A stretch of DNA of 64,000 nucleotides from Acanthamoeba sp. SK_2022b (Eukaryota; Discosea; Longamoebia; Acanthamoebidae). The translations under genes and the position numbers were made by a program. The notes under the pieces are model-generated. The model was not told the DNA's origin and ran no database searches. It worked only from the letters and a program-made list of their open reading frames with translations. Shown one piece after another: positions 1-64,000 of the stretch. The DNA lies in contig JANDJZ010000083.1 of the NCBI GenBank assembly GCA_027943245.1, positions 1 through 64,000 of the forward strand. The letters run 5' to 3'. Within the stretch, counting starts at the first letter, position 1, and every line of letters begins with the position of its first letter.

Positions 1-535
1 GACCACTGTGTATCACTTACCAATGACAACAATCATCAAACCAACTCGCGCGCCCAAGCTTCATGAATGGATTGGGAGTTGTGATGAAGTCAAAGATCGA
101 GAATTGATCGAAACACACAAACATGGCGAAGAGAGGTTAACCTCTTGGCTTCGGCGGGGCTTCTCTGGGCTTTCGATCAGTTGCTGGTGTCGTGGGCGGA
201 GTTCGTTGATCTGGGAGTCAGTGGCGGGGGTTGAGGAAAACCAACAGGAAGTGACCACATGGCCAGGTCCCGTTTACCCATGAGCGAGAGAAATAAGAGA
301 AATTATGCGTGAATCAGAGCGTCAGTGGTTCCGCTTGACAAGTGTTGCCCAATGGCAAATTTATGACGACAAAATATGAGCTGTCCGCAAGGCCCCATAA
401 AACCGCTTGGTCACACTACTGCACCATTCAATCAACAAACCAGCAGGCAAGCGCCACACCGCAAATCGAGAAAGGAATCAGCAATCCAGCTCCACGCACG
501 ACCGCGATCACTACTATTCTTTTCTCTGCAGCAGC
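1..535. other. 5' flank, no gene supported
   Basis: I see no convincing coding exon here. An open frame near the left edge lacks recognisable protein features and has competing frames on both strands. A CATAAAA element at 396-402 lies about 135 bp before the first supported ATG at 536 and could be its TATA box, but this is weak. Confidence 0.4.
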
Positions 536-1569
536 ATGAAGATGAACATTGGCTCCGTCCTCCTGGGACTCGTGGTCCTGGTGGCCCTCCTTCAGGCCGC
601 GACGGCTCAGATCATCCTCACCAACGGTCAGCTCACGGCCACCCTCACTCCCGCCGGCGGCCGGATCTCGATCACTCAGACCAACGGCAATGATACCAAG
701 ACCTTCCTCCTCCAGACCAAGCTGATTACCGAAATGGCCAAGAGCAGTACCTACTCCATCTCTCTTCTCCTTCCCTCTAACTGTCTCTCTTGGCATTGTC
801 GAGCGCTCACCTATCGGATCTCTACCTCCTAGGTGCTGTCAACAGCTTGTCCAGCCTCATCCGTGAGACCTACCTCGCCACCGACCCCATCGACACCGTC
901 TTCCAGGACCTCAAGGTCTCCACCGCCAGCATCTTCGTCGATCTCCCCATGGATGGCACCACCGCCAACTCCACTACGTACGCAGCTTCCCCCTTGCGAC
1001 TGTTACAGCCGGCTCCAGTGGTTGACGAAAACTGACCGTAATAACTGTGAAACGCAGTCCGCTGAGCCTGACCATCAAGGTCTCGGTCTTCCAAGAGGAC
1101 GGCTTCGTTAAGCTCGGCAGCAAGAGGTACCCCGTGGACACTGGCAAGCTCGTCATCTCCTACTCCATTGTCGACTGGCCTTTCGATTCCTACGACAACA
1201 CCCTCACCGTCCGCGTGGGCATCGAGACCCCCGGCGCCGGCGGCTCCATGAGCTCCAACGAGCTTTTCCTCTTCAACGGTGCCTCGTGGACCTTCGCCTC
1301 CACCGCCGTCATCCCCGCCCCCTACGACTCGGTACGTTCTCTCGTCCTTTCCCTTTATTGCTCAGCTTCTCGAATGCTGGCGAGCTATACTCACGTGTTA
1401 CGCTCTGCAGTCGCCCGTCACCGTCAAGGCCAGCAACACCGACTCTGGCGTCGATGCCACCATGCAGTTCTATGCCTCTGGCTCGATCTCCTACGACACC
1501 CTGTGGAGCGTCGAGACCGCCACCTCGAGCGCCACCCGCCTCACCTCCTTCCTCGGCTACTTCTTCTAG
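536..1569 (+). CDS. Secreted protein of unknown family (signal peptide, Thr/Ser-rich)
   Basis: Four exons are inferred: 536-746, 833-977, 1058-1331 and 1411-1569, joined by GT-AG introns with matching phases. Together they give 262 residues. The start was chosen because the ATG opens an N-terminal signal peptide with a charged MKMN start, a hydrophobic core (GSVLLGLVVLVALL) and an Ala-x-Ala-Gln cleavage context. The mature part is rich in Ser, Thr, Val and Tyr with alternating hydrophobics, suggesting an extracellular beta-sandwich. It has almost no Cys and no later membrane segment. It ends in hydrophobic LGYFF. I do not recognise the family and assign no function. Secretion is inferred from the signal peptide. 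No operon-like context exists, and the next gene downstream is independent. Confidence 0.75.
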
Positions 1570-1891
1570 ACGCCCTCTCTACCTATCTGCGAAGCAATGG
1601 AGGGAGCTATGGCCCTTCCATCGACACTCTTTTTATGTTGCCCTTCCTCGGGCCTCTTTTCATGTACTCCTTTGATAACAAATGCTCTCATTTCCTGAAG
1701 TTGCATCTCTGCCCAGCGCATCTGCCGCGTGGTCGCATTGTGAATGAGAAAAGGGCATGGCCTTCCAAATATGGTTTTTTGTTTTCCTTGATCTTTTCCT
1801 TCCAAGCCAAAGGAAAATGTCATTAAAAAGGTAGCTGCAACCAACACGGTCACGCCAACGGACGGGAAGAGAGCTTCCGACGATTGCGAAG

Positions 1892-2282
1892 ATGAGCGCA
1901 GAGGAGGGTGTGCCACTGCAGCAAGCCAAGATAGAATACTATTACAGCTCGGCCACATGTCAGTTGAAGGTGAAAAAGGACCAGCAGTCGCTCCGATTTC
2001 TGCTTGAGTCCAAGCAGGTGGCGTTCGATGACTTCGACGTGTGTCTCGACCAGATGCGAAAGGCCGAGATGCAGGCTAAGAGCGGCAAGGCCTCCCTCCC
2101 CCAACTCTTTGTCGATGACCGCTTCGTGGGGGTACATTGTTTCCTCCCCAATCTTTTTAAATGATTTTAATTAAAATAGCTTTTTATTTTTCGTTTGGCA
2201 GGGGTACGATGAGGTGCAGTACATGGAAGAGCTGGGCACGCTGGATCAGGTGCTGTTCAAGGAGGTAGAGCACGACGAGTGA
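1892..2282 (+). CDS. SH3BGR-family (glutaredoxin-fold) small protein
   Basis: Two exons, 1892-2131 and 2202-2282, give 106 residues, close to the usual size of SH3BGRL proteins. The order of features matches that family: a first beta-strand IEYYYSS, then a KKxQQ helix ending in LLESKQVAFDDFDV, then a PQLFVDDRFVGGYDEV segment with the loop and strand typical of a thioredoxin fold, then a short helix EELGTLDQ. A redox CxxC pair is missing, as in SH3BGR proteins, so enzymatic reduction is unlikely; family members act as small adaptor-like proteins. The intron contains an AT-rich stretch at about 2161-2195. Family assignment is by pattern recognition, not by search. Confidence 0.7.
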
Positions 2283-2446
2283 CACACACAGTTGTTCATT
2301 AGGTGGCGGGAGTGGTTGTGGCGGGCTGTCGTTTGTGTTCGGTCCGCGAAGTTATGCGAACAAAGAAAATTAGACAAACCACAAAGACAACGCGCACAAC
2401 ACAAGCTCTCGTCACCTGGCCTCCGTTCTCGCTTGGTACACGAAGC

Positions 2447-2974
2447 ATGTCGCAAAGCGAGGGGCAAGCCTCACCTGCAAGCGTGGTGGGCGCGCTGCTC
2501 GGCTGGGCGAACCAAAATCGAACTAAGCTGGCTCTCGTGGCCGCCGTGGCGGGCCTGTCCGGCCTTGCCTTGTACATACAACACCAACGTCGCCAGCTTA
2601 CCCTGACTACGCGTACATTGCTTTCTTCCTTGATCTGGATTAATCATTTATTAATATGTAAAATGTGCAGAAGAGAAGGCGCCGGTGCAGCTGAACTTCA
2701 CAGAGCTTCTGCCTGACGAGCTCTCCCTCAACATATTTTACCGATGCAGGTTTGTACACTGCTGCCTTACGACACTTGTATATCACAAAATAATAAAAAT
2801 TAATACTCTCCTGCACCTACAACACTATCCGCCGTGGTGGCAACAGAGCCGAGGATTTCGTGGTGGCGGCTCAGGTGTGCAGAGAATGGCACCGCCTCTG
2901 CTCTGACGACACTGTGTGGCGGGAAATCTACCAAAGGTCCGCTAACGCCGTAACCACACCGCGTCTCTCTCTTC

Positions 2975-3050
<76 letters not shown>

Positions 3051-3513
3051 TGTGAGCACATCAAAGCTGATGGCCAGCGGCGCTGTTGTTAGGAAGTGGC
3101 GCAAGGTGGCGGCGCTGCTGTCGCTCAAACAGCAGACGCGCCTGCGAGATTCGTGGCAAAGCCTCTACGTGGAGCGGGCTCGCATCGAGAGGGCCTTCTT
3201 CGACAACCCGGCCCTTGAAATCCCCGACGACCTCAAGAACGACGAGGCCAAGCAAGCCAACTTTCTCTTCGCAGGTGCGTGCGCGCGTGTTCTCCTTAAT
3301 AAGGCTCACGACACGTGGCCGCACACATCGCGCGCCGCTTGGGTCTGATGGCCAGTGGGCACTGCGCGCAGAGGCCAAGGCGTTGCACCAGTCGGCCATG
3401 CAGGGCGGCGACAATCAGCTGCGCGACATCACCACCGCAATCACCTTGGCCGCCATCGCCGGCGAGAAGTTTGAGTGTACGCTTCCTCGCTCCGCTTCCA
3501 CGTGTCATGCGCG

Positions 3514-3573
<60 letters not shown>

Positions 3574-3744
3574 CGTGCATGCGTGCATGAGCGTCATTGA
3601 CACTGAGAGCGTGTCCCTGCATGGAAATGAATCGACAGCTCTCTCCCTGATCGACCCCGCCAACAGCGACGTGTTCTGGGCGTGGGGACAAGTGCTCAGC
3701 ACGCAGGCCATGTGGATCACCCAGCTCCTCCAGTACTCAACCCC

Positions 3745-3815
<71 letters not shown>

Positions 3816-4227
3816 GCGTGGCTTACTCACGCCATTCGGTGGGTTGCTGCCGTGCGCGCGCGCAGAAACTTGGAGAATACGGCGCTGAAGCAACACGCCG
3901 AGTGGCTGTACGAGCTCGCCTCCGAGAATTCGGAGCGGGCGCTCGACCTCGCCCCGCGGAACCAAGCCGGTACCCCCACGCTGCGTGCGCTCGTCGGTTG
4001 CCGTTCGCACGTTTCTCACGCGCTGTTGACGTGCGTGTGCGTGTGTGCGCGCGCGAGCAGGGCTCAACAAGCACTTTGTGTACGCAGAGTTTTGCGGGCA
4101 GCGCGGCGAGAGGCCGGGCGATGAGGCCTACGCCCACCTCGAGAAGGCGCGCCTCTATTTCCGTCGTGCCATGGAACGCGCGCACGCCGTGGAGCACCCG
4201 CGGATAGTCAACGGCCCCGGTGTAAGT

Positions 4228-4293
<66 letters not shown>

Positions 4294-4415
4294 CACCTAC
4301 CTGATCGCAGAGACTCACACACCACGCGGTCACACACTCTCAGGGCAAGCCCGTCCTGGAGATCGACACGTTTCAAAACACCGGGGCCATCGCACAGTTG
4401 CGTATTTCCTGTGTC

Positions 4416-4477
<62 letters not shown>

Positions 4478-5696
4478 GGTGAGACGCCGCTTTCGCTTCG
4501 CGGTGGGGCGCTGCTCACCACAGGCCTTCTCCCCTTCTGTGCGCAGGGCGCATCGTGGGGTGGGGACATCGTGCCTGGCCGCGGCGGACAGGCTGTACGA
4601 CTCCGTGTGCGACGCGCGCACTCGGCGCCAGCACCGGGCCGAGCTCCTTGGAGCAGCGGGCGACCGCCCAAAGGAGGAGGCGGAGGCGGAGGAGGAGAAA
4701 GAGAGGGAGAGGGAGCAGCGCGAGGTGGCGCAGCTCATGCGCGCGCTGCACGAGGGCCGCAAGGAGCTCATGGCGGCCGTCAAGATCGAGCCCTACCAGC
4801 GTGACAACCTCCTCCCGCTCTGCAACGTCCTCATCATGCTGGGCGAGATGACCGACGACTACAACGAGGCCGAGGCCTACTTTGACGAAGTGCGCCTTCC
4901 TCCGCGCTGCCGTGTGTGTCGTGCGTGTTGTGCGTGTGCGTGCGTGTGGCATCGCTCATTGTCGAGTGGATGGTGGGCGGTGGGCGTGCAGGGCGTGACC
5001 AACTTTGATCGTTTGGTGAACATGGACGAGGGCGCAGAGTCGCAGAACGAGTACGGCATCCTCCTCACCAAGCGGGCCCAGCGCGCGCTCAAGCAGCTCC
5101 GGCTCGAGGGACTCGACCCGGCTGCCGTCCTCGACCTCATGACACCGAACGAGCCGTCTCCAGCCGAGGCCGAGGCCGAGGCCACACACGTTGACGCCGT
5201 CGGCGCCCCCGAGAACGAAAACGAACACGACAGCGAAAGCGAAGACGAAGACGGAGAGACGGAGGCGACGATGGACGAGGTGGGAGACGAAGAAGAGAAA
5301 GAAGAAACGAAGAAGGAAACGGAAGTGGAAAAGGAGGCAGATGAGCAGGGGAGGGCGAGGTGCGTCGAGCTGGTGCGGCGGGCCAACCGGTGGTTCGACG
5401 CGGCCGAGGCCAAGTTCGTGGCGCTCTACGGGTCCGGCGTCTGGTTCGGCGCGCTCAACCTGGCCTGCCTGGCCGCCCTGCGCGGGCGCGAGGAGGCGGC
5501 GAAGCGTTGGCTCCTCCTGTGCCGGGACCAGGAGTACATCGGGCCCGAGCACCTCGACGACCACGACTTTGACAGCTACCGCGACCGGGCTTGGTTCGGC
5601 GAGCTGCGCGAGGAGCTCACCGCCCAGCGCGAGCAGCAGGAGCTGCGGGCGCGCGAAGAAGCGATGCAAAGCGATCCGGGCGCCAACCCAAGTTGA
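2447..5696 (+). CDS. Membrane-anchored F-box/TPR-like protein
   Basis: Eleven exons are inferred: 2447-2612, 2671-2749, 2847-2936, 3093-3274, 3372-3476, 3639-3732, 3866-3969, 4061-4221, 4344 to about 4412, about 4524-4889 and 4992-5696, giving roughly 706 residues. Domains in order are an N-terminal hydrophobic helix (LALVAAVAGLSGLALY, about residues 25-42), an F-box (LLPDELSLNIFYRC through VCREWHRL and VWREIY, about 60-110), helical TPR-like segments, an acidic Glu/Lys linker, and a C-terminal TPR-like end (LACLAALRGREEAAKRWL). By family knowledge the F-box would bind SKP1 and place the protein in an SCF ubiquitin ligase; the helix suggests a membrane-localised receptor. Five introns contain (CA/TG)n tracts. 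The donor of exon 9 lies at the edge of a TG repeat, so the junction around 4412-4547 is uncertain. The chosen ATG starts the frame just before the TM helix. Confidence 0.72.
2982..3049. repeat. (TG)n microsatellite in an intron of the F-box gene
   Basis: About 34 uninterrupted TG units within the third intron. Confidence 0.97.
3516..3572. repeat. (TG)n microsatellite in an intron of the F-box gene
   Basis: About 28 units, starting 40 bp after the exon that ends at 3476. Confidence 0.97.
3747..3814. repeat. (CA)n microsatellite in an intron of the F-box gene
   Basis: About 34 units, opposite phase (CA on the sense strand) to the preceding TG tracts. Confidence 0.97.
4229..4292. repeat. (CA)n microsatellite in an intron of the F-box gene
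   Basis: Begins 7 bp after the donor of exon 8. Confidence 0.97.
4417..4476. repeat. (GT)n microsatellite at the donor of exon 9
   Basis: The repeat touches the splice donor, so many GT dinucleotides could act as donors. Confidence 0.95.
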
Positions 5697-5737
5697 GTTT
5701 GTGCAATACAATGTTACAGCCTTTGTTGTTTGTTTGT

Positions 5738-7466
5738 TCAGGGGCGGGCGGCAAAACGCAGGAGGCCAGCGTAGAGGGCGGCAAAGGGCGTGTGGGGGTG
5801 TCGCAGCCGCATGTCAGCCCACGACCACGATCGCGGCCCGACGGCGTCTTTCTCCTCCCTCTTCGCCAGTCTCCTGTGCGCAGTCGCCAGTTCGGCGAGC
5901 ACCGACGTCGTCCCGGTGGCGGGACCCAGCTCGCCCCCGTCGACGGCCACGCCGCTGGCATGCCAGAGAGTCCTCGCCGGCCTGGCCAGACCCCGTAGCG
6001 CGCCGCCCATGGCCGCGTAGCAGCTGTAGAGCCTACACCCGTGCATGAGGATTGGCAACCCAATCACCAGCCTGCTCGTCGTGTGTGTGCATGTGCGTGT
6101 GCGGTGAGTTGGGGCTGGAGGGAAGGGCTCAGCTTGCACTGCGTGAGGTGGACTTGCCGCTCAAACTGCTCGCGCCTGCCGGCGTCGGTCTCGGCGACGT
6201 AGGACGCGTGGCGCTTCTCGACGATGAGGCGATCGCCGAGCCCCGTCCACCAGAGGAAGGCCAGCAGCGGCGACGCCGACACGATCCGGTCGAGCGAGCC
6301 CTCGAGCACGTCGCACACCACCTGCCGGCATGCCGGGCGCTTCGCGATGGCGTTGCGCGCGTGCAGCCCGCGCGCGGTCTCCATGTAGAGCGAGTTCGCG
6401 ATGCTCATCCCTCGATACCCGTCGTCCACCCAAGCTTGCGTGTGCGTGTGTGCGTGTGCGTGTCAGCGCCAGCGAGGGGCAGTCCATCGACGGGCGATAC
6501 CGGTGATGACTTCGTAGGCATGCGCGGAGATGTATTCGCCGATGCAGTAGGCCACGATGGGCGCCTCCTGCACGTTCAACCGCCGGCCGGCCGGCCCGTC
6601 GTCCTCCCCGCGCCTCCTCCGGCCAATCACCACGAGACCCGGGTAGGCCTCACCCCTTGGCAACATGCGCGCGGGCACAGCAGAGTTCGGTGAGGCGTTG
6701 TTCACGCGACTCCCTAAACTGAAACGAAACGAAACCGAAAACGAAACGCAAACGCAAATTGAAACGAAAATTTGGGAGCACCTGTCGCCGCCGGAGAGGA
6801 GCGCGAGGAACTGGTGGAGCGTCTCCTCGCCTGGCCTTCCGCCTCGGTCGCGCCACACCCGGTCCTCGTTCCTGAAGATCCACCTGCGCCCCCCCCCCGC
6901 ACCCCACATCGCCGTTGCAGTCCCCGCGCACCGCTCGTTAACCGGGCGGGGTGGCGTGTACCGCATGAGCTGTTCTTGTGATGTGCGGTCGAGGTCGGCT
7001 ATCGACACCATTTCGGACTGCTCGCTCAACTGGCGCCTGAGGCGACGACAGAGAGGGAGGGGGGGAGGTCAGCGAGAAAGAGAGGGAGGGAGAGTGAGAG
7101 GGGGGGGAGGTCGTCGTTTAACTGCATGGCCTCGATCGTGCGAACGACGGCTCCGTCGCGGGACAGGGAGAACGCGCGGCGCACGTTCTCCAAGTGGGCC
7201 TTGAGTTCGAAGAACTGGACTCGGTTCTCGCGCAGAAGCGACGACAGGTCCACGCGATAGGCCGCGTCGATCTCCCCGTCGATCACCTGCGAGAGCGGGC
7301 GAGCGGTCAGTCCAGTCATGGAGAGAGAAAGCTCGCGCGTCGCTACCTCGGCCACGTGTGCCACGATCGCCTCCTTCTCGGCTTCGGTGATCAGCTTCGT
7401 GGGCCTGGCCTCCTTGCCTTTCTTGCCTGCGTTTGTTTGGGGGGGGGTCTCATGGCTGAGCAATGA

Positions 7467-7537
<71 letters not shown>

Positions 7538-8142
7538 TGCTTGGGCGTTGGGCAGGCGTACGCTTGAGAGCGCGCGCGTTCCAGAGGGTGAGGTCGAATC
7601 CCAGGCTCAAGATGGATCGCTTGCGCTCGAGCGTCTCGAGGAACGTCGCCACGTACTGCCCCACGGGCCGCCCAAAGATGTTGGCGTCCACGCCCGCCTC
7701 GCCCAGCTCCCGATCGCCGCGCAGGCCCTGCACACGCTCAGTGAGCGCGGGCCAGCCCACCAGGCGTGGGGCGTCGGGGAGATGGGGGGGGAGCGCCAAC
7801 CTGCATGGCGTTGGTGACGATGGTGCCCACCAGGTCCTTCTGCGACTCCCTGGCCGGCCTGTGGCCCTCCCTCTTGGCCTTGAGCTCGCTGCTGCTCCGC
7901 AGCAACGTCGAGTTGGCGCCACCGCCGTCGCCTTGGCCCCTGTTCGTTGGCGTGTGATGTGGCGTGACGTGGCACGCGTGTGTGGTGGGGGAGTGGGGGG
8001 GGGGCTACGAACGTGGCGAGGGGGAGTTCGAACAGGTGCACGTTATCGGTGGTGAGGAGCAGGTCGCCGACCTTGATCTTGTCCGGCTTGCTGTCGTAGT
8101 AGCTCTCCACCCCCGAATCGATGAAGAAGTTGTCCCTGCGCT

Positions 8143-8204
<62 letters not shown>

Positions 8205-8507
8205 CCGAGTATGCCACGTCAGCAACGCAAGGCGCTCCGTGAGAGGTGAGGCGGGGGTGGGGGTGAGCGTGGACCTGTGGGTGAGCAGCGAAGGAGTGTA
8301 GTGCGTGGGAACGGAGGAGGAGAGCAGGGAGAAGGTGCGCGCGTCGGGGTGGCCCGCGGGCACGATCACCGCCGGCACCAGGCGGCTTTCCACCAGGCGC
8401 CGCAGGAAGGCGGCCCACACCAGCGACGTGTCCTCCCCGTGCCCGCTGGCGTAGGCCTTGTACAGGTAAAGCTGGCCCGCAGTCGCCACGGTCGTAGCCG
8501 TCAGTTC

Positions 8508-8566
<59 letters not shown>

Positions 8567-8951
8567 GAGGGGGGGGGCTTGTTGAGGCAAGCGGGCGCTG
8601 GCCTACCCCTTGGTCGGTGAAGAGGACCTCCACGCTCTCGATCTCGGGGCCCCATATCGGCGCCTCGCGCGAGTCGGCCTTGCCCTTGCCCTTGCCCCCG
8701 GCTCCACCTGAGCTCTCACCGGCGGCGGTGGGGTCTTGGGCGGCGTGGAGGGAGAGCATGGCCACGTTGGCCTTGAGCGCGTTCTCGATGGGCTTCTCCG
8801 CGTGGACCCCGTTCGGGGCGTAGCAGCCCGCGATCTGCGCCCCGCACGTGGAAAGCGTCGACAGGTAGCTCGTGTGCAGCCGCACCAGAAACCGCTTGCG
8901 TCGCTCCTCCTCTCCCTCGCCTGTGGCCGGCCCACGATGATTAGCCCACCG

Positions 8952-9022
<71 letters not shown>

Positions 9023-9460
9023 CGCACACACACAACATCACACAACATCACACATCACTGCACTCTGTAGGGCGTACGTTGGGCCTTCTTGCTGGCCTTC
9101 TTGGAGAGGTTGTCCTGTTTCTGCCTCTCGCGGGCCCACTCCCTCTCCAGCAGCTCCTCGCGGCCGAGCAGGTCGTGCCTTCGGGCCGCGAACGCCTCCC
9201 TCTCCGACGGGGAGAAGGTCCTGGACGACGACGAGGCGGAGGCGGAGGCCTCGCCGCTGCCGTTGCCCCCGCCGGCAGAGGCCACCGACGGGGCTTGCTG
9301 TTCGGCGGCCGGCGATGCCGCCCCCAGACGCCGTTGCATGTGTTGGATGGCGATCGTGCGCCGACCCTTCAACTCCTCTAGCGGCAGGCCCTCTACAAAC
9401 ACCTCCTCTGCGTTTCACACACGCTTGGTTGGCTAGCGTGTACGTATGCGTGTGCATATG

Positions 9461-9554
<94 letters not shown>

Positions 9555-12500
9555 CGAACCGACGGACACTGCGATGTCGTTGATGGTGATCTCCGCAATT
9601 TGCAGGTCGCGCAGGATGCCCGCATACTCGCGGTAGCACTCGAGCAGCCGCGCGGTGTAGGCGCGGTCCAGGCGCAGGCGCCAGGCGGCGGCCTCCTGCG
9701 TCTCCACCTCGATGGCGATGTCCGCGTTCCAGTCCCACAGGTCCTCCGAGTACCCGGCCTCGGCGAGCCGCCGCCGCTCCTCCGCGTTGGCCTCCATTCC
9801 CCACACGTAGCGCTCCAGCCTCTGCCTTCGCTGCTCGAATCTGCTATCTGTCATCCACCCACTACGCCTTAGCGAACGCTCATACTTGTGTGTGCGCGAG
9901 TGCGCGTGTGCGCGTGTGCGCGTGTGCGCGTGTGCGCGTGTGCGCGTGTGCGCGTGTGCGCGTGTGCGCGTGTGCGCGTGTGCGCGTGTGCGCGTGTGCG
10001 CGTGTGCGCGTGTGCGCGTGCCTTGGTCGAGCTCTTCGAGCTCGGCCATGATCTTCTCCTCGTCGGTGTGCGGGGCCAGCAACTCGTTGAGGCACTCGAT
10101 GGCCTTATCAGCCACGTGACCGTACTTGGGGCGCTGCGCGCGGATCGTCTCGACGCGCGTCGAGAGCGAGGTGAGCGTGGCCATGACCTGCGGCCGCGCG
10201 GCCACCTCCTCCGGAAACTTGGCGCGGAACGCGTCGACCACGCGCTCGATGTCCTCCTCCGCCTCGCCCTCTCCCCTGTCCCCGTCGCCGTGCGCAGCGC
10301 GCGACCTGCGAGCGCGAGCAAAGTCGGCCAACTCACGCGCGTAGAGAATCTTGAAGAGCGACACCCGCGACAGCTCCTCGGCGGTGGCCTTGACCCACGC
10401 GTGGCCCTGAGTGGCGGCGGCAGTGTCGGCCGCGCGTCGCAGGATGCGGGACACGAGCGCGATGGCGCCCTCGCGCAGGAGGGCGTCCTCCTCGATTCGC
10501 GCGAGCCGCTCGGCCTGCTGGCGCGCTCTCTCGCGCTCTCGCTCTTCGTTCACGGCGTCATCGGGGGGCGCGCCCTCGCCCTCGCGTCGGGCCTGAGCGG
10601 CGGCGTTGTCCTCGACCGAAGCCGGCGGGGGCGCCTCCTTAAAGCACGCATAAAGTGAGCTGCGGTTGGTTGCGCGGAGTTTGGGATACGACCGGCTACC
10701 TTGATGAGGAGCGTGGCCATCTTGATGATGTCGATAAGCTCGCTGAATTGGTGGCACTGCATCGCCTCGGCCTGAGCTGCCCGCTCGGGCGCAGCTTGCT
10801 GCTGTTGTTGCAGGCGTTGGGCCTCCATGTAGTTGCGCACGAGCGCCATCTCGTCCTCCTCCTGAACTTGGCCGCTCTCGCCGGGCGAGCCGTCCGCGAG
10901 TGGCTCGCGGGCGGGATCTCGGGCGGGCGGCTCGCCATAGGCCAGAAGGAGGGAGTGGAGGGGCACGAACACGTCGTCCAACAGCGTAGGCTTGCTGACG
11001 AGACACAGACTCTTCACATCCTCCCTGCTGCCTGCACCATCAAAAATAAAAAGACAATTATAATTTAATTTTTCTTTAATTCGATTTTAATTTTAATTGA
11101 TATTAAATCGTACCTGTGGAGATGAGACGAGCGAACAAGCGATTGACGCGCTCCTTGTCTCCCGAGCTCCCAGCAAAATGTGCCAGGAAGAACTCGTAGG
11201 CCTCGCGAAGATGGAGCAGCAGCCCTGTGGGGACGCCGTGTCAGCCATGTCCAAACTCGCTGCGTGTGTGCGTGTGTGCATGTGTGCGTGATTTCTGTGT
11301 TACCAAAGTTGAGCTGGACGTGAAAGGTGTGCAGGAGGTGCTTCCACAGGGCACGGAATTCGTTGATGGAGGAGGGCATGAGTTCGCTCAGCGTAGGAAT
11401 CCCATGCGTGAGCATCTGCCCGCGCGCGTCGGTTTCAAGCCAAAGCTGCGATCGGGTCCAGGGCTTTGGGGGGGGGGGGTACGAGGCTAATGCTGGAGCG
11501 CTTGTGGGCGAGAGCAGCGAGCTGGTCGAAACAGTGGGCGGCCTGCTCCAAGCACTCGTCAAAGGGCAACCCCGCTGGGTTGCGACCGAAACGATCAGTC
11601 GATGACGGCTCGGCCACCTTGAAAGAAAACAACTCACCCTTTTCCTGCATGTCGCGTAGTGCGTCGATGGCGGTGGGCAGGTACAGGTGGAAGATCGTCA
11701 TCTTGCTGGCCCCGGCGCCGACTGCGGCCAGCGAGAGACCCAGAGTCTACGCACCGCGTTGTTGGCGGGGGGGGAGGGGGTCAACACCAGCGCGTTGTCC
11801 GCGCGCGCCCACGCTCAGAGCGAGCGCGTGCGAACCTTGTTCACCAGGCCAAGCAGGTTTCCGTGCCGGTGCGCCAAGCCGACGTCGTCGGTCGCGACTG
11901 CGTTCGCCGGCGGATCGCTGTTCCAAGCAAAGATGCTGCGCAGGGTGATGGGCAGCGACGCGGTGAAGAGGTAGTCGATGAGTTCGATCTCGGAGGTTTG
12001 CTGCATGAAGAGCAGGCCCAGGTCGAGCAGCTGATGAAGCAACCGATCGCAGCTCCTGCGCAGATGGCGCAACACGGTCTGGGCGGAGGCGCCGTCCTTG
12101 GCGAGGCGAATGCAGCGGGCCGGCGGCAGGCACGACTCGGCCACGCGGCAGATGGCGCGCAGAGTCCCCCGCAGCAGTCGGTCGCTGTGCTGAGGCCTCG
12201 AGACCGCCGCGCAGGCGTAGTCGAGTGTGCACCCCAACAGGGCGTCGCGCGCCTCGTTGCGCTCCTCGCGCTCTTCGCCCGAGTCGCAGCCGTCGCTGTA
12301 CTTGGAGAAGTAGTCCAGTACCACCTCGAACGCGTCGGGAAGCACGACTTCCACCAGCGACTCGAACTGCGCAGTCACCACAGAAGGCGTTCAGTGGTGC
12401 TCGTGTGGCCATTGAAAGTCATTGAGGAGTCGGGGGAACGAACGGTGGTGTCACTCTCGATGGCGGTCGGGATGAGCGAGATGACACGCAGGAGATTGGC

Positions 12501-14208
12501 GATGGACATCATCTCGCCGGGACGCCGGTCCGTGGCGGGCCCGCTACGAAAGAGGCCGATCCCCGAGTTGACCACCTGCTCCAACGTAGTGTCGAGCAGC
12601 ACACGTATCTGCACGGGCGGACAAACACGTTGTCATTATTCTTATGTATGGGGGGGGGGGGCGTTACCTGTCGGCGCGGTCGGTTGTGGTTATAAGCGAT
12701 GAGCACTCGCGTCAACTCCAGCAGCTTTAAAAACAGCTCCGCCTCGATCTCGCCTTTCTCTTGCTCGTTCTCTGTAACAGGAAAGATCAGTTGGCCCGAC
12801 GAACGGCCACTGTGCTACGCGGCGAGCAGTACCCACAGACAGCCTCTCGTCGCCCGCACAGAAGCGGTCGATGAACGAGACGACCGCGTCCAGGCACGAA
12901 CCGAAGAACGCGAAAAGGTCGTCATCCTCGTCCATCACATCTTCGTCGACGGCGCTCATGACCTGGCGCGCATTCAGCGTTGCGGCCTCACTTCCAACAC
13001 ATCGCTTGATCGAAAACATCGACCCATCTCGCTGGAGGGCTTACCTGAAAGAGCTGGACGAGCTCAACGCTCGATTCTTCGCTGTTGATCCATTGGTGTG
13101 GGACCCGCTGGAAGCAGTCCAGGAGCAAGATCTCCTCGGCGGTCAGGCCAGCGACGCCCTGGAGCACGTCGAGAGTGGGCCGTCAGCGGCTCCGGTAGCG
13201 GTGCGCATGCGGGCCTGGATAGGGGAGTACCTCGTCAAGCTCGTTCCCACTACGCGCAAAGGCAAGCGCGATCGCAAGCAAGTCGACTCGCATCTTCATG
13301 GCGGCCGGGAGTACTCCCGACAGAGCGTCGTCCTGGACAATAACAAGAAGAAGATCATGCCGCGTGATGCGAGCTCGCGTCAGCTGAGACGCGGTTGCTG
13401 TGCTGTGTTGTGTGAGCGTGCCACGGTCATCACCTTTTTGAGTCGTTGCTCGCTTGCCACGCGCATATCGTCAAGGCTGTGCAGGACCTTGAACATTCCC
13501 GCCTTTGTCGAATCGCTCACAGCCGTCCCGCAGCGGTTGACGAAGTGGCTCTGCCCAACCCACGAATCAACCAAGTTTGGGCGAATGAGCCTCACTCCAA
13601 CGGTTGGCCGCTGAACAAGAAGCTAGTGGTGGGCACCAGCGGCACGAAGCAATGGCCATAGTAGTACGCCGAGGGAAGGAATGTGGGCAACTGCTCGAGT
13701 CGGTACATCTGCACCAGCACGCTGCTGGATCGCGCCAGCTTGTCCGGCTGTAGAGCTCCTTCTCCGCTGACTGACCACACGTGAGTCGCGAACGAAACGT
13801 GCGTGGACCGAGTGCGGCAGCCACGACGAGGAGATGATAAGGGGTGCGCACCTGGCTGTCGCAGGGCGGCAAGGAGCAAGTTGATCGCCCTTTCGGCATA
13901 GCGCGGGCGCTGCACGACCTTGGGCCGGAGGTTCTCCATCTTCGTGGGCGTCTCTCCGAGCTTGCCCTTCACCTCGTTGCCATGGAGCAGGGTCTGCGCT
14001 ACACCATCACTACCACATCAAGCCACGACGCCGGGCTTCGTGCGTGCACGGGGCGCAAGCAAAGTACCTCGCACCCTTGAAGAAAAATGAAGAAAGGGTT
14101 GTGCAGCTCTGGTGCAGCCAACTTGCCCCCCGCAGCTGCACCGGTCAGCCCATCCAGCGCCCTCACCCAGTCTTCCCACAGCAACGTCACCCGCCACCTC
14201 TCCTCCAT
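5738..14208 (-). CDS. Very large multi-exon orphan protein
   Basis: A chain of about 25 exons on the minus strand runs from an ATG at 14208 to a stop at 5738 and codes for roughly 1,700 residues. Examples of junctions with matching phase are 14068-14208, 13852-13993, 13231-13332, 13045-13158, 12833-12962, 12668-12771, 12444-12608, 11836-12366, 11483-11746, 11304-11445, 11114-11224 and 10700-11031. The N-terminal half is helical and HEAT-like in texture. The middle is rich in Arg/Glu/Ala coiled coil (about 10640-9560 and 9400-9070). The C-terminal half has IWGPEIESVEVLF, then WIFRNEDRVW, then a segment (AYEVITAWVDDGYRGMSIAN) that faintly resembles a GNAT acetyltransferase core. I recognise no confident family and assign no function. 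Odd points: the exon ending near 13596 does not join in phase to the next, a GCGCAC hexamer repeat at 9887-10020 stays open in frame, and several introns carry (CA)n tracts. It could be two genes, but phases are continuous across 9.06 kb. Confidence 0.6.
7468..7534. repeat. (CA)n microsatellite in the large orphan gene
   Basis: Intronic; reads as TG on the coding (minus) strand. Confidence 0.97.
8143..8202. repeat. (CA)n microsatellite in the large orphan gene
   Basis: Intronic, a few bases upstream of an acceptor on the minus strand. Confidence 0.97.
8509..8565. repeat. (CA)n microsatellite in the large orphan gene
   Basis: Intronic; about 28 units. Confidence 0.97.
8954..9021. repeat. (CA)n microsatellite in the large orphan gene
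   Basis: Intronic; about 33 units followed by imperfect CA-rich sequence to 9055. Confidence 0.97.
9465..9556. repeat. (TG)n followed by (AG)n
   Basis: A TG tract to 9530 continues into an AG tract to about 9555, inside an intron of the large orphan gene. Confidence 0.95.
9887..10020. repeat. (GTGCGC)n hexanucleotide minisatellite
   Basis: About 22 near-perfect hexamers of strictly alternating purine and pyrimidine. On the minus strand the frame of the orphan gene stays open through it (Arg-Thr-Arg-Ala-His-Ala-His-Thr type repeat). Confidence 0.97.
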
Positions 14209-14596
14209 CCTTTTAGGTTTTTGGTTGCGCCAGCCATGAACGTGATTGTTTTTTTTTTTTTCTTTGTCTAGTCGCTGCCCACATATTTCCGGGATTTGAA
14301 AGGGACGTGGCTGGTTATTAACGGGCAAGGGCTCATTTTTTCTTTCTTCTTCCTCTTCTCACCCTCATCCCCATCACCATCGTACGTGGACCCTTTCGCC
14401 GGCTGGCCTTACTTTACAGCTTCGGGAAGATCTCTGCGCATCTCCTCCGCTTGCGGAAGAGATGTAGGACCTGCTACGGCAGTATTCCAAAAAAGAGACA
14501 TTAGGGGAGGGAAAGTACACACCTCAGTGCTGTTACTCACCCCTCTTCCCCCCATTCCCCCCTCCCTTGCGTACCATCTACGTAGAATCCTTGAAA

Positions 14597-15076
14597 ATGG
14601 TGCGCATCAGTGTTTTGAACGACTGCCTCAAGAGCATCTGCAATGCCGAGAAGAGGGGCAAGCGTCAGGTCCTCATCAGGCCTAGCTCCAAGGTCATCGT
14701 CAAGTTCCTCACCGTCATGCTTAAGCACGGTACCCTCTCCTCCGGCCTTCAAGTTTTCGACCATTCCGGCTACTCTCCGTTCATTTCTGACCTTGAATCT
14801 GCTTTGACTTTGTTAGGTTACATTGGTGAGTTTGAGATCGTCGACGACCACCGCAGCGGCAAGATCGTTGTTGACCTCATTGGTCGCATCAACAAGTGCG
14901 GCGTCATCAGCCCCCGCTTCGACATTAAGCTCAAGCACATCGAGCAGTGGATCACCGATCTCCTGCCCTCGCGTCAGTTCGGTTTCATTGTGCTCACCAC
15001 CTCGTCGGGCATCATGGATCACGAGGAGGCCAGGCGCAAGGGTTGTGGTGGTAAGGTGCTCGGCTACTTCTACTAA
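14597..15076 (+). CDS. RPS15A: 40S ribosomal protein S15a (uS8)
   Basis: This is the eukaryotic uS8 protein of the small ribosomal subunit. Two exons, 14597-14729 and 14817-15076, give 130 residues, exactly the length of human RPS15A. Nearly every block is recognisable: [85 protein letters not shown] and a terminal GYFY. The ATG was chosen by alignment to the universal MVR start; an in-frame ATG upstream at 14567 would add ten non-conserved residues. The 87-nt intron (14730-14816) is a multiple of three and has no in-frame stop, so unspliced RNA stays open. A polypyrimidine-rich stretch lies upstream. The gene is divergent from the large minus-strand gene, with 388 bp between the two ATGs. 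Confidence 0.97.
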
Positions 15077-15249
15077 AAGATTCTCCCAGTAGAACAATGC
15101 AGCAAGCGTCGCTTAAGCTCTCTTTGCCCATCAAAACACTTGGCTCGCTCAATAAACAACTAAAAACACATATGTGTACGTACTTGATACCCTCGTCCCG
15201 TTACCGCAACTTCCGTCGTCATCTTTACTCTCTGTCTTGATCTTGTGTG

Positions 15250-15753
15250 GTTATAATCTACCGGCGAGACGCCCGCCAGGGCGGCAACGTCATCATCAAC
15301 AGACGCCTCCGATTCGCGACCTTCTCCCAGCACGACCAGGTTAGTTTCGTTCGCCCGTTTGCCTCGCCACTCTCCCGTCTCCTTGTGTTCACACCACTGC
15401 GCCCGTACGTATGCGACGATGAGTGCAGTTGGACATGAACGTGTCGCTAGTTCTGGGTCCAGAACTGGCCTGAAAGTGACCCACAAGACCACCGCGCCCA
15501 CCTGGGCAAGTATGGAATCTCGGGCGACCTGGCGCTGCAGCCTATCGATACGCTCAGCGGAGGCCAGAAGTCGCGGGTGGCCTTTGCGTTGATGGGCTGG
15601 CTCAAGCCGCACTTCCTCGTGCTGGACGAGCCGACGAACCACTTGGACGTGGAGACTGTGACATCCTCGCCCGAGCGCTCAACGAATTCGCCGAAGGCAT
15701 TTTGACGCCTACAAGCGGACCGTCATGGGCGAGTTCCGCCCCGTCCAGCTCTA
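15250..15753 (+). pseudogene. Remnant of ABCF (GCN20/ABCF3-like) ATPase, C-terminal half
   Basis: Decayed fragment of the second nucleotide-binding domain of an ABCF protein, the family that acts on ribosomes. Visible pieces in order are VIINRRLRFATFSQHDQ, an intron-like gap ending in CAG, LDMNVS, then HLGKYGISGDLALQPIDT, the ABC signature LSGGQKSRVAFAL, Walker B plus D-loop (FLVLDEPTNHLDVET), ILARALNEF, and a C-terminal piece (FDAYKRTVMGEFRPVQL, then a stop). Walker A and the whole first domain are missing. A base is lost after DVET and the H-loop segment (usually SHD) is deleted, so the pieces lie in different frames. No start codon fits. It sits 170 bp after RPS15A. The presence of an intron-like gap argues for decay of a duplicated gene rather than a retrocopy. 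Confidence 0.75.
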
Positions 15754-15944
15754 AGCTCTAAATCCAAACAAACGTGCTGGACAGGGCCACGTTCGCCATC
15801 ATAATCTCTTTCACATACCACCATATCACACTCGTACCCACTGAGACAGGGGTGCGACACGCACCTTTGAACTCAAGAAACATGCTGTATTTACAAGAAG
15901 ACCGGCCGCTGGCCGGGTCAGCGCCCGTCGAGCAAGGAGGCTGC

Positions 15945-16656
15945 CTACTCGTCCTGCCGGGCTCGCTTGCTGCGACGTGTCTTGGGACGAGACGAGCTGG
16001 AGCTGGAGCTGGGGCTGGAGCTGGCGCTGGCGGGTGCAGGCGTGGAGCTGGATAATGCGCAAACCTGGAGTTGCCCAGGAGCACCTTTGAGGGTCGCCGC
16101 GCATCCCTCAATTTGCTGCTCGAGCGTGGTGATACGGGCGGATAGTTCCTCCTCAGTAGTTTTTCTTTCAACTTGGAGGTCGTTGATTTCCTTCCTCTTG
16201 CGCGTAATCTCGTCCTGTTGGGTCTCGACGGTCTTCCTGAGGGATGTAATCTCGAGCTGCTGTTTTTCTACGTTCTTCGTGAGGGACGTAATCTCTACCT
16301 GTTGGGTCGCTACAGCCTTCTCGAGGGCAAGGAATCGATTCTCCTGTACTTCTTTTTCATTTTCGAGGGCGATGATTTGCTTCCGGGTCTTGTTCAACTC
16401 CTCTTCTTGCGCGTCCACGTCTGTCATGCACAGTAAGACACGCAACAGTTTCTTTGCTACCAGAAATGTTATGCATACCTGGTGCTGCTTCCAGCTCTTG
16501 CACCTTCAAAGATGATGGATGTGTACACAACACGGCGCCTGGCGCCACCCATATCTTCCACACCCGCAAGGGAGCAGCAAGTAGAGCCTCGTCAGGCCGT
16601 TGCATGCTCAGTGTGCTCTCTGGTCTCAGTCGATAGGCAGGGGCATTCGTGGCCAT
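15945..16656 (-). CDS. Small coiled-coil protein with basic C-terminus
   Basis: Two exons on the minus strand, 16479-16656 and 15945-16420, give 217 residues. After about 60 N-terminal residues (PLRVWKIWVAPGAVLC) comes a heptad-rich coiled coil from roughly residue 60 to 150 containing imperfect repeats of the form QQxEITSLxKxVE. A Ser/Pro/Ala-rich linker leads to a very basic end (RPKTRRSKRARQDE) that looks like a nuclear localisation signal. The ATG lies in a Kozak-like context and no earlier in-frame ATG adds conserved-looking sequence. I recognise no family. Dimerisation and nuclear localisation are inferences from the coiled coil and the basic tail. It is flanked on both sides by pseudogenes. 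Confidence 0.65.
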
Positions 16657-16849
16657 GTTTTCAAGCAGATGCGGCTTGAATGAAACGTTTTTTGTTTTTT
16701 GGCGCCAAAACCAAGCCAACACCGTTTTATCAAAGCTCGAGGAATTTTGGTTCACAGCGCGGTGTTTGTGCCACTTTGCGGCAGGCATGCATCGACTGGA
16801 CTGCACCACACAGGCAAAAGAAATTCTATTCACGAAAGAGCCGTAGCAA

Positions 16850-17990
16850 GAATCAGGTCGAGGCAGGACAACAATTATTCAATCCCAACGTGAAATTAGG
16901 CAGCCCCAAATCGACAGACCTTTACGAAGTTCTGGACGCTGCAAAATCGAGCAAGAAGAAGAGTAAGGTGCAGAATACTGCAAAGACGGACCAGCAAGCC
17001 TGCCAGCGATCTAACCCCCAAGTCTTCGCCCACTGCACAACAAAAGTCAGGCACAACCACTTCACCTTCCCGCACCGCCTTCGTTATCTCCTCTGCCCAA
17101 TCGCCTTCAACTGGCGGTATGCGAGGGTTAGAGGAAGCGCTGATAGACGCAGCAGTTGACCGTGGACGAAAGGGACGCGAAGCAGCAACCAGTGCACGAA
17201 ACGCCGTGCTTACCGGGTCGCCGACGAAGTTCAAGATGGGCTCCACACTCTTCCATGGGTCAGGTTCGCTGAGACGTTCGTGTCGGACATGAACAGAGAT
17301 GAATTCATTTAGGCACTACCCTACACATCGTTCTACCAGGCTCTTCTGCAGGTAATCACTGGTGTCCTCCTCTCTCTGCACCGCGTACTTACATGGCAAC
17401 TGATTACAGATCGCAGCAGTTGAAATGAGACGTGAGAAGCATGGCATCATCAATCCATGGCCTGTCAAAGAGGCTGTTGCTCGCATGGCCAAACAGTTCT
17501 CGGACTGGACGCAACAGGTAAGCCAAAAATTCGACTAACACTGAGTAGCGCGCACTGTTTTTGTCATCCTTCCGAGAGAGGGGGGAGAGAGGGAGGGAAG
17601 GAACGAGAATGCCGCTCATCGTTGTGTTTGTTAGGATGCGCACGAATTCTTGGTGAGCTGTCTGGATCAACTCGAAGGCGAAATAGACAAGGCGTACCTC
17701 GCCTCAGAAGCAGAAAAGAAGGAAACGACTTCGTCCTCTGGCTATGAGCCAACGTTGTCACCCGAGAGCGCCCAAGGCGAGCGCAAGCGGAGCGATAAGT
17801 GTCCAGTCTTTCTTAACTTTGAGTCTGAGGTGGAGCACGCATCCACCTGTCTGTGATTGCAATCCTGACGGCGAGAACATCGCCCGAAAGCCGGAAATCT
17901 TTAGAGACTTCTGTCAGTGTAGACGTCCAGCGGGGTCAGCGAAGCCGCAGAAAAGAGGATGGGTGGCGCTGGGGCGGCCAGAGAGACGAG
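16850..17990 (+). pseudogene. Remnant of a USP-type (C19) ubiquitin hydrolase
   Basis: Broken ubiquitin-specific protease. Pieces in order are a Ser/Thr/Lys-rich N-terminal region in two frames, LPYTSFYQALLQ (as follows a USP Cys box), an intron, WPVKEAVARMAKQFSDWTQQ, a second intron, DAHEFLVSCLDQLEGEI (the family's QQDAHEF motif, split by the intron as in real genes), then VFLNFESEVEHASTC and ARKPEIFRDF, which match the zinc-ribbon region. The catalytic Cys box and the C-terminal His box are missing. At least two frameshifts and several stops separate the pieces. By comparison it most resembles the USP37/USP26 type. The retained introns show it derives from a normal gene copy, not from reverse transcription. 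Confidence 0.68.
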
Positions 17991-18196
17991 AGTGATTCTA
18001 TCCGCGAGCCAACCGCTTGACCTTACAAGGTCCTCGGACAACCCACATGTGTGTCCTGCTGTGCTGTCTCGATTAATACGCCAATATCATCAAGCTAAGT
18101 TAAGCTTAGGGTCAATATAGGCTATTTTCTTACAGTCGATCACCCACGCACATGCCTGTCTGCTTCGTCATCTCTTATCTCTTCGTTCTCTCCTTC

Positions 18197-19307
18197 TTAC
18201 ATTGCGTGTGGGAGCTGGGGCAAGTGCGCCCGAGGCGGTGACGAGGAGAGCTTGGTCTCCCAGATCATGGGGTGGCTGATGTTCGTGCGGCCCTTCCTGT
18301 GCGATGTAGGGTTGAGCAGCAGGCTCACCGGCACATTGCCGCTCTGACCACGAGACGCCTGCTTGCTGCGATACCTCAGACCGCACCTGTTGTGAAAGCA
18401 GGGAACGTTCAGCATCGCCGTGCCCTTGTGTCCCTCACCTGGCGTACACGTACGCATTGCAGAGGGTGCCCTTGCCAAGTGGGCCGTTGCGCCACTCGGG
18501 AGTCGAGTCGGTGCCGCAGTGCTGGCAAGTCTTCCACTGGTCCGCGCCATCGGCGTCCTGTGTAAACGTCATCACTTGTGTAAGCTATCCTGCGCACAGA
18601 AAGGCGTGAATTGAGATGTCACGTACGGTGACCCTGCATCGCTTGTAGCGCGGCCCGTTGAGCTTCCATTTGGCAACCTGGGCTCCGTTGGCGAACGTGA
18701 CCTCGCTCTTGATACTGCGCGCCAAGGACGAGACCGACTCGGCTTGCTGCCTGTGGCGCTGTTGTGTCGTGAGTGGGACCGACACGGCTCGCTTCCTCTT
18801 CATTCCCAGCCTTTCCTCGGAAGTAGGCGACTGTGGCGGCGAGTGCGTGGGCGAGGTCGGCATCGAGTGGGAGCCCCAGCAGGGCAGCAGCGGCACTGGC
18901 AGGACAAAGGTAGGCGCGGGCAAGCCAGCATCCAAATCTCCTGTTGCCGCCAGCCACGGTCGAAGAGTTGGCAGCGGGCGCGGCGTCGGCGTCCGAGCGG
19001 TTGAGGACGAAGGCCTGGTGACCGACGGAGCGACGGTAGGGTCGTTAATTTTTGGGCTGGGCATTGTGGGCGACTGGTGTTGGTGGTGGCGGAGCCGATG
19101 CGTGCGAGCAGGAAGTCGAGGAGTGGCCGGGGAGGTTGTAGTGAGGGAGTACGAAGCGGGGGAAGGGCAGAGGAAAGGATGTGGGCTCATTAAAGGAGCG
19201 CCACTGTGTGGAGTGTGACGACCGCCTTGGGCGAGGAAGGGCATCAATGGTGGCAAGTTGAGGGGTGGCAGATGGATGCCCGGGTGCATCGGCGTTGTAG
19301 ATGCCAT
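18197..19307 (-). CDS. GATA-type zinc finger transcription factor
   Basis: Three exons, 18627-19307, 18454-18557 and 18197-18386, give 324 residues. A long Pro/Ser/Thr-rich N-terminus precedes a single GATA finger, CQHC-x18-CNAC followed by GLRYRSKQ, near residues 235-265. The finger is split by an intron inside the CNAC codons, the same position as in the three GATA genes at 42-47 kb. The 18-residue loop is the class typical of plants and amoebae. A basic stretch (GMKRKRA) upstream of the finger may be a nuclear signal. It would bind GATA sites and regulate transcription; the targets are not visible. Unlike the other three GATA proteins it lacks the C-terminal YxLLN motif and ends in LPHAM. 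Confidence 0.88.
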
Positions 19308-20509
19308 GCTGGCAGAAAGGTGGTGGCCCGGGTCGACGACCGAAGGCTTGGAGCGGACGAGTCCTCTCGAGAACCGAATGTAGCGAAGCCCAAGAAGAAG
19401 GCAAAGGGTCGTCAGTCAGTCAGAGTCGTATGTAGATGTGTGTAGTCTTGAAGAAGGGCGGTCTCACGGGAAGAAGGACAGAAGCCCAGGTCCGCGGGTG
19501 TGGGTGAGGCTAGGGAAGGTGGGTGGTGCGGCGTGTAGCTGAGGTGTACTGAAGACGCTCAGAGTTGGGTGACTAAGTCTATGGAAAGGACGTGCTGCAA
19601 CTTAGGCTGGCAAGTTAAGCTGCCAGGAAAGAGCGAAAGCGAGAGATGGGGCGACAAAAAGAAACAAACGAAGCCTTTTTATAGGTTGTTGGTAGCCATC
19701 CCAACAGATAACGTTATCCGTTGGCCAGCTATTCCCGACAGGGGGGGCTCCCAACAAGAGCAGCAGGGGTGCAGGTCGACGAGCGAACTCGTAAGGGCAT
19801 TGGAGGAAAGCCAGAAAGCTGTACGGACGGATCTTCGGCACACAGGTACCATGCTACGCAACTCGTAGACCTGTGACCTCCTTTCAACGACGCCGCACCA
19901 TTGGCGCTAGCGCGCCGTCTGGACAACAGAATGGAGCCACGATTACCGCGATGAGCTATCAAACCACAGCCTCTCGTGAACCGAGAAACGTGATAGGGGC
20001 TGATCAGTCATGTGCGCAGAGTCACCCGACCTCCGCACCTTGCAACACCTTCGCCATTAAGGTCTCCTGAGCGGCAGGGGTGCGCCAGTTGCAGCTGCTC
20101 GGCAACGCTCGCCATGAAACCTGGGCGCCCAAACACAAGAAGACAAGAAACGCAAGCAACTCAAGTTTGGTTGAGGGTTGAGATGTGTCGATAGGATATG
20201 ACATGTTTTGTGACTAGTAATAATACACGAGAAGAGCTGAAATGGTAATATATACTACGCAGGAAGAGGGAGAGGGAGCCGATGGAAAGAGAAATGAGAA
20301 GAGAAGAGGCAGAGAAAGAGGAGTATACGGAAAGAGAGAGGAGAGTCTATAAGTGTGGGGTTGTTGGTATGGTATGGCAGGTATGATGTATAGTAGACAA
20401 GTCCACGCGGCGAGACGCCCCGATGGTGTGTCGTGTGCGTTGATTGATGCCCTCCTAAATCGGCCCCACCGGTGACTAATAGTTGTTTGGTGTGAACCTG
20501 AGCCGCGAT
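19308..20509. other. Intergenic region between the kinase 3' end and the GATA 5' end
   Basis: I found no exon that I can support. The left part (19308-20000) is the upstream region of the GATA gene. The right part (20220-20350) is purine-rich with GAGA runs and short AT stretches. It looks like promoter and 3'-flank sequence. Confidence 0.5.
19676..19683 (-). promoter_or_regulatory. Possible TATA box of the GATA gene at 18.2-19.3 kb
   Basis: On the minus strand the sequence reads TATAAAAA, about 370 bp upstream of the GATA-factor ATG. That is further than the other TATA boxes in this window, so a long or spliced 5' leader would be needed. Confidence 0.35.
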
Positions 20510-21245
20510 CTAAATGCCGCCAAGGTTCATCATCTCCATGGTGTTCTGCAAGAAGATGTGTGACAAAATCTTCTTCATGCCCTTCCTCGTGTCGGCTTTT
20601 GCCAAAAATGGGTGCTGCACGCGGGCATAAGTAGTACCAACAAAGGCCAGATGAGAAGTGAGAGGCACGAGATTGAGTTTGGGAAGGGAGAGGGCACCTG
20701 AAGTAGCTCTTCTGCAGTGGCGCGCTCCACCGGATCGGACTGGAGACACCGGTTCATGAAGTCTTTGAAGTCCCTCGTCCACTGGGCCGGGTTCTTGAAC
20801 GGCCTGGGGTAGCCCTCCGTGCCCGCCGTGAACATGGCCTGCCCCCACCACCACCACCACGTAACACCATTAAATATAGGCCACACAATAACGCTCCACC
20901 CAGAGACGCGTGTGTCGTGCGGTGTCGACGCGTGAGTGCCACGGGCGATGGGGGAGAGGGCACCTTGAGGGACGACTTCCTGTTTGGCGGCTGTCCGTTC
21001 GCCAGCTCGAGAAGGCAGATAGCAAAGGACCAGATGTCGACGGGGTAGCTGTACGGCTGCCGCTTGATCATCTCGGGCGGCATCCAGAAGGGACTGCCCA
21101 CCATGTGACACCTCTTGTCCCCATGCGCCGCGTAGTCCAGACACAGACCAAAATCGACTGCGCGCGAAGCCAAGGACGAGGTGAGAAACGCAGAGGGCGC
21201 CTCCCCAATCGTCGCCAGCCGCAACGCTGTCATAGAGGGGAGACA

Positions 21246-21319
<74 letters not shown>

Positions 21320-23128
21320 TGAAGTATGTACTGAGCTTGATGTCTCCCTGTGTGGTCATCATGATGTTCGCGCTCTGCAGGACAAGCAAACGCATCGTGA
21401 GGTCGAATTCCACCGGCAACGGCGCTTAATGGGGGGGGGAGGCGGGAGAGTCGGCTACTGACCTTCAGATCTCGGTGGATGAGCTGGTTCTGGTGCAGGT
21501 ACTGGATCCCTTGGAGCATCTGATGCAGCAAACACCAACGCGGCACGCACGCATGAGAGAGAGGGAGGGAGAGCAAGTGAGAGCGAATGTAAGAGCGCAC
21601 CTCCTTGGCCACGAACGCGATCTGCTTTTCCTGGAACTCGAAGCCTTTGATTGCCTGTAAGTCGAGTCGCGGGTTCGGTGAGTTGAGTTTGTTCGTGGTT
21701 GTGTGGTTGTGTGCCGTGCTGGCGACTGAAGCGCCGACGCCGGCGAGGAGCGAGAGGGGCGGGTGGTACCTGAGAGAGCGTGCCGCCCTCCATGAACTCG
21801 GTGACGATCCACAGCTCGTCCATGGTGACGTAGGACGAAATGTATCGAACGATGTTGGGATGGTCCACCCTCTTGAGGAAGTGGACTTCGCTCAGGTTGC
21901 GGAACTGGTCGCGCGGATTTATGTGCTTCATCTTCTTCACCGCGACGCGACCCTGCTCCCCGCCCCCACGCGAACAAGCGTGAGCCACTCACTCACGATT
22001 GTAAATCATAATAATTACAATTAAAATAAAATAATTAAAATTAAAATAACAAATGGCGTACCTTTCCCTTCAAGTTCTTGGCCACGTACACTCGGCCAAA
22101 ACCGCTGAAGAAGACACGCACACACACGCACACGTCCCAAAGTCAGTCGTCGCAGCGGCCTCGGACGCCGAGGAGCCGAGGCGTGGCGCGGTACCCTTCT
22201 CCGACGACCTCCTGCACTTTGACTTCCTTCTTGACAATACCGTCGCAGAGCAGGGTTTCTGAACACGCGCGCGCGCGTCGAGAAGGCGTCGATCGAGAGT
22301 GAGACCTTCGTTCCGGCGAGAAGGAGGCCACGCGCAGCAGATGGGTGTACCTGAAGGGGGAATGGTGTCCCACTTGTCCTTGGTTTTTTCCTTCCCCTTG
22401 GTCCTGCCGATGGTGATGGGCTCCGCATCCGGGCTGGGCGTGTAGACGAACGACCTCTTGGTCAGGAAGTGTAGGCAGTGCAGCAAAATTATGAAGTTGT
22501 TCTGGATATCGGCCTCGGTCAGCTTCGAGACTGCGCGCACGCACACGCACATATCACACACACATCACACACATGGGGAGGCCCACGCGTTTTAGTTTAC
22601 TTGCGGCGAGACGTCACCAGAGAGGGGTGGTGGAGGGGGAGGTGGCCCACCTTTCAATGATTTCCTCATCTCCTTCGGCAAGTCCTGCACACAGAAATGG
22701 CGAAGACGAGTTGAGAGGCTGGACGTCGATGCGACCGCACGTAACCACAACACAACACAACACAACACAACACAACACAACACAACACAACACAACACAA
22801 CACAACACAACGCAACGCAGCGAGAAAGATGATTGGCGAAGGTTACGTCGGCGCAGGTGAGGTAGACAGGCGGCAGGCGCTTCTTGGGCTCCTCCTCGGC
22901 GTCGGCCGCCTTTTCGCCGGGCCCCGGCTGCTTGCCAGCGAGTTTGTCCTTTTTCTTGAACTTGTCCAGCATCTTGCTCATGAACGTCGTCGAGCGCGGC
23001 TCCTCCCCGCCTTTCCGGGAAGCAGAGCGACCCTTACGGCCCGTGGAGTTGCGCCTGGGCCGTTCGTTGTTGGTTCGTGAGCCTAACCAGTGAGCTCAAA
23101 ACATACGCCGCGCGCATGCACTCGCGAT

Positions 23129-23174
<46 letters not shown>

Positions 23175-23953
23175 GCTTCCTCACCTGTCCTGGAGAGGGC
23201 GAGGGCGCGACCTGTGACGTCCATCTTCCCCACCGCCGGCGATACTCTGCCTGAGATCGGGAGCAGACTTGGTCAGGTCCCTTTCGCCGCTCTCGGCGTT
23301 CTCTGACTTGCTCCCCGCCTGCACAAGCGACAAGCCGGCAGAGAGACAGGGACAACACAGAAAGAGCGACCGCGATAAGCGACTGAGGAGAAAGCGGATG
23401 GGGGAGGAGCGATGTCGACCGGACCTGCTCGCTGTCAACATCGCTCAGGCGCGGTAGGCCCGAGTCGGACCCGTGCACCACGTCAACGGTACAGCTGTTG
23501 ACTCCCTCTTCGTCATCATCATCGTCGTCGTCATCATCGTCCTCCTCCTCGTCGTCGTCTTCGTCTTCGTCTTCTTCATAGATTTCACCTCGCGCCTCAG
23601 CCTCGGCCTTTAGCCTCGCCCTGCGAGTCGTGTGCGTAGAACGAGACGTGAGGCGCGGCCGTCATCGATCGAATGGAAAATAAATCGGGGCGAGCGTACC
23701 TCTCCTCCTGGCGATGGGCCTTCGCGATGGCCTTGGCCTGAGCCCTCCTGGCCTTTCTGTCTAGCTTTCTCCGATGGGCATCTGTTGCAATGTCCTTAAG
23801 TGAGCTGCTGAGAAGTTCGTCCGAGGCAGGTCTCTTAATAGGTGGCTCCTTGTGTTTCGATGTTCGATCCAGATCGGAGGCACTGCTAATGCGTGGTGCG
23901 AGAGCACGATCATCCTGCACATTTTCAAGCTTTAGTATCGTGCGGGGGTCCAT
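20510..23953 (-). CDS. STE20/PAK-like serine/threonine protein kinase
   Basis: Fifteen exons on the minus strand. Well-supported ones are 23700-23953, 23425-23620, 22847-23082, 22651-22684, 22351-22530, 22195-22258, 22062-22104, 21770-21952, 21601-21654, 21463-21519, 21332-21374, 20964-21157, 20698-20838 and 20510-20614. The protein is about 627 residues. The N-terminus is basic, followed by a long Glu/Asp run encoded by GAT/GAA-type repeats. A segment LPKEMRKSLK...LTEADIQNN resembles the second half of a PAK p21-binding region, but I do not see the CRIB consensus itself. The kinase domain is complete: glycine loop GEGGFGRV (about 353), VAVKK lysine (about 375), IHRDLKSAN, DFG, and a SPFWMPPE activation-segment end. 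Such kinases act below Rac/Cdc42 on the cytoskeleton. The exon at about 23185-23318 joins in phase only if an unusual donor (gtcaca) at 23218 is used. The start is the first ATG of the open exon and could lie further upstream. Confidence 0.85.
21250..21314. repeat. (GT)n microsatellite in a kinase intron
   Basis: About 32 units between the exons encoding HRDLK...NIMM and DFG. Confidence 0.97.
22747..22812. repeat. (CACAA)n pentanucleotide repeat in a kinase intron
   Basis: About 13 units, in an intron 160 bp long, just before the exon encoding DLPKEMRKSL. Confidence 0.96.
23131..23175. repeat. (GT)n(GA)n tract in a kinase intron
   Basis: Short GT tract joined to a GA tract, near the uncertain splice junction of the kinase gene. 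Confidence 0.9.
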
Positions 23954-24459
23954 CCATTGGGGGGTTCCCGGCGACGTGCCTCATTGTGCTTACGCCCAAA
24001 GAGAGCCAATGGCTTCTTCGCGGATTGCATCGAGGGAAAGTGTGGGAGAAGAGATTGTGGGAGATGGGAGGGGAAGTGGATGATCAGGAAGAAAGATGAC
24101 GATCAAGGGGCCCCCGTCTCCTCCCAATTAGTCTTGAAGGCTTCAATCCTCTTCAAACCGCTGCCAGCGACTCCGGCGAGAATCGTTTTTGTTCTCCCTG
24201 AGGCCAGCTGGCCGGCACCTTTTTTTGCCTCTTGCTGTGCGCATTTTTGGCCACAATATTCCAAATCCCAAGCCCCCGGCCACTGATTGGTGCGTTTCCC
24301 GTGTTTGGTTTCGTTCTGTATTGCGTTTCGGAGACAGTAAACAGGACAGGATGATCGGAAAAAAAAATGAATAAAAAACCCGAAAACAACGAAAAGGGCA
24401 CAAGGCAGAATTTGAGGCAGATGGAGGAGATGAGAAGTTTCCACCGACCCTCACCTACC
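23954..24459. other. Divergent promoter region between kinase and orphan gene
   Basis: The kinase gene on the minus strand and the plus-strand gene at 24460 start from opposite sides of this 500-bp stretch. I see no supported exon, only moderately AT-richer sequence with an A-run near 24360. Upstream exons of either gene cannot be excluded. Confidence 0.5.
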
Positions 24460-25312
24460 ATGGCCCCTGGCGTGAAGGCCCCACGCGAAACCATCCTCTC
24501 CAAGATGAGGGATGCATCTCAGTACCTCCCCGACGCTGCGTCCCCCTCTTCCTCCTCTTCAACCACACCGGCCTCTTCTTCTTCTTCTTCTTCGTCGTCG
24601 GCCATGACCAAGCGCACGGGACGTGCCGTTACTAAGGCGTGGAGGAGCTATGCCCCCGTGCCGGGCTACACGGTGAGCAACGAGGGCCGGCTGGTGTTTC
24701 GACGGCTCAAGGACGAGGTCAGGTTCGCCACCGTCACGGCGGCCGTGCGTAGCGTACTGGAGCACCACCAAGGGTTCTTGCAGTCGCTGGGCCTCCGCAA
24801 GGGCGGCAGCGGCGGGGCGCGAAGCTTTGTGGCGCTGGTGTGCAAGGACGCGGCCAAGGCCGGCGGCTACCGGCTGTGCATGCGCTACTTTGGATCGCAC
24901 CTGCCGGCGGCGGTGCCGTGGGCCATCGACGCCCTGGTGCGCGGTGAGACGTTGTCTCGCGGCGTACAAGAGGTGCTGCAGATCGGTACTCCACCTCCTC
25001 CTCGCTCCTTCTCCTACGAACGATGACTGTGTGCATTCTCTGCATTCCCTTGTCCGGCAACCACGAACGCACCACGGCCAGCGACGCTCACACGACGTGG
25101 GTGACGTAGGTGGACGAAGGGCTGTCCTCGGAGTGGTGAGCTCTGCGCTGCCGATCGGCGGACTCCCGTCGTTTCTGTTAATAGGCGCTGGTTGGTGGGC
25201 CGTGGAGAAGGGAGCGCGAAGCATGGTGCGATTGTTTGCGGATGAGAGCGAGGCCAGCAGCCAGCCGTCCAGGAAGCAACACACCAGCAAAAAGAAGAAG
25301 GCCAAGCTGTAA
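24460..25312 (+). CDS. Orphan protein with poly-Ser stretch and Lys-rich C-terminus
   Basis: Two exons, 24460-24985 and 25185-25312, join in phase to give 217 residues. The ATG at 24460 is preferred because it sits in a strong context (ACCATGG); two earlier in-frame ATGs add low-complexity sequence. The first 50 residues are Ser/Thr-rich with a run of nine Ser. A compact region of about 150 residues follows (PVPGYTVSNEGRLVFRRL, AAVRSVLEHHQGFLQSLGL, YRLCMRYFGSHLPAAVPWAI), then GAGWWAVEKGARSM and a Lys-rich end (KKKKAKL). I do not recognise the family. An AATAAAA polyadenylation-like signal overlaps the stop codon. A 5' splice site inside the long open exon means an unspliced form would end at 25026. 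Confidence 0.65.
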
Positions 25313-25934
25313 TAAAATGGATCCAAGGCGCCTCGGGGCCGCTCGTGACCACTTCGCTTGTCCTAACGTTGTTGGCGCAGCCACTTTGCCGGTGATCCCC
25401 TCCCAAATCATGCACGGCCACTCAACACGTTCAGCCACCAACAAGCTCCCAGTGAGCGGTTCAAGAGGAAAAGAAACGAAAACAGGCCAGTGGATGAGCT
25501 CGTGATGGGGCGACCTCCCGGTGGGCGCGTGCCGTAGTTAACGGGCTGGACATTCGTGGAATGTGTCGCAGTTCTCATCTGGCCGTGTCAACCATTCCTC
25601 CGGAGGAAACCAAGAACAGGTTTGGTTGTCATGGTGAGTGGGCGATGGACACTCAAGGATACCAGGACTTGCGGTGGCCAATCTTGTCCGGAGCACAACA
25701 GAGCGAGTACGGTTTAGTTGTTTGTCTCTCCTCTGCCGTGCTGCAACTTTGCCTCGAAGGAGGACCGAGAGCGTGGTGAAGCGCGAGGCATAGGAAAGCA
25801 GCAGCGGAGTATAAAGGAAGGACACAAGAGAGGGAGAGGGAGGCCGGCAGACAAGGTTGAACGCCATCGATTCGCAGGATCCAGTTCCTGCCTCCATCTC
25901 TTGAGATTTTTGACGGCAACCCCAATCCTCAAGG
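25313..25934. other. Intergenic region and 5' leader of the phosphatase gene
   Basis: No exon is supported between the orphan gene and the phosphatase ATG. The right end contains a TATA box (see 25810) followed by about 120 bp of leader. Confidence 0.5.
25810..25817 (+). promoter_or_regulatory. TATA box of dual-specificity phosphatase gene
   Basis: TATAAAGG lies 125 bp upstream of the ATG at 25935. The same motif at a similar distance precedes the genes at 34081 and 42186, which supports a real core promoter. Confidence 0.6.
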
Positions 25935-26696
25935 ATGGATGAACAAAAGAAAGAAGATGGAGGAATCGATCCCACGCAACAGTATGAAGATGAGGATGAC
26001 GACTTTGATCCGTTCCTGCACGCCACCGTGCCACGCAATCTCTACCACAAATTTCAAACCGAGGGAAGCAAGCGCTGGGGTCCTCCGACCCAAATCCTCC
26101 CCTTCCTCTTCCTTGGGTACCCACCCCTCCCTTGCTTCTGTCTCCGTGTTTGCCCAGTTTGTTGTGTTTTTTTTGTTTATTCATTTTACCAAATAGAAGC
26201 AAAAAATGTCCACCGTTTCACCAACTTATTAAGTTTCATTTATCTCCCTGCTATCTCGTCCCTGGTCCACTTTGTGTGCTTTTAGTTGTTTACACGTATA
26301 TATGATGGCTATTGTGCTATTTTATCATTGACGATCATCCTGCTGGGGCCAGGTCGTGCTTCTGCGCCAACGAGGAGGACTTACTGCGCGAGCTCGGGGT
26401 GGACCACATTCTCAACGTGGCCGAGGAATGTCCCCCACCGCCCACTGTCGCCAGGAAGGAGGGCGAGAAGCTGGTCAAGCATTACATGATGGTCGACGTC
26501 GTGGAACATGTACGCGCGTCTCTCCTGACTCGTTGTGATCTTCTTGGCGCGTGCCTCGTGTGCTCATTCGCTTCTCCCTGGCGGTGCGCCCGTGCGTAGA
26601 TCCGCAAGAGCGAGAATCAGTGGAACACGTTCGAGGCGTGCTTCAATTTTATTGACAAAGCCAGAGTGGCTTACGAAGGGTGCGAGGCCCTCTCCC

Positions 26697-26759
<63 letters not shown>

Positions 26760-27288
26760 GATTGCTCGATCGCCATGAGCCCAGCCTCTCACACCGCGCT
26801 CGGTTCAGGAAAAACGGCGGCGGCAAGAAGAGGAAAGGGAGCAAGCGGATGAAGAGGCACGGCAAGGACGGAGAGGAGAAGAGCGGCGAGCGGAAGGGCA
26901 GCGGGATGAAGATCCGGTTGAGCCTGAGAGCAGGCAAGGACAAGGAGAAAGACCGAGAGAAGGACAAGGAGAAGGAAAGCGGATGCTCGGAGGCTGTCGG
27001 CCCGTTGAGCGACCGAGTCCTGGTGCACTGCATGCATGGCCGGTCTCGCTCTGCCACGGTGCGTCCCCATGATCTCCCGCTCCCCTACAAGCTCACGCGC
27101 GTCGACAAGAATTTTCTCACGAACAATGCTTGTGGTCGTCGTTGGTGATTGTGCGCGTAGATCGTCCTAGCATACTTGATGAAGAAAGAGGGGTGGACGC
27201 TGCGGGAGGCCTACGTGCACGTCAAGCTGCGACGGCCCATAGTTGGTCCCGACAAGTGCGTTGCCACCGCTTTTGCGCCAAAGTGAGG

Positions 27289-27320
<32 letters not shown>

Positions 27321-28051
27321 CTGATGGCTCATGCGCGGTCTTCTGCTGCCACAGCAGGTATCTGAAGCATCAGCTGATCGACTACGAAAAGCACTTGTTT
27401 GGCAAGTCGTCCTTCCAAAGTGTCGAAGAGTTCCGCGACTTCCAGGTGCAGCTCAGTCCCGAGCTCGAGCTCAAGGAGAAGGAGCGAAAGCAAAAGATGA
27501 AGGAGGAGGCCCTGCAACAGGAGCAGTCCTCCTCGAACGACGACAACGCGACCAAGGAGGCCTCCGCCGGGGCCGACGCGTCGGGCGAGGCCGATATCGA
27601 AGGCGAGGCCGACTGCAACAAGGAAATGATGGCCGATGGCGAGGACGAACTGGATGGGCTCACGAACAACAACAACAACAACCCCAGCAGCAACGACAAG
27701 GAGGAAGGCGAGGGCAAGGGCAGCGGAAAGAAGAAGAAGAAGGGCAAGAAGAGCAAGAAAGCCAGCGGCGGAGAGGAAAGCACGAGCGAGAAGGAGGAGA
27801 AGAAAAAGAGAAAGAAGAAGAGCAAGAAGCGAAAGGACGGCTCCGCTACGTCGTCCTCGTCGGGCAACAACAGCACGACGGCGTCGCCGCGGCTGGGCGA
27901 GGCCGAGCAAGAAGAGGAGAACGAGTGCAACAACCGAACACGGGGCAACAGCGTGGCTGCACCAAAGGATGAACCAGGGCCTACCATCAAGACCAAGAAG
28001 AAAAAGAAGAAGCCCGCGGGAGGCGTGGACCGACCATCCACCCCAGCCTAA
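25935..28051 (+). CDS. Dual-specificity protein phosphatase with Lys-rich insert and tail
   Basis: Six exons, 25935-26116, 26353-26509, 26600-26679, 26809-27058, 27161-27255 and 27355-28051, sum to 486 residues. The family order is visible: PPTQILPFLFLG, HILNVAEE, MMVDVVEH, FEACFNFIDKAR, then the phosphatase loop VHCMHGRSRSAT (HCx5R; Cys about 214, Arg about 220), then IVLAYLMKKEGWTLREAYVHVKLRRPIVGP and the closing helix with HLFG. It should remove phosphate from Tyr and Ser/Thr of signalling proteins such as MAP kinases. Two features are unusual: a Lys/Glu-rich insert of about 60 residues just before the catalytic loop, and a charged C-terminal tail of about 190 residues ending in a run of six Lys. 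The insert is encoded by exon 4, directly after an intron carrying a (CA)n tract. Confidence 0.9.
26702..26757. repeat. (CA)n microsatellite in a phosphatase intron
   Basis: About 28 units in intron 3. Confidence 0.97.
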
Positions 28052-28382
28052 CCCGTCACGAATGGACACCAAGCGCAGGTGATGCCGCTTTTGGTTGATA
28101 GGGCAACGGTATTAAATTAATTGAACAGAAAATTCAAGAAAACCCAAACATTAGAAAAGAAAATGTTGCATAGAAATAGTTGTCGACACCGAGGCAAACC
28201 TTCCCCTTGTACGAGGTGTCGGACAAGGTACCGCTAGGAAACCTAAGGTCTAGATCAACCAGAGGTACAGAGGCGGGAAGGAGAAAGGTGGAAAAGAAAG
28301 GAGAAAGTGCCACCCGGTAACGCCCCCTTCAACCTCGGGAATCGAGAGAACGATTTGGCCTCAGGGCTCGAGAGTGTAAAAG
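28052..28382. other. Intergenic region, phosphatase to BAR-RhoGAP gene
   Basis: No exon is supported. The first 100 bp are AT-rich 3' flank. No clear TATA box was seen before 28383. Confidence 0.5.
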
Positions 28383-29227
28383 ATGGAACCTACGGGACCC
28401 AACAATGTTCAGACGGTTCAAACCGTTCGGTCCCCAACGCTTACAACTTCAACGGGGGCGGCGCCGGCGCCAGCGTTGAAGGGATTTACGTCGCCTGCAG
28501 CGGTGGCCGCCGCGGGCGAGGCCACCAACAAGGTTGATGCAGGCGCTACGCCACGCAGCAAGAAGAGCAAATCAGGCTTCGTACCGCGACCAACGCAAAA
28601 GATTAAGGGCTCAACGGTGAAGAAATTCCTGGGCGTATCTACCTCCTCCAAGGACAAGGACAAGGACAAGACACCCAAGGAGGGGAGCCGCATCGTAAGG
28701 AAACAGAGCATTATTGATGACTTGTCGCCTGCATCCTCTGAATTCGGCCGGCCTACTGAGAAGACACAACAAATCGAATCCTTTGCTCGAGTGCGCCCCT
28801 TCCCCATTCCTCTTCCAATCTTCTCCCTCAATTCCTCTACTCGCCTCCACTTTGCGTGTGCTGATCTCGCTATTGCCCTTGCCTCTCGCGTCCCTCCACG
28901 CACGCGCCCTTGCCCCTCGCCGCTGTTCTCTTGCGGCGTAGCGTCTGGAGAGCGACCTGCTGTACCTTCAGGATATCTACGCCAAGCTGCAGAACCACAC
29001 GGCTACCACCGCGCGTACTCTTTGACCCATCCCTCCTCTTCTTAGCTCTCATGCAGCCTTCAGTTTTCCCTGATGCCTTCACCTCCCTCCCACTCCCCTC
29101 CCTCTCGCAGAGGGCATCGAAGACGGCAAGCAGCTGGCGAAGGCCTTCCTCGAGTACTCGAAACAAAATGGTGGCGAGTATGGTACGAACCACGGGGCCT
29201 CGTCTTGGTTCACGTGTGCCGACCTAG

Positions 29228-29287
<60 letters not shown>

Positions 29288-29738
29288 TTCGTGATCCATC
29301 AGGCGAGTGTCTACACGCAGTCGCCGCCTTCCAGGTTGGTCTGGAGGAGACCAAGCTCAAACTGGTATAATGCCCTCCTGGTTCCTCTACCTCTGATCTT
29401 ATCGCTCACGTAATACCTTCACCTTCACTGCAATTTTCAGAGCAACGCGATAATCGAGGTCTTTGCATCTCCGGTGAAGGAGTTCATTGACGTGACCCTG
29501 CCCGAGGCCTTGGTGCGCGGCTTGCCTTCCCTCGCTTCCCACGTCGTCCTTTTTTTTTTGGGGGGGGGGGTTGGTTTTTCCAACCGAATGGCTCACCCGT
29601 CTGTGCATTTCGGGCCTGCGCTTGCGATCCAATCGATAGAGGAGCAAAGACAGATACGACGAGGCCCGACTCGCGAATATCGAGGCCGACACGAAAATGA
29701 GCAAACAGAAACCCGGCAAGGCCACCATCGTGGTCCGT

Positions 29739-29769
<31 letters not shown>

Positions 29770-30910
29770 CGCATTCATCGCCGTCTTCCTCGTTGATGGC
29801 CGAACTGAAGCGATCCGTTCGCTCGCTATGCAGACGCAGATCGAGTACAACAAGGCCAAGTACACATACGAACGAACACAGGAGGAAGCCGTCAACCTGC
29901 TAAAGGACTCAATCAAGCAGGTCAACCAGGACACGCTCGTTCGGGTACGCGCGCGCGTTTGCTCATTCGGCGTGCGGGGCGTTGCGCGAGGCGCAGCTGA
30001 CGTGGCGGTGGTCCAATGGTGTGGTGTGGTGTGCCACGTTTGGGCCGTGGCCGATGCAGTTATGCGACTACCTCGACGCCTACAGCCAGTTCTTTGCCCA
30101 GGGCCAGCAGATGCTGAGCAGGCTGCAGCCGTCGATCGAACGGTATCGCGAGTTTACGCAGAAGCAGAAGGACGAGGACCGACAGCAAAAGGAGGAGCAG
30201 GAGCGAAAGGAGGCCGAGAAGCGGGAGGCCCTCGTGCTCGAACAGAAGAAGTACGCCGAGGAGGGCCACAGCTCGCTATTCGGTGCCACTCTCCCTCCTC
30301 CTCCCTCTCGGATGAGTGCGCGCTGGCTGCAGTCGCCTGCGGGCCACTCTTACTCACCGCGAGTCTGTGCGGGATGAACACGCAGGCGCGCCGTTGCACG
30401 TGCTCTATGAGAAGGAGGGCATCAGCCCACCGCAGGTGCCCTCCCTTTACCAGGTGCTCATCAAGTACATCAGAGAGCATGGTGCACCCCCCCCCCCTCC
30501 TCCTCTGTGCCCCTCCCCCAAAGGCCTCCTGGGTCTCACAACGCTCGTTGTCTTCCGACTGTGAAGGCATCAAGGAGGTGGGCCTCTTCCGGATGGCAGC
30601 ATCGCAGAACGCAACGACGCACATCATGAAGCAGATCGTGACAGGTAATGACTACCTTAGAGATCGGCGTGCGGTGTGGCCGCTTGCTTTGCTCACCCCC
30701 ACCGACATCGACGTTGTCGGCTCAGCGTCCGGCCGGCCGATCGAGCTCGAGGGCGAGCTCGACCCACACGCGGTTGCGGGCGTGCTGAAGAAACTTCTGC
30801 GGCAGCTGCCCGAGCCTCTCCTCACCTTTGAGCTGTGGGACAAATTCGTTGTCGTCATCACTGGTGCGCGCATCACATACCACCACGCACACACGCACAC
30901 GCGCGCCATA

Positions 30911-30972
<62 letters not shown>

Positions 30973-33502
30973 CACTCTGGCCGTGCGTTGACCTTTCCTG
31001 CGCCTAGGCGAGTACAACTCGGACGCGGAGCGCATTCTCGCGCTGCGCGGGGTGGTGCATCAGTTGCCGTCGTACAACTTTGCTCTGACCAAGTGTGTCG
31101 TCGAGCTATGCACGGAGGTGACGAGCCATTCGGCCTTCAACCGCATGAGCCCCTCCAGCCTCGGTAACCCTTCTCTGATGCGAGCTTTGGCCACGCGCGC
31201 GCGCGTCGTCGTTTTGCTGACCCCTCGCTCGCCGCTCTTCCGTTGTCATGGCCAGGCGCGCTGTTGGGTCCCAACCTGGCCTACCCGGCCGTTTCCGAGG
31301 ACGCCGACCTGTTGCGGGACATGAGCGTGGCCAACCTCCTGGTGGAGAGCCTCATCCAGCACTACGGCAAGCTGTTTGGCGACGAGTCCGCCATTAGCGC
31401 AGCCGACTGTACGCACGCTTGCCCGTTGCGCGCGGTTGGTTCGGTCTAACACCTCACCTCGCCAACGCAGCTTCCATGTCGGATACCGAGCCGAGCACTC
31501 CTGACGTGGAGCGCAGGGGCGGTGCGAGGGGCGATATGGCCGACCACGCCTTTGAGTCGGAGAGCGACGACCCCGGCGAGGACCTGACGGACGAGGCCAC
31601 CGACGAGGACGAACGGCCTCGGCAGAACAACGTCGCCCCCGCCGTCGCCGAAGACTTTGCGTCGCTCTACGAGCGGGAGGTGGTCCGGGGCGTCGGGTGG
31701 AGCAGCAACGAGACGGGCGGAGACGACAACAAGAGCAGCAGCCTCTCCAGCAGCAGCAGCGGCGGTGGCAGCGGCATCGCGACCAAGACGACGCCGGTCA
31801 GGAACGTCGGCGCGGACGAGGTCGGGCCGATCTCGCTCTCGGCCTCGATGGAGGTCACAACGGCTATGTCTCACCTCAAGGAGGCGCGCGGGAGGAGCCA
31901 CGCGCGAACGCACAGCGGCACGAGGATCGCCGAAGCGTCGGCCTCGTTCGATCCCTACGACTCGCCGTCGCCCGCGACCAACTCCAGCAGCAGCAGCAGT
32001 CCCTACAACCGGCTGTCGCGACATCTCACCTTCACCCTGAGCAGCAGCTCCGACGACGAACGACGAGAGGGCAAGAAGAACAAGAAGGACAAGCCAAAGA
32101 AAAAGGAAAAGAAAGAGAAAAAGGAGAAGGAAAAGGAAAAGGACAGGGAAAAGGACGACAGGAGGGTGTCGCTCTCCTTCAAGACGACCGCCGCCACGAC
32201 CGCCACGGCCGCGACGGCCAAGCCCGATCAGCCCACGAAGCTCCCGTCGCCGCGAAAACGAGCCAAGGAGGCCAAGGCCGGCAAGGAGCACCACGGTGAG
32301 AGGGAGAGGGAAAGCCATCCGCTGAGCCAGTCGTCGGTGGCGTCGCAGGCGTCGCTGCTGTCGTCGTCGTCGCCAATGCTGTACGAGTCGTCGTTGGACA
32401 CGGGCGCGCAGCCGATCATGAAGTCGCCCACCAAGCTGGCACCGATGGAGATGGAGATGGACATCGCGCTCAAGGCCTTCAGCGCCGACCCCGACCCCGA
32501 CGACCTCGTCAAGGAGGTGGCCGTCGACGACCTCGGCACCACCCCGAGCGAGCGACCCACGCGCATGATGCTCCGCCGGTCGCTCAGCGGCAACATTCCT
32601 AGTGGTATACATGAGACACACGACACACGACACACGAGGCAAGGATAGTGGACTCACGCCCATGTGATGTGTGATGTGCGGTTGGGGATTGGTGGGTGGT
32701 CGCGACGACAGCGGCAGTGTCCAAGTTCAAGAGGCGTGGCAGCTCGCGGGGCGTGGAGGTGAAGAAGCGGTCGTCGTGCCTGTCGACCCTCACCCTCCAC
32801 AACGAAGATCTGCTGGAGAAGACGATCGAGGAGATCTTCCACACGGACTCGTACTCGGGCTGGTTCGCCTCCCCCCAACCACACGTATTTATTTATTTAT
32901 TAAATAATTATAATTTTTAATATTAAATTTAATATTAAAAAATGGGTTGGTGGCCACAGGCTGGTGGTGGGGTACAAGGACGCGACGACGCTCGAGCTGC
33001 AGGGCTCGGGCGTGGGCGGCGTGGACGAGCTCGTGAGGCACCTGAAGGACACCGAAGTCCAGTTCGCGCTCCTCCGCCTGCCGATCATCTCGCACGAGGA
33101 CATCGACCCTTCGAAATCCATGATATCGAGGTGAGCTCCCCTCCCCCCCTCGATGCCACCGGCGCCAACGTTGGCGCTCACGCGTCGCACGACTGTGGGG
33201 CGCAGGGACATCTTCATCGGTTGGATTGGGCCCAAGGTGGGGATTGTGCAGAAGGGCAGGAAGAAGGCGCACGTCGGAGAGGTCAAGGAGCTTCTCAAGG
33301 TACACCGATCCTCCCCGAAGAGACCAGTCGCCCGCGGGCACGCGCGTGTGCTTATCGGAGCTGGGGTGGCGATCTGCGGTGACTGACGACACGCACGCAG
33401 CCGTTCCACGCGGAGCTGTTTGCGCTGCGGCGGACCAACTTCACCGAGTCGGTCGTGCGGGACAAATCGGGACCAATCTCGGGCTCACACATGATCGACT
33501 GA
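28383..33502 (+). CDS. BAR - RhoGAP - ADF-H (coactosin-like) fusion protein
   Basis: Eighteen exons sum exactly to 1,126 residues: 28383-28790, 28942-29014, 29111-29182, 29303-29364, 29441-29512, 29640-29732, 29834-29944, 30060-30282, 30386-30481, 30567-30644, 30726-30863, 31008-31163, 31256-31408, 31471-32604, 32718-32862, 32960-33130, 33206-33299 and 33401-33502. Domains in order are a BAR-type helical dimer (about 136-345), a RhoGAP domain (about 372-575) with the arginine finger in GLFRMAAS (Arg about 412) and LLRQLPEPLLTFELW, a Ser/Lys-rich linker (about 579-956), and a C-terminal ADF-H domain (GWLVVGYKD, VQFALLRLP, IFIGWIGPKVGIVQKGRKKA, LLKPFHAEL). The GAP would switch off Rho-family GTPases, the BAR part would bind curved membrane, and the ADF-H part would bind actin. 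Gene order next to a phosphatase and a kinase is probably coincidental. Confidence 0.9.
29227..29284. repeat. (TC)n(AC)n tract in a RhoGAP-gene intron
   Basis: CT tract followed by about 20 CA units in intron 3. Confidence 0.95.
30912..30970. repeat. (AC)n microsatellite in a RhoGAP-gene intron
   Basis: About 29 units in the intron inside the RhoGAP domain. Confidence 0.97.
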
Positions 33503-33989
33503 CGCGCATGATGTGTCAGACAGCGTGCTCCCTCCCCGCCCCACGCCACTCCCATAAGGGAGAAGCGCGCGAGGAGGGGCTCGCTAACAATTATTGTAGA
33601 CATAAGTGCCAGTACACCAACCTAAAATATTACCATTGCGTTATCTCGTTGGAGTAGATACTGACAGCAACAACAACAACCCCTCACCACCCACACACAC
33701 AACAACAACCATGCGACTGCGATCGGCTCTGTTGGGAGGAGCTGCATCGTGATCAGTGTCACTGAGCCCTGCTAAACCAGCATCGACAGAGAAGCTCTCG
33801 TGGGTCTTGCTCAACGTTGAGCTGCCCAGGACATCGATGTTCTGGCATCATGGCCGGTCCGCAGGCAGAAAATATCTGGAACGTGCACTTTTCTTGTCAC
33901 ATTCTTGAATTAATGAGGAACTTCACGAAAAAAAAAAGGTGCCCCTACAGCCACGCCACCTCTGCGCCCCGACTGGCTGCCTGCCATGT

Positions 33990-33997
33990 TATAAAAG
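33990..33997 (+). promoter_or_regulatory. TATA box of BCS1-like gene
   Basis: TATAAAAG lies 91 bp upstream of the ATG at 34081, within an otherwise GC-rich leader. Confidence 0.65.
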
Positions 33998-34080
33998 CAC
34001 CCACGACCTTTCCCTTGCATCATCAGCATCTCAGCTCTCCCCTCCTCAACACCACACATTACTTCCGCGTGAAACGACCA

Positions 34081-35685
34081 ATGGAGGAGCTGCTTGGTGC
34101 ATACCTCAAGGGCCGCGTGGGGGCTCTGGCGGACAACGACGTGTTCTCCGGCGGCCTGATGCTGCTCGTCGTGGGCGTGGTGGCGGCCTACGTGCACTGG
34201 CTCTCTCAGGTGCTGTGGGAGCGGTTGCAGCGGCAGTTCCTGGTGTCGCTCGAGGTGCGGAAGGAGGACGAGGCCTTCCACTGGCTTATGAAGTGGCTCG
34301 CCCTGCAGACCGAGAAGACCAACGGCCGCGAGCTGAGCATGCTCACCACGCGCGAGAACACCCGCGATCGGTGGGAGGGCGCCGAGGCCGCTACCAAGCC
34401 CGAGCTGCACTTCGGGCCTGCGCCAGGCCTCCACTTTCTCCGGTTCCGGGGCCGCATCGTTACCGTGGAACGCACGGTCAAGGAAAACCAGTTTGGCGGC
34501 GGAAACGGCAACGGGCTCGAGCTGCAGGAGACGCTGAAGCTCACCACCTACGGGCGCGACCCGCGGGTGCTGAAGGAGCTGGCCACGAGCGCCATGAACC
34601 ACTCGCTGGGCGAGGAGCTGGGCAAGACGCTGATCTTCCAGCCCAAGTACGGGTGGACCGGGACCTGGCGCAAGCTGATGGCCATCGAGAAGCGGTCGAT
34701 CGAGTCGGTCCACTTCCCGCGGGGCACGCTCGAGAAGCTGCTGGCCGATGTGCGCGAGTTCTTCGCGATGCGCGACTGGTACAAGCGGAGGGGCATCCCC
34801 CACCGCCGCGGCCTCATGCTCTACGGGCCTCCCGGCAACGGCAAGTCGTCGTTCGCCGCGGCCCTGGCCGGCGAGCTGGGCCTCAACCTGTGCGTATGCA
34901 GCCTGGCCAACACGAGCCTCGACGACGACGACCTGCAGGAGTACATGCGCAAGATGCCCAAGGGCAGCATCCTCCTGCTCGAGGACATCGACGCCGCCTT
35001 TGTCCACCGCAAGAAGAACGTGGACGCCGGCAACAACAGCAACAAGGTCACCTTCAGCGGCCTCCTCAACGCGCTCGACGGCGCCGTGGCCTTTGAGGGC
35101 TCGCTCGTCCTCATGACCACCAACCACCGCGAGAAGCTCGACCCCGCCCTCACCCGCCCCGGCCGAGTCGACTTTGCCCTCTACGTCGGTCTCGCCAACC
35201 GCGACCAGATCGAGCGCCTCTTCGCCTACTTCTACCAGCCGTGGGAGGCCGCCGCCGAGCTCGAGAAGGCCGAGAAGGACGTCGAGCTGCTTGCCGCCGC
35301 CAAGAAGCAGGCCGCCGCTCGCCGTGCCGAGATTGAGAGCGAGCGCGCCCGCGTCAACAAGCTGGCCGTCGAGTTCGCCTGCCTCGTGCCCGAGGAGCAG
35401 CTTTCGATGGCCAGCCTCCAGGGCTACCTCCTCCGCTTCAAGCTCGACCCGCAGGCCGCCATCGACAACGTCGCTCAGTTCGTTGCCGAGGAGCAGGCAC
35501 GCATGACCGAGGAGCAGGCCCGACGCAAGAAGGAGGAGGCCGAAGAGAGGGAGGCGGAGGAGAAGGAGGCCAAGGAGAAGGAGAAGGAGGAATCCACCCC
35601 CTCCATGGCTTCTCCTTCTATGGCTGCGACCAAGGTCAATGATGAGAAGCTGGCGCTGGTCGATGCCGTTAGCGTGTCAGCTTGA
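34081..35685 (+). CDS. BCS1-like mitochondrial AAA ATPase (intronless)
   Basis: Single exon of 534 residues. The open frame continues upstream, but the ATG at 34081 was chosen because it follows the TATA box by 91 bp and gives the typical BCS1 start: a short N-terminus, a membrane helix (LMLLVVGVVAAYVHWL, about 24-40), then the BCS1-specific domain (HFGPAPGLHFLRFRG, TLKLTTYGRDPRVLKEL, TLIFQP, SIESVHFPRGTLEKLL). The AAA module follows with Walker A GPPGNGKSS (about 249-257), Walker B ILLLEDID (about 297), sensor residues in VLMTTNHREKLDPAL and the Arg-finger segment RPGRVD. BCS1 inserts the Rieske Fe-S protein into respiratory complex III of the inner mitochondrial membrane. The C-terminal 70 residues are an extra Glu/Lys-rich coiled tail. 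Absence of introns is unusual for this window. Confidence 0.92.
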   Translation: MEELLGAYLKGRVGALADNDVFSGGLMLLVVGVVAAYVHWLSQVLWERLQRQFLVSLEVRKEDEAFHWLMKWLALQTEKTNGRELSMLTTRENTRDRWEGAEAATKPELHFGPAPGLHFLRFRGRIVTVERTVKENQFGGGNGNGLELQETLKLTTYGRDPRVLKELATSAMNHSLGEELGKTLIFQPKYGWTGTWRKLMAIEKRSIESVHFPRGTLEKLLADVREFFAMRDWYKRRGIPHRRGLMLYGPPGNGKSSFAAALAGELGLNLCVCSLANTSLDDDDLQEYMRKMPKGSILLLEDIDAAFVHRKKNVDAGNNSNKVTFSGLLNALDGAVAFEGSLVLMTTNHREKLDPALTRPGRVDFALYVGLANRDQIERLFAYFYQPWEAAAELEKAEKDVELLAAAKKQAAARRAEIESERARVNKLAVEFACLVPEEQLSMASLQGYLLRFKLDPQAAIDNVAQFVAEEQARMTEEQARRKKEEAEEREAEEKEAKEKEKEESTPSMASPSMAATKVNDEKLALVDAVSVSA

Positions 35686-35875
35686 ACACATTAACTCAGC
35701 CTCGCCTTTGTACATACCCTGGACGTGACCATCAAACAATGATCATCGTCATCAATGTGGTTATTTGTTTCTTGTTCGATGTTGGACGCTGAGTTCTCCC
35801 AAAAGCTGCGTTTTGATCTATGTTGCGATGATAAACGTGCGCTGAGTGTGTATCACACTCAGGAAGTAACAGGAT

Positions 35876-36625
35876 TCAACCAAGGAGAAAGTGACAGGGG
35901 AAGGGGAACTCGTTCACAGGCAGTGGGGGAGAGAGGTGAGGGGAGGAAGAGGAAGAGGAAGAGGAAGAGGCGTAGTCGAGTACAAATGCGTCGTCGTCGT
36001 GAGCACAGTCTGAGCTCACGTCGTTGAGGAGGAAGGCGATGGACGTAGGATTCGTCGTGCTCACCGAGCTGCTCGCTCCTGTCGTGGTCTTCTGCTCACT
36101 TCTACGCCGCCTTCTGCTCATTGTTGAGACGCTTACCGCTGTCGAAGTGCTGTCGTGCGTCTGAGCTCTGCGCCGATGCGGTAGTGGGGCGGTGGCAGCC
36201 GTCTGCGTGCTTGTCCCGTTATTCTGTTCTTGGCACTCTTTCGCCACCTTCCTCCTCTTGGTGGGCGTCGGTGTGGGTGTTGTCTTATTGTCCACACGGC
36301 TTGCCGTGCGACGCCGCCGGCGGGGCGTAGGGGCCCAGGCGGAGTCAAGCGACGGCAGGAGTCCATTCGCGGATGGGGTCGTGGCGGCCTTGACAGCGAG
36401 CGAGGCGAGGAAACTGTGCACGTGACCCATCGACCCGGCGTCAGAGAGCAGGGCCGACGCCAGAGTTGGAATGGATGTCAGTGGCACGTGTTCGTGCCCA
36501 CCCATCACGGCCCTATGCGCCAGCGGTCCCGTTTGCGGGGCGCTCGGGGACGGTGGGGAGGAAGATGGTGGGGACAGGCCAGCAGACAAGGTGGGCGAGC
36601 TCCTCCTCAGCATGGTGGACGTCAT
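35876..36625 (-). CDS. Orphan Ser/Arg-rich protein, copy A of duplicated family (putative nuclear)
   Basis: Single-exon gene of about 249 residues, paralogous to the gene at 38430-39350. Three blocks are conserved between the copies: an N-terminal block MGGxEHVPLTSIPTLASALL plus DAGSMxHVHSFLASLAVKAA, a central SPTSIAFLLND-type motif (here NPTSIAFLLND), and a C-terminal EFPFPCHF end. Between them are basic runs (RRRRR, TKRRKVAKE) that look like nuclear signals and a Ser run next to acidic residues. The ATG at 36625 was chosen by comparison with the paralogue; an earlier in-frame ATG at 36730 exists. I recognise no known family. A regulatory role in the nucleus is only an inference from composition. 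Confidence 0.68.
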   Translation of the reverse strand: MTSTMLRRSSPTLSAGLSPPSSSPPSPSAPQTGPLAHRAVMGGHEHVPLTSIPTLASALLSDAGSMGHVHSFLASLAVKAATTPSANGLLPSLDSAWAPTPRRRRRTASRVDNKTTPTPTPTKRRKVAKECQEQNNGTSTQTAATAPLPHRRRAQTHDSTSTAVSVSTMSRRRRRSEQKTTTGASSSVSTTNPTSIAFLLNDVSSDCAHDDDAFVLDYASSSSSSSSSPHLSPPLPVNEFPFPCHFLLG

Positions 36626-37076
36626 GTGGCGGCGGGTGTGTACAATGAGGGTGGGCTTGCTAGCTGTGATGTGCACACGATGTGGGGTGTGAGTGAACAA
36701 TAGCTGGTAGCCTTGCCAGCTGCCCGTCATTTATTCAGTTCCTTCCAGATCTGCACGTGTGGAGTGAACGCTTCCTGTTGATTAGGAACGTAAGATCTCT
36801 CAGCAACTCGACCGACGGGTTACGCGCGACGTTTCATTTGTCGACACAAGATGTTCGGAATTAACTGCGAAAGCCAACCACTAATCGCTTTCCCTCTTGA
36901 CTCCCCGAGTTTTCCCACCGTCGCGTGCACGGCGAGTTCAACGGTATGCCAGGTGGACAAAGCAGAAACTGGTGCAGAGCTGTGCGACTGCCTCACACAC
37001 AACTTTCCATAACCCTCTTCAGCTGTCCCCTCCCCCCACGCACATGCTCCGAAGTGCCCTCGCCCATCGCCGTAGC

Positions 37077-37830
37077 CTAGACAGGTTCCTCCTCTTGGAA
37101 CAGGTCCACGTTGTTGTTGCGTCGCCAACTGCCCGCCGACGATACCGAGGAGAACGACGTGGTGGAGACCGACTTCTGCAATCGCGCGCTCTCCTCGTCC
37201 TCGGCCTCGGCCTCATGGCTGGCGCCCGAGTGGCTCGACGTGGCGACCATTCGGCTGCGGTAGAGCGCGCCGAGGGGCGCCCGTGGCGTGTGCTCCACTG
37301 TGCTGTGCACAGCGGCAGTTGCGGGCGGGTCGCCATGCGCGCGCCTGTAGAGCAACACGCCCACTGTCGCTGCCGCCGCGCCCAGCAAGATCAAGAGGAC
37401 CGGCACCTGTGACATGAACACCACGCAACGGGTGATCAGGAGAGAGAGCTCGTCTCCTTCGATGAGGAGAATTGATAGGCCAATGTGCATTGGGAGGAAT
37501 GTCCTCTACCCCGACCGCAAGGCCGACGCCCAGGCCGACTTTGGCGCCTTCGGACAGGCCGCCGCCATTGGACTGCCGCACCAAGGTCCCAGCCGAGGGC
37601 GATGGGGAGCGCGAAGGGTTGCGGCTGGGCGTAGCCGAGGGCAACCTGGATGACGAGGGCTGGGGAGTTGGTGAGACTGAGGCTGGCAAGCTCGAGTAGA
37701 CTGGGAAGGCCGAGTAGGAGGGTGCGGCTGGCGAGGGGCTCGTGAACTGCGCCACAGAGTGGTCGACGTTGAAGCCGATGAGGACGACAAAGAAGAGGGC
37801 GAGCATGAAGACAAGGCGGCTTGGGGCCAT
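37077..37830 (-). CDS. Signal-peptide/single-TM protein with Ser-Pro-rich ectodomain, copy A
   Basis: Two exons, 37510-37830 and 37077-37406, give 216 residues. Layout: signal peptide (RLVFMLALFFVVLIGF), Ser/Pro/Ala-rich extracellular stretch, a SEGAKVGLGVGLAVG segment ending at the intron, one TM helix (VPVLLILLGAAAATVGVLLY), the stop-transfer RRAHGD, and a cytoplasmic tail with YRSRM, KSVSTTSFSSVSSAGSW and a terminal NNNVDLFQEEEPV. The paralogue at 40135-41230 shares the intron position, the TM layout and these tail motifs. It looks like a small type I surface protein with a heavily glycosylated stalk; the conserved tail suggests a cytoplasmic partner. No family recognised. Confidence 0.72.
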
Positions 37831-38173
37831 CGCGGTTGCGTGGCTTGTGTGTGCCAAGTCAGGTTGGGGTGACGATGACGATGATGACGAGCGGATGGCC
37901 CTCAACGTGGTGAAACTGGTCGAGGTGGGCGCTGTAGCTGTTCATTCTCCATCACCACGAAGGAGCGCGCCTGATGGTTGCTATAATTCTGGCTGTAGGC
38001 CGTGGTGCTGTAAAACATGCGTGGCCTTGCCACCTTCTGCCTGCTGCAGCTCCCTGTGCTTAACATTGAGGAGATTTGAGAAAGAGGCGTGCTGGGGTGT
38101 GAGGGAGACTTGACAAAGCCCCAACCAACAACGTGTTCAAAAGGGAGGTGACAGCGGCTGCAGGACATGTTTA

Positions 38174-38248
38174 CGCGCTCTACCACTGAGCTAGCCGAGC
38201 ACAGGCCCGGCCCAGGAGTCGAACCTGGGGCCACGAGATCTTCAGTCT
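38174..38248 (-). tRNA. Candidate circularly permuted tRNA-Phe(GAA)
   Basis: On the minus strand the 3' half of a tRNA (38248-38204) precedes the 5' half (38200-38174), with only three bases between. Rejoined, the halves make a 72-nt cloverleaf with every stem paired. Acceptor strands are GCTCGGC and GCCGGGC (one G-U), the D arm is GCTC-AGTGGTA-GAGC, the anticodon stem is CG plus AGA against TCTCG, the anticodon loop is CTGAAGA (GAA, Phe), the variable loop is TGGCC, and the T arm is CCAGG-TTCGACT-CCTGG. Positions T8, A14, G18, G19, A21, T33, C48, G53, TTC and A58 are all as expected. No normal-order partner half lies on either side. It could instead be the relic of two tandem tRNA genes. No clear bulge-helix-bulge was found at the junction (28/29). 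Confidence 0.6.
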
Positions 38249-38429
38249 ATCGATGAACCAGCACGCCATGAGCACCCCGCAGTGCACGCATGAACCGATG
38301 CCCCTGTGTCAGTGACCTAATTGGGACTAGGAAGTCGGGAAAAAGAACGCCCAAACAAACACGTGCGCACATCAAAAATCGACAAAAAGTTCGTGTGTTT
38401 GTTGCGGCCCAACAAGTTTAGTTTGTGCT

Positions 38430-39350
38430 TCAATGGGCGGACGTCGTCACCCTTCGCTCCAGCACGAAGTGGCAAGGGAATGGGAAGGGCCCGCCGTCTG
38501 TTGTTGGCGGAGGCGGTGGTGACAGGGAGGGAGAGGAGGAGGCGGGAGAGGGCAAAGAAGAGGAGGAGGATGAAGAAAAGGAGTCACAGAAGAAGGAGTC
38601 ATCGTAGTTGGTGTCATTGTCGTTGAGGAGAAAGGCTATTGACGTCGGGCTCAGCACGTTCTCCTGCTGTCGATGCTTTTGCTCCTCTCCCTCCGCCATG
38701 ACAGGCGTTGGCCTTGAAACTCGCCGTTGGCGAGCGCCCGTGGTCGTGTTGCTTCGCTGCCTGCTGGTTCGTCGCTTTCTGCTCGACGTAGCCGTGGTGG
38801 TCGTCGTGTCGCTCTCGTGACCACCGCCCACGGGCGTGGCTGTGCTTGTGGTGTTGGTGCTCGTGGCGCTGCTGGCCGCCCGTCGCGTGCGTCGCTGCTT
38901 GCGCGGCCGCGTAGTCGAGGTGGCGCTGCTGGCCTCGTCGGAATCGGCTCCCGCGCCAGACTCCTCCGGGTCGACGGCCGCAGGCGCACGTCGGCGTCGG
39001 CGCTGGGGAGGCGCTGCCCAGGCGGCGGCGTGGCCAAAGGGCGAGTGTGGGTCGTCGCTTGCAGACGAAGCGGCCTTGACAGCGAGCGAGGCGAGGAAGC
39101 TGTGCACGTGGTGCATGGACCCGGCATCAGCGAGCAGGGCCGACGCCAGCGTCGGAATGGAGGTCAGCGGCACGTGTTCCTGTCCACCCATCACAACCTG
39201 CTGGGAGGAAGGCGACCGAGGTGGGCTTGTAGTCGTGGTCATCATCGTGGGAGACGACACGGCGGTGTGATGGGCCTGCGAGGGTGAGGGGGCAGCTGCT
39301 TCGGAGTAGTTGGTGCTGTATTGGTTGTGGTGGCGCGCGCCCAGCAGCAT
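38430..39350 (-). CDS. Orphan Ser/Arg-rich protein, copy B of duplicated family (putative nuclear)
   Basis: Single-exon gene of 306 residues, the paralogue of 35876-36625. It carries the same MGGQEHVPLTSIPTLASALL and DAGSMHHVHSFLASLAVKAA blocks, a LSPTSIAFLLND motif and a PFPFPCHFVLE end followed by a short extra tail. The centre is full of basic clusters (QRRRRRA, RPRKQRRTRR, RKRRTSRQR), consistent with nucleic-acid binding or nuclear import, and a Ser/Asp-rich region follows. The long antisense frame over the same stretch is composition-driven and was not called. Same orientation and same downstream order as copy A, which shows that the two-gene unit was duplicated in tandem. Confidence 0.72.
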   Translation of the reverse strand: MLLGARHHNQYSTNYSEAAAPSPSQAHHTAVSSPTMMTTTTSPPRSPSSQQVVMGGQEHVPLTSIPTLASALLADAGSMHHVHSFLASLAVKAASSASDDPHSPFGHAAAWAAPPQRRRRRAPAAVDPEESGAGADSDEASSATSTTRPRKQRRTRRAASSATSTNTTSTATPVGGGHESDTTTTTATSSRKRRTSRQRSNTTTGARQRRVSRPTPVMAEGEEQKHRQQENVLSPTSIAFLLNDNDTNYDDSFFCDSFSSSSSSSLPSPASSSPSLSPPPPPTTDGGPFPFPCHFVLERRVTTSAH

Positions 39351-40134
39351 AACGTTTTAACGGCTGTGTGTAGGTTTGGTTGGGAAGGCGCGCGAGGAGA
39401 AGGGTTTCTGTTGGCTGGGGTAGTGTGGCAGGTGCTGGGAGCTTCTCAAGCAAGCCGGATCGGTGGTGGCTGTGGTTGGCGGGCAGCAGCCTAGAGCGAG
39501 AGTGGGCCGGGGTTGTGAGGTGTTCGGGAAGTGGACGCGGCACGATGGGGAACGCGATGCGCGTCTCTCTCTGCGTTGAGTAAGATAAAAATTCAATCGG
39601 GGAGAGGGGGCTCTCACTTTCAACATCTATGCCCGGTCGTTACGATCCACGATTGGCCACACGTGGAAGGTCCGTTGGGCAGGAACTTAAGGTCGCAAAA
39701 CTCCGGTCGGACAGGAGGTAGACAGCAGGTCGATTGGAGAAGGAAAATTCGGAGAATCAATATCTGGCGCACTTTTGGACATTAATCGTGCGTCTCCTAG
39801 GAGCGCGCTGACCAATTACGGCGGATTTGGTCGGAGTCATCGCCCAATCGACGGTTGTTCGATCTGTGACAGGCTGCACATGACCTACACGCGTGGGCCC
39901 AGCTTCGACGGCTTGGCGCGTGGACAACGCAGAAAATAGGTGCACCAATCCGTGATGTCAGCTTTGAGTCACCGTATCGTTACAGGTTCACCAGCAGTCG
40001 GTCTATTTCGCGTAATAAGATGCCCCTCCTACCCACGTGACCACGTTGTAACTCAACATTTCCATTCTAACTTTCGTTGGCGACTTTCCGCTGACACCGC
40101 GTGCTGTGCCCGGGCTGAACGCGAAACGTGTGCT
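39351..40134. other. Intergenic region inside the duplicated cassette
   Basis: I see no supported exon. It holds the upstream region of copy B of the orphan nuclear-like gene and the 3' flank of the TM gene. Confidence 0.5.
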
Positions 40135-41230
40135 TCACACGGGCTGAATGTCGGCGAAGAGCTCCACGTTGTGGTTGTGCGCCCAGCTGTCAACTGATGA
40201 GGTGGCCGATGACATGGAGGTCTGGGACATGGTCTTCTGTAGGGTGCCGTCGGCTGCCTCGAGGTCTTCGTCGGCGGCCAGACCAGAGACCGGCGGGTTG
40301 GTGGCAGCGCTAGAGGCCGGTATCACCCGGCTGCGGTACTGGGCTGTGCCGGCGGCCGTGCGCGGGCCTGGCTTGCGGGAGGAGGATGAAGCGTTGAACG
40401 ATCGCTCGCTCTTGCCGGCGCGCCGATACAGGATCACGCCCACCACCACCGTCACTATCGCCACCACGATGAGGAGCGCAGGCAGCTGTGTGTTGGACAC
40501 ATGTTGTAAGTAAGTGTGGGCAAGGTAAGAAGACAAGCCAGCCGCATTCTGCAAGCAGCCTATGAAAGCCAAGTCGCTGTACCCCAGCTGCCAAGCCCAC
40601 TCCCAGACCGATCTTTGCTTCGCTGGAGAGACCGCTGTCGCCGCCACCGTCGGACCTGACCGCGCCTCCCGGAGAGGATGAGGGGGAAGGCACCCGCGAC
40701 GGGCTATTGCTCGGGCTGACCCCGGGCGAGGGCGAGGCCGACGGTTGGGGCGACGACGAGGACGACGATGCCGGAGAAGGCGTGCGTGAGGGAGAGGCAG
40801 CGGCCGACGGCGTGGACGACGCTGAGGAAGCAGCCGAAGGTGATGCTGCAGCCGTGGGAGTGGGCGCATCAGGAGACGACGAGACCGACGGCTGTGGCGA
40901 AGACGACCTTGACGGCGAGGGCGCGGCGGGCGAAGACGAAGGAGACGGAGCGGCGGGAGAAGAAGAGGGAGACGGGGCGGCAGGCGAAGAGGAGGGAGAC
41001 GGGGCGGCGGGTGAAGAGGAAGGCGAAGGTGCAGCTGGAGACGGCGAAGGCGACGCCGCTGCTGGAGAAGGTGAAGGGTCTGGTGAGGCCGCTGCTGGAG
41101 ATGAGGAAGCGTCTGGCGACGTCGATTGGGCATGGGCCGGGCGATGATGACTCAGCGCAATAACCAAGAAGAGATAAAAGATGGCTAGCCATCGTGTGGC
41201 AGAACCTGTGAGGTGGTGATGTGCGACCAT
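40135..41230 (-). CDS. Signal-peptide/single-TM protein with (SPAAPSPS)n ectodomain, copy B
   Basis: Two exons, 40583-41230 and 40135-40485, give 332 residues. Signal peptide (WLAIFYLFLVIAL then AHAQS), then an ectodomain dominated by repeats of the type SPAAPSPSSSPAAPSPS, then SSEAKIGLGVGLAAG at the intron, a TM helix (LPALLIVVAIVTVVVGVILY), RRAGKS, and a tail with YRSRV, KTMSQTSMSSATSSVDSW and a terminal NHNVELFADIQPV. It is longer than copy A only because of extra ectodomain repeats. The hydroxyproline/serine-type repeat suggests an extended, probably O-glycosylated stalk at the cell surface. Ligand and partner are unknown. Confidence 0.78.
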
Positions 41231-41595
41231 AACGAAGGGTAATCGATACGCGCCTGGTGCTGCTGTTGTTGAGCAGGCTGCTTGGTTCGGGAGTGCGTAT
41301 GTCTTGTTAGCCTTGTGGTGCTTCTTGCGGGGACCGTTATCTCGACTCCCCGCGGCATGACCTATGCCCCCACGAAGATGGTGCGGCCAGCCGCACTCCT
41401 CATCAAGTGGGCCAAGGCTCTCCCGTGACTTCCACAGCTACTTGCCGACACAAGCCGTGCGCGAACTAAGTCACGCCAAGAGGCACCAGCGCCACGTTTT
41501 GCCATTGGTTGGCCAGTCCAAAATGTCAACCCTGGATAAAATGTTTAGCGCGCGAAATATGTGGAGCATTCTTCCAGCGGACACAAATAGCAGAA

Positions 41596-41681
41596 TGAAA
41601 TGACGCGCACATGTGGGTAACTGGTATTTGTGTACGCCATTACCCACAAATACCAGTTACCCACATGTGCGCGTCATTTCA
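41596..41681. repeat. Perfect 37-bp inverted repeat with 12-nt loop
   Basis: The left arm 41596-41632 and right arm 41645-41681 are perfectly complementary, leaving a 12-nt spacer (TACGCCATTACC). It lies between the TM-protein gene and the GATA gene, 340 bp before the latter's TATA box. It would form a very stable cruciform or RNA hairpin. Confidence 0.92.
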
Positions 41682-42020
41682 GTTTTATCAGCAAAGAGAT
41701 AAGACAAGCGTTGCTCGTTCACGGGGAGACCGAGCGTCGCCAACAGGCATGAAAGACGCGAGAAAGATGGCAAGTAGGTGGACGGTAGTGGTGCTGCCGG
41801 ACGAAAGGCGCCAACGCGAGCACGAGAGCGCGATCAGCTGGCTGTGAGGTGGCAAAGATGATCGCGCCGCCACCTTAAGCTGCCGCGGAGTGAGTGCGTG
41901 GTTGGGCTGGTTCCACCGAAATCCAAGAGTTAGTGAGGTCGGAGAGTTCCGGCGCCACTCGACCGCGTGCAACACGCACACGAGATTCCACTCACGCATG
42001 CGACAGCTCGCTGGCGTGAG

Positions 42021-42027
42021 TATAAAG
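42021..42027 (+). promoter_or_regulatory. TATA box of GATA gene at 42.2 kb
   Basis: TATAAAG lies 165 bp upstream of the ATG at 42186. It argues that the in-frame extension upstream of that ATG is leader, not coding. Confidence 0.6.
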
Positions 42028-42185
42028 GCTCCTCCCATCATCTTCGTAAGCCACCACGGCAGAGACACACCACAGCGAACTCACCACCAAAAAAGAATTG
42101 CCAAGACCCCCAGCCACAACCCATCCCGCCATCTCTCTCTCTCTCTCTGTCCACTTGTCGTCGCTACAGCCATCATCGCCTAGGC

Positions 42186-43303
42186 ATGCACCACCATCAG
42201 GAGGAGCAGCAACAACACCAGCAACAGAAGGAGGAACTCCTGCTCTACACCAACGACCTCTGCCGGCTTGCCTCCAAGGCGCAAGCCCGCGGTCTCTACA
42301 AGGACGACCTCGTGCGGCTCCAGTCGGACATTGAAGCCATAAAGCACCTCGCCTCCGCCACCACCACTACTTCTTCGTCGTCTGCGGACGTCGGTGATTG
42401 CGCGTCGCGCTCTTCTTCCTTTTCCTTTGCCTCCTCTTCTCCTCCTTCGTCTCCCGCGGGCTCCACGTCCACATCGCCGCTCATTGCATCGCCACCGGCT
42501 TCGAGCACGAGCGGGTTCCTGTCTTCGACCCTCTCGGCACTGACGGCCAACGCCACCTATCTCTCGAGCGGCGGCCAGCACTCGGCGACTGCAGACCTGC
42601 CCGAAGCGACCGACCTCATGGGCGTGGCCAGCCTGCACAAGGCCACGGGCAGCAGGAGCGAGGGGCCGAAGCGGAGGAACCGCGGCAAGAACCTGCCCAA
42701 GGACGTCAAGCGCGCCTGCACCATCTGCAAGGCCGAGAAGACCAGCCAGTGGCGCTCCGGCGCTGATGGTCGCCCCACGTACGCTCCCCCCCATCCTTCC
42801 ACTCCCCCACCTATCGTCTTCTCGAGGTGGGAACATGAGCGCAACCAAACGCACGACTGCATTTCAAGCGAAATTTCATGATTATCTCATTTCATGAACG
42901 TTCTGGTCCGGCATGCCCTGACGTCTTGGTCGTGTTGTGGTGCAGATTGTGCAACGCGTGTGGGCTGCGGTACCGACACAGCATGAAGCAGCACCGCCAG
43001 TACCTTGCCCGCAGGCAATTCGATGGCGGATCCACCACCACCTCGGCGACCCCAAGCGAAGGGGAGACAATCCACCAGCACAAGTCAGCTATGGGCACGC
43101 AGACCACTCCCTACACCAACGCGGACCTGTTCCAGCAGCTGCTACGACTCCGGCAACGGCAGCAGCACCTGAGCAAGAGCGACTCGACCGACACCATAGG
43201 GAGCCAAGACGATTCGGATTCTTCTTCTTCCATGTCCGTGTGCTCTTCTCCTGCGATCGATGCCGTGCCGCGACGATCCAGCATCTACAACCTCCTCAAC
43301 TGA
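42186..43303 (+). CDS. GATA-type zinc finger protein, paralogue 1
   Basis: Two exons, 42186-42778 and 42946-43303, give 316 residues. The protein starts with a His/Gln-rich stretch, then a conserved helical region (ELLLYTNDLCRLASKAQ, KDDLVRLQSDIEAIKHLAS), a Ser-rich linker, a basic patch (GPKRRNRGKNLPKDVKRA), and one GATA finger CTIC-x18-CNACGLRYRH (about residues 181-210) split by the intron. After the finger come KQHRQYLARRQF, HLSKSDSTDTIG and a terminal RRSSIYNLLN. The gene at 45665-46684 shares all these blocks. DNA binding to GATA sites is expected; the N-terminal helical block may mediate dimerisation. The ATG was placed by the upstream TATA box and by the paralogue. Confidence 0.92.
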
Positions 43304-43658
43304 TGAACAGCAGCTGCCTGCGCCGTGATGATGACTTCGAGTCGGGCGCTGGTGTTGCGTAGCAGGGCAGTACTGGAGTTGCCCTGCGCGGAGATGACGC
43401 GCTCGCTTGTGTTATCTTTCCTCTTGTACTCTTCATGTCTTTCCTATCCGGAAAGTGTAAACACCGTTCTGTGCATATTGCACAACAAACACCACGTTGC
43501 CTGACCTGCCCAAGGGCTCACTTCGGTTACGCCGCTGGAGTGCATTCCCAACAAGATGAGTGCGTAGGCTAAATTTGAACTCGCCCCCATCTGACTTTCT
43601 TCTTCTGGGTTCTCGTCCGTTCCTGCTACCATTTGCGCGTCTATCCACCGCCCCGCAC

Positions 43659-43704
43659 CACGCGGGGAGTAGTGGCCCAACGTTGCGCCACTACTCCCCG
43701 CGTG
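43659..43704. repeat. 46-bp palindrome with one mismatch
   Basis: Arms 43659-43681 and 43682-43704 are complementary except for one C-C pair. The centre is CAACGTTG. There is no loop, so cruciform extrusion or a dimeric binding site is possible. It lies 355 bp after the GATA stop at 43303. Confidence 0.9.
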
Positions 43705-43772
43705 TGACGGCCATACGCGACAGGGAGGTGCTACACAACCGGGGCCCAACACCAAGAGCACTTTTCGGCGAG

Positions 43773-44153
43773 ATGTCGAGGAGCAGTCAGCGCCAGACAC
43801 AACTGTCACATCGACCGGAGGTCGTGATGCCCTTGCTCGACTACGGTAGCGCGAAGGAGGCATTGACAGACCGGCATATGGTCAAAGGTACGCGACCCCC
43901 ATCTGTGTACCTCTGATGCGCTCTCGCTTGGCGCTTGCCATTGGCGGCGCTCACGAATTAACGAATCTGGTCACCTGCCGTCTTTCTCGCTTTTGCAGGC
44001 CGACAGGCAACCCACGTGCGCGAGCGAGAGTTCCCAGCAAGGCCCGGCCCATCGCCGTGGGCATACGCACCTACGCGCAGCGCCGCACACACCACACCAG
44101 AGTTCGCCCACAGCCACAGCCAAGCGCGCCCCGCAAGTCACCAACCTCACGCC
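43773..44153 (+). other. Possible small gene or upstream exons of the next GATA gene
   Basis: An ATG at 43773 opens a frame (MSRSSQRQTQLSHRPEVV...) that ends in a good donor near 43891 and can join in phase at about 44001 to a His/Pro/Ser-rich exon ending at 44153. A further open stretch reaches about 44330 past one stop. It may be a short gene or non-coding leader exons of the GATA gene at 44458. Coding status is unclear. Confidence 0.25.
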
Positions 44154-44457
44154 TGAGAGCTCCCCACCCCCTTCCCCGTTTCTTCTTCTTCGTCGCTGCC
44201 GACTGAGCTCTCTCCCCCACCGTTGACACGCAAGACCTCTCTCGATCTCAACGAACCAAGACCCCCTCGCGCCCGTAGCGTAGTCGGACCTATTCCTTCA
44301 GCCACACGACAAGCTTGAAGGCCTTGACCGAGCCTACTCCGGCTAGATCAACAACGACCAACAGCAACCACCCCACGAAGCCGGTGCTTTCTTGCCAATA
44401 GATCTTTCACCTCGTAGCCCACAAGAGATAGAGGAGACAGTCTCCAGCAGGAGGACG

Positions 44458-45463
44458 ATGTGGCCGGTGATCGCCCAGGGCTCGACGACTTCGATGAGGT
44501 CGATCGTTCCTACCACAGCTAAGCCCGAGGTCGGGAGACCTACGAGCTGGGTCTCCTTCCCGGCTACCACGGGCGCCTCATCACTCGGCCGGACGGCCTC
44601 TCCGACGACAACTCTCGACTCAGAAGATGACTTGTCGCCTCCCTCTTCACCGCTCCATCTTTCGAACGACAATCTGGGAAGCTATCAACAAAATCAGCTG
44701 TTGTATCAGGTGCGTCGTCATGCTCACTCACACATCTTCTATCAATTTTTCATCTTCTGGATTTTCATCTCTTGCATCATCGGCTTGCCAATTCATCAGC
44801 GATATAATCCTCTTTCTCATGACCTTTTTCATGTTCCACCAATAGGTGAGTCGCCTATCGAGCTGCGTCCGCCTACTGAGCCACAAGGCGCAGACCGAGG
44901 GCCTCTTCGCCGACGAGCGCGAGCTGCTCAAGGGACAGCTCCTCGCCCTCGAGGTCCTCGTCGCTCGCCTCAACTTGCCCATCGCCCAGCAGCTGCTCGA
45001 CAACGACGTGCGACGCACGACCTCGACCGCCGTCACCGGTGACCGTCCGTCCTCTCCACCGGCGTCGGACCTCGATGAGGCCGACCACCACCACCGTCAC
45101 CATCACGTCGGCCACCCTGGCGTGATGAACACCAAGACGCATAAGAAGCGAGCCAAGCGTACCTTCAACCGTGCGTGCGTGCACTGCAGCACCCAGTACA
45201 CGAGCCAGTGGCGCAAGGGCCCCGCCGGCGCCTCCACGTATGCCCCCACCACCACCACCACTGCTTTCACTTGCGCGGGCCCGACCACTGTTCTCACCAC
45301 CAACTCTGTGCTTGTGTGCAGGCTGTGCAATGCATGCGGTATCCGCTACGCTCGGCGCCTCAAGAAGGAGGCCAAGGCCAAGGCGTCCACCCCCGACCTT
45401 TCGGCCGACAAGCCGCAGGAGGAGTGTGGCCGTCGCTCCACCGTCTACTCCCTTCTCAACTGA
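44458..45463 (+). CDS. GATA-type zinc finger protein, divergent member
   Basis: Three exons are supported: up to 44709, 44846-45237 and 45322-45463. The first in-frame ATG is 44458, giving about 262 residues, but the frame is open upstream and more 5' exons are possible. Features: a Ser/Thr-rich N-terminus, a helical region (LLSHKAQTEGLFADERELLKGQLLALEVLVARLNL), a His cluster, a basic patch (KKRAKRTFNRA), and a GATA finger CVHC-x18-CNACGIRYARR split by the intron at the same codon as in the other GATA genes. The protein ends RRSTVYSLLN, matching the end of the neighbouring GATA paralogues, so all three belong to one local family although the rest has diverged. Confidence 0.85.
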
Positions 45464-45664
45464 CGGATTCTCCTCTCCTCCCCACCGACGAAACCGTAAT
45501 AACACAAACGACCACCAACCTCACGCCTTGGCCAAGAGGAGACCTCTGGAAGGTCTCGGGGCTACGCTTCCAAACTTGGTGATGCTAGCACAACACCATT
45601 AATATATTCAACAAATACAAATACAGAAAATTTTGTACACCATAAAAATTGGGAGGGCCTCCAG

Positions 45665-46684
45665 TCAGTTGAGGAGGGCGTAGATGCTGGACCGGCGGGG
45701 CATGGCAGGCAGCGAGCACAGGGACAGCTGGCCGACTGCTTCGTCATCGCCGATGGTGTCGGTAGAGTCAGCCTTGCTCAGATGCTGCTGTAGTTGGTAT
45801 CTGCCGTGCAGCTCGCGGAGACGGGCCGCCAGCTCGTCGCTGCTCAGGGACGCCTGCCCCAGCTCCGCCACGTCGGTGGCGGAGCCGCCGTGGAATTGCC
45901 TGCGGGCAAGGTACTGGCGGTGCTGCTTCATACTGTGTCTGTACCGCAGCCCACACGCGTTGCACAATCTGCATCAAGAACACGATCGCGGTGAGAACTA
46001 CGCGTGTCTGCACAAAATAAGTTGGGCACTGATGATTGGTTGCCCGGGGCATCGAGCTTTTGGTTCCTGATTTGCATCGATTGAGTGCTATAGCTCGTGA
46101 ACGAAGTCACACCTCGAGAAGACGAGAGGAGCGTACGTGGGGCGACCATCAGCGCCGGAGCGCCACTGGCTGGTCTTCTCGGCCTTGCAGATGGTGCAGG
46201 CGCGCTTGACGTCCTTGGGCAAGTTCTTGCCGCGGTTCCTCCGCTTCGGCCCCTCGCTCCTGCTGCCCGTGGCCTTGTGCAGATCGCATTCGGCCTGCTC
46301 GTGCTGGTGGGAAAGTGTCGCGTTGGTCGACAGTGCCGAGAGGGTCGAGGACAGGAAGCCGCCTCCCCGGCTCGGTGACGATGACGCGGAAGTGGCAGGT
46401 GATGAAGGTGGTGGGGAATGTGACAACGGGGAGGAGAAGGAAGACGAGCGCGAGGTTTTAGGAGACGCGCAGATGTTGCTGTACACTCCTGACGGGGAGC
46501 CAGTGAAGGAGGCGAGGTGTTTGATGGCTTCAATGTCCGACTGGAGCCGCACGAGGTCGTCCTTGTGGAGACCGCTGGACTGCGCCTTGGACGCCAGCCG
46601 GCAGAGGTCGTTGGTGTAGAGCAGGAGTTCCTCCTTCTGTTGTTGGCGTGGTTTCTGCTCCTCCTCTTCTTGACGGTGGTGCAT
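45665..46684 (-). CDS. GATA-type zinc finger protein, paralogue 2
   Basis: Two exons, 46137-46684 and 45665-45968, give 283 residues. It is a close paralogue of 42186-43303 in opposite orientation: the same LLLYTNDLCRLASKAQ and KDDLVRLQSDIEAIKHLAS blocks, the same KRRNRGKNLPKDVKRACTIC finger start, the same intron within the finger, KQHRQYLARRQF, HLSKADSTDTIG and a terminal RRSSIYALLN. The Ser-rich linker and the region after the finger have diverged, including a new LGQASLSSDELAARLREL helix. A TATAAA-like element at about 47008-47013 (minus) is a possible but distant promoter. The 3' end faces the 3' end of the GATA gene at 44458 with about 200 bp between. Confidence 0.92.
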
Positions 46685-47199
46685 ACTTCGGCGATGACTT
46701 TCACGACGGCAAGTGGGCAGGGAGAGCGAGTGGTAAAGGAATTGATGGCGAACTGGGTTGAGGTGGGTCTGCTGCTCCTGGGCGGGCGAAGAGGAAGTGT
46801 GAAATAAGAGGGCGCATCTCGTACGGCCGAGCAATAAGTGGAGGTTGTCGCAAGGGGGAGCATGAGTGGACGGGATGTAGGGTCAGAAAACGTTGTTACC
46901 CGTTCCCGGTTGGGCCAGTCGAGATCGCAAAACACAAGCACGCTGGCAAAGTCGGAGAGAAATCAACCATTTCGCGTCAGCGCTCACTCGTGTCATGGAT
47001 CGTGTCCGTTTATAGGCAAGAGGGGTTGTTTTAGACACCGGGGTGGTGCCGCTGTCGAAAAAACACCGATACAATGGAGAACGAGGGCTTGTGCCAAAAA
47101 CTCAGTTGCACAAGAGGCGTGTAGCGCTACGTGGAACCTCTCTTTCGCTTTCCGCTCGCTAACCCCACACCCCTTTTTCACTGCTTGGGCTCGGTCACT
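46685..47199. other. Upstream region of GATA paralogue 2
   Basis: No supported exon. It contains the TATAAA-like element on the minus strand near 47010 and the 5' leader of the GATA gene. Confidence 0.45.
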
Positions 47200-47810
47200 T
47201 GGCCGACGAACATAGGGCAGTGCAGCTCGGAATGATAGAGAGGACGAATACGAAGGGGCGGTCCGCCACGAAATGCTCCTGCGGGGAAGGCCGCCGGCTC
47301 CTCGCCATCGTAACGGCAGTGGACGCAGCAGCCTGGGTGCCCTTTTCGTCGACCTTGATGAAGGCCTTGTGTAGTGCCTTGTTGATGAAGAGCTGTTGCT
47401 TCCTAAATGGCCAGGAACACCAGTCAAAGTCAATGGGCCAGCTCGTTCAGTCAGAAGGGGACTCGAGCATCACCAAAGGGCCGGCGCTGAAGGGCAGCGT
47501 GACGCCAAGAGACTGGAGGGTGGACATGAGGTCGAGCTGGGAAGTAATCTCGAAGCGGGGCAGCTTGAGGTTCACTGTCTTCTCCGACAGCTGGTCGTAT
47601 TGCTGTATGATCGTGCTGAGCGAGCCGCGGCTATACCCAGTGCTGATGAGGTCCTTGATTTTTTCGTTAGTCTTCTGCATGATCGTCGATCCTGCCTCGG
47701 CCTTTGCCGAAAGGGGCTATGGGCAGGCCAGACTGGACCCACACAGCGTTGGCGACAAGCCCATTCCCTGTGTCATTGATCATTACCAGGGCAGACATCT
47801 TTACCTCCAT
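47200..47810 (-). pseudogene. Decayed serpin
   Basis: Three serpin segments lie in order on the minus strand but in different frames: NGLVANAVWVQSGLPI (strand and helix near residue 100 of serpins), TNEKIKDLISTGYS followed by VNLKLPRFEITSQLDL and LQSLGVTLPF (the shutter and breach region), and the reactive-centre region HKAFIKVDEKGTQAAASTAV then VADRPFVFVLSI. The central sheet with the usual LVNAIYFKG block is missing, and a stop separates the second and third segments. The hinge (GTQAAASTA) is of inhibitory type, so the ancestor was probably a working protease inhibitor. As it stands it cannot fold. An intron could bridge some breaks but not the missing core. Confidence 0.7.
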
Positions 47811-48529
47811 CCTCAATCACTGTGGCCCAAAGATTCCCACCTCACAATCACCAATCTCTTTGCCCATAGAGGTCATCCACTGGTCCTTCCTATTGTCCCT
47901 CCATCCTCTCTCTCCATCCTCACAACTGTTGGTCAGAAAACAAGAATGTGCTCATGCTCAGCCCTCACCTCACCCCATTGACCTCTTCCCCACCTTCACT
48001 TTGTGCATCACCTAATCCCAAGTTCAGCATGGGTGCAAGTGGCTGTGGTCTTGGCTTTATGCTACTCTTCAACCTCAACTCTCTGTGGGCACACATCTCT
48101 TTTGACAACAATCTGGTGTTTCATTTTGTGATCGCCTCTTCACTTCTTTCATCATTGATGCCATGAACAACCCCTTCTTTGACACTCGTTTTATTCTGCT
48201 AAGAAGGACAAACACACCATCAGCATTCTCTTGGTCATCTCCTCCAATGGCACCATCCTTCACCTGGCCGTCCACAGTAGAGGTGCCGCACAGGGTGCCG
48301 TGTCCCACTCAATGTGGCCGCCGTCCACGCACACCAGTCGAGAGGGGACCGCCAGTGGCACCGGTGTTGGCGATCGTGGGGAGATGCACGGGCGCCACCA
48401 GAGAGAAGACCTAGCAGGGCAGATGCGGTTTATTGGAGGAAACAAGCTCCACAGGGGAAGCGACACACCTGGTGTCTGCCTCGCTCACGATGGCGAAGTC
48501 GCTTGGGCGCGCGTGGACGGCAGTGGCAG
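47811..48529. other. Intergenic region with lower GC, possible transposase remnant
   Basis: GC content visibly drops between about 47,800 and 48,300. A short plus-strand stretch at about 48,206-48,280 reads KKDKHTISILLVISSNGTI, which faintly resembles the start of a DDE-type (pogo/Tigger) transposase core. Frames around it are broken. I do not call a gene. Confidence 0.3.
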
Positions 48530-49016
48530 TCAGCAGGGAAGATGGACCGGACTCGCATGCAGGGAAGCCTCGACACGATCCAGTGCCCTGAGTATGACCT
48601 CCGTCGACGCATCATCTGCGTGCGCGTTGAACTGTGCCTCAAAGGCAGGATTGATGCTCTTAAGGGCCGTGGCGAGAATGACGAGCCGACTGCGCTCCGA
48701 CATCTTGTGCCCCTCAGTTTCGGCGGCAAGCACCTTGACCAGCGCCTGGATCCGGCCCAGATGGAGCGTACTGTGTCACCAGTGCGGACGAGGTAGATGT
48801 CGGGCCTGCCGAGGTCGGGCCTTGCGAATTGTAGGGCAACATTGTTGTTACCGTAGCGGTTGCTGATCGCTGCCCAGAGAGTCCGTGGGTATTATCAACT
48901 GTCGCTATCGGCGACACTTCTTCGCTCTCGGCCTTGACCTCCTCGCTTGTGGTGATCCCATTCTCCTCCTCGGTCTCCAGGTTCACCTTCTTCTCTGTCT
49001 CGAACGCTTTGTCCAT
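48530..49016 (-). CDS. Small charged protein of unknown function
   Basis: Two exons, 48852-49016 and 48530-48745, join in phase to give 126 residues. The first exon is acidic (ETEKKVNLETEEENGITTSEEVKAESEEV). The second is a compact helical stretch (ALVKVLAAETEGHKMSERSR, VILATALKSINPAFEAQF, STEVILRALDRVEASLH). The ATG at 49016 is the first true ATG of the exon. No family recognised. The model rests only on splice sites and frame quality, so it could be part of a larger transcript. It starts 123 bp after the stop of the large BTB gene on the same strand. Confidence 0.5.
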
Positions 49017-49139
49017 CACCAGTTTACGTTTACTGCCGGTCACCGTGGATGTTTATGCCAGCATAACCTTTACACACTCCACATTTGCTTCTGCGGCTAC
49101 TGCGGCCCACGTCAAGTCTCACTCAGCACCGCTAGCTCT

Positions 49140-49761
49140 TCACTGTCCGTGCCCGCTGCCTCGGCTCTTCCACCAGGAGGCGTGCGCCTTGGTGAGGCTC
49201 TCCTGCACGTCCAACGGCAGCTCACCGAAGCCCGCGCTGCGCTTGACCGCCGCAAACTGCTGGAACACGATCTCCATGCAGTAACGCTTCAACAGCTCCG
49301 CCCTGCGCCACACGTTTGCGTTCGCCCCCCCCCCCGCGTCAGCTCCGCAGCATTGCCCGCCCCAAAGCACCGTCAAAGCGAGAGGGGAGTAGGCGTACCG
49401 ATGCAGCACGGCGATGTGGTAGAGCGTGGCGCAGTTCTCAACGCGAACCTTGCAGAGCATCTTCTTCTCGGCGATCTCGCGGAGCCTGGGCAGCTCAAGC
49501 AAGTCGGCCAGCGACAGCAGCGAGACGCCGGTGTTGATGTCCAGCTCCCGGTCCGTCGACCTCTGGTCGTCGTTGTCGTCGGCGATGTCGTCGGTATAGA
49601 TGAACTCCATGGCGAAGCTGAAGCTCTTGCGGTCGGCGTAGGTGATCGGGATCGTGGCCTGCGTCGTCTCCCGCATGCCGGAGCGCCACATGGCCCCAAA
49701 GTATTCGCTACGGATTCTGTTTCATACGCGCTGAGCGTGAGCCAACCTCGTCTCTCTGTTG

Positions 49762-49827
<66 letters not shown>

Positions 49828-50732
49828 GCGTGTGTGTACCCAAGAATGGAGCGGTGCACGTGGATCAGCATTGACTCGTCTTCGCCGTTCTCCTCCTGGC
49901 ACGGGCCACGGACGCGTGAGCGATCAACCGCTTGGCTGCGGCGGGGAGAGGCGGGGGGGGGGGAACGAGCTACCTCAGGGAAGCTGAAGGCGATGTCGCT
50001 CGACTCCCGGTCGTTGAAGATGGACCGCATGTCCTCTACGAAGCAGGATTTGGGCACAGCCTCGACCTCGCGCTCGATGTGGGATTCGCACATGGCCAGC
50101 AGCCGCTCCATGCGGAACAGCTTGGCCACGTGCGCCAGCTGGGTGGCGACGCCCTTGGTCATGTCGGAGGCGATGTGGTCGCGGTAGATGAACTCCAGCA
50201 GCCGCTTGAAGGTCTCGAGGGTCACCTTCTTCACCTTGATCTCGTTGCTGTCTGACGTGTCAGCAGACCGAACAGCGTCGACACATACATACACACAACA
50301 CTAACACGAGAGAGAGAAAGAGAAAGAGAGACCAAAACAAATACAAGTGCCGACGAACCTGCGCTGCTGTTTGGCCTTGCGCTGAGCGAACAGGTCGCGG
50401 AAGTGCTGCGATCGCGCGGTGAGGATGGCCTGGTGCGCCCTGAGCACAATAAGCAGAGAAAAAAGATAAATGATAATCCACATTAAATCAATTTTTTTAT
50501 TATTTGAATAATAAAAACGAGGGTGTGGTGTTGCGAGGGGGAGGGTGACGCTACCGGACGGTGTAGCGGTCCTCAAGGAGGAAGGTCACGTCGGCAAAGT
50601 CGGGACTGTCCAGTGCGGCGCCGATGGCCTTGAGCAGGCTCGAGGACGTGCCTGCGGTCACCCAACACCAGACGCAGTCAGCGTGAGCGCACCGCAATGA
50701 CACCGAGCTGTGCACGTGTGTGTGGTGTGTGT

Positions 50733-50793
<61 letters not shown>

Positions 50794-52422
50794 TGACGAT
50801 CGCGCAGATGATGGTGTGTGTGGTGTGGACTTACTGGAGATGGCCAGGGCGTGGCGCGGCCCAACGGAGACGCCGAGGCAGCGGGCCTGGTGGATATACG
50901 CAAAGGCGGGGACCAGCTTGGGCGTGCGCGTCACGTACTCGCTGCTGCGCCCGTCCCCCAGTCGCCCTGCCTCGGCCGAGCCCCACATGTACAGCTGGCC
51001 CCTGTCCGTGAGGGCGGCCGTGTGGATGTCGCCGCAGGCCACGGCCACTACCCCCTCGAGGTTGGTCACGTGCCTGGGCTCGGAGACGTCGCCCGACGCG
51101 CCCAGGCCGAGGGCCGTTCCCTTGCCCCTGTGCCCACACGCAGATGGGGAATGTTAGAGATTGGCTCAGCCCACGTGTCCTTGCGGGAGAACGGTGGCCG
51201 CGCGCTCGAAGTGTGCGATGCGCGTGCGTACCAGGCGTAGAGCAGGCCTCGATTCGTGATGGCGGCGGAGTAGCCGTGGCCGCAGGCGATGTCGACAAAC
51301 TGGACGTGCTTCACCGCGAGCAGGCTCAAGAACGTCTGCGTCGGGAAGAGGGGGGTGGATTGGTCAGCAAGGCACGCGGGAAAAGGGAAGGTTCACGGCG
51401 CGGTGGTGTGTGTGTGTACCTCGCGCTGGGTCTTGGGGACGGGAAGGCGCTCCTGGCAGCTCCAGCTGACGCCCATACAGCCCTCACCGTGGGTGGCACA
51501 GATCCACTCGTCGCCCTTGCCCAGCTGTCCGCTTTCGTCGCCTGCCGCGCGATTCAAGTGTCGCGTCAATCCAGGCACACGCGCACACGCACACGCTCAC
51601 AGACACGCACACAAGCGCAAACACATACCTCCGGTGGTGTAGATGCGGCCGGCGCTGTCGATGGCAGCCGAGTGGTTCTCGCCGCAGGCCACCTTGACCA
51701 TGACCTTGTCCTTGAGTGCAGCCTCGACCCGCTTGGGGACCGCCTGATCGCTCATGTCGCCGTGGCCCAGCTGTCCGTTGGCCCCGCGCCCCCACGTGTA
51801 GAGCGCGCCCTCCTCGGTCACGCAGGCCGTGTGGAAACGACCGCAGGCGACCTGCTTCACCACTTGCCCGACCTGCTCGACGCGAGTGAGCTTGCCGTGG
51901 GCTGGCATGGATGTACTGGGGAGGGGGATGGGGGCGCGTACCAGGCCCGAGACGCGAGTGGGGCGAGGTTGGAAGTAGGACGACTGTGCGGTGTTGGTGC
52001 GGGAGTGGGCTCCTCCCTCGCCCAGCGCCATGACCGCGTCGTGGCCCAGCTGGAACTCGCCTCCCCTGCCGAACGTGTAGAGCTCGCCGTCGGCTGTCCA
52101 GACACCACCCGTTAAAGGATCGGAGTTAAAATTTAGCTCCGAACAGTGTGCGCGCGCGAGCGTGAGATAGCCAATGGCCGCGCACCTGTGATCAGGGCCG
52201 AGTGGTAGCCGCCGGCTGCAATGCAGACGACCGTCTTGTTGCGCAGGTCATCGGGGACGATGATGGGCCGGGGTCTGGCCACCGCGGCGAGATCCGACGA
52301 CTCGGCGGTCTTGAGGACAGGCTGCCCACACTGGCCCTGGTCGTTCAGTCCGAAGCTGTACACCTCGCCATCTTCTGGATTCCGGAGTTGGCATCAGCGA
52401 AGTTAGACATGCTTGTCTCGTG

Positions 52423-52485
<63 letters not shown>

Positions 52486-52937
52486 GCATACTGGTCAGAC
52501 ACAGCGAATGGAACTCGCCCGCGGCCACGCGCTTGACCTGCAGGCTGGAGAGGGATTCGATGGCCAGCGGCCACTGCTGCTCGACCCCACCGGTGTGGCC
52601 CAGCACTCCGTCCGAGTTGGCGCCCCACGACAGCAACAGCCCGGTTTGATCCTACAGATGGTGGTGAGTTAGGAGGAAGCGCCCTTTCAATGGTGGGGAG
52701 GGAAAGGGCCTCAGTGAGAGCGCCACCTTAACATTGATGTTCTTGTAGTATTCGGCGATGAAGTCTTCGGACTTGCTTCGAATGGAGGCGTCGGAGAGCA
52801 GGTGCAGCGAGGTCATGTTCTGCTTGCTGATGAACTTGATCTGCTCTTCGAGCAGACGCTCCATCTCGGCCTCCTTGCCCTTCTTCGTCTTCTTGTCCAA
52901 GTCTTCCTTTTCCTTCTTCACCTTCTTCTTCCTGGGG

Positions 52938-53007
<70 letters not shown>

Positions 53008-53985
53008 GTGTGTGAGTGGCTGCGCGGCGACCTAGCCTTTGGTAGGGCGCACTTGGGGGCTGGCTTCTCTTCGGAGTAGTCAGCGGCCACCTGGCCCTTG
53101 GCCCTGGCCGCGTTGGCCTTGGCCCTGTCGCGCTTCTCCTTTTCGAACGCGTTCACGAGCTTGATGCACTCTGCCCCAAGTGTGTGTTTGACCTCACGAT
53201 CATCAGTTGGGCGAGCTCTACCCTAAAGCGAGGGAGTCGTACCGATCTCATTGCTGGGCACCCACGACGCCATCGACTCGGACAGGCCCCGCCATTTGAT
53301 CAGGTACTGCTGCTGCGGCTTCCCGTAGTCGTCCTTGCGCACGCGCTTCTTCAGCACCTGCACGACGACGGCATTAGACGCGCACCGTGCCAGGCGGGAG
53401 GTAAAGAGTGAAAGAGTCGGCGTGCCTTCTCGGGAACGTAGTCGAAGGTGGCCTCGTCCTCGGTGTCGTGCTCCTCTGGCGTCGTGGATGGCTAGTTAAG
53501 CAATAAATAAAATATAAAAAGATTAAAATACAATGGTGGGGAAAGCACACCTGGTGGTTGCTCCTCTTCCTGTGGGTCCAGGACTGTATAGCCCATGTCC
53601 CGCCACTGTTGGAGATCGGCCTCGGAGCTCTGTTTGGCGGCCGGGCCTGGCGCATAGAAGGAAAAGAATAATAATGAATGAGAGATCGTGTTGGTCAATC
53701 TCGCGTGGGCAGGCGGCCTGCAACGATCACGAACCTGGAGTTGGGGCCGATGTGGCAATGGGCATTCCGATCGGATAGGACCACTCGCCGATGCAAATCA
53801 CCTGTTGCGCAATCAGTGCAATGAGAAGAGGGACGGGTGGGTGAGACGGAGACCACGGGACCGCCAGTGCGGTGCGTGCGTGCGTTGGTGGTGGTGGTGT
53901 GTACGTTGTTTGTCGAAGTAGAAGGATGCAGGCCGCCCACGACGCCCTTGCCACCCTTGCGGCCCTTCGCATCACCCTCCTCCTC
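49140..53985 (-). CDS. Chromodomain - RCC1 repeats - double BTB protein (may be the 3' part of the RBR gene)
   Basis: Twenty exons with fully matching phases, from 53905-53985 to 49140-49302, encode 1,004 residues. In order: a short Lys/Gly-rich exon, a chromodomain (YLIKWRGLSESMASWVP, near 53243-53357), a Lys-rich coil with LLEEQIKFISKQ, an RCC1-type propeller (LLLSWGANSDGVLGH, VYSFGLNDQGQCGQP, LYTFGRGGEFQLGHD, LYTWGRGANGQLGHG, LYMWGSAEAGRLGDG with AACGxxHS-type turns), a first BTB domain (FADVTFLLEDRYTVR, HQAILTARSQHFRDLF) and a second BTB (SSDIAFSFPE, VHRSILGEYFGAMWRSGM). BTB domains recruit CUL3, so it is a candidate substrate receptor; the chromodomain points to chromatin. The RCC1-BTB-BTB order is that of IBTK. 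No ATG opens the first exon, and it splices in phase to the RBR exons upstream. One intron (53357-53426) uses a GC donor. Confidence 0.85.
49764..49826. repeat. (TG)n microsatellite in an intron of the double-BTB gene
   Basis: About 31 units between the two exons of the second BTB domain. Confidence 0.97.
50720..50792. repeat. (TG)n microsatellite in an intron of the double-BTB gene
   Basis: Imperfect at the left edge, then about 30 perfect units, between the RCC1 and BTB exons. Confidence 0.96.
52422..52483. repeat. (TG)n microsatellite in an intron of the double-BTB gene
   Basis: About 30 units between RCC1 repeat exons. Confidence 0.97.
52943..53003. repeat. (TG)n microsatellite in an intron of the double-BTB gene
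   Basis: About 30 units, 12 bp from an acceptor on the minus strand. Confidence 0.97.
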
Positions 53986-54061
53986 CTGTTGAGAACAAGT
54001 TATGTTCGGTGAGCGAGAGGCCACGATGAGAGGGCGACGAGTGGGCGGGAGAGGTGGGCAC

Positions 54062-55096
54062 CTCCGGCACGAGCTCCCGGTCCAGGAGGTCGGTCAGACC
54101 ACGCAGGCGCTGCCGCGCGACCTGCATGGCCGTCAGAATGTCGGCCCTCTTGCGCGACACCTTGGCGAAGAACTGCTGGGCGCCGTCGACGGCTGCGTCG
54201 CTCTCGCCGCTGCCAGCAGCGCTGCTGGGCCGTTCCACGAGGTCGCCTTCGAGCACCTCAGACAGCTTTTCCGTGGCGATCTCGAGGTCCTCCTGCAAGA
54301 ACTCAAAGAGCTCCCTGGAGGGCAGCCGGGCCTGTCCGCGGCCGACCTCGTTGGACGACGAGGCGGTCGGGGCGTGCTTCGAGGCCTTGGGTAGTTTGTT
54401 TCGGGTCTTGTCCTCCTCCGCCATGGTGAAGCTCAACACGTACGAGTACTTGAGCAGCCGCCTGCACTGCAGCAATACGTTGACCTGCATGACCGCCGAG
54501 AGAGAGAGAGAGAGACGCACATCAGTCTCGCGCTAGCGAGCTAAAGGTAGCTGAGCGTCAAGCTTCGGTGAGTTACTGATTGGGTGAAATCATTCTCGAG
54601 AGCGGCTGCGTCGTTGACCGACGCGAACAGCAGGTTTTCGCTTTGCTTGTCCCGGTGCGCGCTCTGTTCCAATGACATGTTGTCGATCACAGCGCATAAT
54701 AAACAATACAGAACACTAAAAGGAACGAGAATATCTATTTATAGTGGTGAGCAAGGGCGCGTACCTGGGATGCGGCCAAGCGCGATGCAGCCTCTTGGAG
54801 CTGACGGAGCTTTTCCTGCGTGGCCGCCTTGATCTGCGCGGCGAAGTTACGAGCGCGGTCGTGGGCCATAAAACGTTCGTAGTGGTGGCTGAACAGTTCG
54901 CTCGCATTGCTACACGGAGGCAAGAGGCCGAAGTCAGGCAACTCACGAAAGGCAAAGCATGTCGCCATACAAAAGAGGAGACGAACGCAGCAGCGAGGAG
55001 GGAAGAAGAGGGCTTGACGGCTTGCTTTTTCTTGGCCTTGGGATCGAACCGGTTGCTTCCCCGTGGCAAAAGTATGGAGAGGTGATGTGAGATCAG

Positions 55097-55129
<33 letters not shown>

Positions 55130-57536
55130 CACACGAAATTGCCAGAGAGGGACACCGCAAGGGCAAGGGCTGTGGGCTTACCAGGAGTAGAAGTAGTTGT
55201 GGGTACTCCAGTCTTGCATGCAGACCCAGCAGAACATGAAGTTGCTGTGTTTTATGCACGAGCTCGCCGTCAGCAGACACACCGCTAAGCGCCAGCGCAC
55301 GCGCATGTGGCGAGCAAAAGGGAGGAGAGGCTGGTACCAGTAGGTGCAGACCATTTTGTTGCAGCCGCCGTTCTTCTCGATGGCTGTGACACGAGAGAGA
55401 CGCAACGCACGCTAAGAGGGGGAGAGTCGTCGCGAGCAACGAGTGCTATATCTTGGCGTTGACGGGATGTACCAGTTTCGCAGTTGGGACAGTCCCTGGT
55501 GAACTTGGAGATGTACTGGAATGTCTCCTTCTCGGTCTTACTGTGCTTGGCCCACTGCTCCACCATCCCGCACGTGCAGGGGAAGTGACCCTCCTGCTTG
55601 CACTTGAAGCTACGCCGCCACACACATACGTCCACATGAATAAGCAATGGCCTTACCTACAAACAAACCCCAAACACACGGCACCGCGCGCGCGTACCAG
55701 AAGGAGTTGCCGCACTGGCAAGTAACGTTGCAGTTAAGCTTGATGGTCGCCTTGACAGCAAACTGGCAGCCTGTCCCAAAGCCGAAGTTAAGAGAGAGAG
55801 AGAGAGAGGTCTCGGGGAGGGAGGAAGAGGCGGCTGGCGTACCGGGGGCGGGACACCACATGACGTACGGGTTGTTCTCAACGTAGGAGTTGGCGAGGAA
55901 GGAGTTGTACTTCTTAAAGACGTCCTCGTCCACGAGTTCCTTAATAACCTTCTCGGGGACGGTCTGCGTGCACTTGTAGGCGGGGCAGCCGATCTTGTCC
56001 GCCTGCCCCTCCTTGATCTTGATCGACAGGTACTCCTTGTAGCATAGTCATTGCTGTTGTAGACGACGGAGAGGGAGATTCAGTGAAACTGAGGACCGAC
56101 CCGGCAGACTGCGCGCGAGGCGAGCCCGCGTTCGTTTCGCGCCGGCGCGTACCAGAACGCGTGCCCGCACGAGAGTTTGGTGTAGTTGGGGCTGTCGTCG
56201 AAGCAGCCGGGACAAGCAAAGATGTCCTCCGCCGCTTCCTTGTCGTCACCGCCGTCAGAGTCATCGTTTTCGTACGCGCCGATCTTCTCCTTGCCCTTGG
56301 TGCTGGCCGTCTCGCTGCTCGAGCCGTGGCCGCCAGATGGCTTGATCGAAAAGAAGACCCTGCACACAAAACAAGACTCGAGGCGTGAGACCAGTTGATT
56401 GAATGCGAGCACGAGCCAGGGTCCTGGGCCGATGACGCTACCGGCTGGGGCTCTCCAGGAAATCGGTGACCAGGCGCTCCGTGTTCCACGTGTAGTGGCT
56501 CAGCAAGATGCGCGCAGTGGTTTGTGGGACCTGAGTGAGGCGACCACGCATCGCGTGCAGGGTGAGTCAGAGTAGCGCGTGGCCCCTTGAGCGGCGAGCA
56601 TCGATTGGGGGAGGGGGGCATTCGTGCATGTACCTTGAGCAGATCCTGCACATACTCGACCTCATGGGCGATCAACGAGACGATCTCGACCGCGGTGAGA
56701 CACTTGAAGTCCTGGAGGGACTCCTCGTCCACGTCCTCATAGCTGCACGACGTCGAGGTCACAACACAGCACACAGCACACACATGCACTCACACAAACA
56801 ACGCACCACTCGATCTCGGTGCTGGTGGCGGTAGTGGGCACTGAAGCCGAAGCACTGGACGTGGCAGAGGCTGTGGTGGCAGAAGACGAGGTGGTTGGGG
56901 AAGGCGAAGACGTAGAATCGCCAAAGGTGGCGCTCAGGATCTTGTCTTCGAGCCAATCGTCAACAGATCGGATCAAGGCCGAGACCATCACTTCGCCCTT
57001 GAGGGCCGTGGCCTGATTGTTGTTCGTTGAAGGCCACATGCAACGGTTACACCGAGTCGCAGAACTTCGCTCTCATTGATGATTGCACCGACCACGAGAA
57101 AATGGCTGGTGTACCTGTGCGGTGAGCAGTGACTGCAGAACTACGCATTCCTCGGCGCTGAGCCCCTTGACAGCCTTCACTCGAATGGAAGGCCGAGCAA
57201 GCGGGTAGGAGGCGGGAAATCGGAGCAGCACGCACAACTCAACTGTAAAGCCACACGAAAGCGGTTGAATATTAAAAAAAAATATTTACTGGATCAAAAA
57301 ATGAATAAAAACTTTGAAAGGAAGGTGAAGGACAGACCTCGACTATAATTTGCTGTTCTCTTGATGAGGATAGTATCTGCGTCAAGCTCTGTCCACTCCC
57401 TGCGCGGACCGTACAGGGCACGCAGCTCTGCTACCTCCACCGCTGCACCACATGTCTGTGTCACCAAAAAGAAGCCCCAAGAGAGATATCACGGGTGCAG
57501 CGCACCTCTTATGGCCTGCGCCTGCTCTTCGTCCAT
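54062..57536 (-). CDS. RWD - RBR (RING-IBR-RING2) - Ariadne E3 ubiquitin ligase
   Basis: Fifteen exons: 57506-57536, 57338-57442, 57115-57242, 56807-57012, 56634-56742, 56442-56530, 56153-56359, 55843-56053, 55698-55770, 55473-55609, 55338-55383, 55182-55244, 54765-54909, 54577-54663 and 54062-54484, about 687 residues. Order: RWD domain (EVAELRALYG, LCVLLRFPASYP), a UBA-like block (TTARILLSHYTWNTERLV) as in ARIH1, RING1 (CPGC...KLSCGHAF...CPAYKC), IBR (CNVTCQCGNSF, PCTCGMV), RING2 (CPNCETAIEKNGGCNKMVC...FCWVCM) with the catalytic Cys in NGGC, then the Ariadne domain (VNVLLQCRRLLKYSYVLSF, LFEFLQEDLEIATEKLSEVLEGDL). It accepts ubiquitin from an E2 as a thioester and passes it to substrates. 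In RING1, exon 55843-56053 is one base short: restoring one T near 56043 gives the expected CxxC. The last exon splices in phase into the chromodomain gene. Confidence 0.88.
55099..55128. repeat. (CA)n microsatellite in an intron of the RBR gene
   Basis: About 15 units between the RING2 and Ariadne exons. Confidence 0.95.
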
Positions 57537-57904
57537 CAACACGTGCAATGGCCCGCTAGGCTGGCAGGCTTCCTTTTTAATGTTGATTTTCGGGCGTCAA
57601 ATTTTTGTTATAGAAAATTTACGCTAATTATCTGCGAAACATTTCAGCAAAAACATTTTTTTCTCACCCTTTTTTGTGGTCTTTTTGCTTTCTTTGGCCG
57701 CTGGCTGGTTGGACAGCCACATAAACGTATCAAGCGAGGGAGGTGGCCCTGTCTGACAAACGCCGGCGTAAAAGAACACTGACCTCAGAGCGCACTCGGC
57801 CTAGAAAGAAAGCAGGAGAGGAAAGGCAGCGCGCGCGTAGGATTGGGGTAAGGCGGTTTATGAATGACGATGAGAAAGCTGAACGTTGTGGTTTTCAGGA
57901 GTGT

Positions 57905-58496
57905 TTACTGCTTCACGTTCACACCAGCAGCGGAGAGCTTGGGCACGAGGCCACCCTTCTTGTGCAGGTTCTGATGAGGCAAAGTAAAGGAAGGAAGGAC
58001 GAGATGATGAGCGTTGTGCCGGGTAGAGGGGCAGACAAGGTTGCAAGCGTGGTACCTGGGTATCGTCATTGCCACCGATGTGCTCGCTGTTGATGAACAC
58101 GCGAGGGACAGTGGTGCCGCCAGTAAGCGACTTCAGGGCCGACTGAACTTCGCTACCATCGGCTGCACAAGCATAGATTGATGAGCTCGAGTACGGCCAT
58201 GCACGTGAACGAACGGGACCACGGAGTACAGCGTCAAAAGAGAGAAAAAGCCATACGGATCTGATCGAGCTCAACGGCAGTGAAAGGAACGCCGAGTCCC
58301 TGGAACAGCTGCTTCACCTTTGTGCAGTACCTACAAGAGAAGTGTAAGCGCAAGCACGCAGGGCCGATCCAGCGCGTAATTGATTGAGTAATACAGCGAA
58401 AAAAAGCTTTTTGGAAATTGGTTAGACGTACGGGCAGTACGACTTGGAGAAGATCATGACTGTGTTCTTGGCGATGAGGTCCTTGGCCTTTTCCAT
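57905..58496 (-). CDS. Dithiol glutaredoxin (CPYC)
   Basis: Four exons, 58432-58496, 58257-58330, 58056-58162 and 57905-57970, give 103 residues, the usual size of a cytosolic class I glutaredoxin. Visible: TVMIFSKSYCPYCTKVKQLF with the redox CPYC pair, VPFTAVELDQ, LTGGTTVPRVFIN with the cis-proline glutathione site, and the HIGGNDDT motif. The enzyme uses glutathione to reduce protein disulfides and glutathionylated cysteines. The first intron splits the CPYC motif between the two Cys residues. The ATG is the only one that gives the standard N-terminal helix (EKAKDLIAKN). No targeting peptide is visible, so it is probably cytosolic. Confidence 0.95.
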
Positions 58497-59017
58497 GGTT
58501 GAAGTTGATGTGGCTTTGATGCGTGTGCAGAAAGTAACGTGTGAGATGAATCAATGCGTCAACAACTAATCGGGGCGTGTGCGTCAGCTCGTCGACAAAA
58601 TCGTTCCGCCGATTTCTCTTCTGATCCCTTGGCTGGCTTTACGGAAAATGGACAAAGAAAATAAACTCCACCAAGACCAGAGTCCAATAACCTGCACACG
58701 TGTCGCACCAACACAAAGCGCTCAGCTTCGGACAACAAGCCAACAGCTCATCGGACCTAACCTTTCTGGCAGAAAAAGAGGTACCCAAAGTGGCACGTGG
58801 GCAAAGTGTGAGACAACCATCAAGATGGATTTGCTGCTGATTTAAACTATAATCTCACAACAAATTCTACTCACGGGCTGTAGTTGTTGCGTCTTGTCAT
58901 CATCCATCAAATCACCGTTATTTTTGCGCACACCGGCGAACACGGCCATTGTGCCTGTTTCGGTTGAAATACAAACGGAACTGCTAATATTGCAGGCCCG
59001 TTTATACGCACTTGCAG
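58497..59017. other. Divergent intergenic region, glutaredoxin to LRR-patatin gene
   Basis: It contains the 5' flanks of both genes. A short minus-strand frame from 58949 (MAVFAGVRKNNGDLMDDD...) ends in a plausible donor at about 58874, but I see no partner exon. An acceptor-like TTGCAG directly precedes the ATG at 59018, so a 5' leader intron is possible. Confidence 0.45.
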
Positions 59018-60080
59018 ATGAACGATGCAGCGGTGACCGCGGCGGCGTCGAACAAGGACAAGGACAAAGAAAAGGAGCCAAAGGACAAGGAAGCGGAGGG
59101 CAAGAAGGCGGCGGACACGTCCGGCGACGTCGAGAAGAAGGCCGCCGCCGCTGCAGTGCTCAGGGGCATCCCATGGTGGGGCAAGAAGGCAGCGACCGAA
59201 GTCAAGGGCAGCCTGCGCGTGAGCTTCTACGATCTCGCCGAGCTGCCAACGCTGCACAACCCTGCCACCGGCGCCCCGCTGCCCTCCTTCTTCTTCCCGC
59301 CCACGTCGCTCGCTGCCTCGCCCTCGCCCACGCCGGCGAGCTCTTCTTCGTCGTCAACGTCCTCCTCCTCCTCCTCCTCCTCTTCGTCTTCGTCCTCGTC
59401 CTCGACCTCCTCCTCTACTTCGGAGACCTCGGCGGCCTTCCCGTTCAGCGTGACCTCGGTTCCCGATGAGCTGCGCGCGACTCCGAGCAGCGACATTTTG
59501 ACCTCGAGCGGTTGGAACGAGCGCAAGCGCAAGCGGGAGGAGCAGGAGAAAGAAGCGCGTGGCCGCGCCGACAGCTTCACGGCGCGGGGCGGCGATGACG
59601 ACAATGAAACGGTGGTGCGGCTCAAGATCGACGGCAAGATCATCAACGATAATCACCAGCTGCTGTTCGAGATACTCGAGGGCGAGCTGTCGGCGCTGGC
59701 CAGGAAGTCCATATCGCCGGCGGGGCGAGGACAGTCCACGGGCGACGACGAGAAAGAGGACAGCTTTGTCGACGTCTCGGACCAGCGCTACCGTGGCATC
59801 TGTGTGGAGGCGTTGCCGCCGTACGACTTCAGGTAAAGTGATGCGACGCCTCTGTTGGCGCAGCGCGACTTGCTGTGTGTCAACTTCCTGCTCGGACTGA
59901 CCTCGTGCGCACGCCAAGGCTGAATGGGGAGAGCTTTCCGCGCCTGATGACGCTGCTGGCCATGCAGCACTTTCAAGCGATCAGCCTTCGGTGGCACGAC
60001 CTCTCCTCCACCAGCCTGAGTCTGGTACGAGGCGCACGCTCTTGCTCTCCCTTGCTCTAAGCTGTTCGCTTACTGTGTGG

Positions 60081-60161
<81 letters not shown>

Positions 60162-63100
60162 CAACGTGCAGGATGATGGCGTGGACTTCAGCTCGTTGAC
60201 AGCGCTCAATCTGCGCAGCAACAATCTGAAGGTGTTACCTAAGGAATTGTTCATGCTCACCAGTACTCGCTCCACATCCCTCTCGACCTTGTCAATTGTC
60301 TGCGCTTTCGGTCATACTCATCGTTGTGCGTGCGTATCATAGACCTCACGTTTCTCGATCTGTCAAAGAATCAGCTGCCCACGCTCCACCCGGCCTTCAG
60401 CCTACTCACCTCTCTCCGACGACTCGAGGTGCGCGCCAACGCTGGACGCCGAACGACCCACCCTCTCTGGGCTAGAGACTAACCCAGGCCGTCCAATCGC
60501 ATTGCGCACGCGCGTACAGGTGTCAGGCAATCTTCTCACGGCTATCCCCGTGGAGGTGTCGGCGCTCACAGCGCTCGAAATCTTCAAAGCCAAGAAGAAC
60601 AAGCTCGCCGTCCTCCCCTCTCAAGTCTCACGGTTGCAGCATCTCAAGGTGACGCCCCGCGGTCACACTTTGCGCTAGTTCCCACGTCGACGCATTTTTG
60701 CTGACGTCGACGTCCATCAGATCGTCAATGTGTCGCAGAACGTGCTGATCTCGCCCTCTACTTCGGCCTGGCTAGGCAACAAGACCGAGAACTACCTCGA
60801 GTCGCTCAGCTACTTCACCGAGCTCACGTCGCTGAAGCTCCGCTGCAACAGAGTACGCGCGCCTGGCTTTGTCGTGCAACAAGACGTTTGCGTTGACCCA
60901 AGGCGTTCCCATTACAACAGTTGACCTCCCTGTCGCCTGCCCTGGGCAAGCTGGGCCAATTGGCGCGCTGCGATCTGTCGAACAACCAGATCACGGCTCT
61001 GCCGCTGGAAATTGGCCAGCTGTCGTCCCTCTCCACTCTCATCCTTTCCCAGAACATATTGGAGACGCTTCCTCCCACAATCAGCAGTACGACCCCTACT
61101 CTGACGCACGAATTCCCGTGATGGCCAACAGTTGGTAATCATTTGTTGTTGTTGTTGTTGTCGTCGTCGTTGTTGTTGTTGTTGTTATTCGCCCTTTACA
61201 GATCTTACATGCCTGGAGGTCCTTGATGTACAGAACAACAAACTGACGGAACTCCCCAAGGAGATCGGACAGCTTTGTTCGTTGTTGGTACGCACCCAGC
61301 CCTCACATTTAATTTTGTTGGATACGTTTAACACGCCCCACACACCCACACACACGCATCACACACCCACACCCACACACAACACAACACACCCACACCC
61401 ACACCCACACACCAAACCAATGCAGCGACTTAACGCGTCGGAAAACAAGCTGACCAGCGTGACGCCGGCCGTGGGCTTCCTCTCGTCGCTCCTCACTCTC
61501 GAGCTCGCCAACAACCAGATCACGGCGCTGCCGGTCGAGGTGAGCGGCCTGCGGTCGCTGACAAAGCTCGACCTCTCCAAGAACCAGCTGGTGTCGCTCC
61601 CCAAGCAGATCGGCGAGCTGCGGTGTCTGCAGGTGCTCAACGTCTCGCAGAACGTCGTCCGTGCGCTGCCCTCGAAGCCCCTCGGCACGCTGTGCAACCT
61701 CGAGGAGCTCCACCTGTGGGGCAACAGCCTCACGACGCTGCCGCCGCACATGACCCGCCTGACCCGGCTCACCATGCTCGCGCTCCACCGCAACAAGATC
61801 TTCGCGCTGGACAAGAGCTTCCCCAAGCTCACCTCGCTGCTCGGCCTCTCCGTCGCCAATATCTACATCAGCGGTACTGTGTCTTTACCACCGCCTTTGC
61901 GTCTGTCGTCGCGCGTTCCTCACATTTCTGTCGACACACGCGCCAATGCTGCCAGCGGATGCGCACGAGCGGTGTCAGGTGTTTGTCATTCAGGAGGAGA
62001 CGCGGCTGCCGGTCTTTGAGTGGGCCGAGTTCTCGGAGCAGACCTTCTCGGACGAGAACCTCGAGCACCTGCTCGCCCTGGCCCGGTCCGCGCCGCACCC
62101 GCTTCTGCTCTTTGCCCTTGCCTACTTCACCGAATTCGGTACGCCCGTCTCCCCGTCATCTCTCTGCCCCCGCGGCCAGCGCAGCTCTCCGCCGCCGGCC
62201 TGCTGACCAGGGCCACACGCACAGAGGGCATGTGTCGACGAATAATGGCCGCCGGAGCGTTGCCTGATGTGCTGGTGGCATGCCAAAATCAGCAGCTACC
62301 CCGGGTTCAGTTCGAGGCAACGCGCTGCGTGGCCAACCTGTCGTCCTACGGTAATGCATCTCACATGTGGCTCGAGGCCTCGCTCGCACGCTCTCTCTCT
62401 CTCTCTCTCTCTCGATCTTCCCGCTCATCGGTTTGTGGTTGTCGCTGCCAGATGACCTCCAGCGTCAGATCGTGGACGAAGGGGGCATCGACGTGATGTT
62501 GCAGATCATCCACCAACCCGACGCATTGCCCCGCGCCAAGCTGGAGGCCATTCGATGCATCTCCAACCTGGCCTTCCACGGTGAGTGCGCCCCGGCTTGT
62601 GACTTCTGCTCAGCGTGCGCTGTTGTTGCTCACCCGCGCGCGCTCTCGCTTGGCCACACACGCACACAGAGGAGTACAAGGGACAGATTTTGCAGTTTGG
62701 CGTGACCGTGTTCGCCGACCTCACCAAGGACGACAACGAGCCGCACGTGCAGCGAACGGCCTACCGCTTGCTGAATATTCTCGGCGCCCACGGTACCAGC
62801 GCCCAGCACTATTTTAATTATTTTCTTTTGAATTATTTTCTTTTGACAATTATGTTGTTTTTTTGTTAATTATGTCGCGTCTGTATTGCGTCTGTGCCAT
62901 GGTGGTGCCGTGTCGCGTCTGTGTTGCGTTTGTATGGGGTGTGTCGGTAGTGTCAGGGCACAGCGCGCAATAAAACGAGATCTATATAAGAAGACTCACA
63001 CACACCCACTCCCTTTCGTTTCTCTCTCCGTCTCGCCATAGAGGCGCTGCACTCGCTGCACCTTCCGCATGTACAGGCGCGCAAGAAGCAGAAGGGCATT

Positions 63101-64000
63101 CGCATCCTGTCGCTCGACGGAGGCGGCACGCGGGGCATCGTCACCATTGAGCTACTCAAGAAAATCGAAGAAATCACCGGCAAGAAGGTCTGGCTATCTA
63201 TCCTCCTCCTCCATCGACGCCTGAGCTGTGCCTATGTGTCGGTCCTCACGCCCTTGCGTGTCTGCACACAGACGTACAAGCTGTTCGATCTCGTCTGCGG
63301 CACCTCCACGGGGGCCATCCTGGCCTTTGCAGTGGGCATCAAGCGCTACTCGCTCATGGAATGCGAAGCCATGTACAAAGGTATGACAGGTCATACCTTT
63401 ATTTTATTTTATTTATTTTAATATTTGGCGATGACTGAAAGCTGTCACCACCAGGTTTGTGCCAAGACGTGTTCACGATCGGATCGTCGCCGCTCACCGC
63501 CGCGCCGACCATGAATCCTGCCGCTCCCCCTATCTCGCCGCTGCTGCCGGCCCAGCCGCCCGTCCTCGTCTCGCAGTCGACCTCCTCCTCCTCGTCGTCC
63601 TCTTCCGCCTCCGCGCTGCTATCAGACACCACACCCGCCGTGCTCTCCCTCAACATCCCTTCGGCTCCCGTCGTCGCCACCCACCCCGCCTCCAACTCAG
63701 TCACCGTCCGGGTATGCATGTCATAGCCTTCTTTCAAATAGCATTTTTATTTTATATCTTTTTATTTCTTTATCTTATTCCTTATTTCCTTAATTCTCAC
63801 GCTGCGTGACGTCTGAACAGACACAGAAAGGCAAGATGGCATCCACTTGGGCTAGGCTCTACAATTACACGAGCTTGCTCACGAGGTATGCTAAGCTACC
63901 GGTGTGGTGGTGTGGTGGTGTGGTGGTGTGGTGGTGGTGGTAGTGGTGGTGGTGGTGCGCGAACATGCTCACCGTGATCGTTTGACTTGTTCTACAGTGG
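59018..64000 (+). CDS. LRR - ARM - patatin phospholipase (plant PLA-I-like), 3' end outside window
   Basis: Seventeen exons and the first bases of an eighteenth (from 63998) are visible: 59018-59832, 59919-60024, 60172-60262, 60343-60428, 60520-60648, 60721-60852, 60921-61086, 61202-61287, 61426-61873, 61956-62138, 62225-62350, 62452-62580, 62670-62792, 63042-63187, 63272-63380, 63455-63711 and 63821-63885. The N-terminus has Lys/Ala-rich and poly-Ser stretches. Then come about 14 leucine-rich repeats (LTALNLRSNNLKVLPKEL, LTKLDLSKNQLVSLPKQI), ARM-like repeats (VQFEATRCVANLSSY, AKLEAIRCISNLAFH), and a patatin domain with the oxyanion motif DGGGTRGI (about 899) and the nucleophile elbow GTSTG (Ser about 934). 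This LRR-ARM-patatin order is that of Arabidopsis phospholipase A I. It should release fatty acids from membrane lipids in response to a signal read by the repeats. The catalytic Asp is beyond the window. Confidence 0.93.
60081..60160. repeat. (TC)n(TG)n tract in an intron of the LRR-patatin gene
   Basis: Short CT tract followed by about 31 TG units, 11 bp before the next exon. Confidence 0.97.
63898..63957. repeat. (TGTGGTGG)n repeat in the last visible intron
   Basis: Four imperfect octamers then GGT trinucleotides, G-rich on the sense strand, capable of G-quadruplex formation. Confidence 0.85.

Follow-up and report, generated by a model that had tools for sequence, protein, structure and literature searches.

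The window, i.e., the whole 64,000-nucleotide stretch of DNA analysed here from a 44.9 Mb Acanthamoeba genome, encodes a BCS1-type mitochondrial ATPase at 33820-35682 (Pfam-level annotation of the window), and the contig is therefore eukaryotic. Direct reading of the minus strand, to which all features below belong, gives in order a leader, the 3' half of a tRNA, TGT, the 5' half of the tRNA, a trailer and TTTT. The whole conserved block, comprising leader, 3' half, linker, 5' half and trailer, spans 38142-38280 in its match to model R1; these limits come from a model for which the present locus and a second one, described below, served as input, and the similarity of their flanks stops near the block.

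The leader, GCGGGGTGC..ATGGC..GCTGGT..TCGAT (38249-38280), is kept in the second locus and is able to pair with the trailer. It is followed by the 3' half at 38248-38204 (AGA-CTGAAGA-TCTCG-TGGCC-CCAGG-TTCGACT-CCTGG-GCCGGGC-C), which corresponds to tRNA positions 29-73 and contains the anticodon loop CTGAAGA, with anticodon GAA at 38241-38243 according to ARAGORN on the rejoined sequence, the T arm, the 3' acceptor strand and C73. Within the T arm lies a perfect B-box-like element, GGTTCGACTCC (38215-38225), the sole zero-mismatch match in the window. On direct reading, a 3-nt linker, TGT (38201-38203), separates the two acceptor strands. The 5' half at 38200-38174 (GCTCGGC-TA-GCTC-AGTGGTA-GAGC-G-CG), positions 1-28, supplies the 5' acceptor strand, the D arm, G26, C27 and G28. 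The trailer, TAAACATGTCCTGCAGCCGCTGTCACCTCCC (38143-38173), is likewise kept in the second locus and is abutted by a T run, TTTT (38139-38142), a possible Pol III terminator; the T run starts 31 nt past the junction here and 49 nt past it at the second locus.

Same-strand reading frames at 37213-37905 and 38430-39350 flank the locus. By eye, the latter shares a long protein stretch with frame 35876-36730 and the former looks like frame 40310-41230; the minus strand of 35876-41230 thus appears to hold a two-gene unit duplicated in tandem, in which blastn aligns 125 bp at 89.6% identity. Pfam gave no match for any of the four frames. A copy of the RNA locus in the neighbouring unit was considered and rejected, as only one copy was found there.

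When the two halves are rejoined, ARAGORN calls a tRNA-Phe(gaa) of 72 nt with a score of 126.1; the normal-order tRNAs in the same run, including bacterial-looking and mitochondrial ones, score 102.9 to 125.2. Pairing is complete in the acceptor stem (seven pairs, one of them T-G), and four D, five anticodon and five T pairs also form. In genomic order, ARAGORN calls no tRNA at the locus with or without introns, the ordinary tRNA model of Rfam reaches 13.3 bits against a cut-off of 29, and an Rfam scan of the window returned nothing above cut-off. The initial annotation had placed a permuted tRNA at 38174-38248 with a junction at 28/29, and its coordinates, order and junction prove exact to the base on direct reading; the complete 72-nt cloverleaf with anticodon GAA that it described agrees with the ARAGORN result. 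It had also argued that seven acceptor pairs between the halves are unlikely to arise by chance. In line with this, a strict permuted-tRNA scan (five T-stem, seven acceptor and four D-stem pairs, with U8, A14 and a D-loop GG required and the linker at most 40 nt long) found one place in the window and none in 60 dinucleotide shuffles (7.68 Mb, both strands), which rules out a chance origin of the permuted fold.

The assignment of the product to tRNA-Phe fares less well. At positions 73 and 20, where A and G would be expected in a tRNA-Phe, this locus has C, as its discriminator, and T, respectively. The genome also contains 13 ordinary tRNA-Phe(GAA) genes, 12 of them identical along the gene; these, this locus and seven places to which ARAGORN gives no tRNA-Phe call make up the 21 places matched by a pattern allowing up to two mismatches. 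A normal-order tRNA with the same halves, whose presence had been named as counting in part against the proposal, was looked for in the genome by DNA searches with the rejoined sequences of both loci, and only the halves themselves were found.

The second locus lies on the minus strand of contig C1028 at 16652-16799 and reads GGGGTGCAGATGGCATCGCTGGTACTTCGAA / GGCTGTAGACCCGT..CCGCCGGA / TTCACACT / CCGGTGGTAGCTCAGTTGGTAGAGCGACG / AAAAAGAACAACCGGCAGCCGCGGTCACCC. The contig, of which 3.1 kb was read, is presumed amoebal from its place in the assembly. Here the permuted tRNA has its junction at 29/30 and a linker of 8 nt, and rejoining yields a tRNA-Tyr(GTA) with an ARAGORN score of 126.9. C1:G72 and A73 are Tyr identity elements; the second locus carries both, as does the genome's normal tRNA-Tyr, and a first base C occurs in just one odd tRNA-Phe variant among 36 distinct intron-free tRNA genes. 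The normal tRNA-Tyr (L037) has a 23-nt intron at 37/38 and is mislabelled as Ile by ARAGORN owing to the placement of the intron. The second locus also gives a weak match to the Proteo-phage-1 RNA (L053:1505-1572, minus strand; 25.8 bits, cut-off 42) that takes in the exact CCGGCAGCC of the trailer.

With pads counted as misses, the leaders of the two loci are identical in 24 of 33 columns and the trailers in 23 of 34. Local alignment over 60 nt scores 28 on the leader side, a value reached by 2 of 5000 shuffles, and 32 on the trailer side (0 of 5000). Column identity is only 2/7 in each acceptor strand and 1/5 in the 3' strand of the anticodon stem; the D arm and the loops, which are near-universal in tRNAs, are alike. 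In a hand-made alignment of these two sequences, both partners differ in 10 of 33 pairs that nevertheless still pair, and 98.5% of cells are paired, which none of 500 shuffles matches. The two loci also supplied the structure itself, a bias in favour of these counts, although its tRNA part is dictated by the tRNA fold independently of either sequence. The anticodon-stem pairs that span the junction have changed on both sides and still pair, and sliding the pair partners lowers pairing to 31-55%.

The permuted products are 69% identical to each other, and their closest identity to any of 37 distinct tRNAs, bacterial-looking ones included, is at most 71% and 75%. A recently copied block was rejected as an explanation, since the next 40 nt beyond the block are unrelated between the loci on both sides and no further copy was found; the 1140-nt flanks give alignment scores of 30 and 29, where a single shuffle of each gives 25 and 23. 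Judged from these sequence patterns, the two loci are relatives under selection.

Folding predicts nearly the same helices between leader and trailer in both loci. The terminal-stem pairing of the second locus reaches -27.0 kcal/mol, with 32 of 2000 shuffles as good, and that of this locus taken alone is within chance (247 of 2000). Eleven of its 12 pairs are invariant between the loci and the twelfth is broken at this locus, so the leader-trailer stem has no covariation support of its own. At the junction, leader and trailer could form an extra 3-bp helix, CAT/ATG at this locus and TTC/GAA at the second; it is not counted as covariation because the two versions are one column apart in the alignment. 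Folding of the whole RNA is not clearly better than that of shuffles (z 0.08 and -1.46), and the intended fold is not the minimum-energy one at either locus (-35.3 vs -52.6 and -43.8 vs -57.8 kcal/mol). The acceptor linker is unpaired in the intended fold.

As regards transcription, B-box-like matches with at most one mismatch number six in the window, which is not above chance (34 of 100 shuffles). On visual inspection, both loci have TGGC..GCTGG 43 nt upstream of the B box, and the corresponding distance is 44 nt in normal tRNA-Phe. An A box in the leader nevertheless did not stand up: against a matrix from 35 of 36 tRNA genes, 431 and 250 of 1000 shuffles do as well as the two leaders, which is within chance. 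Permuted genes invert the A and B boxes, an arrangement said to be unsuitable for TFIIIC (PMC3978253, in part).

The best Rfam match of both loci is YrlA (RF02553). A YrlA search of the 44.9 Mb genome, in which 46 of 2466 first-look candidates were scored, gave at least four places up to E 10: the second locus (C1028:16662-16767; 48.9 bits, E 1.1e-8), this locus (35.4 bits, E 8.5e-5), a tandem tRNA pair on a mitochondrial-looking contig (25.6 bits) and a place that overlaps a tRNA-Asn gene at its 3' end (19.2 bits). Neither locus reaches the gathering score of 69. The YrlA score also lacks specificity, because tandem or permuted tRNA-like DNA alone reaches from 25.6 (the mitochondrial pair) to 41.3 bits (the viral contig L124). 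Vertebrate-type Y RNA families are absent from the Rfam matches of both loci up to E 10.

The trailer core, CCNGCAGCCGCNGTCACC, has zero-mismatch matches at this locus and the second locus only, and with one mismatch the trailer pattern matches four places (control, seven), two of which are the two loci. The leader pattern with up to two mismatches gives 71 matches, against 21 in a reversed control, and its zero-mismatch match is the second locus only; the window locus is missed because the pattern has a fixed gap where the locus has a 1-nt gap. Model R1, run on the window and 140 of 152 loci, gives the two loci 134 and 171 bits, by construction, and the best other place in the genome within that scope is a normal tRNA-Asn gene at 30.8 bits. 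Further permuted tRNAs may exist in the genome, given the fractions of candidates and loci that the YrlA and R1 searches covered.

Outside the genome, the best R1 score is 43 bits, for the body only, on viral contig L124. In viral contigs, the leader pattern matches 2 stretches and the trailer pattern 52, and R1 finds no whole block there. At L124:43-182 (minus strand; IMGVR_UViG_3300036820_000072) we observed two permuted tRNA-like bodies in tandem, with hairpin-closed acceptor stems and no full anticodon arm between them, which score 41.3 and 37.5 bits with YrlA, below cut-off. Several other sequences came to attention in the assembly. Contigs C1005, C21 and C197 (L008, L014-L016) look bacterial, carrying CCA-encoding tRNAs, an Ile-Ala tRNA pair or a sequence called as tmRNA, and the assembly therefore seems to hold bacterial sequence. 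C294 (L055:440-769) is A-T-rich with tightly packed tRNAs, Gln and Lys adjoining, and is probably mitochondrial. Genes for tRNA-Asn(GTT) of a single sequence (L017-L031) occur in many dispersed copies, with several inverted pairs among them.

The sequences show the gene anatomy, its second member, the compensatory change in the tRNA part, the conserved ends and the T run past the trailer. With confidence a little short of even, we regard a linear, unspliced tRNA mimic carried on a terminal stem, with a YrlA-like build, as the likeliest single reading, by a narrow lead. The two loci would then be genes for a small RNA of roughly 140-150 nt, probably transcribed by RNA polymerase III, with a circularly permuted, complete tRNA fold at its centre. 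Leader and trailer would pair into a terminal stem whose exit point from the tRNA is the anticodon stem's 5' strand; the RNA would work in its linear form, and the stem might dock a protein. A candidate Ro60-like partner is encoded by a stand-alone TROVE-domain gene on C662 (Pfam, 316.9 bits), whose make-up we take to be like that of Ro60; its protein shows weak sequence similarity to solved chains (best E 0.0047, with no chain inside the 0.001 threshold) and has no NCBIfam match. A second TROVE gene, on C409, also contains DUF4062 and is presumably TEP1-like.

Several features favour an unspliced RNA: (i) the ends are more alike in letters than the acceptor strands or the 3' anticodon-stem strand; (ii) the second locus has kept this architecture, with its double-changed pairs and leader-trailer pairing of nearly the same form; (iii) YrlA is the best Rfam match of both loci; (iv) neither junction has a BHB in the test described below; (v) C73 does not suit a tRNA-Phe; and (vi) the genome has the stand-alone TROVE gene. 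In addition, a spliced product would be redundant, as ordinary Phe and Tyr genes exist. Against an unspliced YrlA-like RNA, both loci keep a five-pair anticodon arm with U33 and a purine at 37, and their anticodon loops are the exact loops of the genome's own tRNA-Phe and tRNA-Tyr. The chance-level terminal-stem energy at this locus also speaks against it, as do the near-invariant stem pairs, the low and unspecific YrlA scores, the lack of vertebrate-type Y RNA matches and the distance of the TROVE protein from solved chains, and whole-RNA folding is of no clear help.

The anticodon arms bear equally on a second reading, which we hold to be a real possibility if a slightly less probable one, namely that these are true circularly permuted tRNA genes, with a tRNA-Tyr(GUA) made from the second locus and a GAA-anticodon tRNA from this one. 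The leader-trailer stem would hold the precursor for cutting and ligation at the anticodon-stem junction, which would yield a circle. RNase P and tRNase Z would then open the circle at the acceptor linker, and CCA would be added. An anticodon arm of decoding grade, with loops equal to those of normal tRNA-Phe and tRNA-Tyr, fits such a product, as do the double changes that preserve pairing across the junction, rejoined ARAGORN scores (126.1 and 126.9) above those of normal-order tRNAs in the same run, and the Tyr-like ends of the second locus (C1:G72, A73). Junctions within stems are known, at 50/51 in a red alga (PMC3978253, in part) and at 30/31 in an archaeal split tRNA-Lys (PMC3218864, in part), and the 3- and 8-nt linkers are inside the known range of 1 to 74 (the former source).

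The main difficulty for true permuted genes is splicing. At the cuts that the cloverleaf requires, neither junction has a strict or relaxed BHB, and splicing at 28/29, which the initial annotation proposed while naming the unusual position as its main doubt, thus gains no backing from the BHB scoring. As a positive control, the intron of the normal tRNA-Tyr passes the relaxed test and fails the strict one. The test covered strict and relaxed forms that contain the central 4-bp helix; BHB forms without this helix exist as well (PMC3978253, in part). The same source, as far as drawn on here, ties eukaryotic splicing endonucleases to 37/38, C. merolae excepted. Further points against are that the GAA product has C73 and lacks G20, that normal Phe and Tyr genes are present, and that a permuted-tRNA model offers no ready explanation for the strong conservation of the trailer. 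We consider it less likely than not, though far from remote, that these are working permuted tRNAs of a non-algal eukaryote, joined at 28/29 and 29/30 without a BHB and with the conserved leader-trailer stem as guide. The ranking of the unspliced RNA and the permuted tRNA could easily reverse with one RNA library.

In both leaders, TCGAW directly precedes the 3' half (window 38249-38253). Through its CG this motif could pair with bases 41-43 or 27-29, in competition with the anticodon stem. A helix of four perfect base pairs, CGAA/TTCG, forms at the second locus, but it would contain the cut expected on the trailer strand.

RNase P and tRNase Z should recognise the acceptor and T arm whatever becomes of the junction. 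The loci could specify some other structured RNA with a tRNA-like module, for example a decoy for tRNA-binding enzymes or an RNA cut at the linker only, into two pieces, like the product of permuted tmRNA genes. The acceptor linker, unpaired in the intended fold, would suit this, but no known Rfam family reaches its cut-off; we consider it improbable. Least probable of all is a functionless relic of tandem tRNA genes whose outer halves decayed and whose inner halves still look permuted, an origin that the initial annotation had allowed for: the spacing of leader and 3' half is tRNA-like (43 nt vs 44 in normal tRNA-Phe), but the second locus places the same leader and trailer around a body of different letters that still pairs through 10 double changes, and ends left over from decayed halves would not stay conserved next to a body whose pairs are maintained.

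If the RNA is unspliced, as in the linear tRNA mimic that we slightly prefer, it would represent a eukaryotic tRNA mimic with YrlA-like architecture and would bear on the origins of permuted tRNAs and Y RNAs. If it is spliced, permuted tRNA genes would be present in one more eukaryotic lineage, where the 37/38 splicing rule would fail. Either way, the two loci have an anatomy under selection. Among the matches listed for permuted tRNA in the literature from 2014, largely outside subscription papers, none deals with amoebozoans by title; those listed for Acanthamoeba and permuted tRNA from 2008 comprise a general review only, and those listed for Acanthamoeba and Ro60 include nothing on such an RNA by title.

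Several known systems share parts of this anatomy. Permuted tmRNA genes are bacterial and include a message part. Like the loci described here, two-piece permuted tmRNA genes encode the tRNA-like domain inside out (PMC3978253, in part). The archaeal split tRNA-Lys(CUU) is also joined within the anticodon stem, at 30/31, and its flanks pair over 13 nt; it is made from two transcripts with a canonical BHB, (PMC3218864, in part), whereas here there would be one permuted transcript and no BHB was found. Permuted tRNA genes, described from Cyanidioschyzon merolae, prasinophyte green algae, the Bigelowiella nucleomorph and Thermofilum pendens, likewise have the 3' half first, a short linker, a full cloverleaf once rejoined and a downstream T run (PMC3978253, in part). 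The present loci differ from these in that the junctions, 28/29 and 29/30, lie in the anticodon stem with no BHB found, leader and trailer are common to two genes, ordinary genes with the same anticodons exist, and the host is an amoeba, neither alga nor archaeon. YrlA has the same order of T arm, acceptor hairpin and D arm (Rfam alignments; PMC8394870, in part), and in it, too, a helix joins the flanks of the module and a terminal stem is formed from the RNA ends, the stem being a prediction in our case. YrlA comprises D, T and acceptor arms and no anticodon arm (PMC8394870, in part), whereas both loci here have a complete arm with real anticodons.
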